The notes beneath the pieces are model-generated. The model saw nothing but the letters and a program-made list of their open reading frames with translations. It had not been told where the DNA came from and ran no database searches. A stretch of DNA of 64,000 nucleotides from Beroe forskalii (Eukaryota > Ctenophora > Nuda > Beroida > Beroidae): the NCBI GenBank assembly GCA_011033025.1, contig WFMF01000004.1, positions 1,116,001 to 1,180,000 of the forward strand, written 5' to 3'. The number at the start of each line of letters is the position of its first letter. Positions within the stretch are counted from its first letter, which is position 1. Below, one piece after another: positions 1 to 64,000 of this stretch. Both the position numbers and the translations under genes were made by a program.

Positions 1-3000
1 TTCATCATTCATTCATCATCATTCATCATTCATTCATCATTCATTCATCATCATCATTCATCATTCATTCATCATTTCATTCATCATCATTCATTCATCA
101 TTTCATTCATCATTCATTCATCATTCATTCATCATTCATTTCATTCATTCATTCATCATTCATTCATCATTCATTCATCATTCATTCATCATTCATTCAT
201 CATTCATTTCATTCATTCATTCATTCATTCATTTCAATTCATTCATCATTCATTCATTCATCATTCATTCATCATTCATTTCATTCATTCATCATTCATC
301 ATTCATTCATCATTCATTCATCATTCATTCATCATTCATTCATCATTCATTTCATCATTCATTCATCATCATTCATCATTCATCATTCATTCATCATTCA
401 TTCATCATTCATTCATTCATTCATTCATCATTCATTCATCATTCATTCATCATTCATTCATCATTCATTCATCATTCATTCATTCATCATTCATTCATCA
501 TTCATTCATCATTCATTCATCATTCATTCATCATTCATTCATCATTCATTCATCATTCATTCATCATTCATTCATCATTCATTTCATCATTCATTCATCA
601 TTCATTCATCATTCATTCATCATTCATTCATCATTCATTCATCATTCATTCATCATTCATTCATCATTCATTCATCATTCATTCATCATTCATTCATCAT
701 TCATTCATCATTCATTCATCATTCATTCATCATTCATTCATCATTCATTCATCATTCATTCATCATTCATTCATCATTCATTCATCATTCATTCATCATT
801 CATTCATCATTCATTCATCATTCATTCATCATTCATCATTCATTCATCATTCATTCATCATTCATTCATCATTCATTCATCATTCATTCATTCATTCATT
901 CATCATTCATTCATCATTCATTCATCATTCATTCATCATTCATTCATCATTCATTCATCATTCATCATTCATTCATCATTCATTCATCATTCATTCATTC
1001 ATTCATTTCATCATTCATTCATCATTCATCATTCATTCATCATTCATTCATTCATTCATCATTCATTCATCATTCATTCATCATCATCATTCATCATCAT
1101 TCATCATTCATTCATCATTCATTCATCATTCATTCATCATTCATTCATCATTCATTCATTCATTCATTCATTTCATTCATTCATTCATCATTCATTCATT
1201 CATTCATTCATCATTCATTCATCATTCATTCATCATTCATTCATTCATTCATCATTCATTCATCATTCATTCATTCATTCATTCATTCATTCATCATTCA
1301 TTCATCATTCATTCATCATTCATTCATCATTCATTCATCATTCATTCATCATTCATTTCATCATTCATTCATCATTCATTCATCATTCATTCATCATTCA
1401 TTCATCATTCATTCATCATTCATTCATCATTCATTCATCATTCATTTCATTCATCATTCATTCATTCATTCATTCATCATTCATTTCATTCATTCATCAT
1501 TCATTCATCATTTCATTCATCATTCATTCATCATTCATTCATCATTCATTCATCATTCATTCATTCATTCATCATTTCATTCATCATTCATTCATCATTC
1601 ATTCATCATTCATTCATCATTCATTCATCATTCATTCATCATTCATTCATCATTCATTCATTCATTCATCATTCATTCATCATTCATTCATCATTCATCA
1701 TTCATCATCATTCATCATTCATTCATCATCATTCATTCATTCATCATTCATTCATCATTCATTCATCATTCATTCATCATTCATTCATTCATTCATTCAT
1801 CATTCATTCATCATTCATTCATCATTCATTCATCATTCATTCATCATTCATTCATCATTCATTCATCATTTCATTCATTCATTCATTCATTCATTCATCA
1901 TTCATCATTATTCATTCATTCATCATTCATTCATCATTCATTCATCATTCATTCATCATTCATTCATCATTCATTCATCATTCATTCATCATTCATTCAT
2001 TCATTCATTCATTCATTCATTCATTCATCATTCATTCATCATTCATTCATCATTCATTCATCATTCATTCATCATTCATTCATTCATCATTCATTCATCA
2101 TTCATTCATCATTCATTCATCATTCATTCATCATTCATTCATCATTCATTCATCATTCATTCATTCATTCATCATTCATTCATCATTCATTCATTTCATC
2201 ATTCATTCATCATCATTTCATTCATTCATTCATTCATCATTCATTTCATCATTCATTCATCATTCATTCATCATTCATTCATCATTTCATTCATCATTCA
2301 TTCATCATTCATTCATCATTCATTCATTCATTCATTCATTTCATTCATCATCATTCATCATTCATTCATCATTCATTCATCATTCATTCATCATTCATTC
2401 ATCATTCATTCATCATTCATTCATCATTCATTCATTCATTCATTCATCATTCATCATTCATCATTCATTCATCATTCATTCATCATTCATTCATCATTCA
2501 TTCATTCATCATTCATTCATCATTCATTCATCATTCATTCATCATTCATTCATTCATTCATCATTCATTCATCATTCATTCATCATTCATTCATCATTCA
2601 TTCATCATTCATTCATTCATTCATTCATCATTCATCATTCATCATTCATTCATCATTCATTTCATTCATTCATCATTCATTCATTCATTCATCATTTCAT
2701 TCATTCATTCATTCATCATTCATTTCATTCATTCATTCATCATTCATTCATCATTCATTCATCATTCATTCATCATCATTCATCATTCATTCATCATTCA
2801 TTCATCATTCATTCATTCATCATTCATTCATCATTCATTCATTCATTCATTCATCATTCATTCATCATTCATTCATCATCATTCATCATTCATTCATCAT
2901 TCATTCATCATTCATTCATCATTCATTCATCATTCATTTCATTTCATCATTCATTCATCATTCATTCATCATTCATTCATCATCATTCATCATTCATTCA

Positions 3001-3455
3001 TCATTCATCATTCATTTCATCATTTCATTCATTCATCATTCATTTCATCATTCATTTCATCATTCATTCATCATTCATTTCATCATTCATTCATTCATTC
3101 ATCATTCATTCATCATTCATTCATCATTCATTCATCATTCATCATTCATTCATTCATTCATTCATCATTCATCATTCATTCATTCATTCATCATTCATTC
3201 ATCATTCATTCATCATTCATTCATCATTCATTCATCATTCATTCATTCATTCATTCATCATTCATTCATCATTCATTCATCATTCATTCATCATTCATTC
3301 ATCATTCATTTCATTCATTCATTCATTCATTCATCATTCATTCATCATTCATTCATCATTCATTCATTCATTCATCATTCATTCATTCATTCATCATTCA
3401 TTCATCATTCATTCATCATTCATTCATCATTCATCATTCATTCATCATTCATTCA
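1..3455. repeat. TTCATTCATCA satellite array
   Basis: The stretch is almost entirely built from an 11-bp unit, TTCATTCATCA, mixed with TTCA and TCA variants such as TTCATTTCA. The array starts before the window, so its full length is unknown. No base other than T, C and A occurs over thousands of bases on this strand. It codes for nothing recognisable and is best described as a simple satellite. Expansion by slippage explains the mix of TTCA and TCA steps. Confidence 0.97.
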
Positions 3456-3702
3456 CCTTCCTTCCTTCTTCCTTTCTCCTTCCTTCCTCCTTCCTTTCCT
3501 TCCTTCCTTCCCTTCCTTCCTTCCTCCTTCCCTTCCTTCCTTCCTTCTCCTTCCTTCCTCCCTTCCCTTCCTTCCTCCCTTCCTTCCCTTCCTCCCTTCC
3601 CTTCCTCCCTTCCCTTCCTCCCTTCCCTTCCTCCCTTCCCTTCCTCCCTTCCCTTCCTCCCTTCCCTTCCTCCCTTCCCTTCCTCCCTTCCCTTCCTCCC
3701 TT
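3456..3702. repeat. Polypyrimidine array P1 (13-bp TTCCTCCCTTCCC unit)
   Basis: Pure C/T sequence begins abruptly where the TTCATTCATCA array ends. The distal half is a regular 13-bp unit TTCCTCCCTTCCC; the proximal half is CCTTCCTT-like and irregular. Because 13 is not a multiple of three, every reading frame is open and gives Gly/Arg/Glu/Lys repeats on the minus strand, so the long open frames here are not evidence of a gene. The same array type flanks the second copy of the neighbouring unit near 52-57 kb. Confidence 0.95.
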
Positions 3703-5835
3703 GTTATACCCCCGCTGTGAGGATATCACAGACTCGGCTGATCCTGATCCTCTCTACCTCTCACCTGGACTGCCTTCCATAACAAAAGCTTCCAAACGAT
3801 CCACTTACTCACTTAGAAGTATCAACCCCTCAGGGAACTTCCATCTTTAGCTTGATGAGATCGATATCTGCCACTTATTAAGGGCCACGATCTTCCTAAC
3901 ACAAAGCAGCTCTTAGAGCGTATCCCATTAGCTCCACTTAGCAACGAACGAAGCTGAGTGGTCTTGATCACGTGACAACGATGAGTGAGTCACGCCGCTA
4001 CCCACGTGATGGAAGGAGTGGAAACGCCGCACTCAAAAGGGACCAGCTCGGAGAAACACGTTGGCAGTTCCACAAGGCAGTTCCACACGGCAGTTAGCAC
4101 ATGGCACTCTATCTTACCTCGGTTACTCATATCTTGCCGAAGGACGCTGCCCCTCCTCAAACCTTAAGTTAGTCATGATTCCTTTTTACTTTTATCGTTA
4201 GGATAAGTTAGATTTATCTGTTCTGTCTCAAACCATGGCTCTGATAAGTGATTGCGGCTTTGTTTTATTACTCATTTATTTCATCCCTATCTGCTATTGA
4301 GTTAAGAGATTTCTAACCATTCCTAACTTCCTAGATTGCTCCACCGGCCACCGCCTGTACGCCCTGAACGCTCACGCCTAGTTCGCCCTCTCGTCGCCCT
4401 CATCTATCCTCCTTCTCACCTCGCATAGGATTGAACCTTTCAAGAGACTCCGTTTATTATACCATTTATTTGTTGTTTTGTACTAAGCAAAATTGCGTTG
4501 CGTTTCTAAAATCACGAGTTTCCTTATTTGTCTCATTCCTTGAAGTGATCCCTAGTGATTCGGTTACAGCGCGAACCAACATGGTAGACCCTAGAAGCTG
4601 GTGCCACCGCTGAGCTAACCCAGGCGGTGCGGGGATTGGGGGTTCGGGCTGGGTTATATCGGGTAGATTATTTAGTTGAGTTCATACTAGCTGGAGCCTG
4701 GCTGACTACCGCCGAAACAAATGTTTTTATGAGCAGATTCTATCGCACCGATCATAGCCTACGGATTATATCACTGGACCCAGATACGGGTGTACGGATT
4801 ATATCACTGAAGCCTGATACAAAGTTGGTTGTTGTGACTGAATCGCTAGGGACCCTCGTTAAGTTGTTAGTGACGCCAATTACTAAGTGGTAGACATTTC
4901 CTGGGCATGATCTTTTTCATTCGCGTAATTTTCCCCGGCGATGTTTCGGAGCAGCGTTGTGATGATTTTAATTTTGATTTACTTTAGCATTTTTCACTTT
5001 GTTTTTGTGTTAAAAATTGTTCATTATTAATTGATTGTCAAAGGATTTACATGTTTTTATTGATGCGTTTCAGCCCGTACTCACTAATCAGAGTTATCAA
5101 ATTGCCGAAATCGCGTTTTGTTGTTGTTAGGTAAGAACCATGGTAGTTTCCATCGAATAAGTTAGGATGAGTATCGCAGTTGTTGAAATTGGGTGACATT
5201 TTAGTTCTTTGTGGATAGAAACGTAGCTTCTTATTTAATGTGTTTTATACTATTGCCGAGATCCAATAACGTACCAGCCAGTATGTCTTTAACATATTTT
5301 ACTATTTTCCATTTAGATATCTAGTTTTGAACTAGGTAATCATCTCGCAGTTACGCTTGACCTGATTAGATGTCAAAATTTTCACACATACTTACTTAAT
5401 TAATTGCTAATCGACGCGAAATTGCGTTTCTTTCATGAAACTGACTATATGACTGTCATCTAAGCCTCCATAATATGATTGCATATCATGGAAAAATATC
5501 GTCTTACTCTTGAACTAGCATGGGCATAATCAAACCCTAGTATCCTCAGCCGCCAATTTTTGTTGATCATCATTTTACCATTTTAATGCTTTTTAACTGT
5601 TTAAAATTAAAGCTATTTTCTTAATCTTTTCTCGGTCCCTCAGAGCTCAGAATGCCTGCTAAGTTAGAATCCTATATTTCCTTACGTAGATTTTACGTTA
5701 CTTTCCTTGTCACATTCCTAATATTCTTACATATTATTCAAATAGTCAGCTGTATCATAATTCCATCAGAACTAGAAAAAGTTAGAAGTGCGTTTATTAT
5801 TTAGTTGTATGGAACCACGTAAAATATAATGATCC
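3703..5835. repeat. Duplicated ~2 kb unit, copy 1 (no recognisable gene)
   Basis: This unit is repeated at 54258-56029 in the same orientation. Both copies have a polypyrimidine array immediately upstream. Collinear matches are clear from about 4180 to 5835, and weaker but recognisable upstream. The copies differ mainly by one- to few-base insertions and deletions rather than substitutions. The only recognisable internal feature is a tRNA-like promoter on the minus strand near 4.57-4.62 kb. Short open frames of 60-88 codons are not shared intact by the second copy, which argues against coding function. Confidence 0.85.
4540..4640 (-). other. tRNA-like pol III promoter, possible SINE head
   Basis: On the minus strand the sequence TAGCTCAGCGG (plus coordinates 4607-4617) matches the tRNA A box consensus, and GGTTCGCGCTG (4567-4577) is a partial B box starting 29 nt further on. 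This spacing is typical of tRNA genes and tRNA-derived SINEs. The second copy of the unit has GGTTCGGGCGC at the same place. No complete tRNA cloverleaf or acceptor stem can be built, so it is either the head of a tRNA-derived SINE or a decayed tRNA. Confidence 0.4.
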
Positions 5836-5894
5836 GGGTTTCGTTAAATAGTGCTCAACGTTCATCTAGTTAGATTGTTTAAAATGAACTAAAA

Positions 5895-5934
5895 AAAAGT
5901 TTAAAACTAAAAGTCGTTTTAGTTTAAAACTTTT
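5895..5934. repeat. Perfect 18-bp hairpin, GTCG loop
   Basis: AAAAGTTTAAAACTAAAA at 5895-5912 is exactly complementary to 5917-5934, with a four-base GTCG loop. The left arm plus loop is then repeated directly downstream (about 5935-5953). The core TTTAAAACTAAAAGT also appears near 38650. The role is unknown; it could be the fold-back end of a small element. Confidence 0.85.
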
Positions 5935-5953
5935 AGTTTAAAACTAAAAGTCG

Positions 5954-6402
5954 TGTAAAGGTTGAATTGGGCATCGAAAAATCATTCGAACCGTAATTGC
6001 ACTGAGATGACGAAAATTGGATTTATTGTCATAAAAATTCAAAAGTTTGTCCTACTAATTAGGTGTGACACTTGATGAGAAGCGACTAGTTGGGCAATGT
6101 GAGATGTGAAAGTCAGATGAGGGGATTTGGGAATGCTTATAGGGGATTTGGGAATGCTTTAGACGAGATTGTGAATGACGAACGAGACTTTGATATGTAA
6201 CGATTGAAATGAATGAAGAAGATTAAGATGTGTAAAACTGCAGTGATATGGGTAAAGATGTGATGGACGATCAATGTGTGAAGAAGAAATGAGTTATGTC
6301 TCTCATATAGACTGTAACAGTCATCATCCCTGACAATGATCTCACTCAGGAAAATAAGTTTAGGTTCCTCTAGTGCGTTTATTAAGGTTTTAACTAAGAT
6401 CC
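5954..6402. other. Unassigned sequence
   Basis: No gene, RNA or clear mobile element is recognised. A short direct duplication, AGGGGATTTGGGAATGCTT-like, occurs near 6120-6160. Otherwise this is AT-rich single-copy-looking sequence. Confidence 0.5.
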
Positions 6403-6550
6403 TGTTAGGGTTAGGATAGGTTAGGATAGGTTAGGATAGGTTAATAAGGATAGGTTAGGGGTTAGGATCTGGAAAGGTTAAGGGTTAGGATAGGTTAAGG
6501 GTTAAGATAGGTAAAGGATTAGGATTCAAGTTAGGATTCAGGTTAGGATT
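6403..6550. repeat. Degenerate telomere-like TTAGGATAGG repeats
   Basis: The stretch opens with GTTAGGGTTAGG and continues as a 10-bp TTAGGATAGG unit, then decays to TTAGGATTCAGG-like units. It resembles the animal telomere hexamer TTAGGG with drift. It may be an interstitial telomeric remnant or a coincidental GGTTA-rich minisatellite. It is short and lies between unrelated elements. Confidence 0.6.
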
Positions 6551-6576
6551 ATTTAACTAGGTTTAAGGTCTAGAAG

Positions 6577-6666
6577 AATTCCCTCCCTGGCCAGGGAGGT
6601 AACCCCCCGCGGAATAAAAAAAACTGGCCAGGGGTATAAGTTAGAGATTTGAGCGTCACAGGGTGA
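6577..6666 (+). mobile_element. Element A, copy 1 (AGG subtype, dimer member)
   Basis: This is a ~90-bp palindrome-rich element. It starts with a CCTCCCTGGCCAGGGAGG hairpin, continues through GTAACCCCCCGCGG, a short A-run and a second CTGGCCAGGGG, and ends near GTCACAGGG. Copies occur at 31937, 35717, 35815 and 63345. No coding capacity. It forms a head-to-tail dimer with the GCG-subtype copy that follows. The GTAACCCCCCGCGG block is also present in the E-family hairpin. Confidence 0.8.
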
Positions 6667-6668
6667 TA

Positions 6669-6973
6669 TTCCCGCCCTGGCCAGGGCGGTGACCTCCTGC
6701 ATTAGAAAAAATAAAAATTTGAGAGACGTTTCTGGCCAGGGTATATACCTTAGGAGGTTTATTTATGAAGGTTGTAATTTGGGGATTTTTCAGAAAAATC
6801 CCCATTTTTTCACCCATCATGGCAGTTCAAAATGACGTCATTATCATATGTTTACAAGAGTAATGATTTGAAAAATCCCCATATTTTCAACTTACCAAAT
6901 TTTGAAACACCGAAATTTTATCCCGCATAAATACACCTCCTAAGGTAAGAGAGAATTTGGTGTCACAGGGTGT
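6669..6973 (+). mobile_element. Element A, copy 2 (GCG subtype), interrupted by U
   Basis: The core hairpin is CCGCCCTGGCCAGGGCGG rather than the AGG version. The second half of the element (from TAAGAGAG to GTGTCACAGGG) is separated from the first by the 198-bp insertion U at 6748-6945. Removing U and one TA restores the usual A-element order. Confidence 0.75.
6748..6945. mobile_element. Element U, 198-bp TIR element with TA target duplication
   Basis: The ends are inverted repeats: CCTTAGGAGGTTTATTTATG on the left, and CCTTAGGAGGTGTATTTATG when the right end is read on the other strand. TA is present on both sides (6746-6747 and 6946-6947), and intact A copies have a single TA-containing stretch at this site. 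A TA duplication fits the Tc1/mariner supergroup or related MITEs. The interior contains GGGGATTTTTC and its near-complement but no open frame. Confidence 0.75.
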
Positions 6974-6997
6974 ATAATATATAATAATAATAATGAG

Positions 6998-8336
6998 CTG
7001 ATAATTCGGGACCCAACTTATGAAGCCGAGATCTCAAGAACGGGAAATGGTAGAGCCATGATCGAGGTCAGGTTTTGTTGATCTAAGATAGGAAAGTGTT
7101 ATAGGCTATAAGAGAAGTTCTGGTGACGTCATTATCACGTCACTATGACGTCATCAACTTAGCGAAATTTTCTTGCTTTTTTAGCGAAAATAGGCCATTT
7201 TCAAGCGCATTTTTCACCAAGAAGGAATGGAGATAGCTCAGAAATGTTGAAAAATCGTTAGTTGGAAATTTAAAGAGCTTTCAGAAAATCATATGGATCA
7301 TTGGGCTATCTCGATTATTCATCGAGATATACGCGATTTTCTAAGGTGCGTTGAAAAATCGATTTCCAAATTATCGGACAAAACTTAAACGAGTGAGGTG
7401 TCAAGAACTGCGACTTATCTTGCGATGAGACTGGTCAAAGTATGTTGTACTAAGGCGGAATTGTCTTACAGACTATATGGGAAGTTGGTTTGAGCCTATT
7501 TGGGTGCTGTGATGACGTCATCAAAATCGCGTAAAACCACTAAAATAGCGTATTTTGCGATAGAACGCTATTTTGCGCTACTTTGGACATCTCCAACTCA
7601 AAGACTTTTCATCGGATAATGTTTTACTTTGATATGCTGCTTTTATACCTTGAGATTTAGTTATAAAACGAATTTCATGGTAATCGGCCGAAAAATGTTG
7701 TCATGAGAGGCCTTTGGATATGGAGCTGCAAAATGCTCGAAATTACGTTTACAACGAAAATTTGTTATGTAGTCCTATTCTGTGATACGATGGACAACTG
7801 ATAGTGGTTTCTCCATGTCCCATAGTGAATAAACATGGGAAATATACGATGGACTAGTGAAGCACGTGAGTTCACGCGGACGTTTTGTAGAAATTAGGGG
7901 ATCCGAAGAAATTGATATTTATACGGGATTTTCGACTTGATTACGTTGAAATGAGTTCAAATACGACTAATGTGCATGAAATTAGATCCAGTTGCTATAT
8001 TTCAGCACGTAAGTTCATGTGGACGATTTGTAGAAATTAGGGGATTTAAAGGGATTTATATTTATACGCGATTTTCGACTTGATTACATTGAAACAAGTT
8101 AGATTACGATCAATGCATGTGAAATTGAAGCCGGATGCTGTATTTCGGCACGTGAGTTCACGTCGATGAGGTGTAGAAATAAAGAAATACGTCAATTTTA
8201 TTAATTCCAAGTTAGAATAACGTTGTATCGGACTGCGTGAAGTTTAGTTACGTTGGTTTCAACTGACAAAATGGATTGACCCCACCCAACTAGCAGGAGG
8301 TCACTACGACAACCGTCCAACGGTTTTGGAGGTCTT
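6998..8336 (-). mobile_element. E-family repeat, copy E1 (single-arm E' subtype)
   Basis: The copy runs on the minus strand. Its 3' end (left) carries the GATAATTCGGGACCC and CAAGAACGGGAAATGGTAGAGCC blocks, followed by the TGACGTCA-containing block, the ATCGAGATATACGCGATTTTC block, and 145-bp subrepeats with CACGTG sites. Its 5' end (right, about 8280-8336) has only one arm of the terminal hairpin, ending GACAACCGTCCAACGGTTTT. It belongs to the subtype also seen at 19751 and 20974. No protein is encoded. Confidence 0.8.
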
Positions 8337-8369
8337 AATATATAATAATAATAATAATATACCTATATC

Positions 8370-9880
8370 ATGATAATTGGGACCCAATTTAAAACGATGA
8401 GATGTCAAGAACGGGAAATGGTAGAGCCATGATCGAGGTCAGGTTTTGTTGATCTAAGATGGGAAAATGTTATAGGCTATAAGAGAAGTTCTGGTGACGT
8501 CATTTTCACGTCACTATGACGTCATCAACTTAGCGAAATTTTCTTGCTTTTTTAGCGAAAATAGGCCATTTTCGAGTGCATTTTTCACCGAGAAGGAATG
8601 GAGATAGCTCAGAAATGTTGAAAAATCGTTAGTTGGAAATTTAAAGAGCATTCAGAAAATCATACGGATCATTGGGCTATCTCGATTTTTCATCGAGATA
8701 TACGCGATTTTCTAAGGTACGGTGAAAAATCGATTTCTAAATTGTATGACAAAACTTAAACGAGTGAGATGTCAAGAACTGCGACTTATCTTGAGCTGAG
8801 ACCGGTCAAACTATGTTGTACTAAGGTGTAATTGTGTGATAGGCTACATGGGAAGTTGGTTTGAGCCTATTTGGGTGCTGTGATGACGTCATCAAAATCG
8901 CGTAAAACCACTAAAATAGCGTATTTTGCGATAGAACACTATTTTGCGCTACTTTGGACATCTCTAACTCAAAGAGTTTTCATCGGATTATGTTTTACTT
9001 TGATTTGCTGCTTTTAAACCTTGATTTAGCTATAAAACGAGTTTTTAAAGATTGTTGTCGTGGGAGGCTTTCAAAAATTGAACTGCAAATTGATTAAAAA
9101 ACAGCCCTATTCTGTGATATCGGTCAACTGATTGTTGTCCATGTGAATAGGGATGAAAAATGTACGATGGAATAGTGAAGTTACGTGAGTTCACGCGGAC
9201 ATTTCTCCATGTCTGCAGTGAATTTCGACTTGAAAAATTACGATGGAATAGTTTAAATACGAGTTAATGCGGACGTTTTGTAGAAATTAGGGATTTGGAA
9301 GAAAATGATATTTCACACGGGATTTTCGACTTGATTACGTTGAAATGAGTTTAAAACGAAATTGATATTTAGACTGGTTTTTACACACGGACGTTTTGTT
9401 GAAATTAGGGGATTTAAGAAATTGATATTTAGACGGGATTTTCGACTTGGTTACGTTGAAATGAGTTCAAATACGACTAATGCACGTAAAATTAGACTGG
9501 TTGCTATATTTCAGCACGAAAGTTCGTGGACGATTTGTAGAAATTAAGAAATATATCAATTCTTGTAATTCCGTGTTAGAATAACGTAGTTTCGGACTTC
9601 GTAAGGGTGAGTTACGTGGGTTAGACTTGCGTTTGAGCAAGTAACGTGGGTTTGGACTACGTGAGGGCAAGTTACGTGGGTTCAAACTGCGTTTTGGCAA
9701 GTTACATGGGTTCGAACATAAATTGTCAAGATATCACCACCAAAACCGTTGGACGGTTGGTCTAGTAACCCCCCGCGGGTTTGGATGTGACAACGGAACC
9801 TGAAAAGAGACAAAATGGGCTGATCACATCCAAACCAGCGGGGGGTTACTTGACCAACCGTCCAACGGTTTTGGTGGTGT
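8370..9880 (-). mobile_element. E-family repeat, copy E2 (hairpin subtype)
   Basis: This is a second minus-strand copy, placed after an ATAATAATA tract. It contains all family blocks in the same order as E1 and ends with the complete 145-bp terminal hairpin at 9735-9879. Near 9590-9720 lie the AACCCACGTAACTTGCC-type short repeats typical of the hairpin subtype. The internal region around 9230-9430 is rearranged and has extra partial subrepeats. Confidence 0.85.
9735..9879. repeat. E-family terminal hairpin (reference copy)
   Basis: Two arms of about 56 bp are complementary around a ~33-base loop. Each arm contains CCAAAACCGTTGGACGG, GGTCTAGTAACCCCCCGC and TTTGGATGTGA. One arm has CCGCTGG and the other CCGCGGG in every copy examined, so the hairpin has a fixed internal asymmetry. 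Further copies start at 27313, 28985, 30528, 32028, 33420 and 35930. Confidence 0.9.
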
Positions 9881-9999
9881 AGAATCTTAGGTGGACTGAC
9901 TTCATGGACTTCATGGACCCACGAAGTCAGTCAGGGCAGTTGAAAAGTTTATATGGGAGACATACCAAGAAATGTTAATTAAGTACGGGCCCAAGTAAA

Positions 10000-10235
10000 A
10001 AATGACATGACATGTAACATGAATAAGAGACAAGTATTGGATATGACATGACATGAGTATGACATGACAATGAGACGAGTATGACATGACATGAACATTG
10101 GACATGATATTGATATGAGTATGACATGACATGAGTATGACATGACATGAGTATGACATGACATGAGTATGACATGGCATGAGTATGACATGACATGAGT
10201 ATGACATGAGTATGACATGACATGCCATAAGCAGT
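10000..10235. repeat. 16-bp minisatellite GACATGACATGAGTAT
   Basis: The unit GACATGACATGAGTAT is repeated with small changes, mainly 10040-10225. It contains the palindrome-like step CATGACATG. The open frames through it on the minus strand are products of the repeat (CHTHVMSYS pattern), not evidence for a gene. Confidence 0.9.
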
Positions 10236-11215
10236 GGAAATGACGTAAACATGAGAATAGATATAATGAATTGCAAAGTATGAGAATACTGTAATTGAGA
10301 ATTTAATGAGAGATTAGATAGGATAGAGATTGAAGAATCCGTGAATAGACAATGCGAAGAAAGATATAGGAGAAAGATATAGGAGATGGAGGATGATTGT
10401 ACTAAGACTACAATCATTCTCAGTATGAAGGTAATATTACGGATGACATAAAATGAGATTTGGAAGTGATATGATTGAGAAGTTGAAGAAAGTGAACAAT
10501 GGACATGGGTATTGGGATCATAAAACGGCCGAAGTTTGATCTACGTACTATCATCGAGTTCTGTTCTAAATGATCAAAATTTTCCAAGGTGACCAAAATT
10601 GCTTAAAATTTTGCTTAAAATTGCTTAATTGGCTGAATTACATTTTGGCCAACATCTTAGCAAGGCCCAACGGCCAATCTGCTGGCTAAAATTTAACGCA
10701 TCTCAGTGTTTCTCAATTCAAATCCTAATGATAGATGCTATTAATGAAATTTCATCCTCGCTATTTGGAAATTTTCTAATCTAAACTTGATTTCACCAGA
10801 CGCATGGTCTTTGTGGGAAATTCTCCTCTTTTCAAACTTAAAATTCGATTAAGAATATACTATTATAGAACTTCGTTTAGGAAAATTTATGATAGGACGA
10901 TAGGTAGCTTTGGTCGTTTGATGATTGAGTATGATTGATGAATGGGATGAAATTGGGTCCTATGCTATGAAGGTGACCTTTGAACACCGGGTAGATGGAA
11001 GTCCTTGAGGTGTGTGAATAGTTTAGTAAATAATTTCCTGTTCCAGCTTATCAAGCATATTCCCGTTTTTATGAGTCGGTTTAGTTATCAGTTGAGAGTG
11101 GTTGAGATCAAGCATAAACAAATTGACAAACTTTTTATGCAGCTCAACGGAGGTGCTTTCGTCAGGCCATTTGACGAAAATAAACATTGCATCGTGGGTC
11201 TTTTTCCGGTTGATT
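10236..11215. other. Unassigned sequence between minisatellites
   Basis: No recognisable gene or element is seen. A 79-codon plus-strand open frame at 11005-11244 runs into the next minisatellite and has no recognisable domain. Confidence 0.4.
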
Positions 11216-11219
11216 TGAT

Positions 11220-14200
11220 TTATCGTTCAGAAAGGTACCCATAATTGGTAAGTGTAAGTGTTGGTTCAGAAAGGTACCCATAATTATTGGTTAGTGTAAC
11301 TGGTCGTTCAGAAAGGTACCCATAATAGGGTGGTGTAGCTGGTGGTTCGGAAAGGTACCCATAATAGGGTGGTGTAACTGGTGGATCAGAAAGGTACCCA
11401 TAATTGGTCAGTATGATGGTTGGTTCAGAAAGGTATCCATAATTCAAATTGGTTGGCGTATCTGATGGTTCAGAAAAGTACCCATAATTAGTTGGCAAAA
11501 CTAGTGGTCGAGAAAGGTACCCATGACAGGGTAATGTAACTGGTGGCCCAGACTCCTAAAAGGTACCCATAATAGGGTGGTGTAACTGGTGGTTCAGAAA
11601 GGTACCCATAATTGGTTTTGTGTAACTGGTGGCGTAACTGGTGGTTCAGAAAGGTACCCATAAAGCCATAATAGGGTGGTGTAACTGGTCGTTCAGAAAG
11701 GTACCCATAATAGGGTGGTGTAACTGGTCGTTCAGAAAGGTACCCATAATTGGTAAGTGTAAGTGTTGGTTCAGAAAGGTACCCATAATTGGTTAGTGTT
11801 ACTGGTGGTTCAGATGGGTACCCATAATAGGGTGGTGTAACTGGTGGTTCAGAAAGGTACCCATAATAGGGTGGTGTAACTGGTGGTTCAGAAAGGTACC
11901 CATAGTAGGGTGGTGTAACTGGTGGTTCAGAAAGGTACCCATAATAGGGTGGTGTAACTGGTCGTTTAGAAAGGTACCCATAATAGGGTGGTGTAACTGG
12001 TCGTTCAAAAAGGTACCCATAATAGGGTGGTGTAACTGGTGGTTCAGAAAGGTACCCATAATAGGATGGTATAACTGGTGGTTCAGAAAGGTACCCATAA
12101 TAGGGTGATGTAACTGGTGGTTCAGAAAGGTGCCCATAATTGGTTAATGTAATGGTTGGTTCAGAAAGGTACCCATAATTGGTTTGCGCAACTGGTGGCG
12201 TAACTGATGGTTCAGAAAGGTACCCATAATAGGGTGGTGTAACTGGTCGTTCAGAAAGGTACCCATAATAGGGTGGTGTAACTGGTCGTTCAGAAAGGTA
12301 CCCATAAGAGGGTGGTGTAACTGGTCGTTCAGAAAGGTACCCATAATAGGGTGGTCTAACTGGTCGTTCAGAAAGGTACTCATAATAGGGTGGTGTAACT
12401 GGTGGTTCAGAAAGGTACCCATAATTGGTTGGTGTAACTGGTGGTTCATAAAGGTACCCATAATTGGTTGGTGTAACTGGTGGTTCATAAAGGTACCCAT
12501 AATTGGTTAGTGTAATGGTTGGTTCAGAAAGGTATCCATAATTCAAATTGGTTGGCGTATCTGATGGTTCAGAAAGTACCCATAATTAGTTGGCAAAACT
12601 GGTGGTCGAGAAAGGTACCCATGACAGGGTAATGTAACTGGTGGCCCAGACTCCTAAAAGGTACCCATGATAGGGTGGTGTAACTGGTGGTTCAGAAAGG
12701 TACCCATAATTGGTTGGTGTAATTGGTGGTTCAGAAAGGTACCCATAATTGGTTGGCGCAACTTGTGGCGTAACTGGTGGTTCAGAAAGGTACCCATAAT
12801 AGGGTGGTGTAACTGGTCGTTCAGAAAGGTACCCATAATAGGGTGGTGTAAATGGTGGTTCAGAAAGGTACCCATAATAGGGTGGTGTAACTGGTGGTTC
12901 AGAAAGGTACCCATTATTGGTTGGTGTAACTGGTGGTTCATAAAGGTACCCATAATTGGTTGGTGTAACTGGTGGTTCATAAAGGTACCCATAATTGGTT
13001 AGTGTAATGGTTGGTTCAGAAAGGTATCCATAATTCAAATTGGTTGGCGTATCTGATGGTTCAGAAAGTACCCATAATTAGTTGGCAAAACTGGTGGTCG
13101 AGAAAGATACCCATGACAGGGTAATGTAACTGGTGGCCCAGACTCCTAAAAGGTGCCCATGATAGGGTGGTGTAACTGGTGGTTTAGAAAGGTACCCATA
13201 ATTGGTTGGTGTAATTGGTGGTTCAGAAAGGTACCCATAATTGGTTGGCGCAACTTGTGGCGTAACTGGTGGTTCAGAAAGGTACCCATAATAGGGTGGT
13301 GTAACTGGTCGTTCAGAAAGGTACCCATAATAGGGTGGTGTAAATGGTGGTTCAGAAAGGTACCCATAATAGGGTGATGTAACTGGTGGTTCAGAAAGGT
13401 ACCCATAATTGGTTGGTGTAACTGGTGGTTCAGAAAGGTAACCATAATTGGTTGGCGCAACTGGTGGTGTAACTGGTGGTTCAGAAAGGTACCCATAATT
13501 GGGTGGTGTAACTGCTCGTTCAGAAAGGTACCCATAATAGGGTGGTGTAACTGCTCGTTCAGAAAGGTACCCATAATAGGGTGGTGTAACTGATGGTTCA
13601 GAAAGGTACCCATAATAGGGTGGTGTACCTGGTGGTTCAGAAAGGTACCCATAATAGGGTGGTGTACCTGGTCGTTCAGAAAGGTACCCATAATAGGGTG
13701 GTGTAACTGGTGGATCAGAAAAGTACCCATAATTAGTTGGCAAAACTGGTGGTCTAGAAAGGTACCCATAATAGGGTGGTGTAACTGGTGGTTCAGAAAG
13801 GTACCCATAATAGGGTGGTGTAACTGGTGGTTCAGAAAGGTACCCATAATTGGTTGGTGTAACTGGTGGTTCATAAAAGGTACCCATAATGGGTTGGCGC
13901 AACTGGTGGTGTAACTGGTGGTTCAGAAAGGTACCCATAATAGAGTGGGGTAACTGGTCGTTCAGAAAGGTACCCATAATAGGGTGGTGTAACTGGTCGT
14001 TCAGAAAGGTACCCATAATAGGGTGGTGTAACTGGTGGTTCAGAAAGGTACCCATACTAGGGTGGTGTAACTGGTGGTTCAGAAAGGTACCCATGATAGG
14101 GTGGTGTAACTTGTCGTTCAGAAAGGTACCCATAATTGGTTAGTGTAACTGGTCGTTCAGAAAGGTACCCATAATAGGGTTGTGTAACTGGTCGTTCAGA

Positions 14201-14960
14201 AAGGTACCCATAATTGGGTGGTGTAACTGGTCGTTCAGAAAGGTACCCATAATAGGGTGGTGTAACTGGTGGTTCAGAAAGGTACCCATAATAGGGTGGT
14301 GTAACTGGTCGTTCAGAATGGTACCCATAATAGGGTGGTGTAAATGGTCGTTCAGAAAGGTACCCATAATAGGGTTGTGTAACTGGTCGTTTAGAAAGGT
14401 GCCCATAATAGGGTTGTGTAACTGGTGGTTCAGAAAGGTACCCATAATTGGGTGGTGTAACTGGTCGTTCAGAAAGGTACCCATAATAGGGTGGTGTAAC
14501 TGATGGTTCAGAAAGGTACCCATAATAGGGTGGTGTAACTGGTCGTTCAGAATGGTACCCATAATAGGGTGGTGTAACTGGTCGTTCAGAAAGGTACCCA
14601 TAATAGGGTGGTGTAACTGATGGTTCAGAAAGGTACCCATAATAGGGTGGTGTAACTGGTCGTTCAGAAAGGTACCCATAATAGGGTGGTGTAACTGGTC
14701 GTTCAGAAAGGTACCCATAATAGGGTGGCGTAACTGGTCGTTCAGAAAGGTACCCATAATAGGGTGGCGTAACTGGTCGTTCAGAAAGGTACTCATAATA
14801 GGGTGGTGTAACTGGTCGTTCAGAAAGTTACCCATATTAGGGTGGTGTAACTGGTGGTTCAGAAAGGTACCCATAATTGGTTGGTGCAACTGGTGGCGTA
14901 ACTGATGGTTCAGAAAGGTACCCATAATAGGGTGGTGTAACTGGTGTTCAGAAAGGTACC
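11220..14960. repeat. 39-bp minisatellite array (~95 units) with higher-order repeats
   Basis: The unit is about 39 bp and includes GAAAGGTACCCATAATAGGG and TGGTGTAACTGGTGGTTCA. Because 39 is 13 codons, any frame open in one unit stays open, giving long minus-strand frames of type YGYLSEPPVTPPY and MGTFLNDQLHHPI, and a plus-strand IGWCNWWFRKVPI. Rare variant units (GTGGCCCAGACTCC near 11543, 12632 and 13134; a CAAATTGGTTGGCG block before each) recur together at intervals of about 1.09 and 0.50 kb, showing larger blocks were duplicated. A structural protein cannot be excluded but there is no start, splice or selection evidence. The array abuts the Gypsy fragment. Confidence 0.93.
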
Positions 14961-14977
14961 TTTAAACCTATGGTAGC

Positions 14978-15376
14978 ATGGGTTCATATGGTGGTTTGCC
15001 TGCTGAAATGGCAAATTTTTCTATGCCAAAAGGTACCTATTGCCCTTCTTTTTGCCCTTCTTTTCGTCAAAAATCTTGCCCTTCGACGGTTTTTTTCAAA
15101 ATTTGGCAGCTATGCTTCCCCCATTATCAGAGGCAAAACCGAAAGCCAAATAACTCCCTTGTCTGCTATTTTTGTAACAAACCTGGCCACGTAAGACGAG
15201 ACTGTTATGCATTAAAACGACAGTCTCAACATCAACCTGAGCGTTGCACTTACTGCAATAAACCAAATCACAGTTCCCAAAATTGCTGGTACTTAATTGG
15301 TTTTCCGAACACCAATAGAACAACTGATACCTCTCAAGATACCCAAAACTCAAAAAACCCCTTCCGACCAACCTAA
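14978..15376 (+). pseudogene. Gypsy gag C-terminus (nucleocapsid, two CCHC zinc knuckles)
   Basis: The reading frame of about 132 codons encodes the nucleic-acid-binding end of a retrotransposon Gag. Two knuckles are visible: CYFCNKPGHVRRDC, a canonical CX2CX4HX4C, and CTYCNKPNHSSQNC, the same spacing. They would bind retroelement RNA inside the virus-like particle. A stop codon lies just upstream in this frame at 14963, so the chosen ATG only marks the start of open sequence; the matrix/capsid part of gag is missing. The frame ends in TAA at 15374-15376 and overlaps the pol frame, which is -1 relative to it. Confidence 0.82.
15352..15358 (+). promoter_or_regulatory. Predicted -1 ribosomal frameshift heptamer A AAA AAC
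   Basis: The gag codons here are TCA AAA AAC, so the heptamer A AAA AAC sits in the zero frame exactly as required for X XXY YYZ slippage. A -1 shift places ribosomes in the pol frame, which is open from this point to the protease. The gag stop lies 16 nt downstream. No obvious strong stem or pseudoknot was identified immediately 3', so the stimulator is unresolved. Confidence 0.6.
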
Positions 15377-15390
15377 CTCCGAGGATATCA

Positions 15391-16692
15391 GTGGTCAATA
15401 AGGGAACAAACCCTAGGAGAAAACCTGTATCGTATATGAAAAACCAGTCATATATTCATATTTGTATATTTAACCGCTTTTTCTACTCACTGGTCGATAC
15501 AGGGTCCCCGATATCATTAATTGATGCATCAGTAGTACCCGATGATATTTTGTGTAACCTTAAAAGCACCACTACCAATGTCGAAGGTGCCAACGGTTCT
15601 AAGATAGAAGTCCTAGGTACGTTAGAAACATCCTTTACCATACCGAAAATCAACGATTCTTTTTCATTTTCCTTCTATGTAGTTAGAAATCTAACCGAAA
15701 TGATAATCCTGGGTACAGACTTCATGACACAAAATTCTTGCTGTGTAGACTTTTCTACCTTATCCTTCAAAATAAAACAGACTATCATCCCTTTTCTCCA
15801 AGCCAGCAAAACCCACAGTAACCAATCCTTGAATGTTATTTTGGCGCACACAGTCACAATACCCCCAAAGTCGACGGCACAGAATATACTATGTCGAGTT
15901 ACCCGCAAAAATCGTAAAAATGCACTAAGAATTACCAATACAGGAATATACGAACCGTGTGATAGCCTCCTTCGTCGGAAATTCAATATTCAAAGCCCAG
16001 ATTGCCTTATTATCAACTTCCAGCGTGGAGTCAGCTGCATAAATGTTACAAATGATAATGACTACCCAATTACTATTTATCGCAACCAGGTAATGGGCAA
16101 ATTAACACACATTAACACCTCCACTATTAATTCTATCAACACAGTGCAGACTGAGCCCCTTGGTGAATTATCATCTGAAAACCCCGATAAATTAGAACGA
16201 ATTCTTCAAAAACTCGACCTTGAATCCCTCACCCACTTATCTGAAGATCAATTAGATCAGATTAGAAACCTCATTAAACAGTACACTCACATTTTTTACG
16301 AGGTATCGGACGGTGAATTACCTGCTGCTAACCTCCCAGAGCATGAAATTCGCCTCGATACCAACGTTCCTATAAGAGTGCCTTTTCGCCAAATCCCTAT
16401 GACCTTAAAAGGCGAAGCTGAAAAACTTGTCAAGGAAATGATGGACCTAGATATAATAGAACCATCAGATAGCCCTTATCATTCCCCTGCTTTTCTAATA
16501 AAACGTGGGTCAAAGTATAAAATTGTTGTGGATTACAGGTCAGTAAATAAGCATGTTATAAGGAATTTTCAACCCCTCCCCCCAATAGACTCAATCACGT
16601 CAGTTTGGAGTACTACCCCATATTGGATCAGCAAGAATCTGGAGATCAGAGTATTGACAAATTTCATTCAATCAAAGAATCAGACAGGCTGA
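15391..16692 (+). pseudogene. Gypsy pol fragment: aspartic protease and N-terminal RT
   Basis: The frame is already open upstream of 15391 (which is a GTG, not a natural start) as expected for a gag-pol fusion. Protease: catalytic DTG at residues 36-38 (VDTGSPISLID) and the flap-distal ILGTDF at 106-111, as in retropepsins. RT: PFRQIPM near residue 335, a helix with IIEPSDSPYHSPAFLIK, and VDYRSVNKHV followed by PLPPID at about 380-400, matching the finger domain of Ty3/Gypsy RT. After PLPPIDSI the expected palm motifs do not appear; the last ~31 residues are unrelated read-through, and the YXDD catalytic motif is absent. The element cannot encode active RT. Confidence 0.85.
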
Positions 16693-17289
16693 AGTCGATT
16701 TTGAGTCAATGAACTCTCATCGTAACTTTATGTATGTAAAAAACAAAGTTGACCAATATCAATTGGAATAAGCTGCAAGTCCATTAGATCTCGTTTGGGT
16801 ACGAACAAAGATTTTGAAATTATGGTGTATCCCCTTCTTCACAAATTCAGTTGATTGATAAACACGGTTTTTGATTCGTCTAGTAATCAGTAGCTCTGCC
16901 ATTTTCATCCACGGCCAATGTTTACATACCGCAAATGTGTCCTCAAATATAGGATTAGGAGGGTGTGAGCTATTAACTTATTATTTCTCTGAACGGAATC
17001 CGGTAGATTTATTAACTAGCTGCAGCCACAACCTTGAAAATGACATCTACATACTACTTCCGACAATGATATCAACGTCATCGTATCTGCCTATTTATTA
17101 TCTCGTAATTTTACACCTTGCACCTTGTACGATTGTGTGGTATTTGTTTAACCATAGCAGTGTGTGATTACAGTAGTGATGTACAACTGATGTACTGAAG
17201 ACACAACTATAAACAATTCACTCTGAACTCTGAAGTATACGCATTTACTTCCCTATCAAATTAAGGAATATCTTGAAGTACATGAACAA
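16601..17289. other. Unassigned sequence
   Basis: Beyond the RT break there is no further pol similarity in any frame that I can see. Only short open frames occur. No repeats or TIRs are evident. Confidence 0.45.
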
Positions 17290-17436
17290 TTAACTGGTAA
17301 CTAAATTTCATGTCCTTGCTAATCTGTAATCCACTGTATCGTAATTTTCATAAAACTGTGAAAGATGTTTCAATTCGAGCTCTCTCTCTCCCTGTCATGT
17401 GTAAAATGTAACCTACACGTTGTTTCAACATAATTT

Positions 17437-18305
17437 ACTAGCGTTTGCCCGCGAAAATTCGCGGAAACAATTAGCCTGATATACCTGTGGCAAGTAGCTA
17501 TCAGCTACTTGCTTCATGACGTCATCTTTGATTAGATCACCGCTACCGAGGATTAAAGATATTCGCCGAAATGCAACTCACATTACCGTATACTGTGTAA
17601 TTTGAGATCACCTATATATACAGACAGCATACCTTATCGGACATAATTATCACGGACTTTAGTTTCACGGACCTAAAACTTCACGGACATTAATATTCAC
17701 GCTCGATCCAGCCACTTCAAATTTCAAGAAAACTTCGAAATTATCGGCTCGATATTTTCTCATTTTCTTCCACGATTTGAATACTTGAATTGAAGATTTT
17801 TTCAATATTTTTTGTAAATTGATATGATAAATTTCCATATTGCAGGTACTAAGCATGAAAAAGAAGTATAATTTGCTTAAAAATTTTATTGTTTGTGCAT
17901 TTAGAGGGATGAAGTCAGAAATTTTGCGTCTCTACCCTAGAAATTTTAGGAGGAAATACCGGACTTAATTTTCACGGACCTGAAAATCACGGACATTAGT
18001 ATCACGGACAAAATTTTCACGGACATTAATATTCACGCTGAGGTGCTCAGCGTGAATGTAATGTCCGTGATAATTATGTCCGATAAGGTATATTAACATT
18101 AGTAAACACATGATATTTATTATGCGAATAACTAACGAACGGATGGTCCAATTCAAATTTCCCTTTCATAGTAACCTCCCCCTTAATTGGCTGAAGAAAT
18201 TGGTTGAAAAAATCAATGAAAAACATCAAATGTACTGCTTATATATTCATTACACACACACACACAGACACAGAGACGCACGAACACTTTGAAATTATTA
18301 ATATA
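17437..18305. mobile_element. Element G (starts ACTAGCGTTTGCCCGCG), interrupted by H
   Basis: G begins with ACTAGCGTTTGCCCGCG and ends with an (AC)n tract, an ACAGACGCACGAACA-like block and AAATTATTAATATAGAT. This start and end resemble the widespread invertebrate repeats that begin TACTAGCNTTTGCCCGCG and end in CA-rich, AGACAGA-like tails; that assignment is from memory of the type and not proven here. Comparison with F copy 2 shows G sits in a TAATTATAT-like site. An internal hairpin GCAAGTAGCT/AGCTACTTGC lies near 17490-17512. Confidence 0.65.
17632..18088. mobile_element. Element H, 457-bp TIR element with TTCACGGAC motifs
   Basis: The termini are perfect inverted repeats over about 27 bp, beginning CCTTATCGGACATAATTATC, flanked by TA on each side (17630-17631 and 18089-18090). 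Both subterminal regions contain repeated TTCACGGAC or ATCACGGAC motifs, about three on the left and five on the right, several followed by ATTAATATTCACGCT. A TA duplication suggests a Tc1/mariner-supergroup MITE. It is nested inside G. Confidence 0.85.
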
Positions 18306-18748
18306 GATATATTCTAATTAAATTCCAAAAGATTCCTGAAGCGACAATCAACCAGGATATGCGACGATTTTAATCTATAATTCGGATATTCTACGAAAAT
18401 ATCATATGCGATTATTTTATCTTATAGGCGACAGATTTATTGCATCACCAGAGTAAGCGACAATTTATTACATGAGGCGACAAATTTGCTCAAGACTTGG
18501 ACATAGTCCAACTTATCCTGGAAGGCGATTATTTCCTGTGACATGCGACAAATTATGATAATCCTGTACTACTTAGGCGACAAAAAATAGATTATAGGCG
18601 ACAAAGTTACAACTAAATGGTCGCCTACTTAGGAAATTGTCGCAAACATTGTAAATGTTGGCGACAATTTTCAGGAGGAGGCGACAACTGATTCCACTGA
18701 GGCGATATCAATGCTCTATATGGCGATGTCGCATTCTGGGTGGGGGCT

Positions 18749-19749
18749 TCATTAGCTTCATTAATAAATACTCTGTATTCGCAGTTCTCTTTGTCCTCTT
18801 TTCGCGTTCTACGTGCCAAGTTTTCACTGTTAGATTTTAGAGATACTTTGGTGTGTATTGCTAAGTGATCTGTGAGACTTAAAGTGAGAATGCTACAGCT
18901 CAGCGTACTATCGACATTATTGGTATAAACATGGTCTATTAAAGTTGCAGATTTGTCAGTTACACGTGTTGGGCGCGAAACAATTTGCACAAATCCGTGG
19001 CTGACAGCGGTATCGACTAAATTCTGGCAATTGGTATCATTGTCATATTTTATAAGATCTTGGTTAAAGTCCCCCACAATATACATTACGTTATTTTTCG
19101 TGTGTCGGCGCAGTTTTTGTAGTATGGTATCAAAAAGGGTATTAAATGCATCAGGAATTCTGGAAGGTGAGCGGTATACATTACCTAATATAAAAGTCTT
19201 GTTGTCAAATTTACAGTTTTTAATTTTGATGAATTGGAACTCTCCACATGTGTTTTCTGGTTCGGGATTTGGATTTATATTAGTAACGATGTCCTCGAAA
19301 TCACAAATCGCCTCATTTACGTATATAGCTAAGCCACCACCTTTACCTGTCGAACGGATCGGATCCTGAAGTATTGGTTCGTGAAACCCTTCGATTAGGA
19401 TATCGGAGATACCATTTGGCAGTTTGTCAAGGATGGTATTGGTTTCTTGAAACAGTAAAACGTCAAATTTTTGGTAAAGACCTATGTCTTCCCGCACGGC
19501 ACCAATTTTACTATGGAGAGTTTGTATATTCAACGAAAGAATGCTGAGTTCCTGTTCATTTGATGGTTTTACATATCTAGGTTGCTTGTACTTACAGCTT
19601 ACAAGTAAATCCGAGATGTCGTTCCACATGCTATTTGAACTGCTCTCTGTGTCGAACTCATTACCGATTTGCATTGTGAAGTGTTTGGAACTATATGGGT
19701 TGTAAGTGTAGTTATTCTTGCATTCTAGAGAATCAAATAGCTCATAGTG
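18749..19749 (-). pseudogene. Non-LTR retrotransposon (LINE) apurinic-like endonuclease fragment
   Basis: A minus-strand frame (ATG at 19674, but open up to 19749) encodes an exonuclease-endonuclease-phosphatase domain at about residues 44-280. Visible catalytic blocks, counted from that ATG: LSLNIQ with Asn49, LLFQET with Glu77, GNVYRSPS with Tyr167, VGDFNQD with Asp202/Asn204, TLIDHVYTN, and LTDHLAI with Asp269/His270 (SDH in most families, TDH here). This domain nicks target DNA for target-primed reverse transcription. No RT domain follows: at 18748 the frame enters element F, and the formal stop at 18625 lies inside F. The upstream end is cut by E-family copy E3. CR1-like or a related clade is possible; I cannot resolve it. 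Confidence 0.85.
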
Positions 19750-19750
19750 A

Positions 19751-20958
19751 TAGGCTCTCCAAAACCGGGACGGTTGTCGTAGTAACCCCCTGCTGATTTG
19801 GTGACGTCAGTCCATTTCTTTCGGTTGGAACCAACGTAACTAAACCTCACGCATTCCGAAACAACGTTATTCTAACTTGGAATTACTAGAATTGACCAAT
19901 TTCCTAATTTCTACAAATCGTCCACGTGAACTCACGTGCTGAAATGTAGCACCCAGATCTAATTTCACGTGCATTAGTCGTATTTGAACTCATTTCAACG
20001 TAATCAAGTCGAAAATCGCGTGTAAATATCAATTTCTTTAAATCCCCTAATTTCTACAAAACGTTCACGTGAACTCACGTGATTCACTATCTCATCGTAT
20101 ATTTCCCACATTTAGTAACTGCGAGACATGAAGAAACCATTATTAGTTCACCATCGTATCACAGAATAGGGCTACAGTACAATTTTTCGTCAAAAACGTA
20201 ATTACAACCATTCTCCCCATTCTGCAGCTCAATTTTTAGAGGCTTCACATGACGACATATTTCGACCGATCGCCGTGAAACTCGGTTTATAGCTAAATCT
20301 CGAGATCTAAAAGCAAAATATCGAAGTAAAACATAATCCGATGAATACTCTTTGAGTTAGAGATGTTCAAAGTAGCGCAAAATAGCGTTTTATCGCAAAA
20401 TACGCTATTTTAGTGGTTTTACGCGATTTTGATGACGTCATCACAGCACCCAAATAGGCTCAAACCAACTTTCCATATAGCCTATAAGACAATTCCGCCT
20501 TAGTACAACATACTTTGACCGGTCTCATCCCAAGATAAGTCGCAGTTCTTGACATCTCACTCGTTTAAGTTTTGTCCTAAATTTTCGACATCGATTTTTC
20601 ACCGCACCTTAGAAAATCGCGTATATCTCGATGAAAAATCGAGATAGCCCAATGATCTTTATGATTTTCTGAAAGCTCTTTAAATTTCCAGCTAACGATT
20701 TTGCAAAATTTTTGAGCTATCTCCATTCCTTCTTGGTGAAAAATGCGCTCGAAAACGACCTATTTTCGCTAAAAAAGCAGTAAAATTTCGCTAAGTTGAT
20801 GACGTCATAATGACGTCATAATGACGTCACCAGAACTTCTTTTATAGCCTAATGCAATTTCCCATCTTAGATCTACAAAACGTGACCTCGATCATGTCTC
20901 TACCATTTGTAGAACTTGAGATCTCATCGATTTAAATTGGGTCACAAATTATCTTATT
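19751..20958 (+). mobile_element. E-family repeat, copy E3 (single-arm E' subtype)
   Basis: It begins GGCTCTCCAAAACCGGGACG, continues GTAGTAACCCCCTGC, and ends near GTCACAAATTATC followed by a TTATTATATC tract. It has one hairpin arm only. Internal blocks include CACGTGAACTCACGTG pairs, TTTGATGACGTCATCACAGC, and a triple ATGACGTCAT stretch at about 20796-20830. It lies directly against the LINE fragment. Confidence 0.85.
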
Positions 20959-21510
20959 ATATCTTATTATATATAGGCTCTCCAAAACCGGGACGGTTGT
21001 CGTAGTAACCCCCTGCCTTACCTTCCAAAAAGGAAAATTCCCCCGTCAGCAGCTTTTGAAAATTCCCCAGTTTGCTTTAATAACCTTTGTCATAGCCAGC
21101 CTGGGGCACGGCGAGAGGTACAGACAACAGCAAAAGATAACTTACAATATCGGCCAATCCAGGCAGATCGTGCCTGGGCATCATTTTTTGAGTTTCAAAT
21201 TGGAGCCCAAATGTGTGTTGTATATGATAGAAGAGTCTTTTATTTTTCAGATGCAAAAAAACCGTGTCTAAATTAGATGATCAGAACCTGAGTTATTACA
21301 CTTTGAAATTTGACAATATTTGTAGCAAAGTTTTTCAGAAATCCTCAGCATTTTTCATTAGCACTTTTGCAGACCTGATTTTCATCAAATAAATAATTTT
21401 CTTGTACTATGGGTACATTTAACAATCCTATAACATGTTAAAAATCTTCAAAATCTCCACACAAAAGTAGTTTTTGAATTTTTTCAATTTTCTTGGGCCT
21501 CTTTAAATTT

Positions 21511-22750
21511 GTGCGTTACGCTACAAAATATCACAAAAAGTTTCCTCAGAGTGAAATTCATTGGTCTTTTTGTTCAAAAATCTGTTTTCAGCTACTATGG
21601 ACCACTATGAATAGGATCCAATATTTTTTTTCTGTATCAAAATCAGTTTTATCAATATTTTTTCCATGTTTGAGGCTGTGTGTTACGCTACGTAGCGTAA
21701 CGCACAGAATCAATTACAATATTTAGGTGATAACAAGTGCTAAATTGTATGAATAATGTAGAATTATTGAAAATCTGTGTTTTACAATTTGTTTGAGCTA
21801 CAAATGACTTTCCTGAACCGATTTAAACAGATTTTGTCAATTTAAGCCCTCGCGTTGGCTCAAAACAGTTTTTAGCCCATAACTCTGTTTGTGGTCGTTT
21901 TGGGCCATATGTTTATTAACAAGTCATATATAAACATGGCCATTGTGTTTCTTATGAGCATAAAACGAAGTCTGTATGACCTTCCTGAGCTGAGTAATGG
22001 AAACTTAAGATGACACTGATAAACCTCAAAAAGGGTGTGGTCAATTTTGGCACATTCCTTTTGATTGAAAAGTTTAAAATAGGCTTAATTTCATCTGGGT
22101 GGTTTAAATTGCTAATATCTATCAAGAAATTGCTTTCCTCATGATGATGAAGCATATAAATGATTTCATTTTGAATGCTCTAATGTACCATAGAATTGGT
22201 ACACTCATAAATGAAATCTGAGTTCGATATATCAATAAATCAGTGGAATGGAAAGCTGATACATGTCGGAACTTATTAAAATCTTTGTTTAGGCGAATGT
22301 AGAAGAACTAAGTTGGAAAAAAACACTCTGTGCCTAAGTGTGCGTTACGCTACGCCAAATTTTGTGCGTTACGCTACATTACTTAGGAAGCCATAACATT
22401 TTAAACATTGAATGAAACATCACAATTCTTTTTGCATATTTTTCTTCAACCTTTCTATCAACTACATCAAGGGTTTCCAGATGGTAATTTCTGATAGATG
22501 AGCTGAACTTTTTGATCAAACTTTACTACTTTGAAAATTCTGTTTCAGCCTGTGCGTTACGCTACAATTTTCTAACGCTTATTAAGTTATTATGATGAGC
22601 ATGAAGTCTGCTATGACATGAAACTTGGTTTATAGTGAGAATAGACTATCTAGTTTGCTCTCCATCAAAATTTACATAGAATGAATAATTGTAGGCAGTA
22701 CAGTGATGCCTTGAATAAACTTTTTGAGACAAATGTGTGCGTTACGCTAC
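21511..22750. repeat. Dispersed GTGCGTTACGCTAC motif set
   Basis: The 14-mer occurs at 21511, 21678 (GTGTG variant), 22340, 22364, 22552 and 22737 on this strand, and once inverted at 21692-21705. The 21678 and 21692 copies are back to back and form a 28-bp palindrome. The intervening DNA is not repeated. The motif contains no coding signal; a protein-binding role for transposition of element I is one possibility. Confidence 0.85.
21870..21990 (-). repeat. Dispersed module related to 60.05-60.34 kb repeat
   Basis: Read on the minus strand, this region contains CTGAGGAAGGTC-like, AGACTTCG and GACTTGTTAATAAACATATG blocks collinear with the tandem pair at 60051-60335. It shows that this module moves between unrelated contexts. 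Confidence 0.6.
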
Positions 22751-22959
22751 ATGGATTGGCCGATATACAGTTAAGTGGATTTCAGGAGAATATATTTTCA
22801 ATCCACTAGCACACCATATCTAAAATTTTTATTAGTTATCAGGTATCCACACAGACCATTTTTGACACTTTCTGTGGCCCACTGTCCGGTTTGTTTTAGT
22901 GTTTACCACCGTTTTGCCAAGGTGCTTATAAAATGCTTCTTTCCATCTTCCAAAGAAAT

Positions 22960-23199
22960 TATGTCTAAAAACTAGCAGGGGTCTGGGGGCGGCAGCCCCC
23001 AGAAGCCAGGCCACAGACGTTCTGAGTTGATGAAATTGTCACCTCATAGTGACTTTTACCCTTACTCTGGCCGAAATTTCGATGTGAATGACATAAGAAA
23101 TCTAAAACGAAATGAATTTCAAATGACAAGCAGGGGTTTGGGGCGGCAGCCCCCAGAAGCCAGACGTTCTGCGTAGATGAAATTGTCGCCTCATAGTGA
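22960..23199 (+). repeat. 148-bp satellite in element I, part 1 (two units)
   Basis: The unit contains AGCAGGGGTCTGGGGGCGGC followed by AGCCCCCAGAAGCCAG, forming a GC hairpin (CTGGGGG/CCCCCAG), and an AT-rich remainder with GATGAAATTGTCACCTCATA. Units begin near 22974 and 23122. The array is split by C1 and resumes at 24514. Confidence 0.88.
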
Positions 23200-23207
23200 T
23201 TAATACC

Positions 23208-24505
23208 CCCTAATCAATATCATTGGGAACGGAGGACCATATGGGGACGACCAAAAATGTCAAATTTTAAAAATTTTTGACACAAGAAATTTTTAACAGT
23301 TTCCGTTGAATTTCCGCTGAGATAACTAGAACTAAACATACATGTAATCTAACTCTCGCGATGATTCTTGTCTTGCTCTAATATGCGTATAATACACATG
23401 GGAGAAATAGGCGGATAGATTGCTGTAATTATTATAACGCAATGTTGTAGGTCCTTGACTTTGAACTGCCTATTCGCAGGGTTTACATCATCATCAGATA
23501 ATATATAAAGCGCCTATACGTTTCTATATGTAAAGCAGTTAAAGTGATACTTTAATACTTTAATGGAGAACGCTGGCAACGGCCAATGAAAAGTCCGATC
23601 CGCTCGAGAACGCTGGCAATGGCCAATGGGCTGTCCGAACGAAAAACATAAGTTAACCTTAGATTCAATGATCCTGTAATTAGATTTTGGTCTTCTGTAA
23701 TTTTAGTTCTTCAGCCCACACGTCACTATTTTGCATATGGGGGGCAAGAAAAGTAAATCTCATTTTCGGGGAATCGGGGATCGAAGAACATGATACTGTA
23801 GTACTGTAGAGCTGTGTGTTGCAAATCATTCATAAAAGAAAGAAAGGAATGCAATGATATTACCAAAGTTAACATGTACCTACCTACATGATATTCCTGA
23901 TTGCATTTTGCATCTCTGTATTACTATCATAACAACAACATTCAAGTATTCAAGCCGTTTCAAGCAGTCGTTCGTTTTGCAATTTGCATGGAAATTTTTA
24001 TGTCATCTATTTTGTCCACGTGCAGTACGATAATTCAAATAAGTTTAAATCCGGAACTTCTATCAATTTTCATAAGAGGAATAAGTAGTGCCTGATTTCT
24101 GTACTATAATGTGTACATTAGTATCAAGAACTGCGTCACTTAATTAATTCGTTTTTGATAAACTCATGCTAATTAATTTCGCAGTATAATTTCATTGTCC
24201 AGAGTCTATCAGTTGTTATAATTATCATTACTACAGTGAAGGAATTTTACTTAAATGAGTGTATCAATATAGAGTTAACGTACAGACAACAGCTGCAAAA
24301 TTCAACGGAAATGTAATGTTCTGATTTTCTAATCGAATAATGGAATAATTTGAGCAAATCATGGAATAATTTGAGCAAATAAAATGTTTAATTTCGTCAA
24401 AAATCGAACGTATTTTTTTGCCAATTCAGGGGATGCGCTTGCTGAAAAAAAGGAGAACCAATTATTTTCTTGGGGACGACCAATCAATTATGATATTGAT
24501 ATGGG
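23208..24505. mobile_element. Element C, copy 1 (1298 bp, 8-bp target duplication)
   Basis: It begins CCCTAATCAATATC and ends GATATTGATATGGG, so the inverted termini are CCCWWATCAATATC. The flanks are a perfect 8-bp duplication TTAATACC (23200-23207 and 24506-24513). A GGGGACGACCAA block lies near each end in the same orientation. No transposase is encoded. It inserted into the 148-bp satellite of element I. A second copy is at 36050-36980. Confidence 0.9.
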
Positions 24506-24513
24506 TTAATACC

Positions 24514-25310
24514 CTTAGTTCAGAGGAAATTTCATGGTGAATGACAAAAGAAATCTAAAATGAAATGAATTTCAAATGAAAAGCAGGGGTCTGGGGGCGG
24601 CAGCCCCCAGGAGCTAGACGTTTTGAGTTGATGAAATTGTCACCTCATAGTGATTTTTACCCTTACTCTGGCCGAAATTTCAAGGTGAATGACACAAGAA
24701 ATCTAAAACGAAATGAATTTCAAATGACAAGCAGGGGTCTGGGGGCGGCAGCCCCCAGAAGCCAGATGTTCTGAGTTGATGAAATTGTCACCTCATAGTG
24801 ATTTTTACCCCTACTCTGGCCGAAATTTCAAGGTGAATGACGCAAGAAATCTAAAACGAAATGAATTTCTAATGACAAGCAGGGGTCTGGGGGCGGCAGC
24901 CCCAGAAGCCGACGTTCTGCATAGATGAAATTGTCGCCTCAAAGTGATTTATACCCTTAGTTCAGAGAAAATTTCAAGGTGAATGACACAAGAAATCTAA
25001 AACGAAATGAATTTCAAATGACAAGCAGGGGTCTGGGGCGGCAGCCCCAGAAGCCAGACGTTCTGCGTAGATGAAATTGTCACCTCATAATGATTAAATG
25101 ATTCTTATCCTAACGTCAGCCGAAATTTCAAGATGAATGACACAAGAAATTTAAAACAAACTGTATTTCGAATCACAAGCAGGGGTCTGGGGCGGCAGCC
25201 CCCAGAAGCCAGACCTTCTGTGTAGATTAAATTGTCGCCTCATAATGACTCTTACCCTAACTTAAGCTGATTTTCAAAGTGCCTGAAATATGGAATCTAT
25301 AACAAAATGA
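24514..25310 (+). repeat. 148-bp satellite in element I, part 2 (five units)
   Basis: Units with the CTGGGGGCGGCAGCCCCCAG hairpin start near 24581, 24729, 24877, 25023 and 25177. Spacing is 146-154 bp. Several units have lost bases symmetrically from the hairpin (GGGGCGGCAGCCCC), keeping it self-complementary. The last units decay toward 25310. Confidence 0.88.
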
Positions 25311-25689
25311 ATTTTGAATGACACCCCTTAAAGGTACATGTTCTGATCAAATGAAATTGTCGTCCCCTCATGATCAAATGGAATTTTCGTCTCGTCATGG
25401 TAAAATGAAACTTACGTCCTGAGTTCAGCATTTCGTCCTGAGTTCAGCATTAATTGTCAAGGTCAATGATTGAAATTAATCAATTTATTTGTATCGCAAG
25501 CCTTGCTATCTCAATTAATTGATCTCATTTGAAGGAAGGTACCTGATAGAAGGTGTGAACACTAGAAAAAACTTCATGAATTGTATCATGAGTTTGATCT
25601 TCAATTAAAATTGTCCTTGGCATAAGTGGAGACAATGGTACCTATCTACAATTATTTTCTGTTATTTGCCAAAAATTTCCCCCGAAATC

Positions 25690-25900
25690 TTGATTCTTGA
25701 AGCCCCACTTTCCTAGTTCCTACCCCAATCGCTATCTAGAAGTCCCACTTTTTCTACCCCAGTTCCAATCTTGAAGCCCCACTTCTCCTACCCCAGTGCA
25801 GTCCTAATCTTGCAAAGCCCTTCTTTTCCTACCCCAATCCCAATCTTGAAGTCCGACTATTCCTACCCCAGTCCCAATCTGTAAGCTTTATAGCCCCAAG
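25690..25900. repeat. Degenerate CCCCAATCTTGAAGCCCCAC repeats
   Basis: About five imperfect units of roughly 40-45 bp share TACCCCA, ATCTTGAAG and CCCCACTT. This is a drifted tandem repeat near the right end of element I. No gene. Confidence 0.7.
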
Positions 25901-26016
25901 TTACTCCTAGGCTGCCCCAGTTTCAATATTCATGTTCCATCTGTCAACTATCCTACCAAAAATGAATTCCCCCATGAAAATCTCCAACTTCAGATTTTCC
26001 CAGCTTTTCGTTTTTG

Positions 26017-26051
26017 GACTCTCTTTGCGCGCTACGCGCGCAAAGAGAGTC
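26017..26051. repeat. Perfect 16-bp hairpin near right end of element I
   Basis: GACTCTCTTTGCGCGC (26017-26032) is exactly complementary to 26036-26051, with a TAC loop. The GC-rich tip over an AT/GA stem is like the capped hairpins in elements K and X. It is not a canonical terminator in a eukaryote. Confidence 0.9.
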
Positions 26052-27312
26052 AATGACTGAAAATTCCCCAGTTTGCCAAATTTTTTCCCCGTCAGCACTG
26101 CTGACGAGACTGACCACTATTGGAAGGTAAGCCCCCTGCTGATTTGGTGACGTCAGTGCATTCCTTTCGGTTGGAACGAACGTAACTAAACCTCACGCAT
26201 TCCGAAACAACGTTATTCTAACTTGGAATTACTAGAATTGACCAATTTCCTAATTTCTACAAATCGTCCACGTGAACTCACGTGCTGAAATTTAGCACCC
26301 AGATCTAATTTCACGTGCATTAGTCGTATTTGAACTCATTTCAACGCAATCAAGTCGAAAATCCCGTGTAAATATCAATTTCTATAAATCACCTAATTTC
26401 TACAAAACTTCCACGTGAACTCACGTGATTCACTATTTCATCGTATATTTCCCACATTTAGTCACTGCGAGACATGAAGAAACCATTATTAGTTCACCAT
26501 CGTATCACAGAATAGGGCTGCAGTACAATTTTTCGTCATAAACGTAATTACAACCATTCTGCAGCTCAATTTTTAGAGGCTTCACATGACGACATATTTC
26601 GACCGATCGCTGTGAAACTCGTTTTATGGCTAAATCTCGAGATCTAAAAGCAAAATATCGAAGTAAAACATAATCCCATGAAAACTCTTTGAGTTAGAGA
26701 TGTTCAAAGTAGCGCAAAATAGCGTTTTATCGCAAAATATGCTATTTTAGTGGTTTTACGCGATTTTGATGACGTCATCACAGCACCCAAATAGGCTCAA
26801 ACCAACTTCCCGTATGGCCTATTAAGCAATTCCATCTTAGTACAACATACTTTGGCCGATCTCATCTCAAGATAGGTCGCAGTTCTTGACATCTCACTCG
26901 TTTAATAAGTTTTGTCCTAAAATTTCGACATCGATTTTTCACCGCACCTTAGAAAATCGCGTATATCTCGATGAAAAATCGAGATAACCCAATGATCCAT
27001 ATGATTTTCTGAAAGCTCTTTAAATTTCTAACTAACGATTTTTCAAAATTTTTGAGCTATCTCCATTCCTTCTTGGTGAAAAATGCGCTCGAAAACGACC
27101 TATTTTCGCTAAAAAAGCAGTAAAATTTCGCTAAGTTGATGACGTCATAATGACGTCATAATGACGTCATCAGAACTTCTTTTATAGCCTAATGCAATTT
27201 CCCATCTTAGATCTACAAAACGTGACCTCGATCATGTCTCTACCATTTGTAGAACTTGAGATCTCATCGATTTAAATTGGGTCACAAATTATCTTATATC
27301 TTATATCTTATA

Positions 27313-28975
27313 ACCACCAAAACCGTTGGACGGTTGGTCTAGTAACCCCCCGCTGGTTTGGATGTGATCAGCTCTTTTTGTCTTTTTCAGGTTCCGTTGT
27401 CACATCCAAACCCGCGGGGGTTACTAGACCAACCGTCCAACGGTTTTGGTGGTGATATCTTGACAGATGTATCTAGTTTGAACCCATGTTACTTGTCCAA
27501 AGGCAGTTTGGACCCACGTAACTTGATCTCACGTAGTCCGAACCCATGTTACTAGCCCAAACGCAATCAAGTCTAACCCACATAACTCACCCTTACGAAG
27601 TCCAAAACTACGTGATTCTAACTTGGAATTACTAGAATTGATATATTTCTTCTTCCACGTGAACTCACGTGCTGAAATATAGCAACCAGATCTATTTTCA
27701 CGTGCATTAGTCTTATCTGAACTCATTTCAACGTAACCAAGTCGAAAATCCCGTGTAAATATCAATTTCTTCAAATCCCCTAATTTCTACAAAGCGTCCG
27801 TGTGTACTCACGTGCTGAAGTGTAGCAACCAGATCTAATTTCACGTGCATTAGTCTTATCTGAAATCATTTCAACGTAACCAAGTCGAAAATCCCGTGTA
27901 AATATCAATTTCTTCAAATCCCCTAATTTCTACAAAACGTCCGTGTGTACTCACGTGCTGAAATATGGCAACCAGATCTAATTTCACGTGCATTAGTCGT
28001 ATTTAAACTCATTTCAACGTAATCAAGTCGAAAATCCCGTGTAAATATCAATTTCTTCAAATCCCCTAATTTCTACAAAACGTCCGCGTGAACTCACGTG
28101 CTTCACTAGTCCATCGTATATTTCTCATCCCTATTCAATGTGAGACATGGAGAAACCATTATCAGTTCACCATCGTATCACAGAATAGGACCACAGTACA
28201 AATTTTCGTCATAAACATAATTTCAATCAATTTGCAGTTCAATTTTTAGGAGTCTCCCACGACAACAATCTTCGACCGATCGCCCTGAAACTCGTTTTAT
28301 AGCTTAATCTCAAGGTCTAAAATCAGCATATCAATGTAAAACATAATCCGATGAAAACTCTTTGAGTTAGAAATGTCCAAAGTAGCGCAAAATAGCGTTC
28401 TATCGCAAAATACGCTATTTTAGTGGTTTTACGCGATTTTGATGACGTCATCACAGCACCCAAATAGGCTCAAACCAACTTCCCATATAGCCTATCACAC
28501 AATTCCGCCTTAGTACAACATACTTTGACCGGTCTCATCTCAAGATAAGTCGCAGTTCTTGACATCTCACTCGTTTAATAAGTGTTGTCCTATAATTTGG
28601 AAATCGATTTTTCACCGTACCTTAGAAAATCGCGTATATCTCGATGAAAAATCGAGATAGCCCAATGATCCATATGATTTTCTGAAAGCTCTTTAAATTT
28701 CCAACCAACGATTTTTCAAAATTTTTGAGCTATCTCCATTCCTTCTTGGTGAAAAATGCGCACAAAGATGACCTATTTTCGCTAAAAAAGCAATAAAATT
28801 TCGCTAAGTTGATGACGTCATAGCGACGTGATAATGACGTCACCAGAACTTCTATTATAGCCTATAACACTTTCCTATCTTAGATCAACAAAACCTGACC
28901 TCGATCATGTCTCTACCATTTCCTGTTCTTGAGATCTCATCGTTTTAAATTTGCTCCCAATTATCATGCTATATT
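27313..28975 (+). mobile_element. E-family repeat, copy E5 (hairpin subtype)
   Basis: This is the first of five near-consecutive hairpin-subtype copies. After the terminal hairpin (27313-27456) come short AACCCACGTAACT repeats, three 145-bp subrepeats containing TTTCACGTGCATTAGTC (near 27695, 27838 and 27984), the CGTATCACAGAATAGG block, TGATGACGTCATCACAGC, TATCTCGATGAAAAATCGAG, the second TGACGTCA cluster, and the TTCTTGAGATCTCATCG end. It encodes nothing. Confidence 0.88.
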
Positions 28976-28984
28976 AGTATTATA

Positions 28985-30512
28985 ACCACCAAAACCGTTG
29001 GACGGTTGGTCTAGTAACCCCCCGCTGGTTTGGATGTGATCAGCCCATTTTGTCTCTTTTCAGGTTCTGTTGTCACATCCAAACCCGCGGGGGGTTACTA
29101 GACCAACCGTCCAACGGTTTTGGTGGTGATATCTTGACAGATGTATGTAGTTTGAACCCATTTTACTTGCCAAAAGGCAGTTTGGACCCACGTAACTTGC
29201 CCTCACGTAGTCTGAACCCACGTTACTAGCCCACACGCAAGTCTAACCCACGTAACTCACCCTGACGAAGTCCAAAACTACGTTATTCTAACTTGGAATT
29301 ACTAGAATTGATATATTTCTTAATTTCTACAAATCGTCCACGTGAACTCACGTGCTGAAATATAGCAACCAGATCTAATTTCACGTGCATTAGTCGTATT
29401 TGAACTCATTTCAACGTAACCAAGTCGAAAATCCCGTGTAAATATCAATTTCTTCAAATCCCCTAATTTCTACAAAACGTCCGTGTGTACTCACGTGCTG
29501 AAATATAGCAACCAGATCTAATTTCATGTGCATTAGTCGTATTTAAACCCATTTCAACGTAGTCAAGTCGAAAATCCCGTGTAAATATCATTTTCTTCAA
29601 ATCCCCTAATTTCTACAAAACGTCCGTGTGAACTCACGTGCTTCACTATTCCATCGTATATTTCTCATCCTATTCACTGCGAGACATGGAGAAACCATTA
29701 TCAGTTCACCATCGAATCACAGAATAGGGCTACAATACAATTTTTCATCATAAACGTAATTTCAATCAATTTGCAGTTCAATTTTTAGAAGCCTCCCACG
29801 ACAACAATCTTCGACCGATCGCCCCGAAACTTGTTTTATAGCTAAATCTCAAGGTTTAAAAGCAGCAAATCAAAGTAAAACATAATCCGATAAAAACTAT
29901 TTGAGTTAGAGATGTCCAAAGTAGCGCAAAATAGCGTTCTATCGCAAAATACGCTATTTTAGTGGTTTTACGCGATTTTGATGACGTCATCACAGCACCC
30001 AAATAGGCTCAAACCAACTTCCCATATAGCCTATCACACAATTCCACCTTAGTGCAACATAGTTTGACCGGTCTCAGCTCAAGATAAGTCGCAGTTCTTT
30101 ACATCTCACTCGATTAAGTTTTGTCCTATACAGTAATTTGGAAATCGATTTTTCACCGTACCTTAGAAAATCGAGTATATCTCGATGAAAAATCGAGATA
30201 GCCCAATGATCCATATGATTTTCTGAAAGCTCTTTAAATTTGCTAAAAATCATTCTGAAAAATCAGAGAGCTATCTCCTTTCCTTCTTGGTGAAAAATGC
30301 GCTCGAAAATGGCCTATTTTCGCTAAAAAAGGAATGAAATTTCGCTAAATTGATGACGTCATAGTGACGTGATAATGACGTCACCAGAATTTCTCTTATA
30401 GCCTATAACATTTTCCCATCTTAGATCAACAAAACCTGACCTCGATCATGGCTCTACCATTTCCCGTTCTTGAGATCTCATCGTTTTAAATTGGGTCCCA
30501 ATTATCATGATA
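28985..30512 (+). mobile_element. E-family repeat, copy E6 (hairpin subtype)
   Basis: Same order as E5, with two 145-bp subrepeats. The CRE-like TGACGTCA palindrome occurs near 29980 and again as a cluster near 30352-30383. The copy ends CCCAATTATCATGATA and runs into a TATATATAT tract in front of the next copy. Confidence 0.88.
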
Positions 30513-30527
30513 TATATTATATATATC

Positions 30528-31912
30528 ACCACCAAAACCGTTGGACGGTTGGTCTAGTAACCCCCCGCTGGTTTGGATGTGATCAGTCCATTTTGTCTCT
30601 TTTTAGGTTCCATTGTCACATCCAAACCCGCGGGGGGTTACTAGACCAACCGTCCAACGGTTTTGGTGGTGATATCTTGATATATGTATGTAGTTTGAAC
30701 CCATGTAACTTGCCAAAATGTAGTTTGAACCCACGTAACTTGCCCTCACGTAGTCCAAACCCACGTTACCTGCCCAAACGCAAGTCTGAGCCACGTTACT
30801 CAACCTTACAAAGTCCCATACTACGTTATTGTAACTTGGAATATTAGTAGATTTGATAAATTTCTTAATTTCTACAAATCGTCCATGTGAACTCACGTGC
30901 TGAAATATAGCAACCAGATCTAATTTCACGTGCATTAGTCGTATTTGAACTCACTTCAACGTAACCAAGTCAAAAATCCCGTGTAAATATCAATTTCTTC
31001 AAATCCCCTAATTTCTACAAAACGTCCGTGTGAACTCACGTGATTCACTAGTCGGTCGTATATTTCCCATCCCTATTCACTGCGAGACATGGAGAAACCA
31101 TTATCAGTTCACCATCGTATCACAGAATAGGACTACAGTACAAATTTTTGTCATAAACATAATTTCAATCAATTTGCAGTTCAATTTTTAGAAACCTCGC
31201 ACGACAACAATCTTCAGCCGATTGCCCTGAAACTTGTTTTATAGCTAAATCTCAAGGTCTAAAAGCAGCAGATCAAAGTAAAACATAATCCGATGAAAAC
31301 TCTTTGAGTTGGAGATGTCCAAAGTAGCGCAAAATAGTGTTCTATCGCAAAATATGCTATTTTAGTGGTTTTACGCGATTTTGATGACGTCATCACAGCA
31401 CCGAAGCAGCCTCGAACCAACTTTCTATATAGCCTATCACACTATTCCGCCTTAGTACAACATACTTTGACCGGTCTCATCTCAAGATAAGTCGCAGTTC
31501 TTGACATATCACTCGTTTAAGTTTTGTCCTATAATTTGGAAATTTATTTTTCACCGTACCTTAGAAAATCGCGTATATCTCGATGAAAAATCGAGATTGC
31601 CCAATGATCCATATGATTTTCTGAAAGCTCTTTAAATTTGCTAAAGATCATTCTGAAAAATCAGACCGCTACCTCCTTTCCTTCTTGGTGAAAAATGCGC
31701 TCGAAAATAGCCTATTTTCGCAAAAAATGAAATAAAATTTCGCTAAGTTGATGACGTCATAGTGACGTGAAAATGACGTCACCAGAACTTCTCTTATAGC
31801 CTATAACATTTTCCCATCTTAGACCAACAAAACCTGACCTCGATCATGGCTCTACCATTTCCCGTTCTTGACATCTCATCGTTTTAAATTTGCTCCCAAT
31901 TATCATGATATT
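30528..31912 (+). mobile_element. E-family repeat, copy E7 (hairpin subtype)
   Basis: It has a complete hairpin and one 145-bp subrepeat. Near 31640 the sequence AAAGATCATTCTGAAAAATC replaces the usual ACGATTTTTCAAAATTTTTG block, as also in E6 and E9, which groups these copies. Confidence 0.86.
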
Positions 31913-31936
31913 ATATATATATTATTATATCTTATA

Positions 31937-32025
31937 TCACCCTGTGACACTCAAATCTCTAACTTATACCCCTGGCCAGTTTTTTTTATTCCGCGGGGGG
32001 TTACCTCCCTGGCCAGGGAGGGAAT
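31937..32025 (-). mobile_element. Element A, solitary AGG-subtype copy
   Basis: It lies between E7 and E8 in reverse orientation. It reads ATCACCCTGTGACACTC on the left and ends with the CCTCCCTGGCCAGGGAGG hairpin. AT-rich (TATTATATC) sequence precedes it, as at the other A copies. Confidence 0.85.
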
Positions 32026-32027
32026 AC

Positions 32028-33405
32028 ACCACCAAAACCGTTGGACGGTTGGTCTAGTAACCCCCCGCTGGTTTGGATGTGATCAGTCCATTGTGGACCT
32101 TTTCAGGTTCCGTTGTCACATCCAAACCCGCGGGGGGTTACTAGACCAACCGTCCAACGGTTTTGGTGGTGATATCTTGACAGATTTACGTTTGAACCCA
32201 TGTAACTTGCCCAAACGCAGTTTGAACCCACGTAAATTGCCCTCACGTAGTCCAAACCCACGTTACTTGCCCACACGCAAGTCTAACCCACGTAACTCAC
32301 CCTTACAAAGCACAAAACTACGTTATTCTAACTTGGAATTACAAGAATTGATATATTTCCTAATTTCTACAAAACGTCCGTGTGTACTCACGTGCTGAAA
32401 TATAGTAACCAGATCTAATTTCACGTGCAATAGTCGTATTTAAACTCATTTCAACGTAATCAAGTCGAAAATCCCGTGTAAATATCAATTTCTTCAAATC
32501 CCCTAATTTCTACAAAACGTCCGCGTGAACTCACGTGATTCACTATTTCATCGTATATTTCCCACATTTAGTCACTGCGATACACGAAGAAACCATTGTT
32601 AGTTCACCATCGTATCACAGAATAGGGCGACCGTAAAATTTTTCGTCATGAACGTAATTTCAACCATTATGCAGCTCAATTTTTAAGGGTTTCACATGAC
32701 GACATATTTCGACCGATCGCCGTGAAACTCGTTTTATAGCTAAATCTCGAGATCTTAAAGCAAAATATGGAAGGAAAACATAATCCGATGAAAACTCTTT
32801 GAGTTAGAGATGTTCAAAGTAGCGCAAAATAGCGTTTTATCGCAAAATACGCTATTTTAGTGGTTTTACGCGATTTTGATGACGTCATCACAGCACTAAA
32901 ATAGGCTCAAACCAACTTCCCATATAGCCTATAAGACAATTCCGCCTTAGTAAAACATACTTTGACCGGTCTCATCTCAAGATACGTTGAAGTTCTTGAC
33001 ATCTCACTCGTTTAAGTTTTGTCCTACAATTTGGAAATCGATTTTTCACCGTACCTTAGAAAATCGCGTATATCTCGATGAAAAATCGAGATAGCCTAAT
33101 GATCCGTATGATTTTCTGAAAGCTCTTTAAATTTCCAACCGACGATTTTTCAACATTTTTGAGCTATCTCCATTCCTTCTTGGTGAAAAATGCGCATAAA
33201 CATGGCCTATTTTCGCGAAAAAAGCAATAAAATTTCGCTAAGTTGATGACGTCATAGTGACGTGAAAATGACGTCACCAGAACTTCTCTTATAGCCTATA
33301 ACATTTTCCCATCTTAGATCAACAAAACCTGACCTCGATCATGGCTCTACCATTTCCCGTTCTTGACATCTCGGCTTTCCAAATTTGCTCCCAATTATCA
33401 TGATA
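32028..33405 (+). mobile_element. E-family repeat, copy E8 (hairpin subtype)
   Basis: Complete hairpin directly against element A, then all family blocks. It contains TGATGACGTCATCACAGCAC near 32876 and the distal TGACGTCA cluster near 33245. The end shares the variant CTCGGCTTTCCAAATTTGC with E10, rather than CTCATCGTTTTAAATT. Confidence 0.86.
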
Positions 33406-33419
33406 TTATTATAATATAA

Positions 33420-34655
33420 ACCACCAAAACCGTTGGACGGTTGGTCTAGTAACCCCCCGCTGGTTTGGATGTGATCAGCCCATTTTGTCTTTTTTCAGGT
33501 TCCGTTGTCACATCCAAACCCGCGGGGGGTTACTAGACCAACCGTCCAACGGTTTTGGTGGTGATATCTTGACAGATGTATGTAGTTTGTAAATATCAAT
33601 TTCTTCAAATCACCTAATTTCTACAAAACGTCCGTGTGTACTCACGTGCTAAAATATGGCAACCAGATCTAATTTCATGTGCATTAGTCGTATTTAAACT
33701 CATTTCAACATAATCAAGTCGAAAATCCTGCGTAAATATCAATTTCTTCAAATCCCCTAATTTCTACAAAACGTCCGCGTGAACTCACGTGCTTCACTAG
33801 TCCATCGTATATTTCCCCGTTATTCGGACCCCCATTATTCGGACCCCCGTTATTCGGACCCCCATTATTCGGACCCCCGTTATTCGGACCCCCGTTACTC
33901 GGACCCCCGATATTCGGACCCCCGTTATTCGGACCCCAGTTATTCGGACCCCCGTTACTCGGACCCCCGTTATTCGGACCCCCGATATTCGGACCCCCGT
34001 TATTCGGACCCCCGTTATTCGGACCCACATAATCCGATGAAAACTCTATGAGTTGGAGATATAAAAGTAGCGCAAAATAGCATTCTATCACAAAATACGC
34101 TATTTTAGTGGTTTTACGCGATTTTGATGACGTCATCACAGCACCCACATAAGCTCAAACCAACTTCCCATATAGCCTATAAGACAATTCCACCCTAGTA
34201 CAACATACTTTGACCGGTCTCATCTCAAGATAAGCTGCAGTTCTTGACATATCACTCGTTTAAGTTTTTCTCCTAAAATTTTGAAATTGATTTTTCACCG
34301 TACCTTAGAAAATCGCATATATCTCGATGAAAAATCGAGATAGCCCAATGATCCATATGATTTTCTGAAAGCTCTTTAAATTTGCTAAAAATCATTCTGA
34401 AAAATCAGAGAGCTATCTCCTTTCCTTTTTGGTGAAAAATGCGCTCGAAAAGGGCCTATTTTCGCTAAAAAAGCAATAAAATTTCGATAAGTTGATGACG
34501 TCATAGTGACGTGAAAATGACGTCACCAGAACTTCTCTTATAGCCTATAACATTTTCCCATCTTAGATCAACAAAACCTGACCTCGATCATGGCTCTACT
34601 ATTTCCCGTTCTTGAGATCTCATCGTTTTAAATTTGCTCCCAATTATCATGATAT
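33420..34655 (+). mobile_element. E-family repeat, copy E9 (deletion derivative with minisatellite)
   Basis: After the hairpin the short-repeat zone is deleted (GTAGTTTG joins TAAATATCAATTTC). The ~230 bp normally between ATATTTCCC and CATAATCCGATG is replaced by the 15-bp minisatellite at 33815-34029. The remaining distal blocks are intact. E10 has the same deletion but only one 15-mer. Confidence 0.85.
33815..34029. repeat. 15-bp minisatellite TTATTCGGACCCCCG (~14 units)
   Basis: About 14 units of TTATTCGGACCCCCG, with GATATT and GTTACT variants and one CCCCAG unit. It is inside E9. Because the unit is five codons, long open frames (SDPRY and NGGPN types) arise on both strands without implying a gene. 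Confidence 0.95.
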
Positions 34656-34661
34656 TATAGA

Positions 34662-34831
34662 ACTATTAACCGAAGTAGAGATTAGTAACATGATATATGT
34701 TGCGAGCGCAGCGAGCAACATATATATGCATTATTGTACGAGGCGAAGCCGAGTTCAATAATGATGTGTTTTGTACGAGGCGAAGCCGAGTTCAAAACTA
34801 GATGTTACTTATCTTTACTGAGGTTAATAGT
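34662..34831. mobile_element. Element K, 170-bp cloverleaf-forming inverted-repeat element
   Basis: The termini ACTATTAACC and GGTTAATAGT are complementary, and the following 20 bases pair at 16 of 20 positions. Inside are three hairpins: ATATATGTTGC/GCAACATATAT (34693-34703 with 34715-34725), CATTATTG/CAATAATG (34729-34736 with 34756-34763) and GTTTTG/CAAAAC (34768-34773 with 34793-34798). The last two have the identical 19-nt loop TACGAGGCGAAGCCGAGTT. GATATTATA flanks both sides, two bases away from the left end. No coding capacity. Confidence 0.8.
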
Positions 34832-35690
34832 GATATTATATGGCGAAACCACTCATTAAACGTAGTTAAAACATGGATAATAATGGTCTTTCGATGGGAG
34901 CTGCAGACTTCCGGAAGCAAGAGCCATCATGGTAATCTTATTCACAGGGCTGATTACATTTAGTTTTTAAAGTATTGAATACTCAAATATGCAGTACAGA
35001 ATTACGTAGTTACGCAGTTACAGGCCGAATCAAAATGAATTACCACGGATTATAGTTAGATAATTCGTTCATCTTCATGTGTTGAACCGGTAACTTAATG
35101 AAGCGATACACGTTTTCCCCTTCACCTGAACATCATAGTAATTCTTGAAATTCCATAAGAATTAGAGTGGGGTATCACATATAAGGCAGCTTGGTCGGTA
35201 CTTTCAATTTGCTACTTCTACGCATGATAATGACGCTATAAGAGTCTACCGCTAATTTGTTTGGCAGAAAGTTTTAACATTCTAATTGTGGTTCATGATT
35301 CATCTCGATTCTCGATTCTCGAGTACAGAGTCATGTCAAACCGTGATACCGGAAATAAATTGTAAGCCCGGATGAACAGTATGTGTTTCCATCGCCGTTT
35401 GCTATCATGGATTTCGTTAAGACTGATTTAGAGCAGCTAATTTTTTACTCCTCTGACTTTGAGAAGCTCTAATTGCTGTTGCGACGAATGTGATTATGCA
35501 GCCAAGATTAAGATTGTTTAATTGAAAAAAATTACTCTCAATGTCGTTGGGGTTATTCGGTCGATCTGGACTAATAACCCGTCTCAGGGACTCAATATAA
35601 AGGGTTATTAACCTGGTTCAGGTTAGTAACCCTTCAATACTACCATATACATGATAGCAAATAAGGGCTTGGGAGCCATATAATATATTT
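34832..35690. other. Unassigned sequence with a GGGTTATTAACCT hairpin
   Basis: Mostly single-copy-looking sequence without a recognisable gene. At 35602-35632 GGGTTATTAACCT pairs with AGGTTAGTAACCC (12 of 13), and a second GGGTTATT/AATAACCC pair spans 35546-35578. These may be the end of a further small inverted-repeat element. Confidence 0.5.
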
Positions 35691-35716
35691 TATTATTATT
35701 ATTATATCTTATTATA

Positions 35717-35806
35717 TCACCCTGTGACACTCGTTCGTCTAATATATACCCTGGCCAGTCTTTTTTATTACCGCGGGGGGTTACCGCCCTGGCCAGGGCG
35801 GGAATT
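35717..35806 (-). mobile_element. Element A dimer, GCG-subtype member
   Basis: It reads ATCACCCTGTGACACTC, then ACCCTGGCCAG, CCGCGGGGGGTTAC and the CCGCCCTGGCCAGGGCGG hairpin. Together with the next copy it forms an A dimer in reverse orientation, preserving the AGG-then-GCG order seen at 6.6 kb. Confidence 0.85.
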
Positions 35807-35814
35807 ATTATACT

Positions 35815-35904
35815 ATCACCCTGTGACACTCAAATCTCTAACTTATACCCCTGGCCAGTTTTTTTATTCCGCGGGGGGTTACCTCCCTGGCCAGGGAGGG
35901 AATT
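35815..35904 (-). mobile_element. Element A dimer, AGG-subtype member
   Basis: Nearly identical to the solitary copy at 31937-32025, ending in CCTCCCTGGCCAGGGAGGG. It is followed by an ATTATTATATATTATT tract and E10. Confidence 0.87.
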
Positions 35905-35929
35905 ATTATATATTATTATCACCACCAAA

Positions 35930-38038
35930 ACCGTTGGACGGTTGGTCTAGTAACCCCCCGCTGGTTTGGATGTGATCAGCCCATTTTGTCTCTTTTCAGG
36001 TTCCGTTGTCACATCCAAACCCGCGGGGGGTTACTAGACCAACCGTCCACCCTAATCAATATCATTGAGAGCGGAAGACCATATGGGGACGACCAAAAAA
36101 TGTCAAATTTTGAAACGGACTAAAATTATTCAACAGTTTTCGTTCCATTTTCTAATTTATGCAGCTAAATATTATATCGGGCAGACAATCTCTTCAAGCT
36201 GATTCCTGTGTTAGCTTATAATTCTCTAACTCTGATTCTGATAGTGCACAGTAAAAATAGGCAGTTAAAATGTCGTCATCATCATAGTGAAATGTTGTCA
36301 TTTGAACCGCCTGTTGTCTGCGGCGTTTACAATTACACAATGGCATAATAATATGTTATCATGTCATAATATAGGACGTAAAAGTATGCAAGTACAGGAG
36401 GGCACCTACAAGCTGTGAAAGTGATACTTTGGGGAGCGGTGGGGAGCATTGGCAATGGGTTTTCCGATCCCCCTCGAGAGCGAAAATCATAGATTAACGT
36501 TGGATAATTCACTTTGTAATTAGATTTGGTTTTCTGTAATTTTGGTTTTCGATCCTGCACAGAGCAGGAAAACAAATCGAATTTTCGGAGATCGTAATGC
36601 TCGATCTCAAGCGCAAAGAAGGAGAAGCAGTGATGATCTACCTCCATATACTGAGTAGGACTAGGAAGAATATAATGAGTAAATTATAATGAGTAAATCG
36701 CTATGCTGTCACTGTATTCATCAAGCTGTTTCAAGCAGTCGTTTCGTTTTCCAAGTTGCAGGTGTCAAAAATACGTCACTTTTTGCCGTATTTTTTAAAA
36801 ATAAACAACCTTGATCAAAGTGGAACACTTATATAAGGATAATTTGAGCAAATAAAATTTTTAATTTCGTCAAATATCGTAAAATATATATTTTTGCCAA
36901 TTTTGGGGAAACGCTTGCTGAAAAAAGGAGAACCAAATATTTTCTTGGGGACGACCAATCGAATACGATATTGATATGGGACCGTCCAACGGTTTTGGTG
37001 GTGATATCTTGACATATGTATGTAGTTTGAACCCATGTTACTTGCCCAAAGGCAGTTTGGACCCACGTAACTTGCCCTCACGTAGTCCGAACCCACGTTA
37101 CTAGCCCAAACGCAAGTCTAACCCACGTAACTCACTCTGACAAAGTCCAAAACTACGTTATTCTAACTTGGAATTACTAGAATTGATATATTTCTTAATT
37201 TCTACAAATCGCCCACGTGAACTCACGTGCTGAAATATAGCAACCAGATCTAATTTCACGTGCATTAGTCGTATTTGAACTCATTTCAACGTAACCAAGT
37301 CGAAAATCCTGTGTAAATATCAATTTCTTCAAATCCCCTAATTTCTACAAAACGTCAGCGTGAACTCACGTGCTTCACTAGTGCATCGTATATTTCCCCG
37401 TTATTCGGACCCACATAATCCGATGAAAACTCTATGAGTTGGAGATGTAAAAGTAGCGCAAAATAGCGTTCTATCACAAAGTACGCTATTTTAGTGGTTT
37501 TACGCGATTTTGATGACGTCATCACAGCACCCAAATAAGCTCAAACCAACTTCCCATATAGCCTATAAGACAATTTCGCCTTAGTACAACATACTTTGAC
37601 CGGTCTCATCTCAAGATAAGTTGCAGTTCTTGACATATCACTCGTTTAAGTTTTGTCCTACAATTTGGAAATCGATTTTTCCACCGATTTTTCCATCGCG
37701 TATATCTCGATGAAAAATCGAGATAGCCCAATGATCCATATGATTTTCTGAAAGCTCTTTAAATTTCCAACTAACGATTTTTCAACATTTTTGAGCAATC
37801 TCCTTTCCTTCTTGGTGAAAAATGCGCTCGAAAATGGCCTATTTTCGCTAAAAAAGCAATAAAATTTCGCTAAGTTGATGACGTCATAGTGACGTGAAAA
37901 TGACGTCACCAGAACTTCTCTTATAGCCTATAACATTTTCCCATTTTAGATCAACAAAACTTGACCTCGATCATGGCTCTACCATTTCCCGTTCTTGACA
38001 TCTCGGCTTTCCAAATTTGCTCCCAATTATCATGATAT
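35930..38038 (+). mobile_element. E-family repeat, copy E10, hairpin interrupted by C2
   Basis: The left hairpin arm, loop and most of the right arm lie at 35930-36049. The rest of the right arm and the body resume at 36981. The body shares E9's deletion junction CCCCGTTATTCGGACCCACA with a single 15-mer (near 37395). Distal blocks run to ATTATCATGATATTATA. Confidence 0.87.
36050..36980. mobile_element. Element C, copy 2 (931 bp, 8-bp target duplication)
   Basis: It begins CCCTAATCAATATCATTGAG and ends GATATTGATATGGG. The 8-bp flank ACCGTCCA is duplicated exactly at 36042-36049 and 36981-36988, and is present once in uninterrupted E hairpins (CCAACCGTCCAACGG). It is about 370 bp shorter than copy 1. 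A GGGGACGACCAA block is near each end. Confidence 0.92.
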
Positions 38039-38074
38039 TATATCTATATTATACACTAAAATTGTTACCTTATC

Positions 38075-38600
38075 AGCCCCCACCCAGAATGCGACATCGC
38101 CATGAAGAGCATTGATATCGCCTCAGTGGAATCAGTTATCGCCTCCTTCTGAAAATTGTCGCCAGCAATTACATCATTTGCGACAATTTTCTAAGTAGGC
38201 GACCATTTAGTTTTGTTTTTGTCGCCTACAATGTATTTTTTGTCGCCTAAGTAGTACTTGATTATCATAATTTGTCGCATGTAACAAAAAATAATCGCCT
38301 TCTGGACTATGTCCAAGTCTTGAGCAAATTTGTCGCCTCATGTAATAAATTGTCGCTTACTCTGGTGATGTAATAAATCCGTCGTCTTTAAGAAAAAATA
38401 ATCGCGTTTGATATTTTCGTAGAATATCCGAATTCTAGATTAAAATCGTCGCATATCCAGGTTGATTGTCGCTTCAGGAATCTTTTGAAATTTAATTAGA
38501 ATATATAATTAATGTTGAAACAACGTGTGGGTTTTACGAAAATTACGATAGAGTGGATTGCAGATTTAGCAAAGAAATGAAATTGCGTTATTCGTAATTA
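38075..38600 (+). mobile_element. Element F, copy 2 (GGCGACA-rich, uninterrupted)
   Basis: It begins AGCCCCCACCCAGAATGCGA and has the same series of TCGCC/GCGACA motifs as copy 1, in the opposite orientation. After AATTAGAATATAT it continues directly into ATGTTGAAACAACGTG, showing the pre-insertion state of the G site in copy 1. The distal limit near 38600 is set by loss of similarity. Confidence 0.78.
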
Positions 38601-39585
38601 ATGATACACACAATGAAACTATTTCAACATGTTTTCATGGTGCGTGGTTTAAAACTAAAAGTAGGCAGATACGTTGACGTTATAATCAATGGCGCTATCA
38701 TCATCTTTGAACTTTGATATAGACATGTCACATATCTTTTTCCTTCCTACCCTCCCTTTATGCAAATATGCGATCGAATTAAGTGCTGCAGCTCTCTTCC
38801 GCATCCAGTTCTGATCTAATGAAGTGATAATTGCGTGTTTGCTTAATAGCTCGTAATGAGGTTAGAAGAAGGTCTGATTTCATACTTGCCCCTGTCTCTC
38901 GGTTCTTGTGTGTGGGTGTGGGTGTTGCTGTTGTGTCATCTTCGCGAGTAAATATGTAGCACATCATGATACACGCTAGGAACCGACCGGATCTCAGATC
39001 CGGTCCGGGATCCGGGCGTTTTTTGGGCGATCCGATCCGGTCCGGTTTGAGGGTCAAAATTTCACTGGATCCGGATCACAGGGTTACTGTATCGGAGGGT
39101 TTCACCAAAATATGAATATCCTAAATTATGAAAATTCAATACTTCAATACTCTGATGCGTACAATAACAAGTTGATCAAGTTACCCTGTCTCAGTTTTCA
39201 TTGAATCCCTTTCAGTGCTGTAAAGATATACCTATACATTGCTAGGTATATTGAGGCTCATTAGTCCCTTGACCATTAGTCGTTTGACTGCCTGACAGCC
39301 AGTAACATCCAATTAGACATTAACTTGTGATTTTCTGTGGTTCATATTTCCAGTACCAACCAATCAATCCAATAAAGCACTAACTGCCTATCTAAATTCT
39401 AAGCATCGAACTACGGACTCTGTAACTTACAATAGTATGTACATATAAAAACTCTATGAGATGGATTATTAAAGTATTAACGCAGCATATCGAAACAAAA
39501 ATGAGGTATAGGTGTTCTGAGTAAGCAAAGTTGCTTATTCGATTTGATACGGTTAACAAGGTGGCCGCAACGGTACGAAAATAAA
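38601..39585. other. Unassigned sequence with a GATCCGG-rich patch
   Basis: No gene recognised. At about 38990-39080 a cluster of ATCCGG/CCGGAT motifs (CAGATCCGGTCCGGGATCC, GATCCGATCCGGTCCGG, ACTGGATCCGGATCAC) stands out from the AT-rich surroundings and is partly self-complementary. Confidence 0.5.
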
Positions 39586-39589
39586 ACGT

Positions 39590-40345
39590 CTAGTACATAA
39601 TATAATACGATTCTAAAGAAAATGAACGCATTCTTAGAGAATAAACGCAAATTCAATTAGGCGCAGCGTTTTTATTTTCTATCCTTGCGTCCATTACTAG
39701 TATAAATGGACGCCTCACTCACACAATAAACGCATTTCTGTTTGACTCTTATTGAAATAAACGCACAGACACGAATTTGAACGCAGAAGGTATGAGGAAT
39801 GGCTTAAACAAAAACAAACGCAACTTAACACTGTGTAAACGCATTGGTGTGTGGCTCTTATCGAAACAAACGCACAGGCACGAATTTGAACGCAGAAGGT
39901 ATGAGGAATGGCCTAAACAAAAACAAACGCAACTTAACACTGTGTAAACGCATTGGTGAGTGACTCTTATTGAAACAAACGCACAGACACGAATTTGAAC
40001 GCAGTAGGAATGAGGCAGAGCTTTTACAGAAACGAACGCGACTTAACACCTGGTAAACGCATCTATGTGTAACACTTACAGAAATAAACGCACAGACAGG
40101 AATTTAAACGCAGTAGGTATGAGGAGAGGCTTCAACAAAAACAAACGCAACTTAACACTGTGTAAACGCATTGGTGTGTGGCTCTTATCGAAACAAACGC
40201 ACAGACACGAATTTGAACGCAGAAGGTATGAGGCGTGGCTCTTAACAATAATAAACGCAACTTAACACTGAGTGAACGCATTTCTCTGCTTCTTATTAGT
40301 TTATTAAGATGAACGCACTGAAACAAATTTGGACGCAGTCATCAT
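39590..40345. repeat. Element J: AAACGCA-rich ~109-bp repeat
   Basis: Units of about 109 bp share CACGAATTTGAACGCAG, with starts near 39771, 39880, 39989, 40096 and 40207. Within and outside the regular units the motif AAACGCA or GAACGCA recurs every 15-40 bp. The first 100 bp carry the motif without the 109-bp periodicity, resembling the motif-rich organisation of F. No coding capacity. Confidence 0.85.
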
Positions 40346-40827
40346 AAATACGATATACACACAATGTAACTGTATTACTTATTATGGAATAAATGGAACT
40401 GGAGTGTAAGAGTTATTAAATTACACACTGTGTGCTATAGTAAATGTTTACATGGACCTCGCATTAGCTGAAACTTTGAGTAAGACACATCTGAAGGATT
40501 TCTGAATTTACTCAAAAGCTCAAATATAGGAAGATATAGTCGTATGCTTCATGAAGAGTACCTACTTACCTAGTTTGTCTGTGGACGCACACTTGTTCAC
40601 CAATAGCGGACAAAAACACTGTTGGGTGGAGAGTAAGGGTTTGTCACGGTTAGTATTTTGGCGGGGATTCAAAGGTAGTTTTATGACCTTTCAGATATAT
40701 TACGTTGAGACGTTGAATTTGGGCCCAAAACTTGGTTTGCACAGGTGGTAACCTTTATTCCACAACCAGAATGTTTTTGAAACTGATCAAATAAAAATTC
40801 GTAAATTTTCAAATTTTTCAAAGTCCA
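40346..40827. other. Unassigned sequence
   Basis: No recognisable gene, element or repeat. Confidence 0.4.
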
Positions 40828-40947
40828 AATGTCCCGTTTTGGTACACTTTGTCCCGTTTTGTCCCGCTTTGTCCCGCTCAAAAAAATGTCCCGTTCGAAA
40901 ATTTTTATGAGCAAGGGGCATAACGGGACAAAACGGGACAAAAGCGG
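40828..40947. repeat. GTCCCG motif cluster with inverted copies
   Basis: GTCCCG occurs five times between 40828 and 40894 (GTCCCGTTTTGTCCCGC type), and CGGGAC occurs twice in inverted orientation near 40924-40940, followed by AAGCGGG. The two halves can pair across a ~30-bp spacer, so this may be a small palindromic element of the same motif-rich style. Confidence 0.75.
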
Positions 40948-41164
40948 GCGTTGAGCCCCCCCCGTGCGACCAGAGATCGTAGTGTCATGCGGATGTCATG
41001 CGGATGTCACGTGACTGACCCGGGATTCAATGTTTTCACTGGTCTACCACCAGTGAGGCAAGAATTTCACGGGTCCAGCCTGATGTAAGTTTCATTCTGT
41101 TTGATATTACCTACACTATGATATATCATTGTTTACACACATCCATGATCAAATTACTTCGACG
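40948..41164. other. Unassigned sequence
   Basis: GTCATGCGGAT is directly duplicated near 40984-41006; otherwise nothing is recognised. Confidence 0.4.
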
Positions 41165-41525
41165 GTAATGTTGTATAATAGTCTCACGCACATTTAACAT
41201 AGCTCCTCTGCGAATTGCATCCCTTGATATCTAGCGTCTCTCACATACACTTTATAAGGATGCTAAATGAAAAACCCATCTATTACATGAGCTCTATTTG
41301 ATAAATCCGACACCGCATCAATGTTATATCTTCTCTACATCAACATCATATAAAATAGATCTTTGCTAATTCACATGCCTAGATATCATGCGTCTTCTTT
41401 GTATCCTCATGTATGTTATAGCCCCAAAGCCCCAAGATGAATATTATTCACAGTCATCCCCAAACCACAGCTACATATAACCTACGTGTTACAAATATGC
41501 GAAACACGTTCGACTATTATATTAC

Positions 41526-41702
41526 CTTTAGCGAAAGACCAGGAATTAACATATCTCTATTACATACGAATGAAATGAGTATGTAATAGGATATAAATAT
41601 TGAGTAGCTTGCTACGAAATATTTATATCTAATTTATCACGCGACACTCGAAGAGTGGAGCCGTGATAAATTTAGATATGTTATGAATGGCTTTCGCTAA
41701 AG
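41526..41702. other. Module X: 177-bp three-leaf cloverleaf
   Basis: Outer stem CTTTAGCGAAAG (41526-41537) with CTTTCGCTAAAG (41691-41702); second stem TAACATATCT (41547-41556) with AGATATGTTA (41674-41683). Inside are three hairpins separated by single bases: TATTACATAC/GTATGTAATA (41558-41567, 41579-41588), GATATAAATATT/AATATTTATATC (41590-41601, 41618-41629) topped by GTAGC-TT-GCTAC, and AATTTATCACG/CGTGATAAATT (41631-41641, 41662-41672) topped by CACTC-GAA-GAGTG. All stems are perfect. X' at 42049-42225 is the same structure inverted. Confidence 0.88.
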
Positions 41703-42048
41703 TAATATAATAGTCGAACGTGTTTCGCATATTTGTAACACGTAGGTTATATGTAGCTGTGGTTTGGGGATGACTGTGAATAATATTCATCTTGGGGCTA
41801 TAAATTACATGAGGATACAAAGAAGACGCATGATATCTTGGCATGTGAATTAGCAAAGATCTATTTAATATGATGTTGATGTAGAGAAGATATAACATTG
41901 ATGTGGTGTCGGATTTATCAAATAGAGCTCATGTAATAGATGGGTTTTTCATTTAGCATCCTTATAAAGTGTATGTGAGAGACGCTAGATATCAAGGGAT
42001 GTAATTCGCAGAGGAGCTATGTTAAATGTGCGTGAGACTATTATATTA

Positions 42049-42225
42049 CTTTAGCGAAAGCCATTCATAACATATCTAAATTTATCACGGCTCCACTCTT
42101 CGAGTGTCGCGTGATAAATTAGATATAAATATTTCGTAGCAAGCTACTCAATATTTATATCCTATTACATACTCATTTCATTCGTACGTAATAGAGATAT
42201 GTTAATTCCTGGTCTTTCGCTAAAG
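42049..42225. other. Module X' (inverted copy of the cloverleaf)
   Basis: Every stem listed for X is preserved. The only difference seen is CATAC to CGTAC in the base of the first hairpin of X, which changes one pair. It is bounded by the same CTTTAGCGAAAG/CTTTCGCTAAAG repeats. Confidence 0.86.
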
Positions 42226-43285
42226 TACATATCCACAGCCCTTCCCCACACACTTTACAGCTACATGTTATAGCGTACACACTACACAGTGGCCTGCGTG
42301 CATCAGTGTGTGAATCATGGAGTACATTGTATCAGTATAATAGTGATCGAGTAACGAGCTTTTGGACTGGGAACAAACACTGAAACAGTGAAACGTGCTT
42401 GATTTGAAAGCATGAAATTTGAAAATTGAAATACCTTATTTACTAGAGTAGCCAGGTAGGGTTGAGTGTGCATTTTCGACGGCGCTCGTTCTGAGGGTTG
42501 GAATGGCTTCGTATTGTGGATACAAACAAAGTTAGTGGGGATGCCTTAATTGTAAGTGTGGCGTTTGGCTCAAATTTGGCCAAAATCCAAATTTGGCTTT
42601 ACGCAAACTTTGAGTCAGGATATCTCAGCTTCCTTATGGAGTTGAGACAAAATGTTGGTGTTTAAAATGATCGCAATGGTCGAATTATGCCAGGCGGATG
42701 ATGGTTCCAAGACAATATGTAGAGCTTTACTTTTTGAGTTATTCACGATTTTGTTCATGCGCTGTAAGCACATTGGCCCAATAACCAAGAAATCTCCATC
42801 TTTCAACAGATAAAGTGATTTGCAATTGAATTTTCATCTTGAATAGACTTTCTACACGTCAGGTTGATCACCCTGGCCTCCTGTGATCGACATAAGGTCT
42901 ATCTATAACCTGTTAAGCCCCATATCACTCTAATTTCATCCTTGTACTATGCTATCGCATGGGTAAAACAAGCTTTTGATGGTATATTTGATGCATATAG
43001 GTACCATTGAATCCATCTTGCATTTTTTGATATCTGTCAACATACAAAGTGATTTGCAATTGAATTTTCACATGTCAGGTTGATGACCCTGGCCTCCTGT
43101 GATCGGATTAGGTCAATCTATAACCTTTTAAGCCCCATATATCTCCAATCTCATCCCAATTCTATGCAATTGCATGAGTAAAACCAACCTTTTGATGGTA
43201 GGTATTTTGGATGTATATAGATACTATTGAATCTGTCTTGCCAATTTTTTGATATGTTACTGTGTTGTCTACTGAGACTCAGTAT

Positions 43286-44369
43286 GGTCTTATGAAAGTA
43301 TACCAATGACCCCCTGCTGACCCCCTGCTGACCCCCTACTGACCCCCTGCTGACCCCCTACTGACCCCTACTGACCCCTGGTGAACCCCTACTGACCCCC
43401 TGGTGACCCCCTGGTGAACCCCTACTGACCCCCTACTGACCCCCTGCTGACTCCCTACTGACCCGCTGGTGACCCCCTGGTGAACCCCTACTGACCCGCT
43501 GGTGACCCCCTGGTGAACCCCTACTGACCCCCTACTGACCACTTCCTGATCATAATTCTAACATATATCATGAATGTTTTAAAAGCATTTAAAATAGCAC
43601 TCAGCCTTATAATAACGCTTTATTGGTCAATTGCCACTCGATCAAGGCACACTAAACGCACGCTCAAACCATAAACGAGTCAGTTATATTTTCTATGTTC
43701 GTTATGTTATTCAAGTCAGTCAAATAAGTCAGGACAGTCACGTTAGTCAAGTTATTCAAGTCATTCAAGTCATTCAAGTCAGTTCTGTCAGTCAGGTCAG
43801 TCATGTCAGTCATGTCAGTCATGTCAGTCATGTCAGTCATGTCAGTCATGTCAGTCATGTCAGTCATGTCAGTCATGTCAGTCATGTCAGTCATGTCAGT
43901 CATGTCAGTCAGGTAAGTCATGTCGTTCAGGTAAGTCTGGTCGGTCAGGTCGATCAAGTTAGTCAGGTCAAGTCAGTCAAGAGAAGTTAGTTCGATTAAG
44001 TTATTCAAGTCAGTCAGGTCAGCCATACGGTAAAGTCGGACAAGTCAATCATATCGGTCGGGTCAGTCCTGGCCCTGTCGTTCAAGACAGTCAAAACAGT
44101 CAAGTAAGTCAATTCATTCAAGTGGTCAGTAGGGGGTCAGTAGGGGTTCACCAGGGGGTCACCAGGGGTTCACCAGGGGGTCAGTAGGGGGTCAGCAGGG
44201 GGTCAGTAGGGGGTCAGTAGGGGGTCAGTAGGGGTTCACCAGGGGGTCACCAGGGGGTCAGTAGGGGTTCACCAGGGGGTCAGTAGGGGGTCAGCAGGGG
44301 GTCAGTAGGGGGTCAGCAGGGGGTCAGTAGGGGGTCAGCAGGGGGTCATTGGTATACTTTCATACGACC
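43286..44369. mobile_element. Element M, 1084 bp, inserted in N's left arm (8-bp target duplication)
   Basis: The termini are GGTCTTATGAAAGTATACC and, at the other end read inverted, GGTCGTATGAAAGTATACC. The 8-bp CTCAGTAT flanks both sides (43278-43285 and 44370-44377). N's other arm carries the same site with a single CTCAGTAT (complement near 45585-45600), an empty-site control. Each end continues into an array of GACCCCCTRCT-type units (43305-43545 forward, 44128-44350 inverted), and the centre is a GTCAGTCAT repeat. Non-autonomous; the 8-bp duplication suggests hAT or P type. Confidence 0.92.
43690..44120. repeat. GTCAGTCAT repeat in the centre of element M
   Basis: A perfect 9-bp GTCAGTCAT core repeat (about 43796-43915, ~13 units) is embedded in a longer degenerate GTCAGTCAAGTNAGTCA array. 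Open frames on both strands (SQVSHVSHV, TDMTDMTDM) are by-products of the three-codon unit. Confidence 0.93.
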
Positions 44370-46429
44370 CTCAGTATTTAGGTTTATTAAATCTATTGCC
44401 AAAATAAAAGATACTGATATAATGTGATATTTGGATTAATTGGGATGCTCAAAGTTCCAAGTCTCACCACTACAGGAGATGCAGCCCACTCCTTTCACTT
44501 CCAACCAGATGTTACCAGAGAGACCTGTGGATGTACTTCCAAGATGGTCCTCATCCCCTGTTCCACTTCCAACATCTGCAAGAAGTTCACCAACATCAGT
44601 GTCCTGGCAGGGATGAAGCTCTCCTTCATGACTAATTAGATAATTCCTCGCCCTAGTCTACTACCTCACCGTTTCCTCGCCGATGTTGAAGTTTCAGCCA
44701 TCACTGGGATCAGTCAGAAAAGAAATAGTATCTACTTGTCTACTTAGGTAATCTATTGCCGAAATATAAGATACCCTGATGTGACGTTTGGATCAAGTTG
44801 ATTCTTTTCCAAGACTCAAAGCCTTAACCTCGATTCTAGAGACCACTAAGCATGGGAATCTGATCCCATTTCTATCACTCTTTTAATCAAACTTAAATCC
44901 ATTCATGGTACTTTTACATTGAAAGTGACAGAATTTGAAGTGACAGTTTTTTTTTGTTTTGAGCTAACAATGATTGGATCAGTGGACTCTAAACTCTCTG
45001 AAAGATGCATAGTTGTCAATAGCATTAGTGTCAATGGAGGAGATATGTTTTATAGATGTGCTAGAACTCAATTCATTATCATCAAGGGAAGATGACATGA
45101 CTTCTCTTGTGTCTGCCGAACTTTCAATTCCCGAACTTGGCCTCCCGCCTCATCCACCTCCACTATCTTGCCAGGACCCCATGATGAGAGCTAGTTGGCT
45201 ACAGCTTTGGGCATGATGAATCTCCACTCCCCAAATCTTTTCTGACTGATCCCAATGATGGCTGAAACTTCAACATTGGTGAGGAAACGGTGAGGTAGTA
45301 GATGAGGGCGAGGAATTATCTAATTAGTCATGAAGGAGAGCTTCATCCCTGCCAGGACACTCTGTTCTGATGTTGGTGAACTTCTTGCAGATGTTGGAAG
45401 TGGAACAGGGGATGAGGACCATCTTGGAAGTACATCCACAGGTCTCTCTGGTAACATCTGGTTGGAAGTGAAAGGAGTGGGCTGCATCTCCTGTAGTGGT
45501 GAGACTTGGAACTTTGAGCATCCCAATTAATCCAAATATCACATTATATCAGTATCTTTTATTTTGGCAATAGATTTAAACCTAAATACTGAGTCTCAGT
45601 AGACAACACAGTAACATATCAAAAAATTGGCAAGACAGATTCAATAGTATCTATATACATCCAAAATACCATCAAAAGCTTGGTTTTACTCATGCAATTG
45701 CATAGAATTGGGATGAGATTGGAGATATATGGGGCTTAAAAGGTTATAGATTGACCTAATCCGATCACAGGAGGCCAGGGTCATCAAACTGACATGTGAA
45801 AATTCAATTGCAAATCACTCTGTCTGTTGAAAGATACCAGAAAATGGGAAGATGGATTCAATGGTACCTATATGCATCAAATATACCATCAAAAGCTTGG
45901 TTTTACCCATGCGATAGCATAGTACAAGGATGAAATTAGAGTGATATGGGGCTTAACAGGTTATAGATAGACCTTATGTCGATCACAGGAGGCCAGGGTG
46001 ATCAACCTGACGTGTAGAAAGTCAATTCAAGATGAAAATTCAATTGCAAATCACTTTATCTGTTGAAAGATGGAGATTTCTTGGTTATTGGGCCAATGTG
46101 CTTACAGCGCATGAACAAAATCGTGAATAACTCAAAAAGTAAAGCTCTACATATTGTCTTGGAACCATCATCCGCCTGGCATAATTCGACCATTGCGATC
46201 ATTTTAAACACCAACATTTTGTCTCAACTCCATAAGGAAGCTGAGATATCCTGACTCAAAGTTTGCGTAAAGCCAAATTTGGATTTTGGCCAAATTTGAG
46301 CCAAACGCCACACTTACAATTAAGGCATCCCCACTAACTTTGTTTGTATCCACAATACGAAGCCATTCCAACCCTCAGAACGAGCGCCGTCGAAAATGCA
46401 CACTCAACCCTACCTGGCTACTGTAGTAA

Positions 46430-46855
46430 TTGGCCTTTATTTGGCCGGCTTTTTTTAATCGGCCCTATGGACAAAAATCGAATCATTTCTGAACCATTTT
46501 AATAACCGGCCCCTTGGACGAAAATTTTAAGAGCAGTTGCCAAAACAAGAATTTTTGCTCAAAAATAGCCACAAAAACCAACTTTTTAATAGTACTTAAT
46601 AAGTAAATTGCATCAAAACACTCAAATCCTGGTCAAATATCATGATTTAGGTCATTATATACCTATGTGATATATAATGACGGTCAAATGAATTTAACAG
46701 TTCATAAGCCAAGTAGCAAAAGTTTCATCTGACATTTAAATCAAATGGCCTTTAATCGGCCCCACTTTAACCGTCGATTTTTTTAACCGACCCTTTAGAC
46801 AAAAATCTTAAGATCTTTTTTGTCCTTGAGGACCGGTTAGATAAGGGCCAATAAG
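46430..46855. mobile_element. Possible small TIR element O
   Basis: The left edge AATTGGCCTTTATTTGGCCG resembles the complement of the right edge (TATTGGCCCTTATCTAACCG), and both are followed by GGACAAAAA in mirrored positions. Internal blocks AATCGGCCC and TTTAACCG recur. No clear target duplication. It abuts N. Confidence 0.4.
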
Positions 46856-47415
46856 GTACATTTTTCAAAACCATTTAAATCAGAAATTCGACTAGAGGAG
46901 TGGTGTTCCAATGATCTTCAATTGTAACTATTAAAACGTCAAAGCTCTGTTGTATATTTTCTAAGTGATACTTTTTGGGGTTAAATTGAGTGTTTAAAGC
47001 CAGAAAATCATATATTAACGTTGGCAAGCTAATTAGATTTGATCATAATGTATCTCTATGATTTTGGCGCCATCAACTTTGTATGCACTGTCAAATTGTT
47101 GAAAATAACCGCCTATTTTTCGCGTGTGGGGTATAATTGAGTGATAATAAGATCTTACTTGGCTGGGACCGGATAGATACGCTGATATGGCGTGAATGTC
47201 AATTGTACCTATAGTATGCGAATAAATTTATCAAGCACATGAACCACGAAAAACTTGACAGTGTTGTTTTGATAAAGCTCTTTTGTTGTAAAGCGTTGGT
47301 AGGTAATCATTTTAATTTATTACTTATGACCTATGCCCATGTCAGCCAACCCTGTAGAAACTAACATAATGAATGATTGTGTAAGCGTGATTGTGAAAAA
47401 GTTTTGCTTAAAATC
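46856..47415. other. Unassigned sequence with weak similarity to element C interior
   Basis: Around 46965-47130 the order GTGATACTTT, AAAATCATATATTAACGTTGG, TAATTAGATTTG, CCGCCTATTTTTCG resembles the interior of element C2 (36420-36545). This may be a distant relative of C without recognisable ends. Confidence 0.4.
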
Positions 47416-47419
47416 AATA

Positions 47420-47820
47420 GCGTGAGTGTGTAAATTTTGTGGGATTAAAACGTCGTGTAAGCGTAAAATTGTGATTAGCATGAGTGTTTGTGTAAAGTGT
47501 GTAAGCGTGATTGTGTAAAGTGTGCAAGCGTAAGCATGAGTGTGTAAAGTGTGTAAGCGTGATTGTGTTAAGTGTGTAAGCTTGAGTGTGTAAAGTGTGT
47601 AAGCGTGATTGTGTTAAGTGTGTAAGCGTGAGTGTGTCAAGTGTGTAAGCGTGAATGAGTAAAGTGTGTAAGCGTGAGTGTTTTAACTGTGTCAGCGTGA
47701 CTGTGTTAAGTGTGTGAGTGTGAAAAGTGTGTGAGTGTGTAAAGTGTGTAAGCGTGACTGTGTAAAGTGTGTAAGCGCGAGTGTGTAGAGCGTGTAAGCT
47801 TGAGTGGTTTAAGTGTGTCA
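47420..47820. repeat. GTGTGTAAGCGTGA minisatellite
   Basis: Imperfect units of about 20-22 bp, AAAGTGTGTAAGCGTGAGTG, are repeated through the region. The 135-codon minus-strand frame of HTLHTHAYTL type comes from the repeat. Confidence 0.88.
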
Positions 47821-47826
47821 AAAATG

Positions 47827-48374
47827 CCCATTTTCAGAAATTTTGGATATTGAAACTGGATTTCTCGGCTGCTCCTAGCGCTCTTAAGTAAATTTAATTA
47901 TGAATCAGGAATCTTAACCTTAAATTGGTGTGACGTCATCATGGACTATTACATGCTACAAAAGATGACGTAACCAGCTGATTTCTAATATCGATGATAC
48001 ATGCCAATGATTTGGCACAATTGTTTGAAGAATTCACGTGACATAAATGTTACTATGGAGATAAGACTTCAAAGTTTCAAGTTGATTAGTACCTAGTTAG
48101 TAAAAAATGTTGCGGGTCACATCAATACCTACCCATTGCACCCAGTGCAGTCTAGATAGTTCTAGGTATCTAGATATCTAGGCAGTTGTATGGTAAAATT
48201 CTCTTGTGTTTTTAAAATCTGTAGCAATTTTGGGTATTAAATTGATTGTGTCCCTAGAAAGGAATCACTTCGTAAAGAGTAAGTGACTTTATATATTTGA
48301 TAAGAGTTATATGAAACAAAGGGTCGCTTTTTGCAACCAATTTGTGGTCCCTGAAACAATTTCTGTAGCTTGTA
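47827..48374. repeat. Duplicated segment V, copy 1
   Basis: The sequence from AAATGCCCATTTTCAG to CTGTAGCTTGTAG is repeated in the same orientation at 62262-62868. Copy 1 lacks at least five short stretches present in copy 2, several bracketed by short direct repeats. The right half overlaps the C-terminal end of the THAP-gene frame, so V is probably part of the same mobile element. Confidence 0.85.
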
Positions 48375-49113
48375 GACCCACACTTTGGACAGAAATTAAA
48401 CAACGACAGTAGCAATGGAATCGCCACAAAAGTCCAATGAAACATAGCTAAGAATGGATTTATATCGTGGCATACAACTTCATCCTCAGCCTCGTTGTCA
48501 TTCTCGCCCTCGGATTCTTCCCAGTCTGTTTCAACATCTTCATTTGCTCATTTGGATCTGATTCAGACGGATCATATTCAGAAGCTGAGTCCTGAGAGCT
48601 TTCATCCACTTCATTGATGAAGTCACAATCTACCTCGGCCTCAAGCTCAGAATCCCCTTCTGGAGATACTGTTGCTGACGGGAACTCAATAACTATATCA
48701 CTGCCAGAGATATTAGTAGAACTTTCATCACACGGAGGATTTGCTAAATGAACCTTCCTTTTTCGTGGCAGTCGAGAAGATGCTGTAGCTGATTGAGCAG
48801 GGTCAAGATACTCTCCAGTTTGTCGATCAGTACAAGGGATTGCGTCCTTTTTCAGACGTATCATGACCTTTTCCTTCCCAGGATTTTCTCTATATTTGGT
48901 GACATCAGTTTCCACAAAATCGCTATCATGAAAATGGTCTGAGCAAACTTTTGTATAATCGGATGGTTGCCAACCAAATTGACGCTTCATCCTCGAAACC
49001 CATCGTTTCCTTCTATCTGCATCTTTAGGGAGCTTGTAAAACCTTAGAAACCCACGATTTGGTAAGTTGCTTTTCTTATTTCGATGGCTTCTGTTTGAGC
49101 ATGATGCATAAGA
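48254..49113 (-). pseudogene. THAP-domain protein fragment, frameshifted (transposon- or host-derived)
   Basis: Minus-strand frame open from 49113 (in-frame stop TAA at 49114-49116). The N-terminus shows a THAP zinc finger: YASCSNRSHR, GFLRFYKLPKDADRRKRW and VCSDHF (the C-X2-H pair), followed by the AVPTIF-like LKKDAIPC. THAP domains bind DNA and occur in P-type transposases and host regulators. The first zinc cysteine region is interrupted by the stop. A Ser/Glu/Asp-rich stretch follows. Near 48545-48555 the acidic reading continues only in another frame, which runs to 48254 and contains FCPKCGS, a possible zinc-ribbon half. No RNase-H-like catalytic core is seen. An exon of a host gene cannot be excluded. 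Confidence 0.72.
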
Positions 49114-49116
49114 TTA

Positions 49117-50540
49117 AGAACAAAACGAACCACCAGACTTTTGCTTCTTCTTCGGAGGCTCCGAAGAAGAGGATGGTTCAACATGATCCATGTGGGCAGC
49201 GATCCCAGACAAACCAATAAATACAGTACTTGATACTTGGCTAAATTTGTGTGGTTTATGACGATTAAATTCATTATAGTTTCAAGTTCAAAACCATGTT
49301 AAGTCTATTAGTATTAAATCAACGAATAGGTAAATTTAGAATTTGAATGCCAAATTATGGTGAGTAACTTCAGACGTCTAATCAAGCTACCTAGAACTCT
49401 AGAACTCAACAAATCGGGATATTGAATGATACTGTTATAAATTCTCATTTATGACCCTATTTATTACACTCATTATGACATCATTATACTTATTACTTGA
49501 CTAAGACGATGAGATTGACTTCAAAAACATTGCAAAAGCAATATGCGAATATTTAATCCACAGTTGCTTGTATTGAATGTATAAAATGGAACAAAACACG
49601 AGAAACGAACAGCTAAACACAGTAGATATGTATGATACGTTTGTTATTCTTGCCGGTACATGCTGGCCCTCTCCAATCGCGCGTGTATTAGAGTATTAGA
49701 TTACGCCCTGTCGCTAATTGGATTATTTATGTACTGTCATTTTACGCTAGATCGACTCAGTACATGTATACGGTAATTTTGTGACATAATTTGAAATTTC
49801 GACCTAGAGCTTGTGGGGCCTTTAAATAAATTATCAATCAATTGAATAATTAATGTATCAATTTCATGAATATTCCATTCCTATTCGTGAGTATCCCTTT
49901 CGTAACGGAAAATAATAATTGCATGGGTTTTCTCTAACCTCGGCGAGCGCTTAAATTTCAGGAGACACTGAAATTCGTACGTACGTGGCAGTGTGTCACA
50001 TGATCACAAGTCGCACGTGCATTTAACGGCGCACGCTAATTATTTTAACGTTTTAACACCTGTCATGTTCTGTTAGCGCGCGTTCATTCTTGGTTGTTTC
50101 CTTTTGAGTTTTGCGCGACGTCTCACTTTCGTACCCACATCAAGTGTTTCCATAATCCATTGATGACTTTATCCAGGTACGAAATCAAATTGCATTATTT
50201 TCTGTCCGCACATGCTTCTTATGTTTATAAGTTTATAGTTCATTGCTCAGGTCAATCATCATTGATTGAACTCAAATTGATCATTGCCAATTGTCTCTTG
50301 CTTAGAAAATTTAAATTTGCTTGAAAGCAGTCAAAGTTTGATTGAGAATTCCGATAAATTCGATCGACATTCATGCACCTCTTATCATTGAAACGTTTGA
50401 TTTTTTTAAAGAATCAATGTTTCAACATTACCATGAAGATCATTGGAACTGGAATTTATAAATAAGCTAGCGGCTGTAGAATAATGCAATATCAACATTT
50501 CTCAGGTTGCCACTACACCAAGCTATATTGGCGCGAGTGA
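49117..50540. other. Unassigned sequence
   Basis: No recognisable gene or repeat beyond the THAP fragment. The region around 49900-50090 is richer in CpG and contains CACGTG-like and GTACGTACGT motifs. A promoter is possible but unsupported. Confidence 0.4.
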
Positions 50541-50589
50541 TATTATAAAGGAGCAGTTGATTGCTAGAAAATTGAGCATACGTGCATAC

Positions 50590-50812
50590 CACGGTGGAAA
50601 ATTTCGGCCGAAAATCAGATTTTAAAATTGCATCGATAATCGCGCGATTCTCGACTAAAAACCGAGAATCGCGCGATTATCGCTTTTAAAAACGATAATC
50701 GTTTTTAAAAACGATAATCGCGCGATTATCGTTTCTGAAAACGATTATCGCGCGATTATCGTTTTCAAAAACGATTATCGTTTTTAAAACGATTATCGCC
50801 GATAACCTGACT
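50590..50812 (+). mobile_element. Element S, copy 1 (CGATAATC/GATTATCG palindromes)
   Basis: It begins CACGGTGGAAAATTTCGGCC, passes TTTTAAAATTGCA, and then consists of about ten CGATAATCG or CGATTATCG motifs, four of them paired as CGATAATCGCGCGATTATCG palindromes and separated by TTTT/AAAA. TTATAAAGGAGCA lies on both sides (near 50545 and 50817), though not immediately adjacent on the left. A second copy is at 57252 in the other orientation. Confidence 0.85.
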
Positions 50813-50829
50813 GATTTTATAAAGGAGCA

Positions 50830-51372
50830 ACTGAGTCGAATTGTCGAAATGTTCATGATTCCCTGAAAATTCATGGAAAAATGAAAATTTAGGGAAAAAT
50901 TTTTATCCGCGAAGTTGACTAAAAATGATTGAAACATGTTTCTACGGTAATTTCATGTCAACTAAGGTGGTTTTGGGGTGTCTTGGTCATGTGTAAGCGC
51001 CAAAAAAGGCATAAAATGATTGGTTACGAAAACATTCGAATCTAATTTAAACGTCTTGAAATCCAATTATAGCCTTCTTAGAACCAGTTTTGCATTGCTT
51101 TAGGGTCGAAATACTGATATCTAGCCTCAATATTCCCTCTACCTCCCAACCAACCCACAAATTACTACTCTCAGCTTCACCTCAATACTGAATATTGGTA
51201 TGACACCTCTCCTCTCACAAGTCACCTCATGCACCCCCTCATATCAATACCCCTCACCTTGCTATTCCGATTCGGTTCACCTCACTACTCCCCTCACTTT
51301 GCTGCCCGCCTCACCACACTACTCGAATCCCCTCCACTCGCTTATATTGGAAAACGAAAATAGTATATATAG
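50830..51372. other. Unassigned sequence, CT-rich at the right
   Basis: From about 51130 to 51345 the plus strand is rich in CCTCAC and CCCCTC steps but without a fixed unit. No gene recognised. Confidence 0.45.
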
Positions 51373-51374
51373 AA

Positions 51375-51957
51375 CCACCAAACCGTTGGACGGTTGGCAT
51401 AGTATCTCACGCAGTCTGAAACAACGTTAGTCTAAATGGGAATTAGCAAAGTTGACATATTTCCTTATTTCTACACCTCACCGACGTGAGCTCACGTGCT
51501 GAAAAACAGAAGCTGGCTTCAATTCCATGCGAATTTATCGTATTTGAACTTGTTTCAATGTAATTAAGTCGAAAATATTCTGTGTAAATATCAATTTCTT
51601 GAATTCCCTGATTTCTACGAATTGTCTTCGTGAACTCACGTGCTGAAGAACAGCAACAGGCTCCAATTTAATGGGCAATTATCGTATAAGAACTCGTAGG
51701 ATGTTACCCTACCCTCGCGCGCGGCGCAACGTTCCACATTTGGACGTCACTTTGCGCTCTCGCCCGTCCAGTCAGAAGAAATAGACGGGCAACGTCCGTC
51801 GAATAAGAACTTGTTTCAATGTCATCAAGTCGAAAATTGCAGGTAAATTAATCAATTTCTTTAAATCCCCTAATTTATACAAAACGTTCACGTGAACTCA
51901 CAATTTCATCGTATATTTCCCACCCCTTTTCACTGCGAGACATTGAGAAATCATTAT
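51375..51957 (+). mobile_element. Diverged E-family fragment, copy E11
   Basis: It begins ACCACCAAACCGTTGGACGG with one arm only and contains two 145-bp-type subrepeats with CTCACGTGCTGAA. A GC-rich ~105-bp stretch (51698-51803, with CTCGCGCGCGGCGC and GACGGGCAACGTCC) interrupts the second subrepeat. It is cut at GACATTGAGAAATCATTATT by the polypyrimidine array. It is more diverged than the copies at 27-38 kb. Confidence 0.8.
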
Positions 51958-54257
51958 TCCCTTCCCTTCCTCCCTTCCCTTCCTCCCTTCCCTTCCTCCC
52001 TTCCCTTCCTCCCTTCCCTTCCTCCCTTCCCTTCCTCCCTTCCCTTCCTTCCTCCTTCCCTTCCTCCTTCCCTTCCTCCTTCCCTTCCTCCCTTCCTTCC
52101 TCCTTCCCTTCCTCCCTTCCCTTCCTCCCTTCCCTTCCTCCCTTCCTTCCCTTCCTCCTTCCTTCCTCCCTTCCTTCCTCCCTTCCCTTCCTCCCTTCCC
52201 TTCCTCCCTTCCCTTCCTCCCTTCCCTTCCTCCCTTCCCTTCCTCCTTTCCCTTCCTCCTTCCCTTCCTTCCCTTCCTCCTTCCTTCCTCCTTCCTTCCT
52301 CCTTCCTTCCTCCTTCCTTCCTCCTTCCTTCCTCCCTTCCCTTCCTCCCTTCCCTTCCTCCCTTCCCTTCCTCCCTTCCCTTCCTCCCTTCCCTTCCTCC
52401 TTCCCTTCCTCCCTTCCCTTCCTCCCTTCCCTTCCTCCCTTCCCTTCCTCCCTTCCCTTCCTCCCTTCCCTTCCTCCCTTCCCTTCCTCCCTTCCTTCCT
52501 CCCTTCCCTTCCTCCCTTCCCTTCCTCCTTCCCTTCCTCCTTCCCTTCCTCCTTCCCTTCCTCCCTTCCTTCCTCCTTCCCTTCCTCCCTTCCCTTCCTC
52601 CCTTCCCTTCCTCCCTTCCTCCTTCCTTCCTCCTTCCTTCCTCCCTTCCTTCCTCCTTCCTTCCTCCCTTCCTTCCTCCTTCCTTCCTCCCTTCCCTTCC
52701 TCCCTTCCCTTCCTCCTTCCCTTCCTCCCTTCCTTCCTCCCTTCCCTTCCTCCCTTCCCTTCCTCCCTTCCCTTCCTCCCTTCCCTTCCTCCCTTCCCTT
52801 CCTCCCTTCCTTCCTCCCTTCCCTTCCTCCCTTCCTTCCTCCTTCCTTCCTCCTTCCCTTCCTCCCTTCCCCTTCCTCCTTCCCTTCCTCCCTTCCTTCC
52901 TCCTTCCCTTCCTCCCTTCCCTTCCTCCCTTCCTTCCTCCTTCCCTTCCTCCCTTCCTCCCTTCCCTTCCTCCCTTCCCTTCCTCCCTTCCCTTCCTCCC
53001 TTCCCTTCCTCCCTTCCCTTCCTCCTTCCTTCCCTTCCCTTCCTCCTTCCCTTCCCTCCTTCCCTTCCCTTCCTCCCTTCCCTTCCTCCCTTCCCTTCCC
53101 TTCCTCCCTTCCCTTCCTCCCTTCCCTTCCTCCCTTCCCTTCCTGATCCTCCCTTCCTGATCCTCCCTTCCTGATCCTCCCTTCCTGATCCTCCCTTCCT
53201 GATCCTCCCTTCCTGATCCTCCCTTCCTGATCCCTTCCCTTCCTGATCCCTTCCCTTCCTGATCCCTTCCCTTCCTGATCCCTTCCCTTCCTGATCCCTT
53301 CCCTTCCTGATCCCTTCCCTTCCTGATCCCTTCCCTTCCTGATCCCTTCCCTTCCTGATCCCTTCCCTTCTGATCCCTTCCCTTCCTGATCCCTTCCCTT
53401 CCTGATCCCTTCCCTTCCTGATCCCTTCCCTTCCTGATCCCTTCCTTCCCTGATCCCTTCCTTCCTCCCTTCCCTTCTGATCCTTCCTTCCTGATCCTTC
53501 CCTTCCTGATCCCTTCCCTTCTGATCCCTTCCCTTCCTGATCCTTCCCTTCCTGATCCTTCCTTCCTGATCCTTCCTTCCTGATCCCTTCCCTTCCTCCC
53601 TTCCCTTCCTTTCCTTCCCTTCCTGATCCCTTCCCTTCCTCCTTCCTTCCTCCCTTCCCTTCCTTCCTGATCCCTTCCCTTCCTGATCCTTCCTTCCTCC
53701 CTTCCCTTCCTCCTTCCTTCCTCCTTCCTTCCTCCTTCTTCCTCCCTTCCCTTCCCTTCCTCCCTTCCCTTCCCTTCCTCCCTTCCCTTCCCTTCCTCCC
53801 TTCCCTTCCCTTCCTCCCTTCCCTTCCCTTCCTCCCTTCCCTTCCCTTCCTCCCTTCCCTTCCCTTCCTCCCTTCCCTTCCTCCCTTCCCTTCCCTTCCT
53901 CCCTTCCCTTCTCCCTTCCCTTCCTCCCTTCCCTTCCTCCCTTCCCTTCCTCCCTTCCCTTCCTCCCTTCCCTTCCTCCCTTCCCTTCCTCCCTTCCCTT
54001 CCCCCTTCCCTTCCTCCTTCCTTCCTCCTTCCTTCCTCCCTTCCTTCTCCTTCCCTTCCTCCTTCCTTCCCTCCTTCCCTTCTCCTTCCTTCCTCCTTCC
54101 CTTCTCTCCCTTCCCTTCCTCCCCTTCCCTTCCTCCCTTCCCTTCCCTTCCTTCCCTCCTTCCCTTCCTCCTTGATGGTTTCGATCCCTTCCCTTCCTCC
54201 CTTCCCTTCCTCCCTTCCTCTCTCCCTTCCCCTTCCCTTCCTCCTTCCTTCCTCCTT
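51958..54257. repeat. Polypyrimidine array P2 (2.3 kb)
   Basis: Over 99 percent C/T. The main unit is the 13-bp TTCCTCCCTTCCC; 53140-53700 has the variants TTCCTGATCCTCCC and TTCCTGATCCCTTCCC, and 53750-53900 an 18-bp version. Short non-pyrimidine interruptions occur at about 54172-54187. All three minus-strand frames are open for more than 800 codons of Gly/Arg/Lys/Glu; this is expected from a 13-bp, stop-free unit and is not a gene. Confidence 0.96.
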
Positions 54258-56029
54258 GAATACGTGATTGTGACTTTCCCCACGTGCTTCCTTCCTCGCC
54301 TTCCTCGGGGACCTCTCGGAGAAACCTTGGCATAACAAGGCCTTCCCAAACTGATCCTGATTCCTCTTTACTTTTCTTGCGTTAGGACTGCCCCATAACA
54401 AACCTTCCAAACATGATTTACTTTTATCTTATATTTTCTGTCTGTCTCAAACCATGGCTCTGATAAGTGATTATGGCTTTTTGTTTTATTACTCATTTAT
54501 TTCATCCCTATCTGCTATTGAGTTAGAATTTCAAACCATTCCTAACTTCCTTAAATTGCTCCACCGGCCCACCGCCTGTACGCCCTGAACGCTGAGTGTT
54601 CGCCCCTCTCGTCGCCTCATCTATCCTCCTTCTCACCTCGCATGGAAGTTGAACCTTTCAAGAAGGACGTTTATTATACCATTTATTTGTTGTTTGTACT
54701 AAGGCAAATCCCGTTGCGTTTCTAAAATCACGAGTTTCCTTATTTGTCTCATTCCTTGAAGTGATCCATATGATTCGTTACAGCGCCCGAACCAACATGG
54801 TGAACCCTAGGAGCTGGTGCCACCGCTGAGCTAACCCAGGCTGTGCGGGATAAGGGGATTTCAGGCTGAGGATATCGGGTAAGATTATTGTTGAGTTCAT
54901 ACTGATAAGCTCTGGTGATACCGCCGGCAAATGTTATTATGAGCAGATTCTATCCCTACCGATCATATAGGTTAAAGTTATATCACTGGACCCATTGGGT
55001 GTACAGATTATATCACTGAAGCCTGATAAAGTTGGTTATTTGTGACTGAATCGCTAGGGACCCTCGTTAAGTTGTTAGTGACGCCAATTACTAAGTGGTA
55101 GACATTTCCTGGGCATGATCTTTCATTCGCGTAATTTTCCCGGCGATGTTTCGGGCAGCGTTGTGATGATTTTAATTTTGATTTACTTTAGCATTTTTTC
55201 ACTTTGTTTTTGTGTTAAAAATTGTTCATTATTAATTGATTGTCAAGATTTACATGTTTTTGATTGATGCGTTTCAGCCCGTACTCACTAATCAGAGTTA
55301 TCAAATTGCCGAAATCGCGTTTTGTTGTTGTTAGTACAACCATGGTAGTTTCCATCGAATAAGTTAGGATGAGTATCGCAGTTGTTGAAATTGGGTGACA
55401 TTTTAGTTCTTTGAGGATAGAAACGTAGCTTCTTATTTAATGTGTTTTATACTATTGCTGAGATCCAATAACGGCCAGCCAGTATGTCTTTAACATATTT
55501 TACTATTTTCCATTTAGATATCTAGTTTTGAACTAGGTAATCATCTCGCAGTTACGTTTTGATACGGATGTAAAATTTTCACATAATGCCTCTAATTAAT
55601 TGCTAATCGACGCGAAATTGCGTTTCTTTTCATGAAACTGATCTATATGACTGTCATCTAAGCCTCCATAATATGATTATATCATGGAAAAAATATCGTC
55701 TTACTCTTGAACTAGCATGGGCATAATCAACCCTAGTATCCTCAGCCGCCAATTTTTGTTGATCATCATTTTACCATTTTAATGCTTTAACTGTTTAAAA
55801 ATTAAAGTATTTTTCTTAATCTTTTCTCTCGGTCCCTCAGAGCTCAGAATGCCTGCTAAGTTAGAATCCTATATTTCCTTACACGTAGATTTACGTTACT
55901 TTCCTTGTCACATTCTAATATTCTTTATTATTCAAATAGTCAGCTGTATCATAATTCCATCAGAACTAGAAAAAGTTAGAAGTGCGTTTATTATTTAGTT
56001 GTATGGAACCACGTAAAATATAATGATCC
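54258..56029. repeat. Duplicated ~2 kb unit, copy 2
   Basis: It is collinear with 3703-5835 and separated from it by 48 kb. It ends exactly at TGATCC, where the polypyrimidine array P3 begins; copy 1 continues instead with GGGTTTCG. Differences from copy 1 are dominated by small indels. The tRNA-like promoter is conserved (A box complement 54823-54833, B box complement 54783-54793). Confidence 0.87.
54780..54850 (-). other. tRNA-like pol III promoter in copy 2
   Basis: The A box TAGCTCAGCGG is unchanged from copy 1, and the B-box position reads GGTTCGGGCGC. Conservation of both boxes within an indel-rich duplicate modestly supports a SINE or tRNA origin. Confidence 0.4.
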
Positions 56030-56679
56030 TTCCTCCCTTCCCTTCCTCCCTTCCCTTCCTCCCTTCCCTTCCTCCCTTCCCTTCCTCCCTTCCCTTCCTC
56101 CCTTCCCTTCCTCCCTTCCCTTCCTCCCCTCCCTTCCTCCCTTCCTTCCTTCCTCCTTCCCTTCCCTTCCTCCTTCCCTTCCTCCTTCCTTCCTCCTTCC
56201 CTTCCTCCCTTCCCTTCCTCCCTTCCCTTCCTCCTTCCCTTCCTCCCTTCCCTTCCTCCCCTTCCTTCCTCCTTCCTTCCTCCCTTCCTTCCTCCTTCCT
56301 TCCTCCCTTCCCTTCCTCCTTCCTTCCTCCCTTCCCTTCCTCCCTTCCCTTCCTCCCTTCCCTTCCTCCCTTCCCTTCCTCCCTTCCTTCCTCCTTCCTT
56401 CCTCCCTTCCCCTTCCTCCCTTCCTCCTTCCTTCCCTTCCTTCCTCCTTCCTTCCTCCTTCCTTCCTCCTTCCCTTCCTTCCTCCCTTCCCCTTCCCTTC
56501 CTCCCTTCCTTCCTCCCTTCCCTTCCTCCCTTCCCTTCTTCCCTTCCCTTCCTCCCTTCCCTTCGACTTCCTCCCTTCCTTCCTCCCTTCCCTTCCTCCC
56601 TTCCCTTCCTCCCTTCCCTTCCTCCCTTCCCTTCCTCCCTTCCCTTCCTTCCTCCCTTCCCTTCCTCCCTTCCCTTCCT
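56030..56679. repeat. Polypyrimidine array P3 (650 bp)
   Basis: Same 13-bp TTCCTCCCTTCCC unit with CTTCCTTCC variants. One CTTCGACTTCC interruption lies near 56562. It begins directly at the TGATCC end of the duplicated unit. Confidence 0.95.
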
Positions 56680-57251
56680 ATGCTGTAGTCTCCTGGGCCG
56701 TAGAGTCCAGTGGTTTAGAGTCCTGTGTCGTAGTTTCCTATCTTCCTATAACCCAGGTACATGGGTCAGAGTACCATGACAATTACAACCAAGATGCGAT
56801 GTATGGTTCACTGTCCTGGCAAAAGTTACAACAAAACGTAGCGCAAAGGAATGACTGATAATCACAAGGCTAATACAAAATGGCGAGAACAGGGAAGCGC
56901 GCGCGACAACCACGCACGTGTTTTAAAGAGCTAAAACTCTGAGTCTTAGGTCACGTGACCTACTTTTGCGCGGCATCCTCTCCTGTTCTGACGCCATTTT
57001 TCTTCACTTCAATGCATTTCGCAAATGTTTTGCAGCATTGAAAAGAAGCTACGTATTTCGTTGTGCTTCCATTGCCAAAATGTTTTAAATCGTACCTATT
57101 TCTCGAAAATTTTATTTTTGATCATGAGTTGATATCTGCAGATTTGACTCAAGCTGGGAAACTTTGATATACACGAGGAGATATGACCATAGAACGATCA
57201 ACTTGTTACCCGTCTGATCTATAATCCATCAAATTAAATATATCATTTTTG
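56680..57251. other. Unassigned sequence
   Basis: TAGAGTCCAGTGG and TAGAGTCCTGTG repeat near the left edge. The 56870-57000 stretch is CpG-richer, with GCGCGCGCGAC and a CACGTG. No gene is recognised. Confidence 0.4.
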
Positions 57252-57457
57252 GAACGATTATCGTTTTGAAAAACGATTATCGCGCGATAATCGTTTCTAA
57301 AAACGATAATCGTTTTTAAAAACGATAATCGTTTTTTAAAAACGATTATCGTTTTTTAAAAACGATTATCGTTTTCCAAGACGATTATCGCGCGATAATC
57401 GTTTTATCACCGATAATCGTTTTGTGCAATTTTAAAATCCAGAGATTTTCCACCGTG
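57252..57457 (-). mobile_element. Element S, copy 2
   Basis: It is the reverse-oriented relative of 50590-50812. It has about ten CGATTATCG/CGATAATCG motifs including two CGATTATCGCGCGATAATCG palindromes, then TGCAATTTTAAAATCC and ATTTTCCACCGTG at its end. Confidence 0.85.
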
Positions 57458-59082
57458 ATACGTACATACGGCCAAATTTGGTCGCGCGCAGCACCACCAC
57501 CTGTTTCAGATTTAACAGTACGCGTAAAGGTAGTATACACACAACCCCCATAAAACCCGATCTCTGCTAACCTTTTCTCAATGCCTTTTTGTAAAACAAA
57601 AACGCGATTGGGAACAGGAAAAAATTCAGGCAACTTTTAATCGGGTAGTGTTGGTAAAACTTAAAGCTAAATCTGTACATTATCGTTATGACAAAATACT
57701 CAAAATAATATTATCTAACCTTATGTCCGAACAAGGCACTTTCTAACTCTTTCTACTTCTAATGATTTTTGATGTAGGTAAGCTTGATAAAACTTTTTGG
57801 GCACAAAATACCAAAAACCTTGAAGTAGTAGGATTAAGGATAGGTATTAGTGTAGCATTCTATCACTGGGGCAGGTAAATTAAGGGAGCACATATTGTTT
57901 CTATTTTGGATACACGGGCTAAAAACTAAATATTGAGATGCTTATATAGGCAGACCGCAGAGCCTCCTACACACGGGATTGCCCGCAATTATGACCCTAG
58001 CGTAGTATGATGGAGCTCACACCTGGGGACAACCCAATATTTGAAGGATGATCCTGTGTACGAAGAGTCCCAAATTTGCGTTTTGGAAATTGGGGCTCCC
58101 TCATTCTGACTTCCCATTCCATACAATGATACAAGTAGAGAAGTAGGTAAAATGCAGTTACATTGTGCACTGTAGCTTTAGCTGTTACATCAATGCAACC
58201 GATTCCTTCACCCCATAATTGGTACAACCACACAATTGGACAAAATAGACAAAATGCGGTAAGAAAGTGTCCATCTGCACTAGAAAATGCACTGATCACG
58301 ATTTTTCGATTAAATTGAACTTGTGACTTCATAACGTTACTCTGAAATTCTATAATCATGAAACATTCCCTTGAACAGTCCCCACAGGGGCTCAATAATC
58401 TTATCAAAGAGCTGTTCAGCTTCGGCGAACCTCATCGGGAAGGCGGACCTAAGGCATAATATGCCCTAATTGTTATGTGGTTTGGTTTTGTTAATAACCA
58501 AAACAATGTAATTGTAATAAGAGACGATTCATTGTTAATTTAATCCACTCAATACATAGATGGAAATGTCTGAATGACAATATAAATTTTTTCAATATTT
58601 TTGTATTTTTTGTATATTTTGTATATATTTGTATTTTTTTGTCCAACGAATTTTTTGTCCAACTTCAGAAAACAGGGTACACATTGGACAATTATACAAA
58701 AAAATCATGATCCCCCCCCCTTCTAATTCTAGATCTTCTAGATCTTCTCGGTCTCCTTGTTTCGTCACAAATATAAAGGACCGCATATAAAGGACCACAA
58801 CGTAAACATGATGCTTTGTAGAAAGTTTGATTCATGAAAGTAAACGAAATTGAAATAAACGAAATTAACTTGAACCAATAACATTCAACTCATTCTACAG
58901 CTGGGTCGAATCGGAACTAGAAGCATTTTCAGTTTCACCGCTGCGTTTTTGCTAGAAAATGGATAATGGCCATCAGCTCATTTATCAAAATTATGAATTT
59001 ATTTTAGCATATTTTTCGGAAAAGTAGCTGCGTGAATTCAGATCCTGGCAAGCAAGAGGGTGGCAGAAATAGATGGATAATA
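57458..59082. other. Unassigned sequence
   Basis: Several open frames of up to 136 codons occur (for example 57997-58407, minus) but none shows a recognisable domain. Low-complexity TTTTTGTATATTTTGTATA lies near 58590-58640. Confidence 0.4.
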
Positions 59083-59838
59083 CCGGGTGCGTCATAATAA
59101 ACGTTACAAAAGTAACCTGTAACGCGCTGTAACTTTAGTTCTGATTGGAATTTTAGTTCTGATTGGAATTTGGGATGTCATAGGTATGTATCATACAATT
59201 TTGCACCAAAAATTTGAAGTGTCTACGTCAAAAAATGCCTGAGTTATCAACAAAAAACCGCGTTTTTGCCATATCTCAGATTCTGAGAGTCAAAAATGTT
59301 AGCTACTCCAGGATCATATTGTCCAGATATTGCCCGTAATATCCTGAAAGTTTCATCGTGATTGCTCAAAAAACCTTTTGAGATATGCACACTTTTGTAA
59401 CGCTAAAAAGTGTACATAAACCACAATTTAAGGGTACATTATGCAAGCTCGCTTAGTTTTACATGTCCAAATATGGAGATAAGCACGGTGTTTGTTTACA
59501 TTTTATCTGCGTATATATATACACTTTTTCGCGTTACAAAAATGCGCATATCTCAAAGGTTTTTGAGCAATTTTGATGAAACTTTCAGGATATTACGGGC
59601 AATATCTAGACAAAATGATCCTGGAGTAGCTAACATTTTTGACTCTCAGAAGCTGAGATATGGCAAAAACGCGATTTTTTGTTGATAACTCAGGCATTTT
59701 TTGACGTAGATACTTCAAATTTTTGGTGCAAAATTGTATGATACATACCTATGACATCCCAAAATTTCATCCAGAAATTCCAATAAGAACTAAAGTTACA
59801 GCGCGTTACTTTTGTAACGTTTATTATGACGTACCCGG
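59083..59838. mobile_element. Foldback element R (756 bp, TA target duplication)
   Basis: Arms of about 320 bp are inverted around a ~110-bp centre. The termini are CCGGGTGCGTCATAATAAAC on the left and, read inverted on the right, CCGGGTACGTCATAATAAAC. TA flanks both ends (59081-59082, 59839-59840). Internal paired blocks include GTAACGCGCTGTAAC, CAAAAATTTGAAG and CTACTCCAGGATCAT. Duplicated GTTCTGATTGGAATTT is present only on the left arm. No coding capacity. Confidence 0.85.
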
Positions 59839-60050
59839 TACAATATTAACCAAACTGTGAGAAAATCCCCCTTTTCAGTCTGGTCAGTTAAGGGCTGCAG
59901 GCTGCAACGGCTTGACGGAACATTTAGACCGGTTGAATCAAGTAGTTTTGGCCATCCTGATTTCAGATCCGCGGAGACCCAAGCGCCGTAGGTGGTGCAA
60001 CATGGCGCAATTGCGCCATTTTGGCGCCAAGGCGCCAAAATACTAACTTT

Positions 60051-60335
60051 TGATAGGAAGGTCGTAGAGACTTCATTTTTTAACTAAACGAACCGCAATG
60101 ACCATGTTTATATACGACTTGTTAATAAACATATGCCCTAAAATGCTCACAAACCGAGTTATGGACGAAAAACTGTTTTTGGTCTACACGCTTGCGTAAA
60201 TTTGGGGATTTTTCATAACTCGGGCTAGGAAGGTCGTAGAGACTTCGTTTAACCACAATGACCATGTTTCTATACGATTTGTTGAAAAAATATGCCTTAA
60301 AATGCTCACAAACCGACATATTGACGAAAAACTGT
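60051..60335 (+). repeat. Tandem pair of a ~170-bp module
   Basis: Two copies (60051-60175 and 60224-60335) share TAGGAAGGTCGTAGAGACTTC, CAATGACCATGTTT, AAAATGCTCACAAACCGA and GACGAAAAACTGTT. A diverged single copy is inside element I at 21870-21990. Function unknown. Confidence 0.8.
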
Positions 60336-61799
60336 TGACGCCTATATTATATTGGTATATTGTAGACTACAGTCCTTTATAGGTATATCGCTCTAGTTGC
60401 TATCCCAATATGAGTATGCACATGCCCCTGTAGAAGGTTTCTCACCAGGATGTGCTAGTTTGGTGCCTTTTATAGCACCCAGGGTACTGTCCCATGTTGC
60501 AAGTCGTGGGAACATGCCTAAAATGACCACGCCCTTTTTCGCTGTACGCACTTGGCTGAAAATTTGAAAGTAACTCTTCTACACTTTTATAGTCATGTGG
60601 GGTGTCCAAATTGGGGTTTTTGACGTCACTGAACAACCTCCAAGTATCAATTTGGCCATATTCGTTTTGGTTTTGCTATGAAAACGATTTTTTACAAATT
60701 GCGTTTATGTGCATCAGCTCAAATCTCTGAAAATTGGGAAGAAACATTATTTTGCCCATTGAAATATACCTTGAGGTGGAGTGTTAACCACCTTAATTGT
60801 AATCTATATAGCCGCAGAGCATGTTTGAAGTGTTCACTTGGTCGATCAAACTTTCCTCCTGGAGTAAAGTGGTGGTGGCTGTTGTAGGCATGCACTCATT
60901 GATGAAAATTTTAGAATTTTCGACAAATTCAGCCGACAATTTCTGAAACTTGAGAAATGACATTTCATGGCTCTTTGGAGCTCATTATAGAATAACGTGT
61001 ATTTTTTGACTGCTTAGTGCCTACACTCTGCATATTCTGGCATATACTTACTTAAAATTCCATTGGCAGGCCCCCAAACTCTTCAAGACTCATATCATTG
61101 GTAGACATTCAAAGAGCAGTAAGATAGATAGTGCTCAATTTTAGGGCATGTCAAGCCCTTTCCATCTAATGGATAATGCTCAATTTTAGGGTCCTTTCCA
61201 TTCAAGGATCAGAACCTCTATTCAATAATCATTAAGTTTTCAAAACCATTTTACTCTAAACATAGCTTGTCTTATTAAACTCTTGGCCGTATTACACTAT
61301 TACACTCTTGGCCACTTTAACCTCTTTTTATTTCTTTATTTCCAAGGACTCAAGTACGAACTACGATTTCACAACAGTAACACAATAACCTGACTATAAT
61401 CCGATGCTTCTGCAGCTTTGGTGCAGTGCCAATTAAGGAGTGTAATCCATGTACCTATCTAGTATCTACCTTATTTGCCTGAGACTTCGCTACAACGGTC
61501 AGCTCCTCATTTACCCCTCCCCTGACCCTGCACAGTTGAGTGAGCCATCGGGTTCTATATTCTATAATATGCTTGGGACTTGTAAATCACAATTATAGTG
61601 TATTCGATACCAATACACCACTGTCCTATTGAAGACATTTTACTCTTGATCTTGACTTTTCTTGCAATCCAAACTTGAAACCATTGGACTCACAACAGCA
61701 TAATATGTGCTGGTGAATATCCTCCTAAGATTTCACGCTAGATCATAAACCCAGATTTTCAAACCTCCTATGCAAAGTTTAAGTGCTATCTAGAGCAGA

Positions 61800-62160
61800 A
61801 GTACTTGGCTAGAGTTTAAATAGGTGGCAAAAGTTGTGATGCGACCTTTTACCCCCTGCTTTGCCTTTGGTCTGTACTTTATTCTGAGGGGGGATCCGAC
61901 ACTCTTGGATGTCCCCTCGTGATGTGGAACGACAGACATGTTCAGGGATCCACCAGGACTTCCAAAGCCCCTGAAGAATGTCACCAATCCTTCAACAACA
62001 GCCTGATCAGCTATCAGCACCCCTCAATCCAGAGAGGAACTTCCTTCGCCCAATCTACCAGAGAGAAGAAGGGAACGAACGGATCCAGAAGCTGGTCTCA
62101 GGTTCTCAGAGAACACTCCCTCGAGCTGACACACTTCTTCTCGAACTAGCGACCAGATAG
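61800..62160 (+). other. GC-richer patch inside Q, possible coding remnant
   Basis: Compared with its surroundings this stretch is less AT-rich and has overlapping open frames (61919-62149 and 61978-62160, plus). The second includes RIQKLVSGSQRTLPRADTLL, which looks protein-like but matches no domain I recognise. Confidence 0.3.
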
Positions 62161-62261
62161 CGGCAGACGGTAAATGGTATAAATTTTAGGGTAAAATGCA
62201 GTAAATCCACTCAATTTGTTACGAAATTTGTGAAAAATTTGTCAAAAATGCCCATTTGGCA

Positions 62262-62868
62262 TTTTCAGAAATTTTGGATATTGAAACTGGATTTCTCGGC
62301 TGCTCCTAGCGCTCTTAAGTAAATTTAATTATGAATCAGGAATCTTAACCTTAAATTGGTGTGACGTCATCATGGACTATTACATGCTACAAAAGATGAC
62401 GTAACCACTAACCAGCTGATTTCTAATATCGATGATATATGCCAATGATTTGGTACAATTGTTTGAAGAATTCACGTGACATAAATGTTACTATGGAGAT
62501 AAGACTTCAAAGTTTCAAGTTGATTAGTACCTAGTTAGTAAAAAAAAGTTTTGAGTTCGTAAAAAATGTTGCGGGTCACATCACAAGTCGGTCAATACCT
62601 ACCCATTGCACCCAGTGCAGTCTAGATAGTTCTAGGTATCTAGATATCTAGGCAGTTGTATGGTAAAATTCTCTTGTGTTTTTAAAATCTGTAGCAATTT
62701 TGGGTATTAAATTGATTGTGTCCCTAGAAAGGAATCACTTCATAAAAGAGTAAGTGACTTTATATATTTGATAAGAGTGAGAAACTAAGATTATATGAAA
62801 CAAAGGGTCGCTTTTTGCAACCAATTTGTGGTCCCTGAAACAATTTCAAAATTTCTGTAGCTTGTAGG
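62262..62868. repeat. Duplicated segment V, copy 2 (longer)
   Basis: Same orientation as 47827-48374. It retains sequences missing from copy 1: CTAACCA, AAGTTTTGAGTTCGTAAAAA, CAAGTCGGT, GAGAAACTAAGA and AAAATTTC. Similarity ends at GTAGCTTGTAG, before the CPKCG-coding part of the THAP gene. Confidence 0.85.
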
Positions 62869-63344
62869 GGTGGGTCTAATTTTCAGTTCAGCTTGACCAG
62901 TTACAGGCATGCCGCTATCTGGTGGGTGGGTGGGTGGTTGGGATTCTCGACCAGGTAGGGTGTTGCTGTCCTCCCACTTACTGCTGAACCCCCCCCACCC
63001 GACATAAACGCAATTTGTAAAAAAAATCGTTTTCATAGCAAAACCAAAGCGAATATGGCCAAATTGATACTTGGAGGTTGTTCAGTGACATCAAAAACCC
63101 CAATTTGGACACCCCACATGACTATAAAAGTGTAGAAGAGTTACTTTCAAATTTTCAGCCAAGTGCGTACAGCGAAAAAGGGCGTGGTCATTTTAGGCAT
63201 GTTCCCACGACTTGCAACATGGGACAGTACCCTGGGTGCTTTAATAAAAGGCACCAAACTAGCACATCCTGGTGAGAAACCTTCTACAGGGGCATGTGCA
63301 TACCTACTCATATTGGGATAGCAACTACCGCAACTAGAGCGATA

Positions 63345-63472
63345 TTCCCTCCCTGGCCAGGGAGGTAACCCCCCGCGGAATAAAAAAAAAACTGGCCAGG
63401 GGTATAAGTTAGAGATTTGAGTGTCACAGGTATTTAATAATATATAATAATTCCCGCCCTGGCCAGGGCGGT
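63345..63472 (+). mobile_element. Element A dimer, second member truncated
   Basis: An AGG-subtype A copy (63345-63433) is followed after a TATTTAATAATATATAATAA tract by the start of a GCG-subtype copy (CCCGCCCTGGCCAGGGCGGT). The latter stops at 63472 and passes directly into E12. The AGG-then-GCG order matches the other dimers. Confidence 0.82.
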
Positions 63473-64000
63473 CGAAGATTGTTGTCGTGGGAGGCTTCTA
63501 AAAATTGAACTGCAAAATGATTGAAATTACGTTTATGATGAAAAATTGTATTGTAGCCCTAATCTGTGATACGATAGTGAACTGTTAATGGTTTCTCCAT
63601 GTCTCGCAGTGACTAGTGATGGGAAATATACGATGGAATAGTGAAGCACGTGAGTTCACGCGGACGTTTTGTAGAAATTAGGGGATTTGAAGAAATTGAT
63701 ATTGACACGGGATTTTCGACTTGATTACGTTGAAATGAGCTTAAATACGACTAATGCACATGAAATTAGATCTGGTTGCTATATTTCAGCACGTGAGTAC
63801 ACACGGAAGTTTTGTAGAAATTAGGGGATTTGAAGAAATTGATATTTAGACGAGATTTTCGACTTGGTTACGTTGAAATGAGTTCAATTACGACTAATGC
63901 ACGTGAAATTAGATCTGGTTGCTATATTTCAGCACGTAAGTTCACGTGGACGATTTGTAGAAATTAAGAAATATATCAATTCTAGTAATTCCAAGTTAGA
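63473..64000 (-). mobile_element. E-family repeat, copy E12 (runs off the window)
   Basis: Minus-strand E sequence starts in the middle of the family at GAAGATTGTTGTCGTGGGAG (corresponding to about 29800 in E6) and continues through two 145-bp subrepeats toward the hairpin end beyond the window. Its distal half is missing, replaced by the A dimer. Confidence 0.83.

Follow-up and report, generated by a model that had tools for sequence, protein, structure and literature searches.

The window analysed here, a stretch of 64,000 nucleotides from the ctenophore Beroe forskalii, holds a three-leaf cloverleaf (X, 41526–41702, plus strand) and an inverted copy of it (X′, 42049–42225, minus strand). 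The locus raises the question of what kind of genetic entity carries such a structure, and whether it is the fold or the sequence that has been kept. A preliminary description, made from the letters alone, had drawn parallels with the ends of parvovirus genomes and the hairpin substrates of single-strand transposases.

X folds as a three-leaf cloverleaf

Folding of 41526–41702 with DNA parameters recovered the cloverleaf at −47.6 kcal/mol (z −13.3), a value equalled by 0 of 200 dinucleotide shuffles. The perfect 12-bp outer stem, the 10-bp inner stem and the three leaves seen by eye are borne out, and the outer stem continues for 3 further pairs beyond one unpaired base, with a 5 × 4 internal loop before the inner stem. 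The finer geometry needs correction. The leaves, first given as 10, 12 and 11 bp, have 11, 12 and 12 pairs in the energy minimum, where leaf 3 is bulged. Mini-stems do cap two of the leaves (4 bp in leaf 2, 5 bp in leaf 3), although at 50% G+C that of leaf 2 is not GC-rich as described, and the junctions, thought to be of a single base throughout, are of 0, 0, 1 and 1 bases. X′ keeps the stems, as had been stated, with one change relative to X (A39G) that converts an A-T pair into a G·T wobble. With RNA parameters the fold of X is as strong (z −13.35) as with DNA parameters.

X is the left terminus of a mobile element

The X cloverleaf forms the left end of a mobile, non-coding element some 524 bp long, which we call family X. 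In the reference copy the left edge lies between A and TGTAC, directly before the fold, and the right edge directly after GACTATTATA, with ~524 bp between them. Comparison of the fetched loci reveals that the flanks outside both edges are unrelated to each other, and the combination of shared sharp edges and unrelated flanks indicates that X is terminal and mobile. The fold is confined to one end of an ordinary copy; the body folds no better than shuffles (four folds from three stretches, z −0.6 to +0.9). An asymmetric inverted repeat pairs TATAATAGTC, just inside the fold, with GACTATTATA at the other end of the element. As the preliminary description had it, there is no coding region, in that no protein-coding frame of at least 200 aa was seen over the X element.

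X is not confined to one locus: the genome contains at least 42 near-complete matches with differing flanks (best 40 of 184 candidates scored). A 43-mer of X occurs at 99 genome places with up to 3 mismatches, 74 of them exact, and at 0 in the reversed control, and a 43-mer of the body at 130 places (77 exact). Searches of the first kind, which score the best candidates only, give counts that are lower bounds. The fetched loci contain 60 X places that are near-complete, and 40 of these are unchanged. The shared edges, unrelated flanks, 99 places of the 43-mer and 40 unchanged X places lead us to regard family X as a young, amplified, non-coding mobile element.

X is more conserved than the body, though modestly. 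Among 22 complete copies chosen by body similarity, X is changed at 22 of 3871 sites and the body at 105 of 7535, and among 21 complete copies chosen by X the counts are 3 of 3705 and 155 of 7139, each set being compared to one reference and all identities being biased upward by the fetching of copies by similarity. Much of the identity is explained by this picking of copies and by their youth. Paired changes across copies, named beforehand as the mark of selection on the fold, give a mixed result within family X and favour such selection between families (below). Independent decay of the stems, named as the contrary sign, is seen in part: substitutions break one or more pairs in 9 of 20 changed copies, and some other copies have indels, while two pairs have compensated double changes. 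Covariation within X alone is thin, with 2 pairs changed on both sides, a number reached by 30 of 500 shuffles; the 4 cells changed on both sides are reached by 1 of 500, and the covariation score likewise (alignment of 17 of the 20 changed copies, the three with a shortened X having been dropped).

Insertion sites and the window palindrome

The target of X is TA[T/A]A. Before TGTA, bases −1 to −4 are A in 57, T/A in 55, A in 51 and T in 46 of 57 left ends; two of the 57 lack TGTA itself, namely the inner element of the window, with TTAC on both sides, and one copy at locus L035. Any base may stand directly after the right end (T 28, G 11, A 10, C 10 on the X strand, n = 59). The right end of the element is TATA, and one motif thus lies upstream of both inferred nicks and of the target.

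Three empty sites could be reconstructed, and none has a target-site duplication or deletion. The first is a repeat around L017 that reads ACTCTA followed by CGCATATAG; L014 holds an element exactly between the two, as judged against L017 and L026. The second is the junction of X and body, GCTAAA followed by GTAAT, which is split in L069, and the third the element's own inner repeat, GACTATTATA followed by TTAC, which is split in L024. Insertion beside existing elements recurs: 8 of the 60 X places come directly after GACTATTATA, the family's own end, with 1 more where TTAC replaces TGTA; 3 of the 60 come directly after the end of a second family, R (GACTACTATA); and exact head-to-tail X pairs are found in L007 and L088.

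The same behaviour explains the striking palindrome of the window (41174–42229, 1056 bp), in which one X element has inserted into another of opposite orientation, at the end motif that the family itself carries. On the minus strand, element 1 has its outermost four bases, TGTA, at 42226–42229 (host A next, T on the plus strand, at 42230), its cloverleaf X′ at 42049–42225, and a body at 41174–41525 whose right end is at 41174 (GACTATTATA on the minus strand). Element 2, which interrupts it in plus-strand orientation (41526–42045), consists of X and a body (41703–42045) with GACTATTATA at 42036–42045, and is 520 bp long because the outer TGTA is missing. Element 2 sits directly after the inner GACTATTATA of element 1. 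Its flanks are atypical in that TTAC stands at either side, resembling a 4-base duplication. X and X′, taken at first for a module and its inverted copy, are instead the ends of two elements of the same family, one inside the other. The same inverted arrangement with a regular TGTA start is found in L006 and L024, and inverted dimers with X in the middle in the window, L006, L007 and L024.

Composites of the order X-X-body-body were observed in L064 and L069, and C332 and C1112 likewise have paired X places. The composites give the appearance of a nested pair moving together, and they may be copies of one event.

Families R and Y carry cloverleaves of other sequence

Family R, a sister of family X, is located beside several X copies and extends over 735 bp, from TGTACTTTAGAGG to GTGAGACTACTATA. 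Its outer ends and its inner motif TAGTCGAACG are those of X, its asymmetric inverted repeat is of the same kind, and a three-leaf cloverleaf (z −11.5) is present in the three copies read at the left end. We aligned by hand 26 pairs of X and R, from the outer stem and leaf 2, which were chosen for clear alignment and folding in both (leaves 1 and 3 being left out); 15 pairs are the same, 11 are changed on both sides and 0 are broken. In a permissive gapped alignment the interiors are identical at 97 of 142 positions, which beats 200 of 200 base shuffles and indicates that X and R are distant relatives.

Left-end motifs in the same direction lie 740 bp apart at C142:186900/187640 and 735 bp apart at C218:259120/259855, and these are probably head-to-tail R elements. 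At 59150–59800 the window has a long inverted repeat whose arms resemble part of family R.

A third cloverleaf, Y (34658–34842, plus strand), has three leaves of other sequence and is the left terminus of an abundant repeat family. It scores 21 bits from the X model and its fold has a z of −9.9. The genome search gave at least 40 strong matches (best 40 of 1388 candidates), 37 of which start at the left edge of the fold. The element probably extends over 34658–35677, a copy on contig C414 suggesting that it stops near GAGCC at 35677, and the terminal rules of Y rest on two insertions. A relative of Y on C414 folds in its own way (z −11.4). When the two are compared on the structure of one of them, both partners have changed in 13 of 64 pairs and 8 pairs are broken in the other copy, while slid controls give no more than 3 such double changes.

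On C414, a Y element interrupts leaf 1 of an X copy, with 8 repeated bases that are perhaps a duplication. In the window, repeats with CCCTGGCCAGGG palindromes (35715–35910) adjoin the Y insertion, and similar sites free of Y are present at 27–34 kb.

Loops and strand of the cloverleaves

The cloverleaves have their loops in common. All 14 of the 2 × 2 internal loops are GA/GA (X 2, R 4, Y 4, C414 relative 4) and all 9 triloops are C[GNA]G (X 1, R 2, Y 3, C414 relative 3), where R is represented by one copy and the four folds are partly dependent (Y and its relative; leaves 2 and 3 of Y are alike). For the background, the remainder of the window was cut into 546 pieces of 200 bases and both strands were folded, with simple repeats excluded; here GA/GA is found in 2 of 181 internal loops and C[GNA]G in 1 of 402 triloops. 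Leaf 1 of R has a GNNA loop. In the energy minimum of X the GNA tip is found only in leaf 3, leaf 2 ending in CTTG and leaf 1 in an 11-base loop, despite which leaf 1 has GA on both sides. Loops of the GNA and GNNA types confer very high stability on DNA mini-hairpins, with a melting temperature of 78 °C for GCGAAGC (PMC4686876). We propose that the GA/GA and C[GNA]G loops constitute a code of ultra-stable DNA mini-hairpins.

The complementary strand would read TC and TNC in place of these loops. In each of 6 sequences the strand on which X comes first gives the more stable fold, with an advantage of 1.2 to 8.1 kcal/mol; three of the six are R copies, and for X itself the difference is small (−47.6 against −46.4). 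Better folding and the target motif indicate the same strand.

A putative single-strand transposon

X looks built to fold as single-stranded DNA and points to a little-studied way of jumping. Of the two parallels drawn at the outset, the one with single-strand transposases and their hairpin substrates has the strongest support, in view of the terminal fold, the paired changes between families and the DNA-type loops. We favour as probable the reading in which X is the 5′ terminus of a putative non-autonomous single-stranded DNA transposon that uses a rolling-circle route (HUH-endonuclease, Helitron2-like), where Helitron2-like is a working term and does not imply membership of the Helitron2 group. 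A partner protein would nick the X-bearing strand at its 5′ end, between host TA[T/A]A and element TGTAC, and the first ~180 bases of the displaced strand would fold into the cloverleaf, the tandem G·A loops and GNA caps serving to mark and protect the strand end. A second nick after GACTATTATA would terminate transfer, and the strand would then enter a new TA[T/A]A site with no duplication of that site. Going by the established biology of HUH enzymes, a nicking enzyme of this type would require a single motif to precede the left end, the right end and the target alike, and X has such an arrangement.

More tentatively, and with the balance somewhat against it, X, R and Y might represent a superfamily of eukaryotic single-strand transposons not described before, with at least three families in one genome. 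Its ends would be defined by a conserved DNA cloverleaf of three leaves that is read by its shape, with tandem G·A joints and GNA caps as the code. We found no description of a cloverleaf, multibranched or GNA-loop terminus of this kind in the literature searched, outside which lie many subscription papers. To our knowledge, natural DNA folds of such complexity with evidence from paired changes are rare. If X is read by a transposase, it would be an example of a large, evolving, genome-borne architecture of single-stranded DNA in an animal-like genome. With their different leaves and common loop code, the three families would amount to natural mutants, and the open question of how eukaryotic rolling-circle elements mark their start would become testable.

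Known elements and alternative explanations

We compared X to elements and viruses with folded or single-stranded ends. IS200/IS605 elements are single-strand transposons of bacteria and archaea with simple hairpins near both ends. They resemble X in having a subterminal folded single strand and in that the target is kept intact and is read upstream of the left cleavage. An exact 21-mer of X has no match in prokaryote genomes, and the window composite has none in phages. Replitrons follow a eukaryotic HUH route, as proposed for X, and are described with direct terminal repeats of 5–11 bp and target duplications of 2–8 bp (PMC10741241); direct repeats and duplications of these kinds are not seen for X. 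Canonical Helitrons share with X the lack of a duplication, an A before the 5′ end and signs of rolling-circle movement. They differ in their ends (5′ TC and 3′ CTRR, against TGTAC and TATA), in inserting between A and T, where T is next in 28 of 59 X copies, and in the place of the fold, which in X is at the opposite, 5′ end if the polarity used here is right.

The closest known elements are Helentrons, HINEs and DINE-1 of the Helitron2 group, for which an asymmetric inverted repeat, a hairpin end, no duplication, an AT-rich target, self-insertion and tandem copies are described (PMC5148889, PMC4067079). All of these fit X, as does the lack of coding sequence, and X could be a true member of the group, a HINE moved by the genome's own Rep-helicase. 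Read on the other strand, the X element has TATAATAGTC at its 5′ end and the inverted copy before a 3′ hairpin, which is the group's asymmetric repeat and palindrome. We consider this membership possible and rather doubtful. The group's hairpin is a palindrome of 5–10 bp, whereas X has a three-leaf cloverleaf of ~180 nt with TA[T/A]A before it and the repeat far from the end. In mite HINEs the inner repeat lies 38–60 bp and the palindrome 8–35 bp from the end, against ~190 bp and a fold at the very end in X. Helentrons and HINEs insert between T and T; X does not, T on the other strand being no rule (A in 10 of 59 on the X strand), and conservation of the flank is confined to the X side.

Members of the Helitron2 group have termini in common with an element that encodes a Rep-helicase, which in Helentrons comes with an endonuclease. 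The genome does contain candidate enzymes for membership of this group, with 20 matches to PF14214 (Rep), two of them in open frames of more than 2800 aa, and 46 to PF05970 (PIF1). All 99 places of the X 43-mer are more than 10 kb from every one of the 20 PF14214 matches; the nearest, at 14 kb, is a fragment. Comparison by eye with the Rep and PIF1 coordinates gave no Rep-helicase gene between matching X-type ends among the matches listed, covering the right-end pattern (144 places, 4 in the reversed control) on contigs up to C648 and a left-end 14-mer (377 places, 16 in the reversed control) on contigs up to C239. Judging from these counts, X with its 99 places is probably a minority of the 377-place group that shares the left end.

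Several places have two X-type ends far apart, and pieces of two were read. As candidate long elements, C223 (L092) gave a piece without convincing coding sequence and the X copy on C359 a fragment. L093 (C256:249200–249800) and L094 (C359:767700–768150) have 87 bp of the X right end, another interior and a common outside flank; Rep/PIF1 matches lie 2.3 and 8.3 kb away on C256 and C359, and were rejected as partners since they are on opposite sides. GC-rich palindromic stretches of the CGGCCCGAAGGGCCG type were observed in or beside the X elements of L092 (C223) and L091 (C359).

The strength of the fold with RNA parameters (z −13.35), its 5′-terminal position and its abundance would also suit an RNA structure at the head of a SINE-like retroposon. 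This is improbable, as the window has 0 Rfam matches at the gathering score, the right ends compared have no A tail, the three empty sites are without duplication, and GNA and GA/GA loops are typical of stable DNA hairpins.

Parvovirus terminal repeats are viral multi-leaf hairpins present at both DNA ends. X shares the multi-leaf terminus, with three leaves and at one end, and the likeness noted in the preliminary description is thus retained in a weaker form. It is distinctly improbable that X is the hairpin telomere of a parvovirus-like or other hairpin-ended virus, with the inverted dimers that have X in the middle as replication forms. Ordinary copies are one-ended, the dimers are explained by insertion at the element's own inverted repeat, an exact 40-mer of X has no match in viral contigs, and no NS1 domain (PF01057) was found in the genome, in a search whose control was also silent.

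Finally, a cut-and-paste MITE or foldback element, with the fold as a by-product of nested inverted repeats, is very improbable despite the short inverted repeat TATAATAGTC/GACTATTATA, given repeats that are not at both termini, three empty sites without target-site duplication (the inner element of the window, with TTAC on both sides, being the exception) and paired changes that conserve the fold from X to R and from Y to its C414 relative.

Other features of the window

A loose scan of the window for multi-leaf folds gave 21 places, three of which are X, X′ and Y, and 28 rows in the reversed sequence, a poor control because it keeps palindromes. Three of the other 18 were folded, giving z −2.3 at 18.4 kb, −1.1 at 63.2 kb and −4.1 at 35.4 kb. 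The last, for which 0 of 200 shuffles are as good, is inside the Y element and is not a clean cloverleaf. An open frame at 48460–49113, whose content suggests an animal source, has relatives of which two of the three listed carry PF05485, which we take to be THAP.
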